A stretch of 52,124 nt of DNA from a bacterium. GTDB lineage: Bacteria > Bacillota_I > Bacilli_A > Acholeplasmatales > JAEDCM01. The DNA is taken from positions 1 through 52,124 of the forward strand of contig JAILKD010000048.1 of the NCBI GenBank assembly GCA_024694145.1. The letters are read 5' to 3'. Position 1 is the first letter of the stretch. Each line of letters opens with the position of its first letter. The notes under the pieces are model-generated. The model worked only from the letters and a program-made list of their open reading frames with translations. It searched no databases and had not been told where the DNA came from. The translations under genes were made by a program, and so were the position numbers. Positions 1 to 52,124 of this stretch are shown piece after piece.

Positions 1-1259
1 TAACCGAATTAAAAGAATTAAATAAAGATTCTTTTATCATGGTTAAAATAAGTAATATTTCTAATATAGTTGATTATGTTACTTCAGGTATTGATGAATT
101 AATTATTGATGATATTAACTTATTAAAGGAAGCTGATTTAAAATTAAAAGAATTAAATTTAAGGAAATATATTTTATTATCACTAGAATATGATTATTTA
201 AATGCATATGATATTATAAATGCTGCAATTAATGGTTCTAATAGATTCTATTTCAAAAAATCTATTTTACTTTCACTAGGTTGTGTTGGTTATAACAAAT
301 GTTATAAATGTCCAAACGGATTGTTTGGTAGTTTAAAATATTATGGTAATGATATTTATCTAAAGAGATTTATTGAATTTTTAAGTTATGAAACTTTTGT
401 GGTTGCATCACTAATTGGATATAATGGATTTAGCGATAAACATGAATCTTATATAACTAATAATTCAAATATTAATGAGCTTATATTAAAGAATGCTAGA
501 AGTGGTATTACAGATATGAACTGCAATGCTATACTTGATGATAATATAGGAACATCTTTAAGAAATATTGATAGGAACCTTTATGTTAGAATTAATGGTA
601 ATGTAGGATATAATTTTGGTTCATACATTAATAGTAAAGTTACATTATCTCTTAATGGAACTTGCCAAAAATATTTAGGCAAGTGTTTAGATGGTGGATT
701 AATTTATATTTATAACAATACAATTAATGAGCTTAATGATGATAAGAATTATTTAGTTGGTAAAAATGCATTATATAAAGCAAATAGCGGTAAAGTATTT
801 ATTGATGGATATGCATCAAGCTATTTTGCGTTTGCGAATAACGGAGCAACAGCCGTTGTTTTAGGTATGGATGATTATGGTTGTAGTTTTATGACTAATG
901 GTGTAGTAATTTGTTTAGGTGAAATAGGATATAACTTTGCCTACAATATGACTGGTGGAGTCGCATATATTTATGATGAATTTAAAAATTTAGAATCAAA
1001 AGTAGATACAAAATTAGTAGATATAGTTAAAATTGATGGAGATGATTTATTATATCTATCAAATATAATTAACGAGTTTAAAGATTTAACTAAATCTAAA
1101 AAAGCAACAGCACTATCTAAATACATTAACTCTGATTTATTCTTTAAGGTTGTACCAAAGAATTATGGTGTGATGTTAAAGATGGTTAATAACAAGAAAA
1201 AAAGCGGATTAAGCTTTGATGAAGCCATAAAAGAGGTGAGCAAGTTTGAGAAAGCCTAG
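1..1259 (+). CDS. gltB: Glutamate synthase large subunit-like protein, C-terminal part (5' end outside window)
   Basis: The frame is open from the first base of the window, so the ATG at 39 is internal and the true start lies upstream. What is visible matches the end of the FMN domain and the C-terminal beta-helical GXGXG domain of glutamate synthase, for example GNVGYNFGSYI and YLGKCLDGGLIYIY. The family's 3Fe-4S cysteines appear as GC-x5-C-x2-C, two residues shorter than the usual C-x5-C-x4-C. The glycine-rich GGTG stretch that binds FMN phosphate and the GFGT stretch before the cysteines are replaced by unrelated residues. A GltD-like gene overlaps the 3' end by 14 bp, which supports a two-subunit enzyme. 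The cofactor-site losses make normal glutamate synthase activity uncertain. Confidence 0.72.
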   Translation, partial: TELKELNKDSFIMVKISNISNIVDYVTSGIDELIIDDINLLKEADLKLKELNLRKYILLSLEYDYLNAYDIINAAINGSNRFYFKKSILLSLGCVGYNKCYKCPNGLFGSLKYYGNDIYLKRFIEFLSYETFVVASLIGYNGFSDKHESYITNNSNINELILKNARSGITDMNCNAILDDNIGTSLRNIDRNLYVRINGNVGYNFGSYINSKVTLSLNGTCQKYLGKCLDGGLIYIYNNTINELNDDKNYLVGKNALYKANSGKVFIDGYASSYFAFANNGATAVVLGMDDYGCSFMTNGVVICLGEIGYNFAYNMTGGVAYIYDEFKNLESKVDTKLVDIVKIDGDDLLYLSNIINEFKDLTKSKKATALSKYINSDLFFKVVPKNYGVMLKMVNNKKKSGLSFDEAIKEVSKFEKA

Positions 1260-2604
1260 TGATAGAATTAAAGATTTTAATGAAATCTATGATAGTTTAA
1301 AAATAGAAGATTTAAGCACTTTAGCTAGTAAATGTAATAACTGTAGTGATCCTTTTTGTAGTAAGAATATGGTTTTAGATAATAAGCTTATAGGGTGTCC
1401 ACTTAATATAAGTATTAATAAAGTTATGTCTTTAATTAAATATGGATTAATAAAAGAGGCATATTTAGAACTAACAAAGAATAATCCTTTTCCTGAACTT
1501 ACTGAAAGAATTTGTGATGGATACTGTGAATATTCATGTATTAATGCTAAAGATGGTAAGTCTACAGAAATAAAAAATATTTTAAGAACTTTAGCTGATT
1601 ATGGATTAGATAACTATGTAGATATTAAATGTGAATCTAATAACTTTAAAAAAGTAACAATTATAGGTAGTGGTATAGCTGGTTTAACAGCTGCATACTA
1701 TTTAAGAAAAGAAGGCTTTGATGTTACTATATATGAAAAAGATTTAAATCCTGGTGGAACACTTTTATATGGTATATCTAATATGAGATTAGATAAAAAT
1801 ATATTAAATAAAAGAATAAACATCTTAAAACAAATGGGTATTAAGTTTATTTGTAATACAGAAGTAACAAGAGTTATTTCACCACAAGAAGTATTAGAAA
1901 ATACAGATGCATTAGTTCTTGCTAGTGGTGTAATTAAAAAAGCATATGTTGCTAAAGGTATGGGATTAAAGAATGTAATGTATGCAACAGACTATCTTAA
2001 AAAAGTAACGAAAAATATCTTAGATATGGGGAAATCTAACATATTAGAAAACAAAAATGTTATAGTTTTAGGTAATGGTAAAACTAGTGAAGATGTTATT
2101 AGTTATGCTATTAGAGAAAATGTTAGAATGATTGGCGTAATAGATTATAAAAATATGCCACCACTAAAAAGAACAACATCTTGGCCATATGAGGATGATT
2201 CAATAAATAAAAGTGAAGCAGCTCTTGATGCAAGAACTAAATTTGGGATGGATCCTAGAAGCTTTAATATGACTATTAGAGAAATTAATGGAGAAGGTCA
2301 AGTTGAGAGTGTAAAAATATGTCAAGTTAAATGGGATAATAATAAACCAGTTTTACTAGATCATGATCAAATATTTCCTGTTGATGTAGTAATAGTATCA
2401 ATTGGTAATATTGGATATGAGGAGGATTTAATTAATTATTTTGATATTGATATAGTCAATAAAATGGTAGATGAAAATAATCATAAAAATAATAATAAAG
2501 TATTCATTTGTGGTGAAGCATTAGTTAATAATGGAGTTAGTGCACTAGCTATAAAAGATGCAATAAAATGTGCTAAGGAGGTTAGTGAATACCTTGAAGC
2601 TTAG
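1246..2604 (+). CDS. gltD: Glutamate synthase small subunit-like FAD/NAD(P) oxidoreductase
   Basis: The 452-residue protein follows the GltD plan. N-terminal cysteine clusters (CNNCSDPFC, then GCPLN, then CDGYCEYSC) bind 4Fe-4S centres. An FAD Rossmann motif GSGIAGLTAAYYL starts near residue 141, followed by PGGTLLYGI. A second nucleotide fold begins VIVLGNGKTSEDVI. In the family this subunit passes NADPH electrons to the large subunit for glutamate synthesis from glutamine and 2-oxoglutarate. The start is TTG at 1246, preceded by GAGGTGAG and overlapping the gltB-like gene, so the two are translationally coupled. The NAD(P)-site GGGDTG and the C-terminal AGD motif of typical GltD are altered (GNGKTS, CGEAL), so this is a divergent member. 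Confidence 0.78.
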   Translation: MRKPSDRIKDFNEIYDSLKIEDLSTLASKCNNCSDPFCSKNMVLDNKLIGCPLNISINKVMSLIKYGLIKEAYLELTKNNPFPELTERICDGYCEYSCINAKDGKSTEIKNILRTLADYGLDNYVDIKCESNNFKKVTIIGSGIAGLTAAYYLRKEGFDVTIYEKDLNPGGTLLYGISNMRLDKNILNKRINILKQMGIKFICNTEVTRVISPQEVLENTDALVLASGVIKKAYVAKGMGLKNVMYATDYLKKVTKNILDMGKSNILENKNVIVLGNGKTSEDVISYAIRENVRMIGVIDYKNMPPLKRTTSWPYEDDSINKSEAALDARTKFGMDPRSFNMTIREINGEGQVESVKICQVKWDNNKPVLLDHDQIFPVDVVIVSIGNIGYEEDLINYFDIDIVNKMVDENNHKNNNKVFICGEALVNNGVSALAIKDAIKCAKEVSEYLEA

Positions 2605-2782
2605 TATTAAATATTCTGTTTTAGGATTTTTACTTCCTATAATAGGAGTAATCATAGGGCATTTCTTATTAAAGAAAAATGAAATGGTTGCAAGAAGTAT
2701 AAGAAGAGGCTCTGCATTATCTACAATAATAGTAGTTTTAGTAGGATCATTTTTGATATATTATTTTGCCCTAGTAAAATAA
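2594..2782 (+). CDS. Small two-helix membrane protein, unknown function
   Basis: A 62-residue protein with two hydrophobic segments (about residues 7-24 and 41-60) joined by a basic loop, ending in LVK. It overlaps the end of gltD by 11 bp. The start is uncertain: TTG at 2594 lies 12 nt after a strong AAGGAGG (2575-2581), while GTG at 2585 is too close. No recognisable family. The membrane part resembles the helices of the zinc-ribbon/DUF4190-type proteins encoded near 20.5 kb, but the zinc ribbon is absent. Confidence 0.5.
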   Translation: MKLSIKYSVLGFLLPIIGVIIGHFLLKKNEMVARSIRRGSALSTIIVVLVGSFLIYYFALVK

Positions 2783-2795
2783 TTAAAAAAAATGG

Positions 2796-2824
2796 TTGAA
2801 AAAGGATTTTAAAAAATGTATAAT
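2796..2824 (+). promoter_or_regulatory. Promoter of the tRNA unit
   Basis: TTGAAA (2796-2801), a 17-bp spacer and TATAAT (2819-2824). Transcription would start near 2831, about 22 nt before tRNA-Gln. Confidence 0.75.
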
Positions 2825-2852
2825 TAATAGTGCGGTAAATAAAAGACACTAT

Positions 2853-2926
2853 AGGGCCATAGCCAAGCGGTAAGGCAAAGGACTTTGACTCCTTCATCGT
2901 AGGTTCGAATCCTGCTGGCCCTGCCA
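2853..2926 (+). tRNA. trnQ: tRNA-Gln (anticodon TTG)
   Basis: A 74-nt cloverleaf with encoded CCA. Acceptor strands AGGGCCA and TGGCCCT pair, the discriminator is G, the anticodon loop is CTTTGAC with TTG as anticodon, and the T loop is GGTTCGAATCC. It decodes CAA and CAG glutamine codons. Confidence 0.95.
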
Positions 2927-2954
2927 CTTTTATTTACCAATTAATCTTATACAT

Positions 2955-3038
2955 GCGGGTGTGGCGAAATTGGCAGACGCACTAGACTTAGGATCTAGCG
3001 CCTTAGGCATGCAGGTTCGACTCCTGTCACCCGCACCA
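2955..3038 (+). tRNA. trnL: tRNA-Leu (anticodon TAG)
   Basis: An 84-nt class II tRNA with encoded CCA. Acceptor GCGGGTG pairs with CACCCGC, the anticodon loop is CTTAGGA (TAG), and a long variable arm (GCGCCTTAGGCATG region) is typical of leucine tRNAs. It lies 28 bp after tRNA-Gln and shares its promoter and terminator. Confidence 0.95.
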
Positions 3039-3049
3039 TACTTGAAGCA

Positions 3050-3078
3050 AACTAATCGGTTATTGATTAGTTTTTTTA
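3050..3078 (+). terminator. Intrinsic terminator of the tRNA unit
   Basis: AACTAATC (3050-3057) pairs with GATTAGTT (3065-3072) and is followed by a T run. Confidence 0.85.
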
Positions 3079-3137
3079 TTTTTTAAAATAGAATACGTTT
3101 TTATTATTAAAAATGTTTTTTAATATAAAAAAAGTGT

Positions 3138-3143
3138 TATAAT
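3138..3143 (+). promoter_or_regulatory. pta -10 box
   Basis: TATAAT 45 bp upstream of the pta start. No convincing -35 box is visible. Confidence 0.5.
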
Positions 3144-3187
3144 AATATTGGTTTTAAAAATAAAATATATTTTTGGAGGATTTAATT

Positions 3188-4210
3188 ATGGGAATGTTTG
3201 ATAAGTTATTAACAAACTTAAAAGCAAAAAGGAAAACAATCGTTTTTACTGAAGGAACTGATTCAAGAATTTTAGAAGCAGCTTCTAGATTATTAAAAGA
3301 AGATTTAATGGATGTTATTTTATGTGGAAATGTTGATGGCGTTAAGAGTGCTGCAAAAACTTGTGGTTTTGATATTTCTAAAGCACAAATCATTGACCCA
3401 CTAAACTATAGCGAATTTGATAACATGGTTGATACTATGGTTGAACTTAGAAAAGGTAAGATGACTAAAGAAGAATGTACTGATCTTTTAAAGAAATCTA
3501 ACTATTTTGGAACAATGTTAGTTAAGATGGGTAAAGCTGATGCACTTCTTGGTGGAGCTACTTATTCAACAGCTGATACAGTTAGACCTGCATTACAAAT
3601 TGTTAAAACTAAAAAAGGTGCTAACTTAGTTAGTTCATCATTCATTTTATTTAGAGAAAAAGATGGTGTTGAAGAAAAGATTGCTATGGGTGACTGTGCA
3701 ATTAACATTTCTTATGAAGATACAATTGATAAAGTAACTGGTGAAGTAACACTTACTGGTGCTAGAAAATTAGCAGAAGTTGCTGTTGAAACTGCAAAGA
3801 CTGCTTCATTCTTTGAAATTGATCCAAAAGTTGCAGTACTTTCATTCTCTACATATGGTTCAGGAAAAGGTGGAACAGTTAAGTTAAGTCATGATGCAGT
3901 TATTGAAGCTAGAAATATTGATCCAAATCTAGTAATTGATGGTGAATTCCAATTTGATGCTGCTGTAAGCCCAGTAGTTGCTAAGACTAAATGCCCTGAT
4001 TCACAAGTTGCCGGAAAAGCAAATACATTCATTTTCCCACTAATTGAAGCAGGTAACATTGGTTATAAAATTGCTCAAAGATTAGGTGGATATGAAGCAT
4101 ATGGACCAATACTTCAAGGATTAAATGCTCCAATTAATGACTTATCACGTGGATGCAACGCTGATGAAGTTTATAAAATGGCTATAATCACTGCTGGTAT
4201 GGCTGAATAA
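3188..4210 (+). CDS. pta: Phosphate acetyltransferase
   Basis: Transfers the acetyl group between CoA and phosphate (acetyl-CoA + Pi to acetyl phosphate + CoA), the first step of ATP-yielding acetate fermentation in the cytoplasm. The 340-residue protein has the full short-form Pta fold. Motifs include GATYSTADTVRPALQI, SFSTYGSGKGGTVKLS, DGEFQFDAA, CPDSQVAGKANTFIFP and EAGNIGYKIAQRLGG. The ATG at 3188 is chosen because GGAGGA (3175-3180) sits 7 nt before it; an upstream TTG overlaps that ribosome binding site. It is a single-gene unit with its own terminator. No acetate kinase gene is adjacent. Confidence 0.95.
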   Translation: MGMFDKLLTNLKAKRKTIVFTEGTDSRILEAASRLLKEDLMDVILCGNVDGVKSAAKTCGFDISKAQIIDPLNYSEFDNMVDTMVELRKGKMTKEECTDLLKKSNYFGTMLVKMGKADALLGGATYSTADTVRPALQIVKTKKGANLVSSSFILFREKDGVEEKIAMGDCAINISYEDTIDKVTGEVTLTGARKLAEVAVETAKTASFFEIDPKVAVLSFSTYGSGKGGTVKLSHDAVIEARNIDPNLVIDGEFQFDAAVSPVVAKTKCPDSQVAGKANTFIFPLIEAGNIGYKIAQRLGGYEAYGPILQGLNAPINDLSRGCNADEVYKMAIITAGMAE

Positions 4211-4229
4211 TAATTTATTAATATACAAA

Positions 4230-4260
4230 AAAGACTCATTTTGAGTCTTTTTATTTTTTT
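4230..4260 (+). terminator. pta terminator
   Basis: AAAGACTCA (4230-4238) pairs with TGAGTCTTT (4242-4250), followed by TTATTTTTTT. Confidence 0.9.
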
Positions 4261-4270
4261 ATGGTATAAT
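4241..4270 (+). promoter_or_regulatory. Promoter of the acetyltransferase gene
   Basis: TTGAGT (4241-4246), 18-bp spacer, TATAAT (4265-4270). The -35 box lies inside the pta terminator stem. The 5' leader would be only about 15 nt. Confidence 0.5.
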
Positions 4271-4292
4271 TAATCTATAAGGATGTGTTATT

Positions 4293-5537
4293 GTGGATGA
4301 TTTTATTGATAGGAAAGTACAGTTTGTCGCAAACCTTTTAAAGGTTAGTGATAAAAAATCAAATGAATTAAAAAATCTTTATTCTGGACTACCATTTGAT
4401 TTTGATGATGAAGCAATCCAAAAACTAATAAAAAAATCTAATGAATTATGCCTTAAATTTAAAAGTCTTGCAGAAAAGAAACATAAATCTAGTTTTGGAT
4501 TAAAAATAGATAATATAAAAAGACTAGAAATATTAAGACAATTATTTTGTGGAAAATACATGGTTTGTGATGTTAGAAGCGGAATTAACTTAATTATTGG
4601 TTTAGTAGATGCACCTTCTATGACTTTTTTTAATTATGATGTTATATTTAATCCTGCTTTAGTAAAAATTGATGGTGGTGTTGAAATAGCTCCAAAAGTA
4701 GAAATAGGAGAAAAAATCGATTTAAAAGAATATGCTAAAACTGGCTTACCACATATTAATATAAAAAAAGATGTATGGCTTGGTTTAGGTGTAAAGGTAA
4801 GAAATAATGTTACTATTAATGAAAAAGTAGTAGTAGGTGCAGGAGCAATAGTTGAAACTGATATAGAAAGCGAAAGCCTTGCTTTAGGACGCCCTGCAAA
4901 AGTTAAAAGAAAAATCACAAATGAAGAAAAAGAGAAGCGTTATGGTAAAGGGTCTCCTTTTACAATTGATGAAGAAAATATATTGTATGATGCAGTAAGT
5001 AAATGGACAAAACTAAAAAGAATAAAATTTCATAATATATTAGAAGGAAATCAATTTAATTTGATTGATTCAAAATTAATGAAATTATACAAGACTACTC
5101 ATACAATATCTGAAGGACTAAATGCTACTAATTTAACTATAGAAGAGAAAAATAAGGGAATAGATTATTTGTTTCCATTAAAAGGTGAAAACTTTAAATT
5201 AGGTAAAAACTTGCATTTAGATATGATAGGTACATCTAAAATAGGGAATAATGTAATAATAGGTGATGATGTTACTATTGGAGGTAACTTAGTTGTTGGT
5301 GATAATGTAGTTATAGGTAATAACACATCACTATTTGCTTCAGGGCATCCAATATACTCTAAAAGAAGAAAAATGATGTTTAAATTAAAAAAAGGAATTG
5401 TTCAAATTGGCCAAAATGATTTAATAGTTATTAAAGATAATGTTAAAATTGGTAATAATGTAATTGTTTTACCTGGATCAGTTGTAGATAAAGACATTCC
5501 TGATAATGTTATCTATGCTAAGAATAAGATAATATAG
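4293..5537 (+). CDS. Tandem hexapeptide-repeat (maltose O-acetyltransferase-like) protein
   Basis: A 414-residue protein made of two left-handed beta-helix acyltransferase halves. The first (about residues 1-210) has a maltose acetyltransferase-like N-terminal helical segment and a hexapeptide coil ending in LALGRPAKVKRK. The second (about 210-414) repeats the plan with IGNNVIIGDDVTIGG and a C-terminal IGNNVIVLPGSVV. Such enzymes move acetyl from acetyl-CoA to sugars or serine. The second half keeps a catalytic-type histidine in FASGHP. The first half lacks a histidine at the equivalent place, so probably only one half is catalytic. The start is GTG at 4293, after AAGGATG. Substrate unknown. 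Confidence 0.75.
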   Translation: MDDFIDRKVQFVANLLKVSDKKSNELKNLYSGLPFDFDDEAIQKLIKKSNELCLKFKSLAEKKHKSSFGLKIDNIKRLEILRQLFCGKYMVCDVRSGINLIIGLVDAPSMTFFNYDVIFNPALVKIDGGVEIAPKVEIGEKIDLKEYAKTGLPHINIKKDVWLGLGVKVRNNVTINEKVVVGAGAIVETDIESESLALGRPAKVKRKITNEEKEKRYGKGSPFTIDEENILYDAVSKWTKLKRIKFHNILEGNQFNLIDSKLMKLYKTTHTISEGLNATNLTIEEKNKGIDYLFPLKGENFKLGKNLHLDMIGTSKIGNNVIIGDDVTIGGNLVVGDNVVIGNNTSLFASGHPIYSKRRKMMFKLKKGIVQIGQNDLIVIKDNVKIGNNVIVLPGSVVDKDIPDNVIYAKNKII

Positions 5538-5583
5538 AATAAGTAAATGATATAATAGGATTAAAGCGATAGGATGTGTTATT

Positions 5584-5871
5584 TTGGAAAATAAGAATGT
5601 ATTGATAGAAGCTAAAAACCTTGTTAAAACATATGGTGAAGGTGAAGGCTTAACATATGCTTTAAATGATGTGTCTATAAAAATATACGAACATGATTTT
5701 TTAGTCATTATTGGTGGATCTGGTTGCGGTAAATCTACTTTTTTAAATATGATTGGAGCAATCGATACTGTTGATAGTGGAAGCATTATTGTAAATGGTC
5801 GTGACATTACTTCGCTTAAAGATAAAGATTTAACTTTTATGTCACTTATTATCAATGAATTCTATTGCTAG
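5584..5871 (+). pseudogene. Truncated ABC transporter ATP-binding protein (LolD/MacB type) remnant
   Basis: The first 80 or so residues match the start of a LolD/MacB-type ATPase. They include KNLVKTYGEGEGLTYALNDV, Walker A GGSGCGKST and GAIDTVDSGSIIVNG. The similarity stops after DITSLKDKDLTF; the last 15 residues are unrelated and end at TAG. The Q-loop, signature LSGGQ, Walker B and H-loop are absent, so it cannot be a working ATPase. A terminator follows within 45 bp, suggesting that a deletion removed the rest of the gene and its permease. The start is TTG at 5584 after AGGATG; the 13 bases AGGATGTGTTATT are the same as those before the gene at 4293. Confidence 0.75.
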
Positions 5872-5912
5872 ATGGAATATAGCGGATAATACAAGAAGTA
5901 GAGAATAAAAAG

Positions 5913-5938
5913 AAGGCTCGTAAATGAGCCTTTTTTGT
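5913..5938 (+). terminator. Terminator after the ABC remnant
   Basis: AAGGCTC (5913-5919) pairs with GAGCCTT (5926-5932), followed by a T run. Confidence 0.85.
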
Positions 5939-5966
5939 TTACTATAAATGATACATAGTGTATAAT
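5938..5966 (+). promoter_or_regulatory. Promoter-like element far upstream of the XRE gene
   Basis: TTTACT (5938-5943), 17-bp spacer, TATAAT (5961-5966), 236 bp before the XRE start. A transcript from here would either form a long leader or stop at the hairpin near 6150. Confidence 0.5.
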
Positions 5967-6201
5967 ATTAATTGTTAAAGCAACAAAATGTTTGCTTAAT
6001 AATCGTTTTTATAATTTTGTTATTTCTTTTCAAAAAAAGTTTTATAAAAAAATGCAATTATTTTTTAAAAAACAATAAGTGAGAAAATGGCTTAGTTTGG
6101 CCGGTTCAACATTATGTTTAGTGAAATCAAAATATTGTTTATACAATTTTTTGTTGAGTTGTGATTAACTATAATTGAATAAACATAAAGGAGAAGATAA
6201 A

Positions 6202-7167
6202 ATGGATTTTGGAGCCAATATAAAAGAATTTAGAACAAAAAAAGGCATGACACAAAAAGATCTTGCCAATGAACTTAACGTTACTGCTCAGGCGGTATCT
6301 AGATGGGAGAATAATGAAGTTGAACCATCTATATCTACAATTAATCAAATGGCTGAATTATTTAATTGTAGTATTGACGAATTATTTGGAAAGGTTAAAA
6401 AGCAAGACGATCAAAAGGATGATAATGTAGTCATCAATATAAATAATGAAAATGATAAGAAAGAAGATAATGTAGTTCAAGTAAAAACGAACATTGCAAT
6501 ATGTAGTTGTTGCAACAAACCATTATATGAACAAGCAGAGATAAAAAGATGGAAATACTACAATTACGTGAGACATGGCAGATCATCATATAGAGAAGAT
6601 GCATCAGATATATTATGCGAAGATTGCTTTAATGAAAGAGCAAACGAAGAAAAGGCTAAAGCTGCTCAAAGTAAACAAATATATGAAAATGGATTTGTTA
6701 AAAGAAGAATAAAAGCTATTGTTGTTATGAGTTTAATAATGGCTGTAGCAATTTTCTTTGCAGTATTATTTGCTATAGGTTTGACTAAGAATCAAGTGCC
6801 AACGGTATTAGTTTTCTTGCTAACAGGTCTATTATTCTCAATGCTTGTTGGAAGTGCTATACTTGGTGGAACTTTCTTAGGAGATTTATGGTTAACTATT
6901 TCATCATGGGGATTTGTAAGATTTCCTGGAATAATTTTTACTGCTGATGCAGACGGAATTAAGTTCTTAATCGTAATGAAAGTACTATTCTTCTTCTTAG
7001 GAATTGGTTTTGTATTATTAGCAGAAGCAATTGCAACAACAATATGTATGGTTGTTGGTCCATTTGTATTCCCTGTTGCCCTTTATAGAAATATTAAAAA
7101 AATTGACCCTGATAAATCAGGAAAAACAATGAGTGATACTTTATTAGAATTAAATAATGTAGAATAA
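6202..7167 (+). CDS. XRE-family regulator with zinc-ribbon and membrane domain
   Basis: A 321-residue protein. Residues 1-66 form an XRE helix-turn-helix (TQKDLANELNVTAQAVSRWE), the DNA-binding part. A charged Asn/Lys/Asp linker follows. C101-x2-C104 and C139-x2-C142 look like a zinc ribbon. The C-terminal half carries about four membrane helices (near 172-194, 200-222, 255-278 and 280-297). It is therefore likely a membrane-anchored transcription factor that reads a membrane or envelope signal (inference). The start is ATG 6202 after AAAGGAGAAG. The lipoprotein gene begins 15 bp downstream, so the two are co-transcribed and the lipoprotein may be its target or sensor partner. Confidence 0.75.
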   Translation: MDFGANIKEFRTKKGMTQKDLANELNVTAQAVSRWENNEVEPSISTINQMAELFNCSIDELFGKVKKQDDQKDDNVVININNENDKKEDNVVQVKTNIAICSCCNKPLYEQAEIKRWKYYNYVRHGRSSYREDASDILCEDCFNERANEEKAKAAQSKQIYENGFVKRRIKAIVVMSLIMAVAIFFAVLFAIGLTKNQVPTVLVFLLTGLLFSMLVGSAILGGTFLGDLWLTISSWGFVRFPGIIFTADADGIKFLIVMKVLFFFLGIGFVLLAEAIATTICMVVGPFVFPVALYRNIKKIDPDKSGKTMSDTLLELNNVE

Positions 7168-7182
7168 ATATGGAGGAAAAAG

Positions 7183-9414
7183 ATGAAGATTAAAAAGATT
7201 TTATGCAGCGTTGCAACAATCGCATTATTTGCGACACTTATTACTGGATGTGGAGGAAGTAATAGCAGTAGTCCGACTACAAAAACTCCAACACCAACAG
7301 TAACACCTACTGAGGATAAAACTACTACGGAAGATAGTGGTGAAGGATCAAAGGATATTACAGGTATCACCTTTGAATCAAAAAAATTTGATTATGATGG
7401 AAATGAACATCAAATAACAATCACTGGTCAACTTCCAGAAGGAACTAGTGTTAGCTATTCGTCAAATGTTAGTGGTATAACTAATAAGGCAACAAATGTC
7501 GGAAAATACGAAATTAAAGCCACTATCAGTGGTTCAGGATACAAAACACTTGAACTAACAGCAATATTACAAATTGTTTCAAACGATAAGGAAAGAAATA
7601 TAGTTGCTACTAATTCAGGAGTATTCTTCGAAAATGCTATGGATAATGATAAAGTATATTTTTATGATGGATTAAATGTAAAGAAAGTATCTAATTCATC
7701 TACTCTAGATATGATTAAAATAGGTAATAATCAAGTTGCTTATTCTTCAGATTTATTAGAGCAAGTTGGAATGGGTTCGTTTGGTACATATACTGTATCA
7801 AGTGGTAATATAAACAAAGATAATTTTATTAATAAAGCCGCATCTTATATTCAAAAGAATGGAACAAAGTATTATTTTGCGGTTAATTCATTAAAAAATG
7901 CAGCAATTTATTCATATGACACTGAGACTGAAGAACTAACAAAATTATCTGATGGTAAGGCGTATTACTTACAACTTGATTCTGCATACAATGAAATATA
8001 TTTTGCAGATGGTGCAAATGGAAACAAACTTTCAAAGATTAGCCTTTCATCACCTTCAGAGAGAACAGTTGTAGTAGATGCGAAGATTAATAATCTAATA
8101 ATGCATAATGGTTGTTTATTCTACACAGTTAATAATCTTTTAGGTGATTATATTGAAAAACTTACTCTACTATCAAATGTAAGATTAAAGATTACTCAAG
8201 ACGCAGGTGCATCATTAACAGTATTTGGAGATGATTTATACTATGTTAATGTGGATAAATTGACAACTAGAATAGTTGGAGATGGTATTTTTAAAGTTTC
8301 AACTAAAACTGTTAAGGAAAGTAGTGCTCCTGGAACAAAAGTAATTGATGGTGGGGATTATGGAGTTTGTTCATTAGCTACTGATGGAACATTCTTATAT
8401 TATTACGACATTGATAACTATAAATTAATAAAATATAATGTTTCTACAAAACAATCAATTAATATTTTAGATGGTTTTGTAAAACCAGCTGATCCAACAC
8501 CAACTTCATTTGGTGGAAAAGTCCTTACTTATGGTGATACAGTATTCTATCAAGATATTTATGATAACAAAGCACTACATTCTTACAATGTAAAAACTAA
8601 AGTTGAACAATGCGTTACAGATTTAAAAGTAGCTGATTTCTCAATTATAGGTGATTACTTGTTCATAAATATGGTTTCAAAAGCAGTTGATAATAATACA
8701 TATGTAATTGATATCAAAAATGGTGGAGAACCACAATTAATTAATAATTATTCTGCAAGTGATATGTGTACTGATGGAACATACATCTATTATATTTTAG
8801 ATAATGCATCAGGAGTTGCAACTGCAATTCATAAGTGTAAACTTGATGGAACAGAAGATGTTGAAATTTATAATAAGGGTGTTTCAAACTTAAAGTATAC
8901 TAATGGAAAATTATTATTCGTAGATGAAAATAATATTCATGTTTTAGATTTAACAACTAATATAGATAGTGAAGTAGAAGTTGCTGGTAAGAGTATACAT
9001 ACAACTGTATTTGATACTGATGGTACATATATTTACTATAGAGATATGTATGGTATTGGATATACAAGTAAGAGACTTGCAAAATGTAAACTTGATGGTA
9101 CAGATGATGTAAAACTAGTTGATAATGGTAAGACTGATCCTGTTTCAATAGTATATAAAGATGGATATGTATATTATTATTGTGATACAACTAAACCTGC
9201 TCAAAACGGTTTATTTAAGGTAAGTGCAAGTGGAACATCTAGTACAGATGGTACATCTATATTACCTTGCAATCAAACATATTATGCTGAGACATTTAGT
9301 TTCCTAGGGAATAACATTTACTTCCTAAACTATGCTTTAGGTGGATCATTTGGTGATTCAAAAATTTATGTTGTTCCTGCAACTGGTGGAACTCCTGAAT
9401 TAATGATAAAATAA
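7183..9414 (+). CDS. Large lipoprotein with MBG-like and beta-propeller (DUF5050-like) domains
   Basis: A 743-residue surface lipoprotein. Residues 1-22 are a signal peptide with lipobox LITG-C23. A Thr/Ser/Pro linker runs to about residue 60. An MBG-type Ig-like domain follows (KFDYDGNEHQITITGQLPEG, about 61-135). The rest is a repeat array with motifs such as DGTYIYY, KCKLDGTEDV and KDGYVYYYC, typical of DUF5050/TolB-like propellers. It is exported and anchored outside the membrane; ligand unknown. The ribosome binding site is GGAGG. It sits directly after the membrane XRE regulator, suggesting a paired sensory or envelope module (inference). Confidence 0.72.
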   Translation: MKIKKILCSVATIALFATLITGCGGSNSSSPTTKTPTPTVTPTEDKTTTEDSGEGSKDITGITFESKKFDYDGNEHQITITGQLPEGTSVSYSSNVSGITNKATNVGKYEIKATISGSGYKTLELTAILQIVSNDKERNIVATNSGVFFENAMDNDKVYFYDGLNVKKVSNSSTLDMIKIGNNQVAYSSDLLEQVGMGSFGTYTVSSGNINKDNFINKAASYIQKNGTKYYFAVNSLKNAAIYSYDTETEELTKLSDGKAYYLQLDSAYNEIYFADGANGNKLSKISLSSPSERTVVVDAKINNLIMHNGCLFYTVNNLLGDYIEKLTLLSNVRLKITQDAGASLTVFGDDLYYVNVDKLTTRIVGDGIFKVSTKTVKESSAPGTKVIDGGDYGVCSLATDGTFLYYYDIDNYKLIKYNVSTKQSINILDGFVKPADPTPTSFGGKVLTYGDTVFYQDIYDNKALHSYNVKTKVEQCVTDLKVADFSIIGDYLFINMVSKAVDNNTYVIDIKNGGEPQLINNYSASDMCTDGTYIYYILDNASGVATAIHKCKLDGTEDVEIYNKGVSNLKYTNGKLLFVDENNIHVLDLTTNIDSEVEVAGKSIHTTVFDTDGTYIYYRDMYGIGYTSKRLAKCKLDGTDDVKLVDNGKTDPVSIVYKDGYVYYYCDTTKPAQNGLFKVSASGTSSTDGTSILPCNQTYYAETFSFLGNNIYFLNYALGGSFGDSKIYVVPATGGTPELMIK

Positions 9415-9419
9415 TGAAA

Positions 9420-9458
9420 AAAGGCTAGAAAAAAGGATTTCTAGCCTTTATTTTTTTT
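9420..9458 (+). terminator. Terminator of the XRE-lipoprotein operon
   Basis: AAGGCTAGAAA (9421-9431) pairs with TTTCTAGCCTT (9438-9448), followed by a T-rich tract. Confidence 0.9.
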
Positions 9459-9483
9459 AGGAAACCAACGTCACACCAAAAGC

Positions 9484-9522
9484 GAAAGGGATAAGGTTGC
9501 CGCCTTATCCCTTTCTTTTTTT
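9484..9522 (+). terminator. Second strong terminator hairpin
   Basis: A 13-bp perfect stem, GAAAGGGATAAGG (9484-9496) with CCTTATCCCTTTC (9503-9515), then TTTTTTT. It lies only 26 bp after the previous terminator and no gene lies between them, so it acts as a back-up or is a remnant. Confidence 0.8.
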
Positions 9523-9603
9523 GCTAATTAAACCATGCAATATTATTGCAATTTCATTATAGTATATTTGTCTTTTGTTTTCAACATATAATTTGCTATG
9601 TAT

Positions 9604-9633
9604 CTTGATTATAACTAAGAATCAAGTTATAAT
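9604..9633 (+). promoter_or_regulatory. Promoter of the HD-GYP gene with overlapping inverted repeat
   Basis: TTGATT (9605-9610), 17-bp spacer, TATAAT (9628-9633). An inverted repeat, CTTGATT (9604-9610) and AATCAAG (9620-9626), covers the -35 box and spacer, so a repressor could bind here. Confidence 0.65.
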
Positions 9634-9657
9634 TAATCTACAAAGAGAGGCGATATT

Positions 9658-10905
9658 ATGAAACTTGATCTTACTGATACACTTTATGCGTTATCAAATG
9701 CATTAGATACTGTACAAGAAGAAATGGGAGAGATTTCAAATCAACATGGAAAAAATGTCGCTTTTATTTCATGTATTATGGGGAAATATTTAAATTATGA
9801 TAATCATTTGCTAAATGATTTAGTTGGTTTAGCTATATTACATGACAATGCTTTTACAGAGTATGTAAGAGAAGAATATAATAATGGTAACATATTAGAT
9901 TATGATGAACTTAAAACTAAATTAGAAGAAATAGTTAAGCTTAGAGATGGATTCTTAAAAGCACCTAGACACTGTGTTGTTGGTGAAAGAAATATAAAAC
10001 TTATTCCTTTTTATAATGATGTAACAAATGTTATTTTATATCATCATGAAAATGCTGATGGAAGTGGGCCTCTTGGTATTAAAGAAAGTGATACAAATGA
10101 GCTTGCTCAAATCATTCATATAGCTGACTTAGTTGATGTATTTTTTGATTTAAAAACACTAACTGAGGCTGATTTTAAAAAAGCTATGGATAAAATAGCT
10201 AGTTATAGAGGCACATTATTTTCAGATAAAATGGTTGATACATTGTTAAATAGTTTAACATATGATCATATAAAGTACTTACAAAATCATGGAGTAATTC
10301 CGTTTTTAAGAGTAAATGTTAAAACTGAAGTAAAGAATTATTCAGATGATGAAATACAAAACATTTGTATGTTTTTCTCTAAAATAATTGACTATAAATC
10401 ATCAGTTACAAAAAGACACTCTTTAGAAGTTGCATTAAAGTGCTATGAAATGGCTACATATTACCATTTTTCTGATGAAAAACGCATTAGATTTTTCTTT
10501 GCAGGAGCAATGCATGATATAGGAAAATTAATAGTTAATAATGATATACTTGAAAAACCTGATAAGCTAACTGAAGAAGAAAGAATATTGATGATGGAAC
10601 ATGTTGTTGGAACTAAAAAGATATTATCAAATATAAAAGAAATAGATGATATCATCACATGGACAAGTAGACACCATGAGCGTTTAGATGGTTCAGGATA
10701 TCCTTTAGGATTAATTGCTAATGAATTGTCATTTGAGGATAGACTACTTGCTGTTCTTGATGTTTATCAGGCTTTGGTAGAAAAAAGAAGTTATAAAGAA
10801 GTCTTATCACATGAAGAAGCATTAAGTATTATGAATAAGATGGTTGGAAAACTTGATATGAAAATTGTTAACGATGTCGATAAATGCTTTAAAGGGGAAA
10901 ATTAG
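9658..10905 (+). CDS. Tandem HD/HD-GYP domain protein, probable c-di-GMP phosphodiesterase-type
   Basis: A 415-residue cytoplasmic protein with two HD domains. The C-terminal one (about 240-410) is a good HD-GYP: KRHSLEVA, GAMHDIGKL, MEHVVGTK and HHERLDGSGYP carry the metal-binding histidines and aspartates. The N-terminal one is degenerate: NQHGKNVAF, AILHDNAF and YHHENADGSGPLG keep part of the pattern but lack GYP. HD-GYP domains hydrolyse cyclic dinucleotides or act as signalling hydrolases; the substrate here is not shown. No receiver or sensor domain is fused. The start is ATG 9658 after AGAGAGG. A membrane protein gene starts directly after the stop codon. Confidence 0.8.
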   Translation: MKLDLTDTLYALSNALDTVQEEMGEISNQHGKNVAFISCIMGKYLNYDNHLLNDLVGLAILHDNAFTEYVREEYNNGNILDYDELKTKLEEIVKLRDGFLKAPRHCVVGERNIKLIPFYNDVTNVILYHHENADGSGPLGIKESDTNELAQIIHIADLVDVFFDLKTLTEADFKKAMDKIASYRGTLFSDKMVDTLLNSLTYDHIKYLQNHGVIPFLRVNVKTEVKNYSDDEIQNICMFFSKIIDYKSSVTKRHSLEVALKCYEMATYYHFSDEKRIRFFFAGAMHDIGKLIVNNDILEKPDKLTEEERILMMEHVVGTKKILSNIKEIDDIITWTSRHHERLDGSGYPLGLIANELSFEDRLLAVLDVYQALVEKRSYKEVLSHEEALSIMNKMVGKLDMKIVNDVDKCFKGEN

Positions 10906-11529
10906 ATGAACTTATCTAAGAAAGCCTTAATAGGCAATATAGTTTTATTAATAATGGAAATAATCGGCCTAATAACAATTTTAGTAGTAGAAAAAGGAAT
11001 AGATATGAAGTTTTATACTAACTGGTCTAATGTATTAGGTATTATTACTAGTATACTATTTGTAATTAATTATTGCATAAAAGAGAAAAATAAGACTTTT
11101 AATGAAGTAGTAAAATATTTTAAATTAACAACAACAGTTTGTTTAACAGTTACATTTATAATAGTTTTATTCATATTTGTACCAATGGATCATTTTAATT
11201 TTGTTAGATGGATGATAGAAAAACAATTTGTTTCATTCCACTTTTTATCACCTATAATTGCATTTGTAACATTTATATTCTTTGAAAGATATGAATATAC
11301 ATATATTAAGAGTGGCATTATAGGAATGATATTTTCAACCATCTACTCTATAGTAATATCTATACTTGTTTTATGTAAGAAAGTTCCTGCTCCATATCCA
11401 TTTTTAGATTATTATGCGCACACACCTATAGTTAATATATTAAGTGTATCAGCAGTATTTATTATAATTATTATATTTACACTTGTATTTATTTTAATAA
11501 AAAGAAAACAACAAAAAGAGAATATATAA
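10906..11529 (+). CDS. Six-helix membrane protein, Pr6Pr-like
   Basis: A 207-residue protein with about six transmembrane helices and a short basic tail (KRKQQKEN). The pattern FYTNWSNVLGIITSILFV early on and HFLSPIIAFVTFIFFERY in the middle resembles the Pr6Pr/FAR-17a-like family, whose bacterial function is unknown. It starts at ATG 10906 immediately after the TAG of the HD-GYP gene, so it is translationally coupled and may work with it. The stop codon lies inside the terminator stem. Confidence 0.6.
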   Translation: MNLSKKALIGNIVLLIMEIIGLITILVVEKGIDMKFYTNWSNVLGIITSILFVINYCIKEKNKTFNEVVKYFKLTTTVCLTVTFIIVLFIFVPMDHFNFVRWMIEKQFVSFHFLSPIIAFVTFIFFERYEYTYIKSGIIGMIFSTIYSIVISILVLCKKVPAPYPFLDYYAHTPIVNILSVSAVFIIIIIFTLVFILIKRKQQKENI

Positions 11530-11547
11530 AATATATTCTTTTTTTTG
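11517..11547 (+). terminator. Terminator overlapping the stop of the membrane protein
   Basis: GAATATAT (11520-11527) pairs with ATATATTC (11531-11538), then eight T residues. The stop codon (11527-11529) is within the hairpin. Confidence 0.8.
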
Positions 11548-11587
11548 CCTTAAAATATGATAAAATTAATATAAGGATGTGATATTC

Positions 11588-12415
11588 ATGAAAGTAGCTA
11601 TAATGTATGATTTTGATAAGACTTTATGTACTAAAGATATGCAAGAATATGGATTTATTCCAAGCGTTGGTTTGAGTCCAGCTGATTTTTGGGGCAAATG
11701 CGATAAATTAAGTAAGAAAGAACATATGGATAAAATATTATCATATTTATATTTGATGATAAAAGAATCTAATAAAAATGACATGCCTATTAAAAGAGAT
11801 ACATTTAATTCATGTGGTTCAAATATAGAATTCTATCCTGGTGTTACTACTTGGTTTAAACGTATTAATGAATACGGAAAAAGTATTGGAATTGAAGTAG
11901 AGCATTATATTATTTCATCAGGATTAAAAGAAATAATTGAAGGATCAGAAATAGCTAAAGAGTTTAAAGAAATATATGCATGTGAGTTTTTATATGATGT
12001 TAATGGAATTGCTATATGGCCTAAGTTAGTAGTAAATTATACAACTAAAACACAGTTTTTATTTAGAATAAACAAAGGTGTTTTAGATGTTAGTAATGAT
12101 AATGATTTAAATAAATCTATAGCTAATGATGATAGAAGAATTCCGTTTAGAAATATGATTTATATTGCCGATGGAATAACTGATGTTCCATGTATGAAAT
12201 TGGTTAAAACTAATGGCGGAAAGTCTATTGCAGTATATACTGAAAAAAGTGCAGATTTAGCCATTTCATTGTTAAATGAAAGAAGAGTAGATTTTATAGC
12301 TCCATCTAATTATTGTGAGAATAGTGAACTAGATTTTATAATGAAGAAAACACTAAAATCAATGAAGGCAATTGATGAGGTCGTTGATATTCATCATAAG
12401 CAACTTAACAAATAA
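11588..12415 (+). CDS. HAD-superfamily phosphatase
   Basis: A 275-residue HAD hydrolase. The nucleophile motif is YDFDKTLCTKD near residue 8 and motif II is HYIISSGLKE. A late YIADGITDVPCM carries the acidic metal-binding residues. The large cap between motifs I and II resembles phosphoserine-phosphatase-like HADs. Substrate unknown. The ATG at 11588 is preferred because AAGGATG overlaps an upstream in-frame GTG. It lies alone between terminator and promoter. Confidence 0.75.
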   Translation: MKVAIMYDFDKTLCTKDMQEYGFIPSVGLSPADFWGKCDKLSKKEHMDKILSYLYLMIKESNKNDMPIKRDTFNSCGSNIEFYPGVTTWFKRINEYGKSIGIEVEHYIISSGLKEIIEGSEIAKEFKEIYACEFLYDVNGIAIWPKLVVNYTTKTQFLFRINKGVLDVSNDNDLNKSIANDDRRIPFRNMIYIADGITDVPCMKLVKTNGGKSIAVYTEKSADLAISLLNERRVDFIAPSNYCENSELDFIMKKTLKSMKAIDEVVDIHHKQLNK

Positions 12416-12416
12416 T

Positions 12417-12445
12417 TTGAAATTGCAAATAAAAAGTTTTATAAT
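12417..12445 (+). promoter_or_regulatory. Promoter of the FakA-middle-domain gene
   Basis: TTGAAA (12417-12422), 17-bp spacer, TATAAT (12440-12445). It starts right after the HAD gene's stop codon. Confidence 0.75.
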
Positions 12446-12497
12446 ATATTTCGTATGATAAATTAAATCAAGCAGTAAAGTGTATAGGAGGTTTAAC

Positions 12498-12749
12498 ATG
12501 ATTGAATTTAGATATGATACACAATTATTAATTGAAGGTGAAGACCTTGATGAAGATGCTATTAGAGATTATATTCTAGCTAATTTTAAGGGTGACTGTT
12601 TATTAGTTGCTGGTGATGATGAATTAATCAAACTACATTTTCATACAAATGAACCTTGGGATGTAATGAAATATTGCAGAAGCTTAGGCGAAATTTATGA
12701 TATTGTAGTAGAAGATATGGATAGACAAACTAGAGGATTAAAAGGATAG
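12498..12749 (+). CDS. Stand-alone FakA/YloV middle-domain-like protein
   Basis: An 83-residue protein resembling the central domain of the fatty acid kinase FakA (YloV): an acidic FRYDTQLLIEG start, GDCLLVAGDDELIKLHFHTN with a conserved His-x-His, and GEIYDIVVEDMDRQT at the end. In FakA this domain follows the DhaL kinase domain; here no kinase domain is fused or adjacent. A DegV/FakB-type lipid-binding partner is encoded at 19090, so it may take part in fatty acid activation (inference). The start is ATG 12498, 6 nt after AGGAGG. Its stop overlaps a short hairpin (GGAAAAC/GTTTTCC). Confidence 0.65.
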   Translation: MIEFRYDTQLLIEGEDLDEDAIRDYILANFKGDCLLVAGDDELIKLHFHTNEPWDVMKYCRSLGEIYDIVVEDMDRQTRGLKG

Positions 12750-12775
12750 GAAAACTTGATTGTTTTCCCTTTTTA
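12749..12775 (+). terminator. Weak terminator between the FakA-like gene and xpt
   Basis: GGAAAAC (12749-12755) pairs with GTTTTCC (12762-12768), then CTTTTTAA. The short stem and T run suggest partial read-through into xpt. Confidence 0.55.
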
Positions 12776-12788
12776 ATAAGGTGATAAT

Positions 12789-13358
12789 ATGGAAGAATTA
12801 AAAAAGAAAATATTAGAAGATGGATATGTAATAGGTGATGACATTTTAAAAGTTGATTCATTTATTAACCATCAAATAGATACAGCTTTACTTGATAAGC
12901 TTGGAAAATACTTTTCAACTAAATTTAGTGGTGTAACAAAAATTCTTACAATTGAAGCTAGTGGTATAGCTTTTGGTGTAGGAGTGGCTAGATATTATGA
13001 TAATATTCCTATGGTATTTGCTAAAAAAAGTAAAAGTAAAACAGTAGATATGAATAATGTTTATAAAACAGAAATAAAATCATTTACTCGTGGAGTAGAA
13101 TCAGTTGTTACTGTAAGTAAGAAGTATTTAAATAAAGGTGATAACATTTTAATTGTTGATGATTTTCTTGCAGAGGGTAATGCTTCACTTGGATTAGTTG
13201 ATTTATGTAAGCAAGCTGGAGCTAATGTTGTTGGTGTTGCTATAGTTATTGAAAAAGGATTCCAAGGTGGAAGAAAAAAACTTGAAGATTTAGGAATAAG
13301 AGTAGAAAGTGCCGCAATTATTGATCACTTTGAAGATGGAAAAGTAGTTTTTAAATAA
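12789..13358 (+). CDS. xpt: Xanthine phosphoribosyltransferase
   Basis: Salvages xanthine to XMP with PRPP in the cytoplasm. The 189 residues align over the full length of Bacillus Xpt: DGYVIGDDILKVDSFINHQID at the N terminus, TIEASGIAFGV for the base site, the PRPP loop ILIVDDFLAEGNASLGLV, and IEKGFQGGRKKL. The start is ATG 12789 after AAGGTGA. The leader from the preceding gene is about 40 nt and holds no purine riboswitch, unlike Bacillus xpt-pbuX. A purine-nucleoside-type transporter follows, so the cluster looks like purine salvage. Confidence 0.93.
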   Translation: MEELKKKILEDGYVIGDDILKVDSFINHQIDTALLDKLGKYFSTKFSGVTKILTIEASGIAFGVGVARYYDNIPMVFAKKSKSKTVDMNNVYKTEIKSFTRGVESVVTVSKKYLNKGDNILIVDDFLAEGNASLGLVDLCKQAGANVVGVAIVIEKGFQGGRKKLEDLGIRVESAAIIDHFEDGKVVFK

Positions 13359-13364
13359 ATATTT

Positions 13365-13404
13365 AAAGTCAAAACAATTATGTAAACGTTTTGACTTTTT
13401 TTAT
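13365..13404 (+). terminator. xpt terminator
   Basis: AAAGTCAAAAC (13365-13375) pairs with GTTTTGACTTT (13388-13398), followed by T-rich sequence. Confidence 0.85.
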
Positions 13405-13420
13405 TTTATAATATTCATAC

Positions 13421-13453
13421 TTTAATTTATAGTATTAATATGATATATTAATA
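13421..13453 (+). promoter_or_regulatory. Candidate bmpA-operon promoter with 9-bp inverted-repeat operator
   Basis: A perfect inverted repeat, TATTAATAT-GAT-ATATTAATA (13433-13453), overlies a possible promoter TTTAAT (13421-13426), 17-bp spacer, TATATT (13444-13449). The repeat covers the spacer and -10 box, as a repressor operator would. The alternative TATAAT at 13407-13412 has no matching -35. Confidence 0.45.
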
Positions 13454-13468
13454 ATGTAAAAATTGTGT

Positions 13469-13530
13469 AGAGTTTCTAAATGTTTTTGTATGTACATTTA
13501 TTTATTACTCTTACTTTTCTTTAAAAAGTA
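13469..13530 (+). promoter_or_regulatory. Structured leader of the bmpA operon
   Basis: Two consecutive hairpins lie 95-155 nt upstream of bmpA. One is a two-part stem (AGAGT 13469-13473 with ACTCT 13507-13511, and AAATGT 13478-13483 with ACATTT 13494-13499). The next is TACTTTT (13512-13518) with AAAAGTA (13524-13530). No T run follows, so it is not a terminator. It does not match the purine riboswitch core. Confidence 0.35.
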
Positions 13531-13624
13531 AAAAAAGAAAAGGACATTAAGGAGATACTGAGTAAAAATAATAATATGAAAATAATAGATTTTCTAACAA
13601 TAGAAAAGGAAAGAGGAATATAAT

Positions 13625-14839
13625 ATGAAAAAATTATTATTAGGTGTTCTTACTTGCTGTGCTGCTTTAAGCTTAATGGCTTGTGGTAAAGGCGGTACAA
13701 AGATTGGTTTCATCTTCCTACATGATGAAAAATCAACTTATGATAAGAACTTCATTGATGCAGCTAAGGATGCATGTAAAGAACTTGGTGTAACTCCACT
13801 TCTTAAAACAAACATCGAAGAAGGTGAAGGATGTTACAATGCTGCTAAAGAATTAGTAAATAAAGGATGCAAGGGTGTATTTGCTGATTCATTCGGACAT
13901 GAAGATTTCATGATTCGTGCTGCAAAAGAATATAAGAATGTACAATTTGGTCATGCAACTGGTACAAAGGCTCATACTGAAAAGCTAGATAACTTCCACA
14001 ACGCATTCGCTTCAATCTATGAAGGTAGATATGTTGCTGGTATTGCTGCTGGTATGAAAATACAAGAAATGATCAATAACAACACTATTACAGCTGATAA
14101 AGCAATGATGGGTTATGTTGGTGCTCACCCATATGCAGAAGTTGTATCTGGTTATACTTCATTCTATCTTGGAGCTAAATCAGTATGTAAAGATGTTAAG
14201 ATGACTGTAAGATATACAAATTCATGGTATGATGAAAGTGCTGAAAAGACTACATGTGAAACTTTAATTAGTACTGATAAAGCCGTTCTAATTAGTCAAC
14301 ATGCTGACTCACAAGGTGCTCCATCAGTTTGTGAAGCAAACAAAGTTCCAAACGTATTCTACAATGGTTCAAATGATAAACTAGTAAATTCTTATTTAAC
14401 TTCATCAAGAATTAACTGGAGACCATTCTTCAAATACTTCATCAATAGTATTCTAAACAATACAAAGATGGATTATGACTGGGTTGGTACAATTGATAAT
14501 GGGGCTGTAGAAGTTTATACTGCAAACACTAAGATTGCTGCTCCTGGTACTCAAGAAGCAATGGATAAAGCAATTGCTGATATTAAAGCTGGAAAGATTC
14601 ATGTATTTGATACAAATAACTTCACTGTATCATACTTCGGTGATGGTGTAAAAGATTTCACTAACTTAAATGCTACAGTTGATGAAAACGGAAAAGTAAC
14701 AGGTTATTTAGCTGATGTTGATGATGATGGAAAATTCATTGGTGAAACTGAAGTTATCACAAATGGATATTTCAGTGAATCAACAAAGAGAAGTGCTCCA
14801 TACTTTGATATTAGAATTGATGGAATCACAGAAAAATAA
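13625..14839 (+). CDS. bmpA: BMP/PnrA-family nucleoside-binding lipoprotein
   Basis: Substrate-binding component of a nucleoside ABC importer, anchored outside the membrane. Residues 1-19 are a signal peptide with lipobox LMA-C20. The mature 404-residue precursor shows the Bmp fold: KIGFIFLHDEKSTYDKNF, then FGHATG, NAFASIYEGRYVAGIAAG and the late ISQHADSQGA. It has lysine- and aspartate-rich C-terminal repeats. The start is ATG 13625, 8 nt after AGAGG. It is the first gene of the bmpA-nupOPQ operon; an attenuator hairpin after it should keep its mRNA more abundant than that of the membrane genes. Confidence 0.9.
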   Translation: MKKLLLGVLTCCAALSLMACGKGGTKIGFIFLHDEKSTYDKNFIDAAKDACKELGVTPLLKTNIEEGEGCYNAAKELVNKGCKGVFADSFGHEDFMIRAAKEYKNVQFGHATGTKAHTEKLDNFHNAFASIYEGRYVAGIAAGMKIQEMINNNTITADKAMMGYVGAHPYAEVVSGYTSFYLGAKSVCKDVKMTVRYTNSWYDESAEKTTCETLISTDKAVLISQHADSQGAPSVCEANKVPNVFYNGSNDKLVNSYLTSSRINWRPFFKYFINSILNNTKMDYDWVGTIDNGAVEVYTANTKIAAPGTQEAMDKAIADIKAGKIHVFDTNNFTVSYFGDGVKDFTNLNATVDENGKVTGYLADVDDDGKFIGETEVITNGYFSESTKRSAPYFDIRIDGITEK

Positions 14840-14862
14840 TAATTAAACTAATAAAAGCTATT

Positions 14863-14895
14863 GGCGAAGCTTTGTGCTTCGCCTTTAACTTATTT
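14863..14895 (+). terminator. Attenuator-like hairpin between bmpA and nupO
   Basis: GGCGAAGC (14863-14870) pairs with GCTTCGCC (14876-14883), then TTTAACTTATTTTT. A GC-rich stem with a broken T tract fits partial termination. Confidence 0.65.
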
Positions 14896-14915
14896 TTAAA
14901 ATAGGAGTTGATTAT

Positions 14916-16523
14916 ATGGAAAGTTATGCAATTGAACTTAAAAACATAACTAAAACATTTGGCAAAGTTGTTGCTAATAAGAATGTAAATCTTAATGTAA
15001 AAAAAGGCGAAATACTGGCATTACTTGGTGAAAATGGTAGTGGTAAAACTACTTTGATGAATATGATTTCTGGAATATATTTCCCTGATAAAGGTAATAT
15101 TTATATTGATGGAAATGAAGTAGTTATTAAATCACCAAAGGATGCGTTTAAGTATGGTATAGGAATGATTCATCAACACTTTAAATTAGTTGATATCTTT
15201 TCTGCTGCTGAAAACATTATTCTTGGGATGAATGATAATAAAAAACTAAAAACTAGGGATGTTAATAATGAAGTTAGTGAAATAGCAAATCGTTATGGAT
15301 TTGACATTGATCCAAAGAAAAAGATATATGATATGAGTGTTAGCGAAAAGCAAACTGTTGAAATCATAAAAGTATTATATCGTGGTGCAAACATTCTAAT
15401 ATTAGATGAACCAACTGCTGTATTAACTCCACAAGAAATAGAAAAACTATTTAAAGTTTTAAGAGCAATGCGTGATGATGGTAAATCAATAATTATCATT
15501 ACTCATAAATTAAATGAAGTAATGGAAATAAGTGATAGAGTCACAATTCTTAGAAAAGGGAAATACATTGATACAGTTAATACAAAAGAAACGAATGAAA
15601 AAGAATTAACTGATATGATGGTAGGAAGAAAGATTAATTTAAAAATCAGTAGAGTTAAAACTGATTTTGATAGACCTTTACTAGAAGTAAGAAACCTATT
15701 TGTAAAAGCTGATGATGGTAGTGATGCTATTAAAAATGTTAGTTTCTACATTAGAGGCGGTGAAATGTTAGGTATTGCTGGTATTTCAGGATGTGGGCAA
15801 AAAGAATTATGTGAAGCTATTGCTGGTATTAGACCAATAGCAAGTGGACAAATAACTCATAAGGGTGAAAGTATAATTCACTTAAAGCCAAAAGAGATTA
15901 TCGAAAAGGGTATATCTATGAGTTTCATCCCTGAAGATAGACTTGGAATGGGACTTGCTCCATCATTTTCTATAACTGATAATATGATGTTAAAGAATTA
16001 TGGAGAATCTAATGGTATATTTGTTGATAGAAAAAAAGCTCGTGCTAGAGCAGAAGCTTTAATTGAAAAACTAGATATAGTAACCCCATCAACTGAAACA
16101 CCTGTTAGACGTCTATCAGGTGGTAATGTTCAAAAAGTTCTAGTAGGACGTGAAATTGAATCAGGTCCAAATGTAATAGTAACAGCTTATCCAGTTAGAG
16201 GACTTGATATCAATTCAAGTTATGTTATTTATGATATTTTAAATGAACAAAAAGCAAATGGTGTAGGTATATTGTTTGTTGGTGAAGACCTAGATGTTAT
16301 GCTTGCATTATGTGATAAGATCTTAGTTTTATGTCATGGCGAAGTAATGGGTGTCGTTCATGCTGCTAAAACTACTAAAGAAAAATTAGGATTAATGATG
16401 ACTGGTTCACTTAACTTACTTGAAGAACAAAGTGATAGAGCTTGGGGTATGGCAAAAGACTCACAACTTACAGAAGAAGAGTGGATTCAACTTGGAAAAG
16501 AAGATAGCGAGGTGAATGAATAA
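14916..16523 (+). CDS. nupO: Nucleoside ABC importer ATPase with two ABC domains (NupO/YufO-like)
   Basis: Drives nucleoside import from the cytoplasmic face. The 535 residues hold two ABC cassettes. The first has Walker A GENGSGKTT, signature MSVSEKQTVE and Walker B ILILDEPTAVL. The second has the degenerate Walker A GISGCGQKEL usual in this family, signature LSGGNVQKVLVGRE, and VRGLDI in place of a normal Walker B, so only one site is likely fully catalytic. The N-terminal QHFKLVD Q-loop is typical of BmpA-associated ATPases. Its TAA overlaps the ATG of the next gene. Confidence 0.9.
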   Translation: MESYAIELKNITKTFGKVVANKNVNLNVKKGEILALLGENGSGKTTLMNMISGIYFPDKGNIYIDGNEVVIKSPKDAFKYGIGMIHQHFKLVDIFSAAENIILGMNDNKKLKTRDVNNEVSEIANRYGFDIDPKKKIYDMSVSEKQTVEIIKVLYRGANILILDEPTAVLTPQEIEKLFKVLRAMRDDGKSIIIITHKLNEVMEISDRVTILRKGKYIDTVNTKETNEKELTDMMVGRKINLKISRVKTDFDRPLLEVRNLFVKADDGSDAIKNVSFYIRGGEMLGIAGISGCGQKELCEAIAGIRPIASGQITHKGESIIHLKPKEIIEKGISMSFIPEDRLGMGLAPSFSITDNMMLKNYGESNGIFVDRKKARARAEALIEKLDIVTPSTETPVRRLSGGNVQKVLVGREIESGPNVIVTAYPVRGLDINSSYVIYDILNEQKANGVGILFVGEDLDVMLALCDKILVLCHGEVMGVVHAAKTTKEKLGLMMTGSLNLLEEQSDRAWGMAKDSQLTEEEWIQLGKEDSEVNE

Positions 16524-17851
16524 TGGAAGATAAAACATTAAAAGTGCAAAAAGACCCATTAATTCATATCGCTAAAAGAGGAGATATAACTATTGGAAAA
16601 ACAATAGCAATTAAGGCTGTTGCTTTCTTAATGGCATTTATTATTTCTTCAATTTTACTTGCAGCGAGTGAAGGATGTAATCCATTTACATTCTTAGGTT
16701 CATTATTCTCTGGATCATTTGGTTCGGGATTAAGTATTTGGACAACTCTAAAAGACATGGCTATTTTATTAGGTTTAGGTTTAGCACTGCTTCCAGCATT
16801 TAAGATGAAATTCTGGAATATAGGAGCTGATGGACAAACTTTAATAGCAGCTTTAACATCTTATATGTGCTTATATTTCTGGCATGATAAAATGCCTGGT
16901 GCATTACTTTGTATAATTTGTTTGATTGTTGCTATAGCTAGTGGTATAGTGTGGGCTATAATACCAGCTATATTTAAAGCAAAATGGAATACTAATGAAA
17001 CATTATTTACTTTAATGATGAACTATGTAGCTATTCAATGTGTAGCAATATTCATTAATAAATTTGCTACAGGTGGATCAAATACACTTCCTGTTATTTA
17101 TGAAGGAAGCCTACCAATGATTTATGAATATTTAACTCCTATTTTATTAATAGCTATAGTTACAGTAGTAGTTGCTTTATATATTAGACATACTAAACAT
17201 GGATTTGAATTATCACTTGTTGGTGAATCAGTAAATACTGCTAAATATGTTGGTATTAATGTTAAAAAAGTCGTTATTAGAACATTAATTATATCAGGTA
17301 TTATTTGTGGTTTAATTGGCTTTATTTTAACTAATGGATTAAACCATGTTGTTAATACTAGTTCAACTGGAAATAAGGGATTTACAGCCATTATCGTTGT
17401 TTGGTTAGCTAATTTCAATCCATATTTTATGATACTAACTACATTTATGATTGTATTCTTACAAAGAGGTACTGCAGAATTACTTACAGTAACTGGTTCA
17501 ACAAATGATTCAATCACTATGATAGTTACATCAATATTCATTTTCTTTATTATTGGTTGTACATTCTTCTCTAGATATAAAGTATTATTTAGAAGAAATG
17601 AAGAAGAAAAAATTGATAATAAGTTCTTTGCATTTATGGCTATAATTTTTGGAGCAATATCAAGATTTGTTACTAAAAATTATGTTAGTGTAACTAAATT
17701 CTTTAAGAAGATATTTAAAATAAAGGAAAAAGAAGAATTAGTTCAAAATAATAGTGAAGATTTAAAAGAAGAAAAGATTGAAGAAAAAGAAGAAGATAGC
17801 GGAACTCCTATGGTTGAACAGGAAGTTCTTAATATGAAGGATGGTGAATAA
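16523..17851 (+). CDS. nupP: Nucleoside ABC importer permease 1 (NupP-like)
   Basis: A 442-residue polytopic permease of the branched-chain/BMP family: GLGLALLPAFKMKFWNIGADGQ near the N terminus, NETLFTLMMNYVAI, and ELSLVGESVNTAKYVGI, the conserved cytoplasmic coupling loop. About the last 45 residues form a Glu/Lys-rich tail without membrane segments, about 90 residues longer overall than Bacillus NupP. The start overlaps the nupO stop (TAATG) and follows GAGGTG. It pairs with NupQ to form the channel. Confidence 0.88.
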   Translation: MEDKTLKVQKDPLIHIAKRGDITIGKTIAIKAVAFLMAFIISSILLAASEGCNPFTFLGSLFSGSFGSGLSIWTTLKDMAILLGLGLALLPAFKMKFWNIGADGQTLIAALTSYMCLYFWHDKMPGALLCIICLIVAIASGIVWAIIPAIFKAKWNTNETLFTLMMNYVAIQCVAIFINKFATGGSNTLPVIYEGSLPMIYEYLTPILLIAIVTVVVALYIRHTKHGFELSLVGESVNTAKYVGINVKKVVIRTLIISGIICGLIGFILTNGLNHVVNTSSTGNKGFTAIIVVWLANFNPYFMILTTFMIVFLQRGTAELLTVTGSTNDSITMIVTSIFIFFIIGCTFFSRYKVLFRRNEEEKIDNKFFAFMAIIFGAISRFVTKNYVSVTKFFKKIFKIKEKEELVQNNSEDLKEEKIEEKEEDSGTPMVEQEVLNMKDGE

Positions 17852-17853
17852 TT

Positions 17854-18822
17854 ATGATTACATGGATTATAGGATCAATTACATTATTTGCTGTTCTTTT
17901 ATACGGAGCGCTTGGTGAAATAATCACAGAAAAATCAGGACACTTAAACCTTGGTACTCCAGGTGTTATGTGCTTTGGTGGTTTAGGTGGATGCTTAGGA
18001 ATCTATTTTATAGTTGATAAAATGGGCTATAGTAACGCTGGAGCAATCATTTTAATTATTATATTTGGAATATTGTTTACAGTAATATTCTCAGCTATAG
18101 TAGGCCTTTTATATAGTTTCTTAACAGTAACACTTAGAGCAAATCAAAATATCACAGGATTAGCTATTACAACATTTGGTGTTGCAGGAGCTAACTTTAT
18201 GGGCGGCAAAGTTGAAACTACTTATTTAATGGGTGCATCAAACAAAATATTTGGTTCTATGTTTGGAATTACTGATAAATCAAATGATTTTGTAAGATTA
18301 TTCTTTGGTCATGGTTTCTTAGTATATATTGCTTTAATTCTTGCAGTTCTTTCTTATTTTTTCTTAAAGAAAACAAAGATGGGCTTAAGACTTAGAGCAG
18401 TTGGTGAAAACCCAGCTACAGCAGATGCTGTTGGTGTTAACGTAACAAGATATAGATATATAGCTACAATTGTTGGTTCGGTTATTGCTGGATTTGGTGG
18501 CCTTACTTATGTAATGGTTCATATGCATGGTGCATTTGAACAAGCTTCATCAATCGAGTCACTTGGTTGGTTAGCTGTTGCACTTGTAATATTCTCTATT
18601 TGGAGACCTAATATTTGTATACTTGGTTCATTTATATTTGCCTTATTATATCAATTACCATATTCTGGTGTACTAAAGGTAAGTAGTGCAGGCTTTGAAG
18701 CACTTAAGGCACTACCATATGTTGTAACTATAATTGTATTAATTATTACTAGTATCTTTGGTGGAAAATCAGTTCAACCACCACAAGCTTTAGGTACAAA
18801 TTACTTTAGAGAAGATAGATAA
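17854..18822 (+). CDS. nupQ: Nucleoside ABC importer permease 2 (NupQ-like)
   Basis: A 322-residue membrane permease with about eight to ten helices. It begins with GALGEIITEKSGHLNLGTPG, the family's first conserved stretch. The coupling loop GLRLRAVGENPATADAVGVN and SLGWLAVALVIFSIWRP are also typical. It lies 2 bp after the NupP stop codon, completing the bmpA-nupOPQ importer. The 85-residue gene downstream starts one base after its stop. Confidence 0.9.
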   Translation: MITWIIGSITLFAVLLYGALGEIITEKSGHLNLGTPGVMCFGGLGGCLGIYFIVDKMGYSNAGAIILIIIFGILFTVIFSAIVGLLYSFLTVTLRANQNITGLAITTFGVAGANFMGGKVETTYLMGASNKIFGSMFGITDKSNDFVRLFFGHGFLVYIALILAVLSYFFLKKTKMGLRLRAVGENPATADAVGVNVTRYRYIATIVGSVIAGFGGLTYVMVHMHGAFEQASSIESLGWLAVALVIFSIWRPNICILGSFIFALLYQLPYSGVLKVSSAGFEALKALPYVVTIIVLIITSIFGGKSVQPPQALGTNYFREDR

Positions 18823-18823
18823 A

Positions 18824-19081
18824 ATGACTTTAGAAGAAATATATGTTACTTATGAAGCACTTAAAAAAGAAGGATATTCAAAAGAAAAATTATTTTGCGC
18901 AACATGCAAAATGTTTATAAATGATCAAATGAATATGAAAGAATTAAAGGATGCTTTAAAAGTATTAGGCTATAAATTGAGTGATGAATTACTTAGTTAT
19001 GATATAGATAAACAAAAAGCATTAATAGATAATTTTATTAAAAGCTTTGCAAAAGAATATGATATAGAAGAATTTAAGTAG
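18824..19081 (+). CDS. Small helical protein of unknown function
   Basis: An 85-residue soluble, lysine- and glutamate-rich protein predicted to be all helical, with one CATC pair near residue 26. No family recognised. It starts one base after nupQ with no clear ribosome binding site, so it should be translated by coupling, and it sits directly before the DegV gene. Confidence 0.6.
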   Translation: MTLEEIYVTYEALKKEGYSKEKLFCATCKMFINDQMNMKELKDALKVLGYKLSDELLSYDIDKQKALIDNFIKSFAKEYDIEEFK

Positions 19082-19089
19082 GTGTAGTA

Positions 19090-19947
19090 ATGAATAAAAT
19101 AAAAATATTATGTGATTCAACATGTGATATGTCAGTTGAAAAACTAAAAGAACTAGACATAGATTTCTTACCACTATATGTTGTTTTACATGATGAATAT
19201 AAAAAAGATTTAATTGATGTTAAATGGAACGATGTTATTGAATGGGTTGATAAAACAAAAGAGCTTCCTAAAACAGCTGCAATAAATGTTGATACCTTTA
19301 TGGAAACATTTGATAAATATGTTAGTGAAGGATATGAAGTAATATTTTTAAGTATAGGATCAAACTTTTCATCAAATTATAACAATGCTAGATTAGCAGC
19401 ATCTGAATTTGATGATAAAGTATTTGTAATAGATTCTATGAACTTATCAAGCTCACAAGGATTACTGTTATTAAAAATGGTAAAATATAAAAATGAAGGA
19501 TTAAGAGCAAAAGAAATTGTAGAAAAAATAAATGAACTTATTCCTCTAACTGTAACTGAAACTGCCCTTGAAACAATGAAATATCTTCACAAGGGCGGTA
19601 GATGTAGTAGTTTAAAATATTATATAGGAGTTGTATTAAAAATATATCCTGTTGTTAAAGTTATTGATGGAATTATCCATGTACATAAGTTAGGAAAACT
19701 ATTATTTAAAAAGGCTCTTAATATAATTATTAACGATTTTAAAAATGATTATGACAATGATAATGTAGATCCTGATAATATAATAATAAGCACTGTAGGG
19801 AACGAAAAGGGACAAAAATATTTATATGAAAAAATAAGTGAATTTTTCCCAAAAGAAAAAATATTATTATTTGATGCTGGATGTGTAGTATCTACTCATT
19901 GTGGACCTGGTACTACAGGTTTCTTCTATATTAAAAAACATGCGTAG
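19090..19947 (+). CDS. DegV/FakB-family fatty-acid-binding protein
   Basis: A 285-residue DegV protein. It begins IKILCDSTCDMS, with the conserved Asp-Ser-Thr near the N terminus. It also has LSIGSNFSSNYNNARLA, IDSMNLSSSQGLLLL and the LHKGGRCSS motif. In the family these proteins hold a fatty acid that FakA phosphorylates for phospholipid synthesis. The TSQP-type loop is replaced by KTAAIN. A stand-alone FakA middle domain is encoded at 12498. AGGTG precedes the ATG. It overlaps no neighbour but lies in the same string as nupOPQ. Confidence 0.85.
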   Translation: MNKIKILCDSTCDMSVEKLKELDIDFLPLYVVLHDEYKKDLIDVKWNDVIEWVDKTKELPKTAAINVDTFMETFDKYVSEGYEVIFLSIGSNFSSNYNNARLAASEFDDKVFVIDSMNLSSSQGLLLLKMVKYKNEGLRAKEIVEKINELIPLTVTETALETMKYLHKGGRCSSLKYYIGVVLKIYPVVKVIDGIIHVHKLGKLLFKKALNIIINDFKNDYDNDNVDPDNIIISTVGNEKGQKYLYEKISEFFPKEKILLFDAGCVVSTHCGPGTTGFFYIKKHA

Positions 19948-19956
19948 GAGGTATTT

Positions 19957-20493
19957 ATGGGAAAACTATTAAATGAATTAGATGAATTATTAGCAACTAT
20001 TGATGATAAAGCTTTAGATGAAAAAGAAGCTAAATGTATTGAATATGCTAAAAAAGGCGTAAATGAGGCTTATTCTTATCTAGGAGATATCTATTATTTT
20101 GATAAAGAAGACTATAATAAAGCAATGGATAATTATAAAAAATGTGAAAATAATGGATATGCTTTATATATGCAAGGTGTAATATATGGTAATATATTCT
20201 ATGAAAAACAAGATTTAGAATTATCTAAGGAATTATTATTTAAAGCAGCTAATGATTATAAAATTGCTGATGCTATTTATGAAATAGGTTTTGATTATCT
20301 AAATGGCAATAATGGATTTGATAAGAATGCTAAAAAGGCAGTTGAATATTTTAATAAAGCAAAAGAATTAAAGTATAGTGAAGCTTATTTTTCACTTGCT
20401 AATTGCTATAAAACAGGTTTAGGAGTAGAAAAAGATTTAAATAAGGCTTTCGATTTAATGAAAGAAGCATATTTAATTCTTAATGAAGAATAA
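19957..20493 (+). CDS. Sel1/TPR-repeat protein
   Basis: A 178-residue soluble protein of helix-pair repeats, for example EAYSYLGDIYYFDKEDYNKA, ADAIYEIGFDYLNG and SEAYFSLANCYKTGLGVEKD. The last is a classic Sel1-like repeat. Such repeats are protein-interaction scaffolds. No signal peptide or catalytic domain is seen. AGGAGG precedes the start, 9 bp after degV. Confidence 0.75.
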   Translation: MGKLLNELDELLATIDDKALDEKEAKCIEYAKKGVNEAYSYLGDIYYFDKEDYNKAMDNYKKCENNGYALYMQGVIYGNIFYEKQDLELSKELLFKAANDYKIADAIYEIGFDYLNGNNGFDKNAKKAVEYFNKAKELKYSEAYFSLANCYKTGLGVEKDLNKAFDLMKEAYLILNEE

Positions 20494-20512
20494 TTTTAGG
20501 GGGGGATTATCT

Positions 20513-20893
20513 ATGAAATATTGTAGTAAGTGTGGGGCACAACTTGCAGATGATGACGATTATTGTTTCTTCTGTGGAGCTAAATTTGATGAAGTAAAAA
20601 AAGAAGAACAAAAAGAACAACCTACATTTCAAGATCAAAGCTATTATGAAGATAAATATTATGGCCAAAGACCTAACACAGTAGCTTTACTTGGATTTGT
20701 ATTTTCATTTATATCACCAATTGTTGGATTAATTCTATCAATAATAGGATTAAATAAAGCTAGACAAATGAATGGACTAGGAAAGGGTTATTCGATTGCT
20801 GGAATAATTATTTCAATTGTAAGCATGATTTTATCAGTTCTTTTATATACTTATTTAATTAGTGTATATGGAACTGAAGGCGTGCTTGCGTAA
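20513..20893 (+). CDS. Zinc-ribbon membrane protein with DUF4190-like helices
   Basis: A 126-residue protein. An N-terminal zinc ribbon (CSKCGAQLADDDDYCFFCGAKF) is followed by a charged linker and two hydrophobic segments (ALLGFVFSFISPIVGLILSI and YSIAGIIISIVSMILSVLLY). The helix pair with GLNKARQM between them matches DUF4190-type proteins. Function unknown. The start is ATG 20513, with an unusually G-rich ribosome binding site of seven G residues (20499-20505). Confidence 0.7.
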   Translation: MKYCSKCGAQLADDDDYCFFCGAKFDEVKKEEQKEQPTFQDQSYYEDKYYGQRPNTVALLGFVFSFISPIVGLILSIIGLNKARQMNGLGKGYSIAGIIISIVSMILSVLLYTYLISVYGTEGVLA

Positions 20894-20909
20894 TTGTAGG
20901 AGGTATAAT

Positions 20910-21353
20910 ATGAAGTTTTGTACAAAATGTGGTAACGAATTAAAAGATGATGATATGTTCTGTGCTAGATGTGGAGCAAAGGTTATTAATGAAGAACCTA
21001 GACAATTTGGAGTAGAAGATATATATTCTAATAATTACGCTGATAAAAAAGCATATACAAGCAATACTGCAGGAAAGATAGGATTTATATTATCTATTGT
21101 AGGGTTGGTTTTATTTAACGCTTTAATGTTTATGATTGGGTTTGGAGACGATACATTCCCAGCAACATTATTTGTTTTATTATATTTGTTATTATTAGCA
21201 TTAACAGGTGCATCACTTGGAACTGCAATTCCTGGATTTGTTATAAGTAGAAAAAGAGTGGCAAATAAAAAAATAGCTGTCGCAGGATTTGTATTAGCTT
21301 TAATACTTGCTACATGTATGATTTTCTTATATGTAATATTACCTACTGAATAA
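20910..21353 (+). CDS. Second zinc-ribbon membrane protein
   Basis: A 147-residue protein built like its neighbour: a zinc ribbon (CTKCGNELKDDDMFCARCGAKV), a linker, then about three membrane helices. It is probably a diverged duplicate, with longer loops (FGDDTFPATL) between helices. AGGAGG (20898-20903) lies 6 nt before the ATG. Function unknown. Confidence 0.7.
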   Translation: MKFCTKCGNELKDDDMFCARCGAKVINEEPRQFGVEDIYSNNYADKKAYTSNTAGKIGFILSIVGLVLFNALMFMIGFGDDTFPATLFVLLYLLLLALTGASLGTAIPGFVISRKRVANKKIAVAGFVLALILATCMIFLYVILPTE

Positions 21354-21365
21354 TATAAAAAGAAG

Positions 21366-21389
21366 TAGCCTTTTTAAAGGCTATTTTTT
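21366..21389 (+). terminator. Terminator of the nup-degV-zinc-ribbon string
   Basis: TAGCCTT (21366-21372) pairs with AAGGCTA (21377-21383), followed by six T residues. Confidence 0.85.
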
Positions 21390-21412
21390 ATTTTAAAAAA
21401 ATTTTAAAAAAA

Positions 21413-21439
21413 TTAGCGCTCACCTATTGACAGTGCTAA
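21413..21439. promoter_or_regulatory. CIRCE element 1 (HrcA operator)
   Basis: TTAGCGCTC, 9 bases, CAGTGCTAA: the HrcA consensus TTAGCACTC-N9-GAGTGCTAA with two mismatches. It contains the -35 box of the hsp20 promoter. Confidence 0.88.
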
Positions 21440-21455
21440 AATAATGATATATAAT
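21427..21455 (+). promoter_or_regulatory. hsp20 promoter
   Basis: A consensus promoter: TTGACA (21427-21432), 17-bp spacer, TATAAT (21450-21455). CIRCE elements lie on both sides, so bound HrcA would block polymerase. Confidence 0.92.
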
Positions 21456-21459
21456 ATAG

Positions 21460-21486
21460 TTAGCAATCGGGTAGAACGAGTGCTAA
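21460..21486. promoter_or_regulatory. CIRCE element 2 (HrcA operator)
   Basis: TTAGCAATC, 9 bases, GAGTGCTAA; one half-site is perfect. It covers the transcription start region just upstream of the hsp20 ribosome binding site. Confidence 0.92.
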
Positions 21487-21512
21487 TCAATAATCATAAA
21501 GGAGTGATTTAT

Positions 21513-21938
21513 ATGAGAAATAATGTTGTAAACTACAACAAACAAAACTATTTCGATTTATTCGACCCATTCTTTAATGATTTCTTCGGATTAGATAGAA
21601 ACACTAAGTATAACGAGGTGATGAAAACTGATATTATCGATCATGAGGGATTCTATGAAATGAAGATTGATATGCCAGAAATCAATAAAGACGATATTAA
21701 GATGTCCCTAAATGATGGATACCTAACAATTGAAGCTAAGGTAGAAAAGAATACCGATAACAACGATAAGTATATCCGTAAAGAAAGATATTATGGAGAA
21801 TATGAACGTAGCTACTTTGTAGGTGATGCGGTTAAAGAAGAAGATATTGATGCAAAACTTGAAAATGGAGTATTAACTCTTAACATTAAAAAAGTAGAAG
21901 CAAAATCTCCAGAAAAGAAATATATTGCCATAAAATAA
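21513..21938 (+). CDS. hsp20: Small heat shock protein, Hsp20/alpha-crystallin family
   Basis: An ATP-independent holdase that binds unfolding proteins in the cytoplasm. The 141 residues have an aromatic-rich N-terminal arm (YFDLFDPFFNDFFG) and an alpha-crystallin domain: VMKTDIIDHEGFYEMKIDMP, ERSYFVGDAVKEEDIDAKLE and GVLTLNIKK. A short tail ends YIAIK (the I-x-I motif). The ATG at 21513 follows AAAGGAGTG; an upstream in-frame ATG at 21444 lies within the promoter and is not the start. It is controlled by two CIRCE operators. Confidence 0.95.
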   Translation: MRNNVVNYNKQNYFDLFDPFFNDFFGLDRNTKYNEVMKTDIIDHEGFYEMKIDMPEINKDDIKMSLNDGYLTIEAKVEKNTDNNDKYIRKERYYGEYERSYFVGDAVKEEDIDAKLENGVLTLNIKKVEAKSPEKKYIAIK

Positions 21939-21944
21939 TATAAA

Positions 21945-21972
21945 GAAAAAAGCTCCGTTTGGAGCTTTTTTG
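21945..21972. terminator. Bidirectional terminator between hsp20 and the amino acid transporter
   Basis: AAAAGCTCC pairs with GGAGCTTTT around a GTTT loop, with T runs on both strands. It serves hsp20 on plus and the glnQ-like gene on minus. Confidence 0.88.
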
Positions 21973-21973
21973 T

Positions 21974-23062
21974 TTACATTAAAACTTTACTTAAGAATTC
22001 TTTAAGCCTAGGACTCTTTGGATTGTTAAATATTTCATCAGGAGTTCCTTGCTCAGCAATAGTTCCTTGATCCATAAACATAACACGAGTACCAACTTCT
22101 TTAGCAAATCCCATTTCATGTGTAACTATTACCATAGTCATACCAGTATCTGCTATTTCTTTTATTAATGCTAATACTTCGCCAACCATTTCTGGGTCAA
22201 GGGCAGAAGTAGGTTCATCAAATAGCATTACTTTTGGATTCATAGCTAATGCTCTAACAATAGCTATTCTTTGCTTTTGTCCGCCTGATAGAGTAGATGG
22301 ATATTTATTTGCTTTATCTTCAAGACCTATACGCTTTAATAATTCTATTGCTTTTTCATAAGCGGCACCCTTAATTTCTTTAACACTTTTATAAGGATAG
22401 TCTATATATTCTAATGGTTTTGGATATTCTAATCTATCTATTTTTCTTTCAGCATTTTCGATAATAGTAGTAAGTTTAAGCTTTTTATTTGATAATTCCT
22501 TATCATAAGTAATAAATTCTTTACCTTTTCTTTCTATTACTGATTTTGTCTTTTCCCATTCTTTTTCAACTTCGCTAAGAAGTGGTCTAGTTTCATCGAT
22601 AATGGCTTGATTATAAGCTTTTTTACTATCTATATCAGCATAAATCTTTTCTTTATTTGCTTCTAGATAAGCATTATATTTATCCATTTTTTTATTGTTT
22701 TTGTTAGCTTCTTTTAGCATTTGACGTCCAACTAAAACTGGAGCTAACATTATATTATCTAATACAGTTAGATTCTCAAATAAGTTGAATTGTTGGAATA
22801 CCATTCCAATATTTCTTCTACAAATATTTATATCAATTTTTAAATCTGTTAAATCATTACCTAAAAATACTATTTGACCACTTGTTGGATCTTCAAGTAC
22901 ATTTAAGCATCTTAAGAATGTTGATTTTCCACCACCTGATGGGCCAATTATTACATCAATATCGCCTTCATAAATTGTTTCATTAATATCATTTAATACT
23001 TGAAGGTCTCCAAAGTTTTTAGTTAAATGTTTTACTTCAATAAGAGCTTTTTTATCTTGCAT
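21974..23062 (-). CDS. Polar amino acid ABC transporter ATPase (GlnQ-like) with a large helical insertion
   Basis: Powers import of a polar amino acid. It has Walker [10 protein letters not shown] (residues 40-48), Q-loop FQQ (89-91), signature LSGGQKQR (258-265), Walker [13 protein letters not shown] (278-289) and switch H315. At 362 residues it is about 120 longer than GlnQ-type ATPases. The extra part (about 115-226) is a Lys/Glu-rich, probably coiled-coil segment placed between the Q-loop helix and the signature. All catalytic motifs remain intact. The start overlaps the permease gene by 11 bp. It is the last gene of the three-gene operon transcribed from 24.9 kb. Confidence 0.9.
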
Positions 23063-23834
23063 TTTTATTTAGGCTCCTTTCAAGTATTTTTAGTAATCTA
23101 GCAATTACAAATACTATTACAAAGTAGATGATGCCCATTACTAGGTATACTAATGTATAATCATAAGATGCATCAGCAATATGCTTCATTGCATTTGTTA
23201 AATCTATAATTGCAATGAATGATGCAACAGATGTTTCTTTTATTAATGTAATAAATTCATTTCCTAAAGATGGTAAGCAGTTTTTAATTGCTTGTGGGAA
23301 AACAACCCTTATCATTACGTTACTATAAGGTAGACCTAAACTACGTCCAGCTTCCATTTGACCAACTGGAACAGAATTAATTCCACCACGTAAAATTTCA
23401 CTAATATATGCACCACTATTTAGACCAAAAGCAATTATTGCTATTATTATTGCTGGCCCTTTATAAGTAGCAAAAACGATAAAGTATATAATCAATAATT
23501 GAACAACAGTAGGAGTACCCCTACATACACTTACATATGCTTTAAATATTTGTTTAATGCCAAGTATAAATACATTTTGACTTCTAAGTCCTTCAACTAA
23601 ACAAGTCACAAGACCAAGCATTAATCCTATAATAAAGCCAAATAATGATATTATAGCAGTTACAAACAAACCGCTCCAAATAGTTTTAACATTACCACTT
23701 GAAAAGCTTGTTTTTAACCTTTCACCTAAACTATTTCTATAAATGATACAAAGCACTACAAGTAATAGCGCTAAAGTACCTAACATGACAAGTTGAACAA
23801 TGGTTTCTTTTGAAAGCTTCTTGTTGTTTTGCAT
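23052..23834 (-). CDS. Polar amino acid ABC transporter permease (GlnP-like)
   Basis: A 260-residue inner permease of the His/Glu/Gln/Arg family. It has an N-terminal helix, then [20 protein letters not shown] and [15 protein letters not shown]. The coupling loop is [41 protein letters not shown] follows. About five to six helices are visible; it probably acts as a homodimer. It begins 3 bp after the binding-protein stop and its end overlaps the ATPase start by 11 bp, so all three are one operon. Confidence 0.92.
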
Positions 23835-23837
23835 ATT

Positions 23838-24635
23838 TTATCCGAAATATTTTTCTAGTAATTTTGCATACTCGCCATTTGCTTTAATAGTTTTAATGAA
23901 TTCATTTAAAGAATTAACTAATTCTGTATTACCTTTCTTTACAGCAATTGCGTATTCTTCTTCTGTAAGTGCAGAATCTAAAATTGATAATGTAGTTGAA
24001 TAGTTTTTAGATACAATATTTTTAGCTGGAGCTTCATCAAGAATTACAGCATCAATTTTTCCATCATTTAAATCTTTGATTGCTAAACCACCATTATCAT
24101 ATGGATTACATTTAGCATCTTTAATTCCATCGAATTCCCAGTCAGCATCTCCTTCAACATAGAATTGACCAGTAGTTGCTCTTTGAACACCAATCTTCTT
24201 TCCTTCTAGTTGAGATAGGATATAAGTAATCTTTTCATCATTAGTCATTGTTTCTGTTGCTGTTTTAATTTCGTTAGCAGTAGTAGTACTTAAAACAACA
24301 ACTTGATTTGATGAATAATATCCATCAGAAAATGATAAAGTCTTTTCTCTTTTTTCATTTTTTGTGATACCAGCGATTGCAATATCAATTTTTCCAGTTG
24401 ATGCACTTGTTAAAGCAGCATCAAAGTCCATATCTTTAATTTCAATTTTCTTTCCTACTGATTCACCATATTTCTTGATTAAGTCCATATCAAAACCAGT
24501 AATATTTCCATCTTCCTTATATTCGAATGGTGGGAAAGCAGCGTTAGTTCCAATAACTAACTTGTTTGATTTTCCGCAAGCAACTAAGCTTAATGAAGCA
24601 GCGCCTGTTAATAAAGCAGTTAATAATTTTTTCAT
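23838..24635 (-). CDS. Amino acid ABC transporter substrate-binding lipoprotein (family 3)
   Basis: A 265-residue lipoprotein. Signal peptide 1-19 has lipobox LVA-C20. The mature part is a family 3 solute-binding protein: LVIGTNAAFPPFEYKEDGNI, FDMDLIKKYGE, ALTSASTGKIDIAIAGIT and KIDAVILDEAPA. The substrate is a polar amino acid; the exact one cannot be read from the sequence. AAGGAG precedes the ATG. It is the first gene of the operon and is controlled by the tandem attenuator leader at 24636-24865. Confidence 0.92.
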   Translation of the reverse strand: MKKLLTALLTGAASLSLVACGKSNKLVIGTNAAFPPFEYKEDGNITGFDMDLIKKYGESVGKKIEIKDMDFDAALTSASTGKIDIAIAGITKNEKREKTLSFSDGYYSSNQVVVLSTTTANEIKTATETMTNDEKITYILSQLEGKKIGVQRATTGQFYVEGDADWEFDGIKDAKCNPYDNGGLAIKDLNDGKIDAVILDEAPAKNIVSKNYSTTLSILDSALTEEEYAIAVKKGNTELVNSLNEFIKTIKANGEYAKLLEKYFG

Positions 24636-24670
24636 TTTTTATATCTCCTTATTTATATAAATTTATTTAA

Positions 24671-24698
24671 CTAAAAGAAAAGAGCCATCAAGGCTCTT
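24671..24698 (-). terminator. Leader terminator of copy 2
   Basis: On the minus strand AAGAGCC pairs with GGCTCTT around TTGAT, then TTCTTTTAG. The 5' arm plus loop (GCCTTGA) is exactly complementary to the upstream strand TCAAGGC at 24755-24761. Confidence 0.88.
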
Positions 24699-24761
24699 AT
24701 TTAACAATATACTCATACACCATATGATGGTGTAATCTTTGCTAATATCAAGATGCCTTGA
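24671..24761 (-). promoter_or_regulatory. Tandem leader element, copy 2 (candidate riboswitch or antitermination site)
   Basis: On the minus strand, in order: TCAAGGC (24755-24761), which can pair either with CTTGA (24748-24752) or with the terminator; then the 45-nt conserved core (24701-24745); then the terminator. Core: P1 TTAGCAA:TTGTTAA; internal loop AGAT opposite TGAGTATA; P2 TACACCA:TGGTGTA capped by TCATA. AAAGATT, CACC, ATGAGTATATT and AATAA are shared with copy 1. The class is not recognised. Confidence 0.75.
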
Positions 24762-24787
24762 AAAAGAAAAAACCACACCAAGTGGTT
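24762..24787 (-). terminator. Leader terminator of copy 1
   Basis: On the minus strand AACCAC pairs with GTGGTT around TTGGT, then TTTTCTTTTT. CACTTGG in the 5' arm and loop is exactly complementary to CCAAGTG at 24842-24848. Confidence 0.88.
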
Positions 24788-24862
24788 CATTATTGTAAAA
24801 TATACTCATGCATTAATTCTAGGTGCAATCTTTACAAAACTCACTTGGACTTTTCTCAAGTT
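24762..24862 (-). promoter_or_regulatory. Tandem leader element, copy 1 (candidate riboswitch or antitermination site)
   Basis: On the minus strand, in order: ACTTG (24858-24862); CCAAGTG (24842-24848), which can pair with ACTTG or with the terminator; the 45-nt core (24793-24837); then the terminator. Core: P1 TTGTAAA:TTTACAA; internal loop GAT opposite TGAGTATAT; a short P2 TGCA:TGCA with an 11-nt loop. P1 differs from copy 2 at several paired positions while pairing is kept. Confidence 0.75.
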
Positions 24863-24870
24863 ATGCCCTT

Positions 24871-24899
24871 ATTTTAATACCTTTATATAATAAAGTCAA
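24871..24899 (-). promoter_or_regulatory. Promoter of the amino acid transporter operon
   Basis: On the minus strand TTGACT (24894-24899), 17-bp spacer, TAAAAT (24871-24876). Transcription should start near 24865, immediately before copy 1, so the leader consists almost wholly of the two elements. The 24636-24993 interval holds no gene. Confidence 0.8.
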
Positions 24900-24944
24900 C
24901 ATATTTTTATATTTTTATATAAAATAACGTTTTCACTTTTGGTT

Positions 24945-24972
24945 TTGAAATTAATAACATATTTGTTATAAT
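24945..24972 (+). promoter_or_regulatory. Promoter of the 24994 gene
   Basis: TTGAAA (24945-24950), 16-bp spacer, TATAAT (24967-24972); divergent from the transporter promoter. Confidence 0.7.
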
Positions 24973-24993
24973 GGTAATAGTAGAGGTGATTTT

Positions 24994-25578
24994 ATGGCCA
25001 TCGTTGACGATATTACTAAAACTTTAGAAAAGTTTTATAAAACATGCAAGTATGAAAAATTCGCTTTTAAGTATCAAAATTATATGTCTAATAAGAAACT
25101 TAATGATGATACAAAGAATTATTTAAGAATACTACATACTAACTTTTTATTTTTAATTGATGAAAAAGCAGCATTTAGAGAATATGAAAGAATTTTTAGA
25201 CCAACAGTTGATAAGTACTTACAAGCTTATTATTTTTTAGAGGTATTAATGCTTACAAAGAAAAAGGAATTTGATGAAGCAAGTAAAAGACTTAAATTTT
25301 ATAAAGATCATAAATCATTATCAAAAGAAGATGCTTATTCGCTTGAGCTATTTAACGATATCTATAGTGATAAAGAAATAAAAGACATTGAAAAGAAGTT
25401 TCCATTAAATAATAGGATCCTTTATCAAAATGTCTTTAATGCAAGATTACTTATGGATTATTATGCCTTAAAGGGCGACAAGAAATGTGAAGATTACGCC
25501 ATTTTCATTGTTAAGCAGAAAACTGATTTTACTGATAGCGTTAATAGAGCAAAAGAGATTATTGATATTTTTAAATAA
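24994..25578 (+). CDS. Helical protein of unknown function
   Basis: A 194-residue soluble protein, nearly all helix, rich in Lys, Tyr and Phe, with a spacing that suggests TPR-like helix pairs (YLQAYYFLEVLMLTKKKEFD is one). No signal peptide, membrane segment or catalytic motif. The ATG at 24994 follows GAGGTGA. It is monocistronic, with its own promoter and a bidirectional terminator. I do not recognise the family. Confidence 0.75.
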   Translation: MAIVDDITKTLEKFYKTCKYEKFAFKYQNYMSNKKLNDDTKNYLRILHTNFLFLIDEKAAFREYERIFRPTVDKYLQAYYFLEVLMLTKKKEFDEASKRLKFYKDHKSLSKEDAYSLELFNDIYSDKEIKDIEKKFPLNNRILYQNVFNARLLMDYYALKGDKKCEDYAIFIVKQKTDFTDSVNRAKEIIDIFK

Positions 25579-25579
25579 T

Positions 25580-25604
25580 AAAAAAGGGCTCATAGCCCTT
25601 TTAT
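25580..25604. terminator. Bidirectional terminator
   Basis: AAAGGGCT (25583-25590) pairs with AGCCCTTT (25594-25601) around CAT, with A/T runs on both sides. It serves the converging 24994 gene and the LRR gene. Confidence 0.88.
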
Positions 25605-27220
25605 TATTTTGTTGTGAATTTAACTCCGTCAAATGCTTTCTTTTCAAATACTTTTTCGCCATTAGCAATACCACTAATGTTAAGTTTTTTGATTTTTTTA
25701 CATCCAGCGAAAGCACCTAATTGTACGCTAATTAAGTTTTCATTATTATAGAATTTAATATCTCTTAGTTTAGAGCATCCCTTAAATGCTTCCTCACAAA
25801 TAGTAGTGATTCCACAGTTTGAGAAATCAATTGTTTGTAGGTTAACAGCATTTCTAAATGCTTCTTTATCTATTGAAATTAATATTGAACAATCTGTAAA
25901 TGATAGTGATTGTAAGTTTTCCATATCAGCAAATGCTAATGATTCAATTGTTCCTACATTTGCAGGGAACTTAATTGATTTAGCAAGTTGGCATCCTTGG
26001 AAAGCACTTTTTGAAATTACATTAACATTATCTGGTAAGATAATTTGTTGAGCACTTATACAATTTTGGAAAGCGGCTTGTTCAATGTATGCAAGATTGA
26101 TACAATTTCTTAAATCAATAGTAATTAAACTACCACATTCATTAAATGCCCAGCTTGAAATAGTTTCAATTGTATCTGGAAGTTTAACTGTTTTTAAAAC
26201 AGGACATTGACCGAAGCCCCAAATTTCAATTGATTTAACGCTTGTATTACTTAAATCAACAGCTTCTAATGCTTTGCATCCTCTAAATGCGTTCTTACCA
26301 ATTACTTGTAACTTAGGTAGATTACCAAAATTACAATCAATTAAGTTTACACAATCCTTAAATGCGTTGTTTTCAATATATTGTAATCTTTCACAATTAT
26401 CAAAGCTTATATATTGTAATCTCTTGAATTTTGCGAATGCTGAATCATTAATAGAAGTAATGTTTTTACAATTAGAGAAGTCTAATCTTAAAACCATTTC
26501 TAATTCAGTAAATGATGTTTTATCGATATCGCCAATCTTATCACAATTTGCAAGTATTACACTTTCAAGTTGTGGACAGCTCTTAAAGATTTGTGAATCA
26601 AACTCTTTTAATTTAATATTACTTAAATCTATTTCAGTTAAGCCTGTATTCATAAATGCTGATTGACCAATTGTATTAAGCGAATTTGGGAAAATAACTG
26701 ATCTAAGCCCTTTACAACCAGCAAATACTTTTTCACCAATTGATTCTAAAGATGTACAACTAGATAAATCAATAGTAGTAACATTACGGCAACCAGAGAA
26801 AGCCCTAGCTCCTATTTCAGTTAGATTTTTACATGCTGATAAATCAATTGTTTCTAATACTAAGTTATTAGCAAAAGCACCTTCTTCGATAACTTTTACA
26901 GTTGATGGAAGAACAACTGATGTAAGAACATGTTCATCTTTTGCTCCATCAAATCTAAATGCTTCAACTCCGATAACTTCTACACCTTCAGGAATGGTTA
27001 CACTCTTTGTCTTACCATTGTAACTGATAAGTTTGTTATCCTCTATTTCAAAAGTGTTATCCATTGCATTTCCGCCTGTAGCAACAAAGGTTCTATAGGC
27101 TTGGATTGCATCATTTGTATTAAATGTTGACTTACAAAATGGACATTCACTTAGCATTTTGTTTGTTTCAACTTTGATGATATTGCCACAATTTGGGCAC
27201 TTTGAATTTACGACTGCCAT
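25604..27220 (-). CDS. Cytoplasmic leucine-rich-repeat protein (LRR_5/BspA type) with N-terminal zinc ribbon
   Basis: A 538-residue protein. The N terminus is a zinc ribbon (CPNCGNIIKVETNKMLSECP plus FC). It is followed by about 18 BspA-type repeats with the pattern LxxIxxxAFxxCxxLxxIxLPxxV, for example IGENVFAGCKGL-like units and SAFQGCQLAKSIKFP. BspA proteins are usually secreted; here there is no signal peptide, anchor or membrane segment, so it should stay in the cytoplasm. This suggests a scaffold or regulatory role (inference). GGGG-type ribosome binding site; own promoter. Confidence 0.8.
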   Translation of the reverse strand: MAVVNSKCPNCGNIIKVETNKMLSECPFCKSTFNTNDAIQAYRTFVATGGNAMDNTFEIEDNKLISYNGKTKSVTIPEGVEVIGVEAFRFDGAKDEHVLTSVVLPSTVKVIEEGAFANNLVLETIDLSACKNLTEIGARAFSGCRNVTTIDLSSCTSLESIGEKVFAGCKGLRSVIFPNSLNTIGQSAFMNTGLTEIDLSNIKLKEFDSQIFKSCPQLESVILANCDKIGDIDKTSFTELEMVLRLDFSNCKNITSINDSAFAKFKRLQYISFDNCERLQYIENNAFKDCVNLIDCNFGNLPKLQVIGKNAFRGCKALEAVDLSNTSVKSIEIWGFGQCPVLKTVKLPDTIETISSWAFNECGSLITIDLRNCINLAYIEQAAFQNCISAQQIILPDNVNVISKSAFQGCQLAKSIKFPANVGTIESLAFADMENLQSLSFTDCSILISIDKEAFRNAVNLQTIDFSNCGITTICEEAFKGCSKLRDIKFYNNENLISVQLGAFAGCKKIKKLNISGIANGEKVFEKKAFDGVKFTTK

Positions 27221-27250
27221 ACTATAAATGACCCCTTTCCACTAAACTCA

Positions 27251-27279
27251 ATTTTAACATATATACAGTTTTAATTCAA
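27251..27279 (-). promoter_or_regulatory. Promoter of the LRR gene
   Basis: On the minus strand TTGAAT (27274-27279), 17-bp spacer, TAAAAT (27251-27256). Confidence 0.7.
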
Positions 27280-27295
27280 GTTGTTAATATTAATA

Positions 27296-27324
27296 TTAAA
27301 GAAAACCGGGAAATTAATCCCGGC
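27296..27324 (-). terminator. Terminator of the GH94 gene
   Basis: On the minus strand CCGGGA pairs with TCCCGG around TTAATT, followed by TTTTCTTT. Confidence 0.85.
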
Positions 27325-27327
27325 TTA

Positions 27328-29709
27328 CTACATTTCAATTGTAATTGTATTTTCTTTAGCTAGCATTTCATCAGTAATTAGTAAACCACTAATCTTTTTA
27401 CCATTGATAGTAATAGATGTTACGCCATGTTCCTTCTTATTTGGATTTAATACTGTTACATCAAGTTTCTTACCTCTATAATTCTTAACAAATGAGTATT
27501 TATCCCAATTTGAAGGAATTGATGGATTAATAATTAATCCTTTTGTTGTAGGCATAATTCCTAGAATACCTTCAACTGTACCAACCATTACTGTTGAAGC
27601 AGTACCTGTTAACCAGTGTACATGACATCTACCAGCAAATGGTGAATCCTTACCTTCAACGAATTGACCATAAACATATGGCTCCATCATACGCTTTTCA
27701 GCAGTATCGTTATAAGTTGCTGGACAAGCTTCAGCCCAGTATTTAAATGCTTGATTACCTCTACCTAATTTAGCTTCAGCAAGTATTAACCAACCTTGAG
27801 GTTGAGAGAAGATACCAGCATTTTCTTTAACACAGTTATTATAAGTAATCATTAATGCTCCATCAAAATAATGCTTGTTATAAGGTTTATACATTAACAT
27901 TGCTCCATAAGGAGTGTTAAGTTCTCTATCAACTGAATCCATAGCTTTAATGGCTTTTTCACCTTTTGCATAACCTGAGATTACACCCCAAGATTGAGGG
28001 TTAAGCCACATGTTAGCTTCAGGATCTTTCTTAGCACCAATAACTGTGCCATTTTCTAAGTATCCTCTAATGAATCTATCTTCATCATAGCACTTATCTA
28101 AGATAGCTTCTAGTTTTGCTTTTTCATTAGCTAGGAATGATAAGTATTCTTTATCATTCTTTAACTCTGCATATTCAGTCATAATGTTATATGCATAATA
28201 TAATTGGAAGGCAACGAATGTTGATTCACCTTTCTTACCTAAACGTAAGCAGTCATTCCAGTCTGCATGAAGTCCTGCAGGCATACCATGATTACCTAAG
28301 TTATTTAGTGAGAATGTAATTGCACGCTTTAAGTGATCGTAAACTGTTCCTTTTTCATTATTATTAGCATATAAAATTTCTTCATCTAAGAATTTTAAGT
28401 CTCCGCTTTCAGCAATGTATTTATAAACTGTAGGGAATAACCATAAAGCATCATCAGCTCTATATGATGGATGTCCTGTTTCTTTTACATATTCAGGATC
28501 ATCTGGTGTATTCTCTAAGCCTGGTTTGTGAGTATATTTAACAAGTGGTAGACCAGCACCATTAGTTACTTGTGCACTTAACATAAACTTGATTTGATCT
28601 TTTGCCATTTCAGGAGCTAAATGAATTATACCTTGAATGTCTTGTACTGTATCTCTATATCCAAAACCATTACGTAAACCACAGTATTGGAAAGAAGCAG
28701 CTCTACTCCAAGTAAATGTAATAAAACAGTTGTATGAGTTCCATACATTTACCATGTTGTTGAATCTTTCATCTGGTGTGTATACTTGGAAGTTATTTAA
28801 TTTAGAATGCCAGTAGTTTTTAAGTTCATTTAATTCTTTTTCGCAAGTTTTACTATCTTCATATTTCTTTATGATTTCTTTAGCAACACTTGTTTTATTT
28901 TGGCCTAATACATAAGTTAAAACTTTTTCTTCTCCAGCCTTTAGTTCAATAAATGATTCTAAAGCTCCACAAGAGTTTAAGTTATAGTTTAAATCATTAC
29001 ATAAATCATTTTCAACACCAATTGGATTACTATAATTTCTATAGTTACCAATAAATGTTTCTCTATTGCCACAGTACTTGTCTACTTTAGCACCTGCAAG
29101 TCCGAAAAATCTCGCCTTTTCAGGATTATCATGACCTGTACGAATAGTTTCTTCAATCATATTATCATAGAACTTAGTAGAAGTAATGAATAATGAATAT
29201 TGAAGATTTACTTGGTCTTGTTCATAGTTAGCTTCATTAGTAAATTCAACAAAACCAGTAATTGCTAATTTCTTTGTATCTTTATTATTGTTTTTAATTT
29301 TAAATTGCCATACTTCATATTCAGCATTTAGTGGTACATAATATAATGCTTCACCTAAGATGTTATTATATTTAGATGAGATAATTGTATAAGCTGTACC
29401 ATGAATACAACGTGAATCAAATTTAGATAAATCTTTTACAGTTGGTGCCCAAGAGTTTGACCAATACTCTTTAGTATCTAAATCCTTTATATAGATATAT
29501 CTACCAGGTTGATCATTAGAATAGCTATTAAATCTATATCTAATTAGTCTTCCGTTTGCTCCTGATTTAACAAAACTATATCCTGTAGCATTATTAGAAA
29601 TGATTGCTCCATACGCAGGACTACCTAGATAATTTGCCCATGGACTAGGTGTAGCAGGATTAGTTATAACATATTCCTTGTTTAATTCATCAAAAAATCC
29701 ATATTTCAT
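27328..29709 (-). CDS. GH94 glycoside phosphorylase (cellobiose/chitobiose phosphorylase-like)
   Basis: Splits a beta-linked disaccharide with phosphate to a sugar 1-phosphate plus a free sugar, in the cytoplasm. The 793 residues cover the whole GH94 fold: the start MKYGFFDELNKEYVIT and TPSPWANYLGSPAYGAIISN for the N-terminal beta-sandwich; GYRDTVQDIQG and the catalytic acid in ADWNDCL (D486) in the helical barrel; EPYVYGQFVEGKDSPFAGR and HWLTGTAS for the phosphate site. Cellobiose, chitobiose or another disaccharide cannot be told apart here. No sugar transporter lies next to it. The start is 29709, after GGAGG. Confidence 0.88.
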   Translation of the reverse strand: MKYGFFDELNKEYVITNPATPSPWANYLGSPAYGAIISNNATGYSFVKSGANGRLIRYRFNSYSNDQPGRYIYIKDLDTKEYWSNSWAPTVKDLSKFDSRCIHGTAYTIISSKYNNILGEALYYVPLNAEYEVWQFKIKNNNKDTKKLAITGFVEFTNEANYEQDQVNLQYSLFITSTKFYDNMIEETIRTGHDNPEKARFFGLAGAKVDKYCGNRETFIGNYRNYSNPIGVENDLCNDLNYNLNSCGALESFIELKAGEEKVLTYVLGQNKTSVAKEIIKKYEDSKTCEKELNELKNYWHSKLNNFQVYTPDERFNNMVNVWNSYNCFITFTWSRAASFQYCGLRNGFGYRDTVQDIQGIIHLAPEMAKDQIKFMLSAQVTNGAGLPLVKYTHKPGLENTPDDPEYVKETGHPSYRADDALWLFPTVYKYIAESGDLKFLDEEILYANNNEKGTVYDHLKRAITFSLNNLGNHGMPAGLHADWNDCLRLGKKGESTFVAFQLYYAYNIMTEYAELKNDKEYLSFLANEKAKLEAILDKCYDEDRFIRGYLENGTVIGAKKDPEANMWLNPQSWGVISGYAKGEKAIKAMDSVDRELNTPYGAMLMYKPYNKHYFDGALMITYNNCVKENAGIFSQPQGWLILAEAKLGRGNQAFKYWAEACPATYNDTAEKRMMEPYVYGQFVEGKDSPFAGRCHVHWLTGTASTVMVGTVEGILGIMPTTKGLIINPSIPSNWDKYSFVKNYRGKKLDVTVLNPNKKEHGVTSITINGKKISGLLITDEMLAKENTITIEM

Positions 29710-29733
29710 ATTAAAAACCTCCAATTCATTTAA

Positions 29734-29762
29734 AGTATATCATTATTAAAATAATAATGCAA
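29734..29762 (-). promoter_or_regulatory. GH94 promoter with inverted repeat in the spacer
   Basis: On the minus strand TTGCAT (29757-29762), 17-bp spacer, TATACT (29734-29739). The spacer is a perfect inverted repeat, CATTATT-AAAAT-AATAATG (29741-29759), a possible operator. Confidence 0.7.
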
Positions 29763-29776
29763 AGAAATAAAAGACA

Positions 29777-29805
29777 TTTACATTAATTAATTAAAGTTTT
29801 ATAAT
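29777..29805 (+). promoter_or_regulatory. Promoter of the 29826 gene
   Basis: TTTACA (29777-29782), 17-bp spacer, TATAAT (29800-29805). It is back to back with the GH94 promoter, the -35 boxes being 14 bp apart. Confidence 0.75.
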
Positions 29806-29825
29806 ATTTCTAGGTGATTTATTAT

Positions 29826-30125
29826 ATGGCAAGCAAAAAAGAGTTAAGAAAAATGACACAATCTGAAAAGGCAATTATTAATGCAAGAGGTGAAGCCCTT
29901 ATCACAATGGGGGTTATTGTAATTGCTGTTTCAATGCTTATGGCAGTTATATGCATAGCTTACGGAAGGGCAAAAGAATCGTTTGGATTTTTAATGTTTA
30001 CATTTGCATATTTAGCTGGTGCAGCCCTTTTTTCATATAAGTATCAAAAGACTAAAGGATTCTTAATTTTTGGCATACTAGGATGCCTTATAACTATAGG
30101 TGCATTAATTATTTATCTAATCTAA
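29826..30125 (+). CDS. Small three-helix membrane protein
   Basis: A 99-residue protein with a basic N terminus (SKKELRKMTQSEKAI) and three hydrophobic segments (about 30-50, 57-73 and 80-98). No family recognised. The ATG at 29826 follows AGGTGA by 8 nt. It is monocistronic, between its own promoter and a strong terminator. Confidence 0.7.
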   Translation: MASKKELRKMTQSEKAIINARGEALITMGVIVIAVSMLMAVICIAYGRAKESFGFLMFTFAYLAGAALFSYKYQKTKGFLIFGILGCLITIGALIIYLI

Positions 30126-30126
30126 T

Positions 30127-30153
30127 AAACGGCTTAACTAGCCGTTTTTTTGT
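30127..30153 (+). terminator. Terminator of the 29826 gene
   Basis: AAACGGCT (30127-30134) pairs with AGCCGTTT (30140-30147), then a T run. Confidence 0.9.
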
Positions 30154-30206
30154 TTATTGTTTTGTTTTAATTTATTATCAATTTTTAAGCAAAGAAAAGA
30201 AAAAAG

Positions 30207-30235
30207 TTGCATTTATTTTAATTATAATTTATAAT
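30207..30235 (+). promoter_or_regulatory. Promoter of the GLUG lipoprotein gene
   Basis: TTGCAT (30207-30212), 17-bp spacer, TATAAT (30230-30235). Confidence 0.7.
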
Positions 30236-30267
30236 TAATATGTGTATTATTTTAAGGAGTGAAGCAA

Positions 30268-31962
30268 ATGAAAAAAATAATAGTATTTTTTATGACACTC
30301 GTGCTTATCTTTACAGTTGCTGGCTGCGGTAAAAAGCCAAAAGCTAAGATTGAAAATGAAGATATAAGAAGATCATCATATAAGTTCGAATTATCTGTTG
30401 ATGAGAACGACAATATCACTAAAGGTAGTGTTCTTGTCAATTTCTATAAACTTTCAAAAAAGGATGAAGTGCTTGTTTCAACAAAAACTTTAACAACATT
30501 TAGTGAAACAGTATCAGTTACTGGTTTAGAAAGTGATACTGAATACCGTTGTGATGTTTTATGTACATATAACAAAAAATCACATATCATTTATTCATGG
30601 GTTGTTAAAACTAAGAAAAACGGTACAGAATTTGATCCTATACTTATTGAAAATGCAAATGAATTTGTTGATTATCTTACAAAGGATTATTCAGAAGATG
30701 CTTATTATGAATTAGCTAATGATATTGATTTTAGCGAATATTCTAATAAGAATGAAGAAGGTGTTGAAATTCCATTTGAAGGTATTTCACAAACTTCATC
30801 ACAAGCATTTGCTGGAACAATCAAAGGTAATGATAAAACAATTAAAAACATTAACATTTCATCAAGTGCATCATACAATGGTTTATTTGGTTATTTCAAA
30901 GGTACATTAGAAGATGTTAAATTTGATAATGTAAATGTAAATGTAAAAAGAGATAGTTCAACAACAACTTATTCTGGATTAGTTTGTGGATATGCTTATC
31001 AAGCTAAATTCATCAATGTTGAAATTAGTAATTCTACTTTAACAGTTGATGCTAAAACTCAATATACTGGTGGATTAGTTGGTTACTCATTCGCATCAAA
31101 TATTTTAAATGCTAAAAACACTAATCTAAAACTTGAATCAAAGAGTGGTACAACATCATATGTTGGTGGTTTGACTTCATGGATTCAACAAAACTCAAGT
31201 GATAAATATGGTAAGATAATTGATGCAACAGTTAGTGGAACAGTTAACATTAGTTCAACTGAAAAATTATATTATGGTGGATTAGTTGGATTGTTAAAAT
31301 CTGGTGCAACTGTTGAAAAGGCAGTAGTAAACGTTGATGCAACAATTAATACAACTGGTGCAACTGATGCAGCTGGTTTAATTGGTAATGCAAAAATGGC
31401 TGATTATAAAGTATCTGATAGAATCAAAAATGTCGTAGCAAAAGGAAAAATCACATATAAATCAATTAAAGAAACAGATGTTATTGAAAACTCAAGTGAT
31501 GTAGCAATTGCTGGTTTAATTGCTTCAGCAACAGCAGTTAAATTAAGCGGTGCATATAGCGAAATGGAACTTGACATTGAAGCTAAAATCGCATCTGATA
31601 AAGGCCTATATTCAAGCTTAGCATTTGGTAGAGGATTTGAATATCATACAGAATTATCTAATGCTATTGTTAATGGAAAAATAAATGCCATTACAACTGA
31701 TTCTGCAGCTGATGCAGTTATTAGTGTTCATGGATATGATGGATCAGTTTATAACTTATCAGGTGATGAAAAACCATTATCAACTATTGATAGCGAAACA
31801 GTTAATTATGTTTGTGTTAATATAAATCAAAATGGTAGCGAAAACGTTTGGCCAAATCCAATTTCGATTGCTGATGCTAAAACAGCAGCTAAATGGGATT
31901 TAGTAATTTGGAATGTCACAGTTGATGAGACAAATAATAAAATTGATGTAGTCTTTTCTTAA
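30268..31962 (+). CDS. Surface lipoprotein with GLUG-type beta-helix repeats
   Basis: A 564-residue lipoprotein. The signal peptide has lipobox VAG-C20. Residues about 30-110 look like a fibronectin III-type domain (YKFELSVDENDNI to TEYRCDVLCTYN). The rest contains repeated GLUG-like units: NGLFGYFKGTLEDVKFDNV, SGLVCGYAYQAKFINVEI, TGGLVGYSFASN and GGLVGLLKSGATVEKA. GLUG repeats form a right-handed beta-helix in surface adhesins and proteases. No catalytic site is seen. The ATG at 30268 lies 8 nt after AAGGAG. It is probably a cell-surface binding protein. Confidence 0.75.
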   Translation: MKKIIVFFMTLVLIFTVAGCGKKPKAKIENEDIRRSSYKFELSVDENDNITKGSVLVNFYKLSKKDEVLVSTKTLTTFSETVSVTGLESDTEYRCDVLCTYNKKSHIIYSWVVKTKKNGTEFDPILIENANEFVDYLTKDYSEDAYYELANDIDFSEYSNKNEEGVEIPFEGISQTSSQAFAGTIKGNDKTIKNINISSSASYNGLFGYFKGTLEDVKFDNVNVNVKRDSSTTTYSGLVCGYAYQAKFINVEISNSTLTVDAKTQYTGGLVGYSFASNILNAKNTNLKLESKSGTTSYVGGLTSWIQQNSSDKYGKIIDATVSGTVNISSTEKLYYGGLVGLLKSGATVEKAVVNVDATINTTGATDAAGLIGNAKMADYKVSDRIKNVVAKGKITYKSIKETDVIENSSDVAIAGLIASATAVKLSGAYSEMELDIEAKIASDKGLYSSLAFGRGFEYHTELSNAIVNGKINAITTDSAADAVISVHGYDGSVYNLSGDEKPLSTIDSETVNYVCVNINQNGSENVWPNPISIADAKTAAKWDLVIWNVTVDETNNKIDVVFS

Positions 31963-31966
31963 AATA

Positions 31967-31995
31967 TTAGCCCCATAAAGGGGCTTTTATTTTAC
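31967..31995 (+). terminator. Terminator of the GLUG lipoprotein gene
   Basis: AGCCCC (31969-31974) pairs with GGGGCT (31980-31985), then TTTATTTT. Confidence 0.88.
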
Positions 31996-32018
31996 TCTTT
32001 TTTATTTAAAAAATTTTT

Positions 32019-32048
32019 TTGAAATATTTATTATAATTATGTTATAAT
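32019..32048 (+). promoter_or_regulatory. cysS operon promoter
   Basis: TTGAAA (32019-32024), 18-bp spacer, TATAAT (32043-32048). The leader is under 40 nt, too short for a T-box. Confidence 0.7.
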
Positions 32049-32081
32049 AAAATTGTGTATTATTGTTAAGGAGTGAGCAAG

Positions 32082-33395
32082 ATGAAAATTTATAATTCAC
32101 TAACAGATAAAAAAGAAGAATTAATTCCTTTAAAAAATGGAAAAATTAATATGTATGTTTGTGGACCAACAGTATATAACTATATCCATATTGGTAATGC
32201 TAGACCTGTTGTGTTTTTCGATATAGTTAAAAGATATTTAACATATAAAGGATTTGAAGTAACTTATGCATCAAATATTACTGATGTTGATGACAAAATC
32301 ATCAATAGAGCAATTGATGAAAAAGTAAGTGAAAAAGAAATAGTAGATAAGTTTGCAACACAATATTTTAAAGATTGTGCAAATTTAGGAAGTATGAAAC
32401 CAGATATAATTCCCTATGCTACAAATTATATTGACCAAATGATTAAATATATTAAAAATTTAGAGGATACTGGATATGCTTATTACAACGATGGTAATGT
32501 ATATTTTAGAATCTCTAAAATTAGTGATTATGGTATTCTATCTAATCAAAGAAAGGAAGATTTAATTGCAGGAGCAAGAATTGATATTGCTGATAAGAAA
32601 GAATCTCCACTAGATTTTACATTATGGAAGAATACAGATGTAGGTATTAAATGGGATAGCCCATGGGGTAAAGGTAGACCTGGATGGCATACAGAATGCT
32701 GTGTTATGATTGATGATATTTTTAAAGGTGAGATAGATATTCATGGTGGTGGAACAGATTTAAAATTCCCACATCATGAAAACGAAATAGCTCAAGCTAA
32801 TGCAAGCGGACATAATCACTTAGCTAAAAACTGGATGCATGTAGGTAGACTACAAATAGATAATCAAAAGATGAGTAAATCTGAAGGTAGAACTGTTTGG
32901 GTAAAGGATTTAATTGAAAATTATCCTTATCAAGCATTTAGATTATTCATATTATCAAGTCATTATAGACAACCAATCAATTATACTGATGAAATTATGA
33001 ATCAATATAATAAAGAATGGGAAAAGATTTCTAAAGCTTATAAGCAAGCTTACGTATCACTTAGAATGAATAAGATTGAAAATAAAGATTTATCAGATGA
33101 TATTAAGGAATTTGAACAATACATGGATGATGATTTTAATACTCCAAATGCATTGATGTTAATAAGTAACATTATTAAGAAAATAAATGTTAAAGTACGT
33201 GCTAAAGAAGATTTTAGTAGTGATTTTAATACACTTGATACAATCTTAAATACTCTTGGAATTGTTCCAAATAAACCAGTTATTGATGATATAGCTATTG
33301 ATACATACAATAAATGGAATGAAGCAAGAATTAATAAGGATTTTGATGCAGCTGATAAATATAGAAATATCTTAGTTGAAAAAGGAATTATCTAA
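32082..33395 (+). CDS. cysS: Cysteinyl-tRNA synthetase
   Basis: Charges tRNA-Cys with cysteine using ATP. The 437 residues have the class I signatures HIGN (36-39) and KMSKS. The zinc ligands are C27 in MYVCGPTVY, the TECC pair and the HGGGTDLKFPHHENE histidines. The ATG at 32082 follows AAGGAG by 8 nt; an in-frame GTG at 32073 overlaps that site. The stop overlaps the mrnC start (TAATG). It is slightly shorter than Bacillus CysS (about 465), at the C-terminal anticodon-binding part. Confidence 0.97.
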   Translation: MKIYNSLTDKKEELIPLKNGKINMYVCGPTVYNYIHIGNARPVVFFDIVKRYLTYKGFEVTYASNITDVDDKIINRAIDEKVSEKEIVDKFATQYFKDCANLGSMKPDIIPYATNYIDQMIKYIKNLEDTGYAYYNDGNVYFRISKISDYGILSNQRKEDLIAGARIDIADKKESPLDFTLWKNTDVGIKWDSPWGKGRPGWHTECCVMIDDIFKGEIDIHGGGTDLKFPHHENEIAQANASGHNHLAKNWMHVGRLQIDNQKMSKSEGRTVWVKDLIENYPYQAFRLFILSSHYRQPINYTDEIMNQYNKEWEKISKAYKQAYVSLRMNKIENKDLSDDIKEFEQYMDDDFNTPNALMLISNIIKKINVKVRAKEDFSSDFNTLDTILNTLGIVPNKPVIDDIAIDTYNKWNEARINKDFDAADKYRNILVEKGII

Positions 33396-33772
33396 TGGAA
33401 GCTAAATTAATGAATGGCTTATCATTAGCCTACATAGGAGATGCTTATTTTGAAATACTTGTTAGACAGTATTTACTTGAAAAAGGCATCACAAAAGTTA
33501 ATGAACTTCATAAAGAGGCAATAAAATTTACATCAGGTGAAGCACAAGCAAAATTTATTGACTTATTTATGCAAGATAATATATTAACCGAAAATGAAAT
33601 TGAAATATATAAAAAGGGTAGAAACAGTGCTACCTCACATAGAAAAAATTTATCTAGTGCTGAATACCAAAAAGCAACTGGATTTGAAGCACTAATTGGT
33701 TTCTTATATGAAAGTAAGGATAACGAAAGAATATATTATTTATTTGAGCTAATGAAAAAATACAACAGTTAG
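33395..33772 (+). CDS. mrnC: Mini-ribonuclease III
   Basis: A 125-residue RNase III catalytic domain without a double-stranded RNA-binding domain, which matures 23S rRNA ends in Bacillota. YIGDAYFEILVR carries the catalytic Asp/Glu, and EAQAKFIDLF, KKGRNSATSHRKN and ATGFEALIGFLY are family hallmarks. It overlaps the cysS stop by one base, and cysS-mrnC adjacency is the Bacillus order. Confidence 0.95.
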   Translation: MEAKLMNGLSLAYIGDAYFEILVRQYLLEKGITKVNELHKEAIKFTSGEAQAKFIDLFMQDNILTENEIEIYKKGRNSATSHRKNLSSAEYQKATGFEALIGFLYESKDNERIYYLFELMKKYNS

Positions 33773-33787
33773 GAAGAAGGTGATTTT

Positions 33788-36622
33788 ATGGCTAGAAAGA
33801 AAAAAGAAGTAGTCATAGATGAAAACTCCATAGATGAATCTGTCATAGAATCTGTAGAAACGGAAGAAATAGAAAAAAAACATGAAGAAAAAGAAGTAGA
33901 AAAAGTTGAAGAAAAACCAGTTCAAAAAGCAGAAGGAAACACTCTAGAAAAAGAAAAACTCGTTGATGATTTAACTATTGAAGGTAAACCAATAGATGTA
34001 CCAATTGATGAATCATTTTATAAGCCAACAACTGTTGATGTTAAACAAATAGTTGAAGATGGTACATATAAAATCACTCAAGTAGATTTAAAAAGAAAGA
34101 AGGCAGATTTAGATTTTGGTCTAGATAGCTTAGATGTATTAGCTAGAGAAACTGCACATTGGAATAATGTAAACGACAAAAAAGGTTCTCGTACTGTAAG
34201 TGGTATTGTATTGTCTAAAATATTTACAATCTTTAACCTTTTGTGTTTTGGTGTAGCAGCATGGCTAATAAGTGTTGGTGCTTTTACTAAATGTTTCTTC
34301 GTTATTATAGTTACAGCTAATATAATTATTGGTATTGTTCAAGATTTAAGAGCAAAAGCCATGATTGATAAATTGTCAATACTATCAGCGCCTACTGTTT
34401 TAGTACTCCGTGATGGAGAACAACAGGAAATAGAAGTTAAAAATATAGTTATTGATGATATTATGATTCTAACAAACGGAAAACAAATATGTTCTGACTC
34501 TGTTGTAATTGAAGGATTTATTGAAGTTAATGAATCATTGTTAACTGGTGAATCAGATCCAATAGTTAAGAAACCTGGAGATATTTTATATTCTGGTTCA
34601 TTTGTTGTTAGTGGTATATGTAAAGCAAGAGTTGAAAAAGTTGGAGAAGAAAATTACATTCAAAAACTAACAAAGCAAGCAAGAAAATATGAAAAGCCAA
34701 AATCAGAAATAATGAGATCTTTAAATGTTATCATTAGAACTGTTGGTGTATTAATCTTTATTTTAGGTCCAATTTATTTCTTAAAATGTTATGGAAAGAA
34801 GTTTGGACTTGATGGTGCATGGTTTGGTTCAAGTGAATATAGCGAAGCAGTAACTACAACTGCTGGTGCGATTATAGGTATGATTCCATCTGGCTTATTC
34901 TTACTTACAAGTATCGCTTTAGCAACATCTGTTGTAAAACTTGCACATAATAAAACATTAGTTCAAGAATTATATTGTATTGAAATGTTAGCAAGAGTAA
35001 ATGTTTTATGTCTAGATAAAACAGGTACTATTACTGATGGTACAATGACTGTTAAGGGTTTAATTGAATACAAGAATGAAACTGCCTATTCAACTAAACA
35101 ATTAATTTCTGCAGTGTTAAATGCACAAAAAGATGATAACTTAACTAGTAGAGCACTAGAAGAAAAGTTTGGCTTAGGTAAAAAGCTAGCAACTAAAAAA
35201 ATAGTTCCTTTCTCAAGCTCTAGAAAATATAGTATTACTGAATTTGATAAAGCAGGTTGCATTATGCTTGGTGCACCAGAATTCATTTTAAAAGAAAAAT
35301 ATTCACAAATTGAATCTGATGTTAATAGAAATGCAAAATTAGGATATCGTGTATTATTAATTGCTAAAGGTGAAAAGATTAAAGGCGATGAAATAACTGG
35401 TGAAGTAGTTCCAATTGCTTTAATTTTAATTGAAGATACAATTAGACCTGATGCCGCTGATACTATTAAATACTTTAAAGATAATGGCGTTAGTGTTAAA
35501 GTTATTTCAGGTGATAACCCTATAACAGTATCAAAGGTTAGTGAAAGAGCTGGTATTGAGGGTGCTGATAGATATGTTTCACTTGATGGTATGGCTGATA
35601 AAGATGTAATTAAAGCAGCAACTAAATATAATGTATTTGGACGTGTTAGTCCAGCGCAAAAGAAATTATTAATCAAAACACTTAAAACTGAAGGTAATAC
35701 TGTTGCCATGACAGGTGATGGTGTTAATGATATTTTAGCTTTAAAAGAAGCAGATTGTTCAATAGCAATGGCTAGTGGTAGTGAAGCAGCAAGAAATGTA
35801 AGTCACTTGGTATTAATGGATTCTAATTTCTCAAGCTTACCAAAGGTAGTTTCTGAAGGTAGAAGAGTAATTAATAACATTCAAAGAGTATCTACTTTAT
35901 TCTTAACAAAGACTATTTTCTCTACATTACTATTACTATTTGTTGTAATATTCCCATTCATGACAACTTATCCACTAGATCCAGGTCAATTATATATGAT
36001 TGACTTCCTAGTAGTAGGTATTCCATCATTCTTCTTAGCTCTTGAAGTTAATAGAAATAGAATTGAAGGAAGCTTTATCAAGAATGTCCTTAGAACGGCC
36101 TTACCAGGTGCTTTAGTAATAGTTGCATTTGCACTACTTACTTATTGGGTATGTGACCCAGTATATGGTTGGGGAGATGAAATTGTTCAAATCTTAAAAC
36201 CTGCTGATATACCTTATTTGACTGAATATATAACTAAATATAAATCATCATTTAATTATATTAATGTTTCAGATTTAAGTGCTAATGAAATGATTATTAA
36301 AGCAATAAGAACTACTCTAATAGTTATATCAACAACATTTACTTGTTTCTTGGTATTATTTAGAGTATGTAAACCATTTAACTACTTAAGAGGAATCTTA
36401 TGGACAATTGCGATTACAGTAGCATTCTTCTGTATATGTTCAATTCCATGGTTCTTTGGAATCTTACCATTCTGGAAGATGGGTATAATTGGTTCATTGT
36501 TATTAATAATCCTATTAGTAGCGTCATATCCATTAATGATTATGCTATCTGAAACTAAGAGGTGGTTCAAAGATAGAATTAAGAACCTATCTGATTGGAT
36601 GGGTCATATTGAAGAGAACTAG
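33788..36622 (+). CDS. P-type cation-transporting ATPase (CtpE-like)
   Basis: A 944-residue membrane pump. The N-terminal 110 residues are a Glu/Lys-rich cytoplasmic extension not seen in the family's usual plan. It has the actuator loop LTGES, phosphorylation site DKTGTIT (D410) and hinge TGDGVND. The fourth membrane helix is IIGMIPSGLFLLTSIALA. PSGL replaces the P2-type PEGL, and the surrounding LLTSIALA resembles the mycobacterial Ca2+ exporter CtpE, so calcium efflux is a reasonable but unproven guess. It lies 15 bp after mrnC and splits the normally adjacent mrnC-rlmB pair. Confidence 0.85.
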   Translation: MARKKKEVVIDENSIDESVIESVETEEIEKKHEEKEVEKVEEKPVQKAEGNTLEKEKLVDDLTIEGKPIDVPIDESFYKPTTVDVKQIVEDGTYKITQVDLKRKKADLDFGLDSLDVLARETAHWNNVNDKKGSRTVSGIVLSKIFTIFNLLCFGVAAWLISVGAFTKCFFVIIVTANIIIGIVQDLRAKAMIDKLSILSAPTVLVLRDGEQQEIEVKNIVIDDIMILTNGKQICSDSVVIEGFIEVNESLLTGESDPIVKKPGDILYSGSFVVSGICKARVEKVGEENYIQKLTKQARKYEKPKSEIMRSLNVIIRTVGVLIFILGPIYFLKCYGKKFGLDGAWFGSSEYSEAVTTTAGAIIGMIPSGLFLLTSIALATSVVKLAHNKTLVQELYCIEMLARVNVLCLDKTGTITDGTMTVKGLIEYKNETAYSTKQLISAVLNAQKDDNLTSRALEEKFGLGKKLATKKIVPFSSSRKYSITEFDKAGCIMLGAPEFILKEKYSQIESDVNRNAKLGYRVLLIAKGEKIKGDEITGEVVPIALILIEDTIRPDAADTIKYFKDNGVSVKVISGDNPITVSKVSERAGIEGADRYVSLDGMADKDVIKAATKYNVFGRVSPAQKKLLIKTLKTEGNTVAMTGDGVNDILALKEADCSIAMASGSEAARNVSHLVLMDSNFSSLPKVVSEGRRVINNIQRVSTLFLTKTIFSTLLLLFVVIFPFMTTYPLDPGQLYMIDFLVVGIPSFFLALEVNRNRIEGSFIKNVLRTALPGALVIVAFALLTYWVCDPVYGWGDEIVQILKPADIPYLTEYITKYKSSFNYINVSDLSANEMIIKAIRTTLIVISTTFTCFLVLFRVCKPFNYLRGILWTIAITVAFFCICSIPWFFGILPFWKMGIIGSLLLIILLVASYPLMIMLSETKRWFKDRIKNLSDWMGHIEEN

Positions 36623-36652
36623 AAGAATCTTTTATGATTCTTTTAGTTTTTT
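36621..36652 (+). terminator. Attenuator hairpin before rlmB
   Basis: AAGAATC (36623-36629) pairs with GATTCTT (36636-36642), then TTAGTTTTTT. It overlaps the ATPase stop and ends at the rlmB ribosome binding site, so termination is probably partial. Confidence 0.55.
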
Positions 36653-36665
36653 AAGGAGGAATAGT

Positions 36666-37373
36666 ATGACAAAAATTTATGGTAGAAATGTATGTAAGGA
36701 AGCAATAAAAGCAAATAGATTAATATTTAAAGCGTATGTTACAGATAGTTTCTATGAAAAAGAAAAATATATTATTTCTGATTTAGAAAAATTGAAAGTT
36801 AATATTGAAATTGTTCCAAAAAGTAAGCTTGATAGTTTAGGATTACATCAAGGTATAGCACTAGATGTAGAAGATTATAAAATCTATAGCTTAGAAGAAG
36901 TATTAAATGGAGAAAAACAATACTTTTTAATTCTTGATGGAATAGTAGATCCTCATAACCTAGGCGCAATAATGCGAACTAGTGATGCTACGCAAATTGA
37001 TGGTATAATTATTCCTAAAAATAGAAGTGTTAGCTTAAATAATACAGTTGCTAAAGTATCAACAGGAGCAATTGAATATGTTAAAATAATTGAAGTTAAT
37101 AATATTAATAGATGTATAGATACTTTAAAAGAAAAAGGGTTTTGGATTTATGGAACTGATATGAATAAAGATCTAGATTATACTTCTATAGATATATCTA
37201 CATCAATTGCTGTAGTTATCGGTAATGAAGGAGAAGGAATGTCTAGATTAGTAAAAGAAAAGTGCGATTATATTGTATCAATTCCTATGCAAGGACATGT
37301 TAATTCATTAAATGCAAGTGTTTCTGCAAGTATCATCTTATACGAAATTTTGAGAAAAAAATTAAATAAATAG
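36666..37373 (+). CDS. rlmB: 23S rRNA (guanosine-2'-O-)-methyltransferase
   Basis: A 235-residue SpoU/TrmH-family enzyme using S-adenosylmethionine. It has an N-terminal substrate-binding domain (KIYGRNVCKEAIKA), then the knotted domain: LILDGIVDPHNLGAIMRTSDA, VVIGNEGEGMSRLVKEKCD and IPMQGHVNSLNASVSASI. In E. coli it methylates G2251. The ATG at 36666 follows AAGGAGG. No yacP (NYN nuclease) gene follows, unlike Bacillus. Confidence 0.95.
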   Translation: MTKIYGRNVCKEAIKANRLIFKAYVTDSFYEKEKYIISDLEKLKVNIEIVPKSKLDSLGLHQGIALDVEDYKIYSLEEVLNGEKQYFLILDGIVDPHNLGAIMRTSDATQIDGIIIPKNRSVSLNNTVAKVSTGAIEYVKIIEVNNINRCIDTLKEKGFWIYGTDMNKDLDYTSIDISTSIAVVIGNEGEGMSRLVKEKCDYIVSIPMQGHVNSLNASVSASIILYEILRKKLNK

Positions 37374-37406
37374 CTAATAAAACATATGTTTTTTTAGAAT
37401 TTTACT

Positions 37407-37432
37407 AAACGGCGGAAAAAAGCCGTTTTTTA
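37407..37432 (+). terminator. rlmB terminator
   Basis: AAACGGC (37407-37413) pairs with GCCGTTT (37422-37428), then a T run. Confidence 0.85.
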
Positions 37433-37433
37433 A

Positions 37434-37462
37434 TTGACAAACAAAACCCATTATACTATAAA
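37434..37462 (+). promoter_or_regulatory. Promoter of the sigma factor gene
   Basis: TTGACA (37434-37439), 17-bp spacer, TATAAA (37457-37462). Confidence 0.8.
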
Positions 37463-37480
37463 ATATGTAGGGTGATGCAA

Positions 37481-38026
37481 ATGGATTTACTTGATTATAA
37501 TGATAATGAACTTATATATTTAATGAAAAGCGGAAACGAAAGTGCGTATTATTTTTTAATCAAAAAATATAAGAAATTTATACATGGTAGAATATATGAA
37601 TTGCACCTACACGATCATGAGGATTGTTTCCAAGAAGGAATAGTATGCCTATATACTGCTTGTATGTCTTTTGATGATAGTTTTAATAAGTCTTTTATGA
37701 AATATTTTGAGCAAATATTAAATAATAGATTATTAGACTTAAAAAGATCTCAAGAAAGAGAAAGTGAAGTAATGTATTCCTCTAGATTAAATTTAGATAA
37801 CTTTAGAGCTATTAAGGAAGAAAGTATTTTACTAAAAAGAGATTTTTTTGTTCCTAGATCATTTCTTATGAAACTAACAAAAAGAGAAAAAAGTGTTTTT
37901 GAGGATTATTTTTTAAACAATGTAGCAATAGAAGATATTGCTAAGAAAAATAACACTAATAAAAAAAGTATTTACTATACAATTTATAGAATTAAAGGAA
38001 AAATTAAAAAATATATGGTAGAATAA
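37481..38026 (+). CDS. Sigma-70 family factor, SigH-like
   Basis: A 181-residue RNA polymerase sigma factor. Region 2 is LIKKYKKFIHGRIYELHLHD to FNKSFMKYFEQILNNRLLDL, and the core-binding part is EDCFQEGIVCLYTA. Region 4 is LTKREKSVFEDYFLNNVAIE with a helix-turn-helix AKKNNTNKKSIYYTIYRIKG. The gene lies between rlmB and rpmG, where Bacillus has sigH, so it is probably an ortholog with a diverged sequence. Whether it serves sporulation, competence or another response cannot be told. The start ATG 37481 is chosen because AGGGTGA ends 6 nt before it. Confidence 0.85.
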   Translation: MDLLDYNDNELIYLMKSGNESAYYFLIKKYKKFIHGRIYELHLHDHEDCFQEGIVCLYTACMSFDDSFNKSFMKYFEQILNNRLLDLKRSQERESEVMYSSRLNLDNFRAIKEESILLKRDFFVPRSFLMKLTKREKSVFEDYFLNNVAIEDIAKKNNTNKKSIYYTIYRIKGKIKKYMVE

Positions 38027-38041
38027 TAAACGGTGGTTAAA

Positions 38042-39592
38042 ATGAGTATTCTAGAAGTAAAGGATCTTAAATTTAAATATACAGATAATAATCTATTTAA
38101 TTCAGTTAATTTTAAATTAGAAAAAAATGACCATATTGGGCTTGTCGGATTAAATGGAGTAGGTAAATCAACTTTTTTAAATTTAATTAGTAAAAACTTA
38201 ATACCTGATTCGGGCTCTATTGTATGGGAAAAGAATATAGTAGTTGGGTACTTAGACCAACAAGCAAAGCTTGATAAGAGTCAAACAATTCTAACATATT
38301 TATATGATGTATTTAGTGATTTATTTAAAAAAGAAGAAAAGATGGAAGAGTTATATGAATCACTTGCTACTGCAAAAGAATCTGAATATGACAGAATCTT
38401 GAATATGGCAGGTAAAATAGGCGAAGAGCTTGAAGAAAGTGGATTTTATTCATTTAAGTCTAAAGTTGGTAATATTATAAATGGTCTTGGAATAGATGAT
38501 TCAAGACTTGATGATCCACTTACTAATTTTAGTGGTGGTCAACGTGCCAAAATAATACTTGGAAAACTACTTTTAGAAGAACCAGATGTTTTAATTATGG
38601 ACGAACCTACTAACTATCTAGATGTTAGTCATGTTGAATGGCTTACAAAGTTCTTAAAGGGCTATCCTAAGGCATTTATTGTTGTTAGCCATGATCTAAG
38701 CTTTATAAATGATATAAGCATTAATATATGTGCTTTAGAGAATAAAGATATTATTAGATATAAGGGTAATTATGAATATTATGTTAAAGAACGTGATATT
38801 AGGAATCAAACATATGAAAAGACTTATTTAAACCAACAAAAACAAATAAAGAAAACAGAAGAATTTATTAATAAAAATATAGTTAGAGCATCTACAACAA
38901 AGCGTGCGCAATCTAGGCGTAAGATGCTTAGTAAAATGGAAATACTTGCACCTATTACAACTAATAAAAAAATATATCTTAAATTTCCATTTTCAAGACA
39001 TATTTCTGATACACCAATAGAAGTAATAGATTTAGTTGTTGGCTACGATAAACCTATTTTAAATAAAATAAATTTCAATTTAAAAAGAGATGAAACATTT
39101 GTTTTAGTAGGTAAAAATGGAATAGGTAAAACTACAATTATTAAAACCATTTTAGGAGAAATTCCTGCACTAAGTGGAGAGGTGAAAATATCTTCAAATG
39201 TGGATTTTTTGTATTTTTCACAAGACTCAGAATATGATGGCAATTTAACTCCTTTTCAAATAATAAAAGAAGATTTTTATGACCTAGAAAATAAAGATGT
39301 TAGAGCTATACTTGCCAAAGTAGGTATAACAGGAGATATGGTTAATAAAAAAATGATGGAGTTGTCTGGTGGTGAACAAACAAAAGTAAGACTTGCTAGA
39401 CTTACAATGTTTAAATCAAATTTATTAATACTTGATGAACCATCTAATAACCTTGATAAAGATGCAAAAGCAGCTTTATGTGATGCTATAAATAATTATG
39501 AAGGTGTAGTATTACTAGTTAGCCATGAGAAAGATTTCTTAAATGGTTTTAGCCATAGAGTAATAGATGTAGAAAATTTAATTAATAAATAA
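38042..39592 (+). CDS. ABC-F family ribosome-associated ATPase
   Basis: A 516-residue protein with two ABC cassettes and no membrane segment. Walker A motifs are GLNGVGKST and GKNGIGKTT, signatures FSGGQRAKI and LSGGEQTKV, Walker B VLIMDEPTNYLD and LLILDEPSNNLD. The linker between them (about 240-310) is Lys/Arg-rich and contains TTKRAQSRRKM, as in ABC-F translation factors. They act at the ribosomal E site. Antibiotic protection cannot be inferred from sequence. The ATG at 38042 follows GGTGG; the gene starts 15 bp after the sigma stop. Confidence 0.9.
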   Translation: MSILEVKDLKFKYTDNNLFNSVNFKLEKNDHIGLVGLNGVGKSTFLNLISKNLIPDSGSIVWEKNIVVGYLDQQAKLDKSQTILTYLYDVFSDLFKKEEKMEELYESLATAKESEYDRILNMAGKIGEELEESGFYSFKSKVGNIINGLGIDDSRLDDPLTNFSGGQRAKIILGKLLLEEPDVLIMDEPTNYLDVSHVEWLTKFLKGYPKAFIVVSHDLSFINDISINICALENKDIIRYKGNYEYYVKERDIRNQTYEKTYLNQQKQIKKTEEFINKNIVRASTTKRAQSRRKMLSKMEILAPITTNKKIYLKFPFSRHISDTPIEVIDLVVGYDKPILNKINFNLKRDETFVLVGKNGIGKTTIIKTILGEIPALSGEVKISSNVDFLYFSQDSEYDGNLTPFQIIKEDFYDLENKDVRAILAKVGITGDMVNKKMMELSGGEQTKVRLARLTMFKSNLLILDEPSNNLDKDAKAALCDAINNYEGVVLLVSHEKDFLNGFSHRVIDVENLINK

Positions 39593-39607
39593 TAATATAT
39601 TATTTTG

Positions 39608-39636
39608 TTGACAAAAACTTATTAATAATGTAAGAT
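39608..39636 (+). promoter_or_regulatory. rpmG-secE-nusG promoter
   Basis: TTGACA (39608-39613), 17-bp spacer, TAAGAT (39631-39636). Confidence 0.75.
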
Positions 39637-39668
39637 ATTATTAGCCCATTATAAAGGTGGTTTTTTAA

Positions 39669-39818
39669 TTGAGGGAAAAAATTATTTTAATTTGTAGTGA
39701 ATGTTTGAGTAGAAATTATACTTCTACAAAGAATAAATTAGAGAATAAACAAAGATTAGAAATAATGAAGTTTTGTCCTAAATGTAATAAACATACACTA
39801 CATAAGGAATCTAAATAA
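39669..39818 (+). CDS. rpmG: 50S ribosomal protein L33
   Basis: A 49-residue large-subunit protein in the zinc-binding (C+) form: C9-x2-C12 and C36-x2-C39. It reads [20 protein letters not shown], and ends [15 protein letters not shown]. The start is TTG 39669, 8 nt after AAGGTGG. Position before secE is the Bacillus order. Confidence 0.93.
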
Positions 39819-39830
39819 GGAGGTATCATT

Positions 39831-40247
39831 ATGGCAATTAAGGATACTTTAGACAAACCAAAACGAAATAAGCTTCTTGAAGTATTAACTCAAGATTACA
39901 AAGCTGAAAATATTTTCCTTGCTTTAATAGCAGTTATTGCTATGGCATTTGGTATTATGATTTTATCTAACAAATTAAATATCAAAGATAGTTATCCACT
40001 ACTTGGTGCTTATCCAAAGGTATTCGCAGTAATATTATTAGTTATTGCTTTACTAGGATTACTTGTAGTACTATGGCCATTCTTTGAACCATCATTTGGA
40101 GAAGTTAGAAAAATAACTTGGGCAAGGCCAAGAGAATTATATGAAGACTTATTTAGAGTAATTGTATTTATGATTTTCTTCATATTTATACTTTTATTCT
40201 TTGATATAATTTGTAGAGCTCTATATAACAAAATCTACACGAGGTGA
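39831..40247 (+). CDS. secE: Preprotein translocase subunit SecE with two extra membrane helices
   Basis: Clamp subunit of the SecYEG channel. The C-terminal 50 residues are the SecE core: FGEVRKITWARPRELYEDL then a membrane helix ending FDIICRAL. Ahead of it are about 88 residues with two more helices (about 27-46 and 62-85), giving three helices as in E. coli, where most Bacillota have one. AGGAGG precedes the ATG. The stop is TGA, the only one in the window, and an in-frame TAA follows at once. The nusG start lies just beyond. Confidence 0.92.
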   Translation: MAIKDTLDKPKRNKLLEVLTQDYKAENIFLALIAVIAMAFGIMILSNKLNIKDSYPLLGAYPKVFAVILLVIALLGLLVVLWPFFEPSFGEVRKITWARPRELYEDLFRVIVFMIFFIFILLFFDIICRALYNKIYTR

Positions 40248-40252
40248 TAATG

Positions 40253-40798
40253 ATGGAAAAGCAAGAAAAAAGATGGTATATAATTCAAACTTATTCTGGA
40301 TTTGAAGATTCAGTTGAAAGAGACTTAAAGAAACGTATTGAAACAATGGAAATGCAAGATTACATTTTCAATGTATTAATTCCAACAGAAACTATTGTTG
40401 AAACTAAGGCTGATGGGTCTAAAAAAGAAAAAGTTAAAAAGATGTTCCCTGGATATATCTTTGTTGAGATGATTGTTACTGATGAATCATGGTTCATCGT
40501 AAGAAATACACCAAAAGTTACAGGATTCTTAGGATCAAGCGGTGGAGGGACTAAACCAGTACCACTACCACCAGAAGAAGTAGCTAATGTATTTAAAAAG
40601 GCTGGTATCGTTCCACAAATTAATATCGACTTTGAAGTTGGAGATATGGTTGAAATTGTTAGTGGTTCAATGGCTGGTAAAATTGTTGAAGTTACTGATA
40701 TTGATTTAGTAGAAACTAAAGCAACAGTACTAGTAGAAATGTTTGGTCGTCAAATGGACTTCCAAGTAGATTTATCAAGTTTAAAAAAGGCACAATAA
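40253..40798 (+). CDS. nusG: Transcription termination/antitermination factor NusG
   Basis: A 181-residue protein with an NGN domain (RWYIIQTYSGFEDSVERDL, FPGYIFVEM, FIVRNTPKVTGFLG) and a KOW domain (FEVGDMVEIVSGSMAGKIVE). It binds RNA polymerase and couples elongation to pausing and termination. The ATG at 40253 is preferred over 40250 by spacing from GAGGTG. It is the last gene of the rpmG-secE-nusG unit; a terminator ends it, so rplK is separately transcribed. Confidence 0.97.
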   Translation: MEKQEKRWYIIQTYSGFEDSVERDLKKRIETMEMQDYIFNVLIPTETIVETKADGSKKEKVKKMFPGYIFVEMIVTDESWFIVRNTPKVTGFLGSSGGGTKPVPLPPEEVANVFKKAGIVPQINIDFEVGDMVEIVSGSMAGKIVEVTDIDLVETKATVLVEMFGRQMDFQVDLSSLKKAQ

Positions 40799-40812
40799 TT
40801 TGTGCCTTTTAT
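40785..40812. terminator. Bidirectional terminator between nusG and the HAD gene
   Basis: AAAGGCACAA (40786-40795) pairs with TTGTGCCTTT (40800-40809), with T-rich tails on both strands. Both converging stop codons overlap it. Confidence 0.88.
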
Positions 40813-41612
40813 TTATTAAATATAAACTTGTTTAATGCGTAAGCTACGCCATTTTCATAGTTTGGAACAGTTACAAATTTAGCAACCTTTTTTAAGCTAT
40901 CTACTGCATTACCCATGGCTATGCCAAGCCCTGCATTTTTAACCATTAAATAGTCATTATGTGCATCGCCAAAAGTCATTATCTCATCATTTTTAATTCC
41001 CAAGTGATTTGCTAGTGCTTCTATAGCATACCATTTATCTGCTTTTGGATTTAGAAATTCTAAGAAGAATGGTGCACTTTGTACTATATTAAATCTTTCA
41101 TATGCATCTTTTGGAAGATTCTTAATTACATTAGATAAGTAATCAGGTTCATCTATATACATTAGTTTTATTATTTCATGATCATCTTCAAAATCATTAT
41201 AGTTAACTAGATTTAAGTCAATATGATTTAATGTGATTTCAAGTTCTGTATATTTACTCATTTTTTCAGAGAAGCATCCTTTTTTATCAAAACCATGCAT
41301 ATTAACATTTAATTTTTTTGATAAATCTACTAAATAATGAAGATCTTTTCCATTTAACTTTTTATTATAAATCATTTCTTTTGAATCAATTCTATTTACT
41401 TCAGCACCATTAAAGCATACTGCATATTCATTATCTGGTAGTTCAAGTTCATCAATAAATCTTTTAATACCAAATAGTGGTCTACCAGTAGCAAGAACTA
41501 CATGTATACCCATCTTTTGTGCTTTTTGTAAAGCCTCTTTATCAGCTTTAGAAATAGTTTTATCTGGTTGAAGTAATGTTTCATCCATATCAAGTGCGAT
41601 TAACTTATACAT
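40809..41612 (-). CDS. Cof-type HAD-IIB phosphatase
   Basis: A 267-residue sugar- or cofactor-phosphatase of the HAD-IIB class. It has the nucleophile motif IALDMDETLLQPD, VVLATGRPLFG (motif II), a cap domain from about 90 to 190, and motif III/IV MTFGDAHNDYLMVKNAGLGIAMGNA. Substrate unknown. The ATG lies 5 nt after GGTGA. It points against the ribosomal genes and splits nusG from rplK. Confidence 0.92.
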   Translation of the reverse strand: MYKLIALDMDETLLQPDKTISKADKEALQKAQKMGIHVVLATGRPLFGIKRFIDELELPDNEYAVCFNGAEVNRIDSKEMIYNKKLNGKDLHYLVDLSKKLNVNMHGFDKKGCFSEKMSKYTELEITLNHIDLNLVNYNDFEDDHEIIKLMYIDEPDYLSNVIKNLPKDAYERFNIVQSAPFFLEFLNPKADKWYAIEALANHLGIKNDEIMTFGDAHNDYLMVKNAGLGIAMGNAVDSLKKVAKFVTVPNYENGVAYALNKFIFNK

Positions 41613-41629
41613 TTTTATCACCGAATAAT

Positions 41630-41657
41630 ATTATACATTATTATTTTTAATATGCAA
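41630..41657 (-). promoter_or_regulatory. Promoter of the Cof phosphatase gene
   Basis: On the minus strand TTGCAT (41652-41657), 16-bp spacer, TATAAT (41630-41635). Confidence 0.65.
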
Positions 41658-41685
41658 TTTATTTTTTTATTATTTTTAATATAAT
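41658..41685 (+). promoter_or_regulatory. Promoter of the SGNH hydrolase gene
   Basis: TTTATT (41658-41663), 16-bp spacer, TATAAT (41680-41685); back to back with the Cof promoter. Confidence 0.5.
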
Positions 41686-41705
41686 TAATACTAGGGGGTG
41701 TAAGT

Positions 41706-42308
41706 ATGAGAATATTATGTTTTGGAGATTCAAATACTTGGGGTTATACTCCGATTGAGGGAAGTAGAAATCCTAATAGATGGACTAGAATATTAAAAGA
41801 TTTATTAATAGATAGTGAAATAATAGAAGAAGGACTAAATGCTAGAACATTAGATTCAACAGAAGACATTGAACCTCATAAAAATGGCTTCAATTACCTA
41901 CTTCCTTGCCTTGAGAGCCATTATGAATTTGATTATTTAGTCTTAATGCTTGGCACAAATGATTTAAAAACACATTTTAATAACACTCCTAAAGATATGC
42001 TTGAAATGTTAAAAAAATATATTAAAACAGTTAAGAATTTTTGGACTAACAAAGATGGGTCTAAAGTAAAACTAATTATATGTGGTATACCACCGGTAGA
42101 TGATACTAAAAAAGTATTTGAAAATTATGAAGGTACTACAAAAAAGAGAAATGAATTTAATATGCTTGAATATAAATATTGTGTTGAAAGAAGTATAACA
42201 TTTATAGATAATTCGGATTTAGAAATAGGGGAAGATGGTATTCATTTAACTGATAATGGCCATTTAAGATTGGCTATGAAATTAGCTGGTATTCTAAAGG
42301 GGGAATAG
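41706..42308 (+). CDS. SGNH/GDSL-family hydrolase
   Basis: A 200-residue esterase-type hydrolase without a signal peptide. It has block I FGDSNTWGYTP with the catalytic Ser, LMLGTNDLK (block III Gly-x-Asn) and DGIHLTDNGH carrying the Asp-x-x-His. WTRILKDLL and EEGLNARTL are typical of arylesterase/acyl-hydrolase members. Substrate unknown. GGGGGTG precedes the ATG. The next gene starts 2 bp after its stop. Confidence 0.9.
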   Translation: MRILCFGDSNTWGYTPIEGSRNPNRWTRILKDLLIDSEIIEEGLNARTLDSTEDIEPHKNGFNYLLPCLESHYEFDYLVLMLGTNDLKTHFNNTPKDMLEMLKKYIKTVKNFWTNKDGSKVKLIICGIPPVDDTKKVFENYEGTTKKRNEFNMLEYKYCVERSITFIDNSDLEIGEDGIHLTDNGHLRLAMKLAGILKGE

Positions 42309-42310
42309 TT

Positions 42311-42811
42311 ATGAATGATTTTATAGATGTAAAGCTTGGCTTTATGAGTTATATACATAATATCGCAGATTTAACTTATAGATACATTAATAATGGGGCA
42401 TTAAAAAAAACATTATTATTTCCATTATTTTTAATCCTATTACTTTGTGAAATAGCAATTTTTCCAATTGCTTTAATTGGGGCAGTAATTAAATGGGGTG
42501 TATATTTCTTGGTTTCTGTAAGTGATGATAGAGCTCCAATGCTTTATACATTAATTGTATTATTTGCGGAATTCTTTATTTTGTATTATGTTGTATTTGC
42601 GATTTTGATAACATTTTATAAACTATTTGATTTGGTGTCTAATGGCTTAGGTAAGGCAAATTATGAATTAAATGCAGATGTGTTTATTGCCCGACATGAA
42701 TATAAAGACAATAGCGAATCTAAATACAATAGTCCTTATCAAAATAATGAAAATAACACTAAGGATAATAGCAAAATATATGTTATTAATACAGATGATT
42801 TCAAAGAGTAA
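42311..42811 (+). CDS. Membrane protein of unknown function
   Basis: A 166-residue protein with about three hydrophobic stretches (near 34-50, 52-68 and 78-105) and a hydrophilic Asn/Lys/Asp-rich tail of some 45 residues. No family recognised. It lies 2 bp after the SGNH hydrolase gene and shares its promoter. A GGGGG ribosome binding site overlaps the previous gene's end. Confidence 0.65.
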   Translation: MNDFIDVKLGFMSYIHNIADLTYRYINNGALKKTLLFPLFLILLLCEIAIFPIALIGAVIKWGVYFLVSVSDDRAPMLYTLIVLFAEFFILYYVVFAILITFYKLFDLVSNGLGKANYELNADVFIARHEYKDNSESKYNSPYQNNENNTKDNSKIYVINTDDFKE

Positions 42812-42834
42812 TATTATATAAATAATAAAAAAAG

Positions 42835-42870
42835 AAAAAAAGTTTGCAAAAAGTGTTGCATTCTTTTTTT
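42835..42870 (+). terminator. Terminator before the rplK promoter
   Basis: AAAAAAAG with CTTTTTTT as outer stem, a TT/TT internal loop, and TGCAA with TTGCA as inner stem. The 3' arm contains the rplK -35 box. Confidence 0.65.
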
Positions 42871-42884
42871 TATAATGATATACT
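42856..42884 (+). promoter_or_regulatory. rplK-rplA promoter
   Basis: TTGCAT (42856-42861), 17-bp spacer, TATACT (42879-42884). Confidence 0.75.
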
Positions 42885-42890
42885 ATAAAA

Positions 42891-42960
42891 GCACGTGTGT
42901 GTGATGTGGCAGGGGTATCTCGCCCGATTGACCACAAACTGATAAATAAGGAGGAATACT
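42891..42960 (+). promoter_or_regulatory. Candidate L1-binding leader of the L11-L1 operon
   Basis: The 70-nt leader contains TGTGG (42905-42909) paired with CCACA (42932-42936) around a G-rich/C-rich inner segment (GGGG, TCTCGCCC). Its position just before the ribosome binding site fits the known feedback of ribosomal protein L1 on its own mRNA. The match to the L1 site itself is inferred. Confidence 0.4.
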
Positions 42961-43386
42961 ATGGCTAAGGAAATTGTAAGAAAAATTAAGTTACAAGTAG
43001 CTGCTGGTAAAGCAAATCCAGCTCCACCTATCGGTCCAGCATTAGGACAAGCACAAGTAAATATACCTGCGTTCTGTTCACAATTTAATGATGCTACTAG
43101 AGATAAGATGGGTTACATCTGTCCAGTAATTATTACTGTATATGATGACCGTTCATTTACTTTCGTTGTTAAGACACCACCAGCAAGTGATCTATTAAAG
43201 AAAGCTGCTAACATTCAAAAAGGTTCTGACAACAGTATTAAGAACAAAGTTGCTAAGGTAACTAAAGCAAAGATTAAAGAAATCGCTGAAATGAAAATGC
43301 CTGACTTAAATGCCAATGATATTGAAGCAGCAATGAAGATCATTGAAGGTACTGCTAGAAATATGGGTATTGAAGTTGTAGACTAA
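42961..43386 (+). CDS. rplK: 50S ribosomal protein L11
   Basis: A 141-residue protein of the GTPase-associated centre. It reads [20 protein letters not shown], then [23 protein letters not shown], and the C-terminal rRNA-binding domain [20 protein letters not shown] and [14 protein letters not shown] precedes the ATG. First gene of the rplK-rplA unit. Confidence 0.98.
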
Positions 43387-43416
43387 AAAGCTTTACGAAA
43401 TTAATAGGAGGATAAT

Positions 43417-44103
43417 ATGAAAAGAGGAAAGAAGTACATTGAAGCTGCAAAGCTTGTAGATAGTACTAAAAAGTATCCTGCAACTGAAGCTTGCGAATTA
43501 GCTAAGAAAACTAACTGCGCTAAATTCGATGCTACTGTTGAAGCTGCATTCCATTTAAATATTGACCCACGTAAGGCTGAACAAAATCTACGTGGCGCAA
43601 TCGTTTTACCATATGGAACAGGAAAAACTAAAAGAGTACTAGTAATTGCAAAAGCTGCCAAGGCTGATGAAGCATTAAAAGCTGGTGCAGATTATGCAGG
43701 TGATGCTGAATATATCGAAAAGATTAAAGGCGGATGGTTCGAATTCGATACTATCATCGCTACTCCAGATATGATGGCTGAACTTGGTAAATTAGGTAGA
43801 GTATTAGGACCTAAAGGTTTAATGCCAAACCCTAAAACAGGAACAGTAACTATGAATGTTGCTGATGCTGTTAGAGATGCAAAAGGTGGTAAGGTTGAAT
43901 ACCGTACTGATAAAGTTGGTAACATCTTAGTACCAATTGGAAAAGCATCATTTGATGCAGACAAATTATTTGGTAACTTAAAGGCTATCAAAGATCAATT
44001 AGATAGAATTAAACCATCAACAGTAAAAGGTACTTACATGAAGAACATCGTAGTAACAACTACTATGGGTCCTGGTATCAAAGTTGATGAAGCTACATTC
44101 TAA
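43417..44103 (+). CDS. rplA: 50S ribosomal protein L1
   Basis: A 228-residue protein of the L1 stalk and likely translational repressor of its own operon. It has [54 protein letters not shown] and [19 protein letters not shown]. The ATG at 43417 follows AGGAGG. The L10 leader follows its stop. Confidence 0.98.
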
Positions 44104-44233
44104 TTAACTTAATCACCGTAGAATCAGGTGCTTAGTAATAAGCTTAATTTCCTGCCGAGGTATATAAAAGATTATTATAACTCTTTTCTCGTGCAGGAAA
44201 GAGTTATATTTTTTAGAAAAAGGAGGTAATCTT
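44104..44233 (+). promoter_or_regulatory. L10 leader (rplJ-rplL attenuator)
   Basis: The 130-nt interval has CACC:GGTG and GCTTA:TAAGC stems. TTTCCTGC (44148-44155) can pair with GCAGGAAA (44193-44200). The latter also belongs to a terminator hairpin (TATAACTCTTT with AAAGAGTTATA, 44176-44208, then a T run). This is the known Bacillota arrangement in which L10(L12) complexes bind the leader and promote termination. Confidence 0.8.
44176..44214 (+). terminator. Attenuator terminator of the L10 leader
   Basis: TATAACTCTTT (44176-44186) pairs with AAAGAGTTATA (44198-44208), then TTTTTT. Confidence 0.85.
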
Positions 44234-44728
44234 ATGGAAAAAGAAGTTTTAACTCAAAAGAAAGCCGATGTTGAAGCATTAACAAAGAGAATGAAAGAAG
44301 CAAAGACTATCGTTGCTTTTGATTATATTGGATTAACTGTTGAACAATTCACTACTTTAAGAAGACAACTTAGAGATGCTGGTTGTGAAGTACAAGTTAT
44401 CAAAAACAACATTTCTCGTAGAGCTTCAGAAGGAGCTGGATATGCTGATTTAGCTCAATATTTCAAAGGGCCTAAAGCAGTAGCATTCTCTAACAATGAT
44501 GTTGTTGCTCCTGCTAAAATCATTTATGAATTTAGTAAGCAAAATGAAGTTGTTAAAATCCATGCTGGAGTTGTTGAAGGAAAAGTTGAAAATGAAAAAG
44601 GAATCATTGGTTTAGCAACATTACCATCAAGAGAAACATTATTAACAATGTTAGCTATGGGTATGTTACAACCATTAAAGGATTTAGCTGTTGGCTTAAA
44701 TATGTTAACAGAAAAAGAAGCAAATTAA
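44234..44728 (+). CDS. rplJ: 50S ribosomal protein L10
   Basis: A 164-residue stalk base protein that carries L7/L12 dimers: AKTIVAFDYIGLTVEQFTTL, RRQLRDAGCEVQVIKNNISR and a C-terminal helix for L12 binding. AGGAGG precedes the ATG. It is controlled by the leader just upstream. Confidence 0.97.
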   Translation: MEKEVLTQKKADVEALTKRMKEAKTIVAFDYIGLTVEQFTTLRRQLRDAGCEVQVIKNNISRRASEGAGYADLAQYFKGPKAVAFSNNDVVAPAKIIYEFSKQNEVVKIHAGVVEGKVENEKGIIGLATLPSRETLLTMLAMGMLQPLKDLAVGLNMLTEKEAN

Positions 44729-44762
44729 TCGAAAAAATAATATATATTAGGAGGAAAATAAA

Positions 44763-45140
44763 ATGGCAAAGATTAATAAAGAAGAATTTATCGCTGGTTT
44801 AAAAGAAATGACTATCCTTGAAATTAAGGAATTAGTAGATGCAATGAAAGAAGAATTTGGTATCGATCCAACTGCTGTAGCTGTTGCTGCACCAGGAGCT
44901 GGAGCAGGTGCTGCAGCTGCTGCTGAACCAACTGAAGTATCAGTTATCCTAGAAAACGCTGGAGCTCAAAAGATCGCAGTTATCAAAGTTGTTAGAGAAA
45001 TCACTGGTCTTGGATTAAAAGAAGCTAAAGACTTAGTAGATGCTGCTCCAAAAGCAATCAAAGAAAACATTAAACCAGAAGAAGCAAAAGAAATTGCTGC
45101 TAAATTAACTGAAGCTGGAGCTACAGTTAGCACAAAATAA
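44763..45140 (+). CDS. rplL: 50S ribosomal protein L7/L12
   Basis: A 125-residue stalk protein. It has an N-terminal dimerisation helix pair ([20 protein letters not shown]), an Ala/Gly-rich hinge (about 40-55), and the C-terminal domain [20 protein letters not shown] and [20 protein letters not shown], which recruits translation GTPases. AGGAGG precedes the ATG. A terminator follows. Confidence 0.98.
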
Positions 45141-45156
45141 TTAAGATTTAAGAATT

Positions 45157-45190
45157 AAAAAACCTGAGTTTTAATGCTCAGGTTTTTAAA
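45157..45190 (+). terminator. rplL terminator
   Basis: AAAAACCTGAG (45158-45168) pairs with CTCAGGTTTTT (45177-45187). Confidence 0.88.
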
Positions 45191-45212
45191 CTTTTTTTTA
45201 GGGGGTGATAAA

Positions 45213-45806
45213 ATGAGTCATTATTTTACTGATAATTCTAACATTAAAAGTGAAGAATTTGAGTTTTCATGTATGGTTTTTGATAAGAAATATACATTTT
45301 TTTCTGATAATGGAGTTTTCTCAAAAACAGGCTTAGATTTTGGATCGTTACTACTTATTGAAGAGTTTAAAAACCCAGATATAGAGGGATTATTATTGGA
45401 TTTAGGTTGTGGTGTTGGGGTAATAGGAATTACTCTAGCAAAAGAATATAACAGGAAAATAATATTTACAGACATTAACCCTAGAGCTATTTTTTTAACA
45501 AAGAAAAATGCCGATAATTATGGCATTAATTATGAAGCAATTTTAAGCGATTCTATGCAAAATATTAAAGAAGAATTTGCATGTATTTTGACAAATCCAC
45601 CAATTAGAGCAGGGAAAAAAGTCATCTATAATTTCTTTACTGATGCGTATAATAACCTAAAAATTAATGGTGAATTATGGTTTGTTATGAGAAGAAATCA
45701 TGGTGTAGAATCAGCAATAAAGAAAATTGATGAACTATTTAAGAATCATGAAGTTGTTAAAAGAAAGAATGGTTTTTGGATAGTAAAAGCAATAAAATTA
45801 AATTAA
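45213..45806 (+). CDS. RsmC-like rRNA methyltransferase (YbxB type)
   Basis: A 197-residue small-domain methyltransferase: S-adenosylmethionine site LLLDLGCGVGVIG, acidic TDINPRAIFLTKKNADNYG, and catalytic LTNPPIRAGKKVI of the guanine-N2 methyltransferase group. It begins with a typical HYFTDNSNIKSE. Bacillus has the same gene (ybxB) between rplL and rpoB. Its rRNA target is inferred. GGGGGTGA precedes the ATG. Confidence 0.9.
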   Translation: MSHYFTDNSNIKSEEFEFSCMVFDKKYTFFSDNGVFSKTGLDFGSLLLIEEFKNPDIEGLLLDLGCGVGVIGITLAKEYNRKIIFTDINPRAIFLTKKNADNYGINYEAILSDSMQNIKEEFACILTNPPIRAGKKVIYNFFTDAYNNLKINGELWFVMRRNHGVESAIKKIDELFKNHEVVKRKNGFWIVKAIKLN

Positions 45807-45820
45807 TTTTATAAAACGTA

Positions 45821-45857
45821 TTGACTAATTGACTATCTTATAGTATAATCGTATATT
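45821..45857 (+). promoter_or_regulatory. Two overlapping rpoB promoters
   Basis: P1: TTGACT (45821-45826), 17 bp, TATAAT (45844-45849). P2: TTGACT (45829-45834), 17 bp, TATATT (45852-45857). The second copy is shifted 8 bp, so only one polymerase can bind at a time. Confidence 0.8.
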
Positions 45858-45929
45858 GCTTAATAGCGCATTTTTGTGCTGTAATTATTTATAAATAATT
45901 AAGAATTTTTTATAGAAGGAGTGGCTTAA

Positions 45930-48900
45930 ATGAATTATAAAACTTCTAATTATGGTAAGAAAGCAAGCCGTAGAGATTATTCAAAAGTTCATATGCATGT
46001 TGAACTTCCTGATTTAATCGAAATTCAAACAAAATCATTTGAAGAATTTGTTGAATCTGGCTTAAGAGAAATCTTCGATGATTTATCTCCAATTGTTAGT
46101 AATAATGGTGAATTAAAACTTTCATTTGGTGATTATCATTTCCAAGAACCAAAGTTTAACATTGAGGAATCAAAAGCAAGAAAGATTAATTTCTCTAGAA
46201 CACTTGTATGTAATGTTTCCTTAGAAAATGTTCAAACTGGAGAAATCAAGGAAAAGCAAGACCTATTTATGGGTGAATATCCTTATATGACTCCAGTTGG
46301 TACATTTGTTGTTAATGGTGCTGAGCGTGTTGTAGTAAGTCAAATCGTTAGATCTGCTGGTATTTACTATACAACAGAAACTGATAAGAAGACTCAAACA
46401 CAAAAGATTATGGGTCAAGTAATCCCTAATCGTGGTGCATGGATTGAATATGAAACAGGATCTAAAGACATCGTTTATTCTAAATTAGATCGTTCTAAGA
46501 AAATCCCACTTACAACATTCTTACGTGCTTTAGGTTTATCAACAAATGAATCAATCATTGATTTATTCGGAGATTCAAAATACTTAGAAGCAACACTAGA
46601 AAAAGACGAAACTAAAAATAGCGAAGAAGCCGCAATTGAAATATATGCTAAATTACGTTCAGGCGAAAAAGGTACAGTTGATGGTTCAAGAGAATTAATC
46701 AAATCTCGTCTTTTCGATGATAAACGTTATGATTTAGCAAGTGTAGGTCGTTTTAAATACAATAAAAAGCTTGATGTATTCCAAAGAGCTAAGGGCCTAT
46801 ACGTAGCAAAAGATATTAAACTAAAATGTGGTGAAGTTGTTAATAACGAAACTGGTGAAGTTAGAGAAGCTATTAACACAGTTATTAAAACAGATACTAA
46901 AATCACTGGTGATGTTTTAGCTACATTAATCAAATATCGTGATTTATTAAGAGAAGAAGTTAAACTAGATGCAGGCTTAAGTGATTACCCTGTTTATGTT
47001 GAAGTATTATACGTTAAACAAGCAATGGGTAAAGATACTAAGCTTATCAAGTTATTAGGTAACTGCAAAGAAAATGAAGAAGATATGTTACACATAACTA
47101 TTTCTGATATTCTTTCAACTGCAAATTACTACTTAACATTACTTGATGGTGTAGGTACAATTGATGTAATTGACCATTTAGGTAACAGACGTTTAAGATT
47201 AATTGGTGAATTATTAAAGAACCAATTTAGAATGGGATTTGTAAAACTTGAAAAGAATATCAAGGATAGAATGTCAACATTAGATCCTAAAGATGCTGAT
47301 CCAAAGAGCTTAATTAACATTAAACCTTTAACATCAGAACTTAGAGAATTCTTTGGAAGTTCACAATTATCACAATTCATGGATCAAATTAACCCACTAG
47401 CTGAAATAACTCAAAAGCGTAGAATTTCAGCATTAGGTACTGGTGGTATCGCTCGTGATAGAGCCGGTGTCGAGGTGCGTGATGTCCATACTTCTCACTA
47501 TGGTAGAATGTGTCCAATTGAAACACCAGAAGGTCCTTCAATCGGTTTAATTACATCTCTATCTACTTATGCAACTGCAAACAAATATGGATTCATTGAA
47601 ACTCCATATCTAAAAGTTGTAAATGAAATTATGCCTGATGGTACAGTTAAGAAAAAAGTTACAGATATTAAAGAATATCTATCAGCTGATGTTGAAGAAG
47701 ATCACGTTATAGCTGCTGCTTCAACATTAATTGATAAAGACGGATATATCGTTGAAAAAGATGAAAACGGAAAAGATATTAAAGTAATCGCTAGAGTTAA
47801 TGGTGAAACTGAATTCGTTGATCCAAAAATTGTTGATTATATCGACGTTTCTCCTCAACAAGTTGTATCTGTTGCTGCTGCATGTATTCCTTTCCTTGAA
47901 CACGATGATGCGAGCCGTGCACTAATGGGTGCAAACATGCAACGTCAAGCAGTTCCACTAATTTCTACTGAAAGTCCAATTGTTGGTACTGGTATGGAAT
48001 ATAAAGCTGCAAAAGACTCAGGTATCGCTTTAAAGTGTAACAAAGGTGGTACTGTAACATATGCAGATAGCCGTATTGTTAAAATTATGAACAATGATGG
48101 AGTTGAAGATGTTTATGAACTAATTCAATTCTCACGTTCAAACCAAGATACATGTCTATTACAACGTCCTATTGTTAAAAAAGGCGATATTGTTGATGAT
48201 GGTGATGTAATTGCTGATGGTCCATCTACATCAAATGGTGAATTAGCATTAGGTAAGAATGTTACTATTGCCTTCATGACATGGAATGGTTATAACTATG
48301 AAGATGCCGTAATTATGAGCGAAAAGCTTGTAAAAGAAGACGTTTATACATCAATTCACATCGATGAATATGAAATTGAAGCTAGACAATCTAAATTAGG
48401 TCATGAAGTAATCACTAGAGAAATTCCTAACGTAGGTCAAGAAATGACTAAATACCTAGATGAACGTGGTGTTATCATTCCTGGTGCTGAAGTTAAAGAA
48501 GGAGATATTCTAGTTGGTAAAACTACTCCAAAAGGTCAAAGTGAACAAACTCCAGAAGAAAAACTATTATATGCTATCTTCGGTGAAAAAGTTAAAGAAG
48601 TTAGAGATACTTCACTTAGAGTTCCTCATGGTGGAGGAGGAGTTGTTCAAAGAGTTGATTGCTTTAGAAAAGATAAAGGCGATGACCTTGGACCTGGTGT
48701 AATCGAAGTTATTAGAGTTTACATCGTTAAGAAGAGAAAGATTAGAGTCGGAGATAAGATGGCTGGTCGTCATGGTAACAAGGGTGTTATTTCAAACATT
48801 TTACCAGTAGAAGATATGCCATTTACTAAAGAAGGTGTGCCTGTAGATATCATGCTTAACCCACAAGGTGTTCCGTCTCGTATGAATATCGGACAAGTAC

Positions 48901-49574
48901 TAGAAATCCACTTAGGTATGGCAGCAAAGAAACTTGGAATTAAAACAGCAACTCCAGTATTCGATGGTGCTACAATTGATGATATCAATAGAATAATGAA
49001 AGAAGCAAAAATGCATATTAACGAAATGAAGGAAAAAGGACTTGATCCAAATGATCCTGAACAAGTAGAAAAATATGTATGTGATGGTAAACAAATTCTT
49101 TATGATGGAAGAACTGGTGAACCATTCCAAAATAGAATTAGTGTTGGTGTAATGTATTTCGTTAAGTTAAGCCATATGGTTGATGACAAATTACATGCAC
49201 GTGCTGTAGGTCCATATACACTTGTTACACAACAACCTATGGGTGGTAAAGCTCAAAAGGGTGGACAACGTTTCGGTGAAATGGAAGTTTGGGCTCTAGA
49301 AGCTTATGGAGCAGCACACACATTACAAGAAATGATGACTGTTAAATCAGATGATATTATTGGACGTAACCAAGTATTTAAAGCAATTACTGAAGGTAAC
49401 CCAATTCCTGAAGGTAGCGTTCCAGAGTCATTTAGAGTATTAACAAGAGAATTACAAGCACTTGGTGTACACGTTGAATTAATCAACTCTATAACAGGTG
49501 AAAATGAAGCAAATAAGTCATTAGTTGACTTTGCTGATAGCGATGCTATCGAAAAATACGGTTTTGGAGAGTAG
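45930..49574 (+). CDS. rpoB: RNA polymerase beta subunit
   Basis: The 1214-residue beta subunit is complete. Landmarks are the N-terminal [39 protein letters not shown], the rifampicin pocket [35 protein letters not shown], and near the end [20 protein letters not shown] and [19 protein letters not shown]. The position of E. coli His526 is Gln (residue 495 here). The ATG at 45930 follows AAGGAGTG. rpoC begins 12 bp downstream. Confidence 0.99.
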
Positions 49575-49586
49575 GAGGATTTAAAC

Positions 49587-52124
49587 ATGGGAAAAACATA
49601 TTCACATATTAAAATTAGATTAGCCTCTCCAGAAGAAATTCGTTCTTGGTCATTTGGTGAAGTTAAAAAGCACGAAACAATTAACTATCGTTCTTTAAAA
49701 CCAGAACCAGATGGATTATTCTGTGAAAAAATCTTTGGACCAACTAAAGATTATCAATGTGGTTGCGGTAAAACTAGACGTAATCAAGAAAAGGGAACAA
49801 TCTGCGAAAAATGTGGTGTTGAAATCACTGAAGCTAAAGTTAGACGTGAAAGAATGGGTCACATTGAACTTGCAGCACCAGTAGTACATACTTGGTATTT
49901 AAAGAGTTCTCCATCTAAACTTGCTTTATTACTTGAAATTAAAGCAAAAGATCTTGAAAATGTAGTTTATCTTGCAAGTTACATTGTAACTGATAAAGGT
50001 GATGTTCCAGGATTACAAAATAAACAAATCTTATCAGAAGCTGATTATAATAAGCTTTATGAAGAATATCATAATAGATTTAAAGCCCTAACAGGTGCTG
50101 AAGCTGTTAAAGAATTATTAAAGCAAATTGACTTAGAAAAGAAAGTTCAATCTTTAAGAAGAAAACTTAAAACTGTTTCTAAGCAAATGCGTGATAGAGT
50201 AGTTAAACGTCTAGAAGTAGTTGAATCATTCTATAATTCAGATAATAAACCTGAATGGATGGTACTAGAAATATTACCAGTTATACCACCAGATTTACGT
50301 CCAATGGTACAACTAGATGGTGGTAGATTTGCTACTACTGACTTAAACGACTTATATCGTAGAATTTTAAACAGAAATAATCGTTTAAAGAAATTATATG
50401 AACAAAATGCTCCATCTCTAATCATTAAAAATGAAAAACGTTTATTACAAGAAGCAGTTGATGCTTTAATTGATAACTCTAAACGTGGTAAGAGAGGCGC
50501 TGCTGAACGTCAAAGACATTTAAAATCATTATCTGACATTCTACGTGGTAAGCAAGGACGTTTCCGTCAAAACTTACTAGGTAAGCGTGTTGACTATTCA
50601 GGTCGTTCAGTTATCGTTGTTGGACCAGACTTAAAGATGTACCAATGTGGTATTCCAAAAGAAATGGCTCTAACATTATTCAAACCATTTGTTATTAAAG
50701 AATTAATGAATGGTGAACCAAAAATGCCTATTTCAAATGCAAAGAGAATGGTAGATAGATTAGATGATAAGGTATGGGGTGTACTAGAAGAAGTTATTAG
50801 GGAACATCCAGTACTACTTAACCGTGCCCCAACATTACATAGACTTGGTATTCAAGCATTCGAACCAAAGCTTATTGAAGGTAAAGCTATTAGACTACAT
50901 CCACTAGTATGTACAGCATTCAACGCTGACTTCGACGGTGACCAAATGGCAGTCCATGTACCTCTATCTCAAGAAGCACAAGCTGAAGCTCGTCTATTAA
51001 TGTTAGCTTCTAACAATATCTTAAACCCTAAAGATGGTAAGCCAGTTGTCACTCCATCACAAGATATGGTACTTGGAAACTACTATTTAACAATGGAACG
51101 TCCATATATGCCATATGAAAGTAAAGATGGAAGCATTGACACTTCAATTGGTGAATATAAATTATATAAAGATAAAGGTATTATTTTAAGAGAATATCCT
51201 AAAAACTATAATGAAGGACATGTTTATTTAGACTTTGATGAAGCAATTAGAGCTTATAAGAATAATGAAATTACTCTACAAACTCGTATTGCTTTAATGC
51301 CTAGTGTATTAAATAAAGATTTCTCTAAGTTAGAAGAAAAAGAAGGTATTGATATTAATAAAGTATTCATCATTACTACACTTGGTAAGATGATCTTTAA
51401 TAAGATTTTACCTGAAGGATTCCCTTACTTAAATGAACCAACTATGAAGAACTTAACTGAATATACTCCAGCTAATTTCTTCTTACCAAGAACAGCAAAT
51501 ATTCCTGAAATCTTAAGACATACTCCAGTTTCTAAACCATTTGCTAAGAGCTTCTTATCAAAGATTATTGCTGAAGTATTTAAGAGATTCCAAATTGCTG
51601 AAACATCTAAGATGCTAGATAACCTAAAGGATTTAGGATTCAAATATTCTACAACTGCAGGTATTACAATCTCAGCAACAGATGTTAACGTTTATTCTAA
51701 GAAACAAGATGTTATTAGAGCTGCTGAAGCTAAGTGTGATAACATCAATAGTATGTTAGATTTTGGTGAATTAACAATTAAAGAAAAGAAAAAGCTTGTT
51801 CAAGAAACTTGGAATGAAGCTCTAGATAAGATCAAGAAAGGTCTAGAAGAAGAATTTGATATTGATAACCATATCTTTATCATGCAAGATTCTGGTGCCC
51901 GTGGATCTATTTCAAACTTCGCCCAATTAGCCGGAATGCGTGGATTAATGAACGACCCAACTGGTGGCGTTATCGAAGTGCCAGTAAAGGCAAACTTCTT
52001 CGAAGGTATTACCGTTCCAGAATTCTTCATTTCTACACATGGTGCTAGAAAGGGTTCTACAGATACTGCCTTAAAGACAGCTGAATCAGGTTACTTAACA
52101 AGACGTTTAGTTGACGTAAGCCAA
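49587..52124 (+). CDS. rpoC: RNA polymerase beta' subunit (3' end outside window)
   Basis: The first 846 residues are visible and the frame is open to the window edge. It has the N-terminal zinc site C-G-C-G-K and CEKCGVEI, the rudder/lid region, and the catalytic [14 protein letters not shown] with Asp448, Asp450 and Asp452 holding Mg2+. [20 protein letters not shown] marks the F-loop/bridge helix region. TAGGAGG precedes the ATG. It is co-transcribed with rpoB. Confidence 0.98.

Follow-up and report, generated by a model that had tools for sequence, protein, structure and literature searches.

A candidate arginine-sensing RNA switch, present in tandem, in front of transporter and arginine biosynthesis genes of an Acholeplasmatales bacterium

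A gut bacterium related to mycoplasmas carries, in front of an amino-acid importer operon and again in front of the complete set of arginine biosynthesis genes, two copies in a row of a previously undescribed structured RNA with its own intrinsic terminators. Comparative evidence alone, without binding, termination or expression data, suggests that the element is a new riboswitch class that terminates transcription when arginine is plentiful; direct binding, arginine as the ligand and the direction of switching are inferred, and we hold this reading with moderate confidence. No bacterial arginine riboswitch was found in full-text searches, although these covered only open-licence papers and an unseen report is possible. 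One paper uses the phrase “arginine riboswitch” in passing.

Anatomy of the tandem leader

The window, that is, the whole stretch of 52,124 nucleotides that was analysed (contig JAILKD010000048.1 of assembly GCA_024694145.1), contains a minus-strand leader in front of a transporter operon. The original prediction was that this leader holds two copies of an unrecognised structured RNA element, each with a 7-bp P1 and a P2 hairpin, and that the ligand is an amino acid or a related compound. Re-reading of the sequence confirmed both cores, AAAGATT...ATGAGTATATT, with the P1 pairs as predicted and the two P1 starts 92 nt apart. What had not been noted is that each copy, with the core AAAGAU-P2-UGAGYAUAWU, sits in a larger unit with an intrinsic terminator and a competing antiterminator. 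The features of the leader and operon are as follows:

24894..24899 (minus strand), promoter −35 box TTGACT, 17 nt from the −10 box; the argG copy has the same layout (TTGACA-17-TACAAT)
24871..24876 (minus strand), promoter −10 box TAAAAT
24843..24861 (minus strand), unit 1 upstream hairpin HP1 (ACTTG...CAAGT), kept in all 5 leaders of the genus and competing with antiterminator 1; a hairpin sits here in relatives too
24842..24848 (minus strand), unit 1 antiterminator 5' strand CCAAGTG, complementary to 24778-24784
24831..24837 (minus strand), unit 1 P1 5' strand TTGTAAA, pairing with 24793-24799
24799..24833 (minus strand), unit 1 conserved core AAAGATTGCA...TGCATGAGTATATT, with P2 formed by 24824-24827 and 24809-24812; covariance model match of 52.8 bits, E 1e-9 in 114 kb
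24793..24799 (minus strand), unit 1 P1 3' strand TTTACAA
24767..24785 (minus strand), unit 1 intrinsic terminator CCACTTGGTGTGGTTTTTT, containing the antiterminator 3' strand CACTTGG (24778-24784); conserved in 5 of 5 leaders of the genus
24749..24760 (minus strand), unit 2 upstream hairpin HP1 (CAAG-gcat-CTTG), with the antiterminator 5' strand CAAGGC at 24755-24760
24739..24745 (minus strand), unit 2 P1 5' strand TTAGCAA, pairing with 24701-24707
24706..24740 (minus strand), unit 2 conserved core AAAGATTACACCAT...ATGGTGTATGAGTATATT, with P2 formed by 24727-24734 and 24716-24723; covariance model match of 57.9 bits, E 7e-11 in 114 kb
24701..24707 (minus strand), unit 2 P1 3' strand TTGTTAA
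24673..24696 (minus strand), unit 2 intrinsic terminator GAGCCTTGATGGCTCTTTTCTTTT, containing the antiterminator 3' strand GCCTTG (24689-24694)
24645..24650 (minus strand), ribosome-binding site AAGGAG of the first gene
23838..24635 (minus strand), substrate-binding lipoprotein (SBP_bac_3)
23052..23834 (minus strand), ABC transporter permease, polar amino acid type
21974..23062 (minus strand), ABC transporter ATPase, GlnQ/ArtP type, with an insertion

In unit 1 the possible outer stem is CCAAGTG:CACTTGG and the terminator CCACttggtGTGGTTTTTT; in unit 2 these are CAAGGC:GCCTTG and GAGCCttgatGGCTCTTTTCTTTT. In both units the 3' strand of the outer stem is also part of the terminator, so that antiterminator and terminator exclude each other, and constrained folding places the two states within about 3 kcal/mol of each other in all ten units of the genus. 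P2 is strong in copy 2 (8 bp) and weak in copy 1 (4 bp, UGCA:UGCA). Copy 2 with its outer stem folds far better than shuffled sequences (z = −4.4, 0 of 200 as good), while copy 1 alone is modest (z = −1.5). Searches against Rfam returned no family at gathering thresholds for the element and only chance-level scores at permissive ones. Elsewhere in the window, a ribosomal protein L10 leader (RF00557, 66.7 bits) lies at 44098-44219 (plus strand), and the divergent neighbour of the tandem leader, at 24994-25578 (plus strand), encodes a 194-aa protein without a Pfam or NCBIfam match.

Gene context and distribution

A pattern search of the whole genome revealed one further leader, with the same tandem arrangement, preceding argG-argH-argC-argJ-argB-argD-argF. 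These genes, identified by reading their translations (argG also by Pfam), form the complete route from glutamate to arginine. In the stretch designated L004 a histidine biosynthesis operon (11849-17968, minus strand) lies just upstream of the arginine operon in the same orientation, and no copy of the element was found in front of it. Two other species of the genus have tandem pairs, one before argG and before an amino-acid transporter, the other (an incomplete genome) before the transporter only.

The argG genes of a sister family have a related core in their leaders, and a covariance model was built from 14 sequences of both families. Over 160 genomes of the order Acholeplasmatales, this model gave 38 matches with E below 1e-5 in 31 genomes, followed by a gap to E above 8e-4; the 14 training sequences match by construction. 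Since tandem pairs count once, there are 33 leaders, and in the 31 where the next gene is visible, 25 precede argG, 5 precede amino-acid ABC transporters, and 1 precedes a HAD-family gene. The last is an intact copy with terminator (locus L104, 2297-3218, in the Anaeroplasma-like genome G013), found in a genome in which no good argG match was found; it is possibly a relic after argG loss or a re-used switch. A scan of GTDB contigs with a sister-family pattern found 26 stretches, 24 of which are in genomes labelled Acholeplasmatales, Anaeroplasma, Bacillales and the like, including the cultured isolate Anaeroplasma bactoclasticum ATCC 27112, which has the element before argG. The other two, in a Saprospiraceae and an Anaerolineales genome, look like chance.

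The range of the element is narrow. Samples of the class and the phylum searched with the first model gave no convincing strong hit elsewhere: hits outside the order scored 26-31 bits, and those inspected lay mostly inside coding sequence. However, examination of only the argG leaders of the class uncovered one divergent copy in another order, UUACAAGAU-AGAA-gcaa-UUCU-UGAGUAUAAUU (18.4 bits), directly 5' of a T-box and argG. It too has a terminator and a competing outer stem, AGACTTTTA:TAAAAGTCT. This single example is suggestive, not proof, and a pattern search of that genome's order gave no second convincing copy.

Base pairing and the proposed switch

On 24 distinct cores, all six P2 pairs show changes on both sides and 95.7% of cells pair, while sliding one strand by 1-3 columns drops this to 14-44%. 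Sequence conservation is high within each family and most changes separate three groups (unit 1, unit 2, Anaeroplasma type), so the number of independent events is smaller than the cell count suggests. AAAGAU and the UGAG.AUA of the 3' strand are invariant in that alignment. A hairpin precedes the core in all the families, with different sequences in different genera. P1, in contrast, occurs only in the window's own genus, where it is kept with changes on both sides; it has no counterpart in Anaeroplasma-type copies, where the flanking bases vary freely. The original placement of P1 within the element may therefore need revision, as it is better explained as part of the antiterminator than as part of the conserved aptamer, and the outer boundary of the aptamer is unsettled.

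In the sister family the core is followed by AUAAUUAUG, a variable hairpin P4, CAUAAUUAU and a terminator. AUAAUUAUG:CAUAAUUAU and P4 compete, with folding energies of similar size in most sequences; an H-type pseudoknot of the two was rejected as sterically unlikely because there is no loop between the stems, and they were treated as mutually exclusive. The 3' strand of P4 can pair instead with the 5' arm of the terminator. Species-specific P4 strands pair at −8.3 kcal/mol with their own partner and at −5.9 with others' partners, and the antiterminator gives −8.7 against −6.4. None of 5000 permutations is as good in either case. Shared ancestry inflates such tests, but the control pairing, which had the same ancestry, shows no difference.

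These data have led us to propose a model whereby each copy is a compact transcription-terminating riboswitch whose sensor is HP1 followed by AAAGAU, hairpin P2 and UGAGYAUAWU. With little arginine, the 3' strand of the core is paired, in this genus with an upstream strand (P1, continued into CCAAGUG:CACUUGG or CAAGGC:GCCUUG) and in Anaeroplasma relatives with a downstream strand (AUAAUUAUG:CAUAAUUAU). That pairing goes with an antiterminator, so that arginine import and synthesis genes are transcribed. With plenty of arginine the core would fold around it, HP1 would form, the 5' half of the terminator would be freed and transcription would stop; two copies in series would give tighter or steeper repression. 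The OFF direction is inferred from the expectation that the end product represses synthesis and uptake genes. In this genus it requires the bound state to favor HP1 over the outer stem, whereas ligand stabilisation of P1 would favor the antiterminator, an ON switch opposite to the proposal. The presence of HP1 in the sister family, where no competing partner was seen, suggests that HP1 belongs to the bound state.

ALTERNATIVES. The element could instead be the RNA target of an unidentified regulatory protein, as in LicT/SacY or PyrR systems. A hairpin with a conserved asymmetric internal loop next to a terminator also fits protein-target RNAs, and the exact conservation of AUAAUUAUG and CAUAAUUAU in 28 of 28 Anaeroplasma-type sequences exceeds what pairing alone needs. 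This possibility remains but is considered unlikely: no regulator gene was recognised next to the elements read, conserved nucleotides flank a variable hairpin, as in aptamers, and ArgR is absent from all element-bearing genomes tested (PF02863 in 0 of 21 and 0 of 24 genomes, while found in 8 of 14 control genomes). A DNA operator or a leader-peptide attenuator is very unlikely. ATAATTATG/CATAATTAT is a palindromic DNA pair that superficially resembles ARG boxes, but it lies downstream of the promoter inside terminator-bearing leaders, this genus lacks the palindrome, and ArgR is absent. Leader ORFs hold at most 3 arginines, scattered, and T insertions after ATGAGTATATT would shift the reading frame.

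Ligand assignment and comparison with known systems

Three lines of evidence point to arginine, narrowing the original prediction of an amino-acid-related ligand, which is supported. The first is the operon content, as argG to argF form the whole route to arginine and the end product is the natural feedback signal. The second is the T-box that follows the element in the sister family, whose specifier position reads GAA-CGC or GAA-CGU, arginine codons, in 16 of 23 leaders. At this place four leaders (L042, L059, L089, L097) read GAA-UGA and two others (L088, L095) read GAA-ACGA; the specifier may have shifted or changed. The third is the transporter type. The window's binding protein best matches the Lys/Arg/Orn-binding model TIGR01096 among NCBIfam models, below cut-off, and among PDB sequences is closest to AncQR and other amino-acid-binding proteins, including ArtJ. 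AncQR is probably an arginine/glutamine-binding ancestral protein, 6SVF and 4PRS appear to be arginine-binding proteins of Thermotoga, and 4I62 and 4H5F, the best matches of a relative's transporter, may have been solved with arginine. The ATPases of these transporters (window 21974-23062, minus strand; also L105 4361-5266 and L107 5959-6831, both minus strand) carry an extra charged stretch of roughly 50-95 residues between the Walker A motif and the signature motif, splitting the ABC_tran match in two for the window protein, and the transporter gene under the element in genome G010 (L105 5269-6792, minus strand) fuses substrate-binding and permease domains in one protein.

A riboswitch with the same anatomy could sense a different small molecule, such as ornithine, citrulline, argininosuccinate, another basic amino acid, or a nitrogen or starvation signal. 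Transporter specificity is only predicted, since the NCBIfam models matched are below their cut-offs and include Gln and cystine models, and one copy precedes the HAD gene. In view of the operon content and the neighboring T-box, this alternative is regarded as unlikely, though more plausible than the others considered.

Validated bacterial riboswitches appear to cover few amino acids (lysine, glycine, glutamine), and arginine is an obvious gap even though it binds RNA readily in vitro. It is slightly more likely than not that the element represents a natural bacterial L-arginine aptamer class, the first of its kind, controlling arginine synthesis and uptake in a bacterial order lacking ArgR, with the same small sensor core attached to at least two different terminator platforms and combined either with a second copy of itself or with an arginine T-box. 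Such a riboswitch would explain how bacteria without the arginine repressor control the pathway and would provide a small natural aptamer for arginine sensors.

Among known systems, the lysine riboswitch (L box) is likewise an amino-acid-sensing leader RNA controlling synthesis and uptake of a basic amino acid, often by premature termination, but the present element is far smaller, with unrelated sequence and architecture. The arginine-specific T-box leader (RF00230) controls argG by antitermination in the same and related genomes, next to the new element, but senses tRNA. A minimal tRNA-Arg-sensing, T-box-like antiterminator would share this regulon and an ON-under-starvation logic; it is nonetheless very unlikely, as neither the specifier loop nor the GGUGGNACCGCG antiterminator is present in the element and there is no RF00230 match to it, while a full T-box sits 3' of it in Anaeroplasma relatives. 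Guanidine-I to -IV riboswitches and the Gd4v variant (PMC9788692) have ligands that carry a guanidinium group, and class IV has a transcription-terminator platform, but their genes (exporters, urea carboxylases, transaminases) and structures differ, and arginine was ruled out as the Gd4v ligand in that paper. The claimed arginine riboswitch in the Aspergillus arginase mRNA also involves proposed arginine sensing by mRNA; it is eukaryotic, is not a transcription terminator, and was judged in a review to lack sufficient support (PMC10043782). Finally, the tandem glycine riboswitch and other tandem riboswitches also place two similar sensors in series before one operon; here, each copy has its own complete terminator/antiterminator, and the sequence is unrelated.
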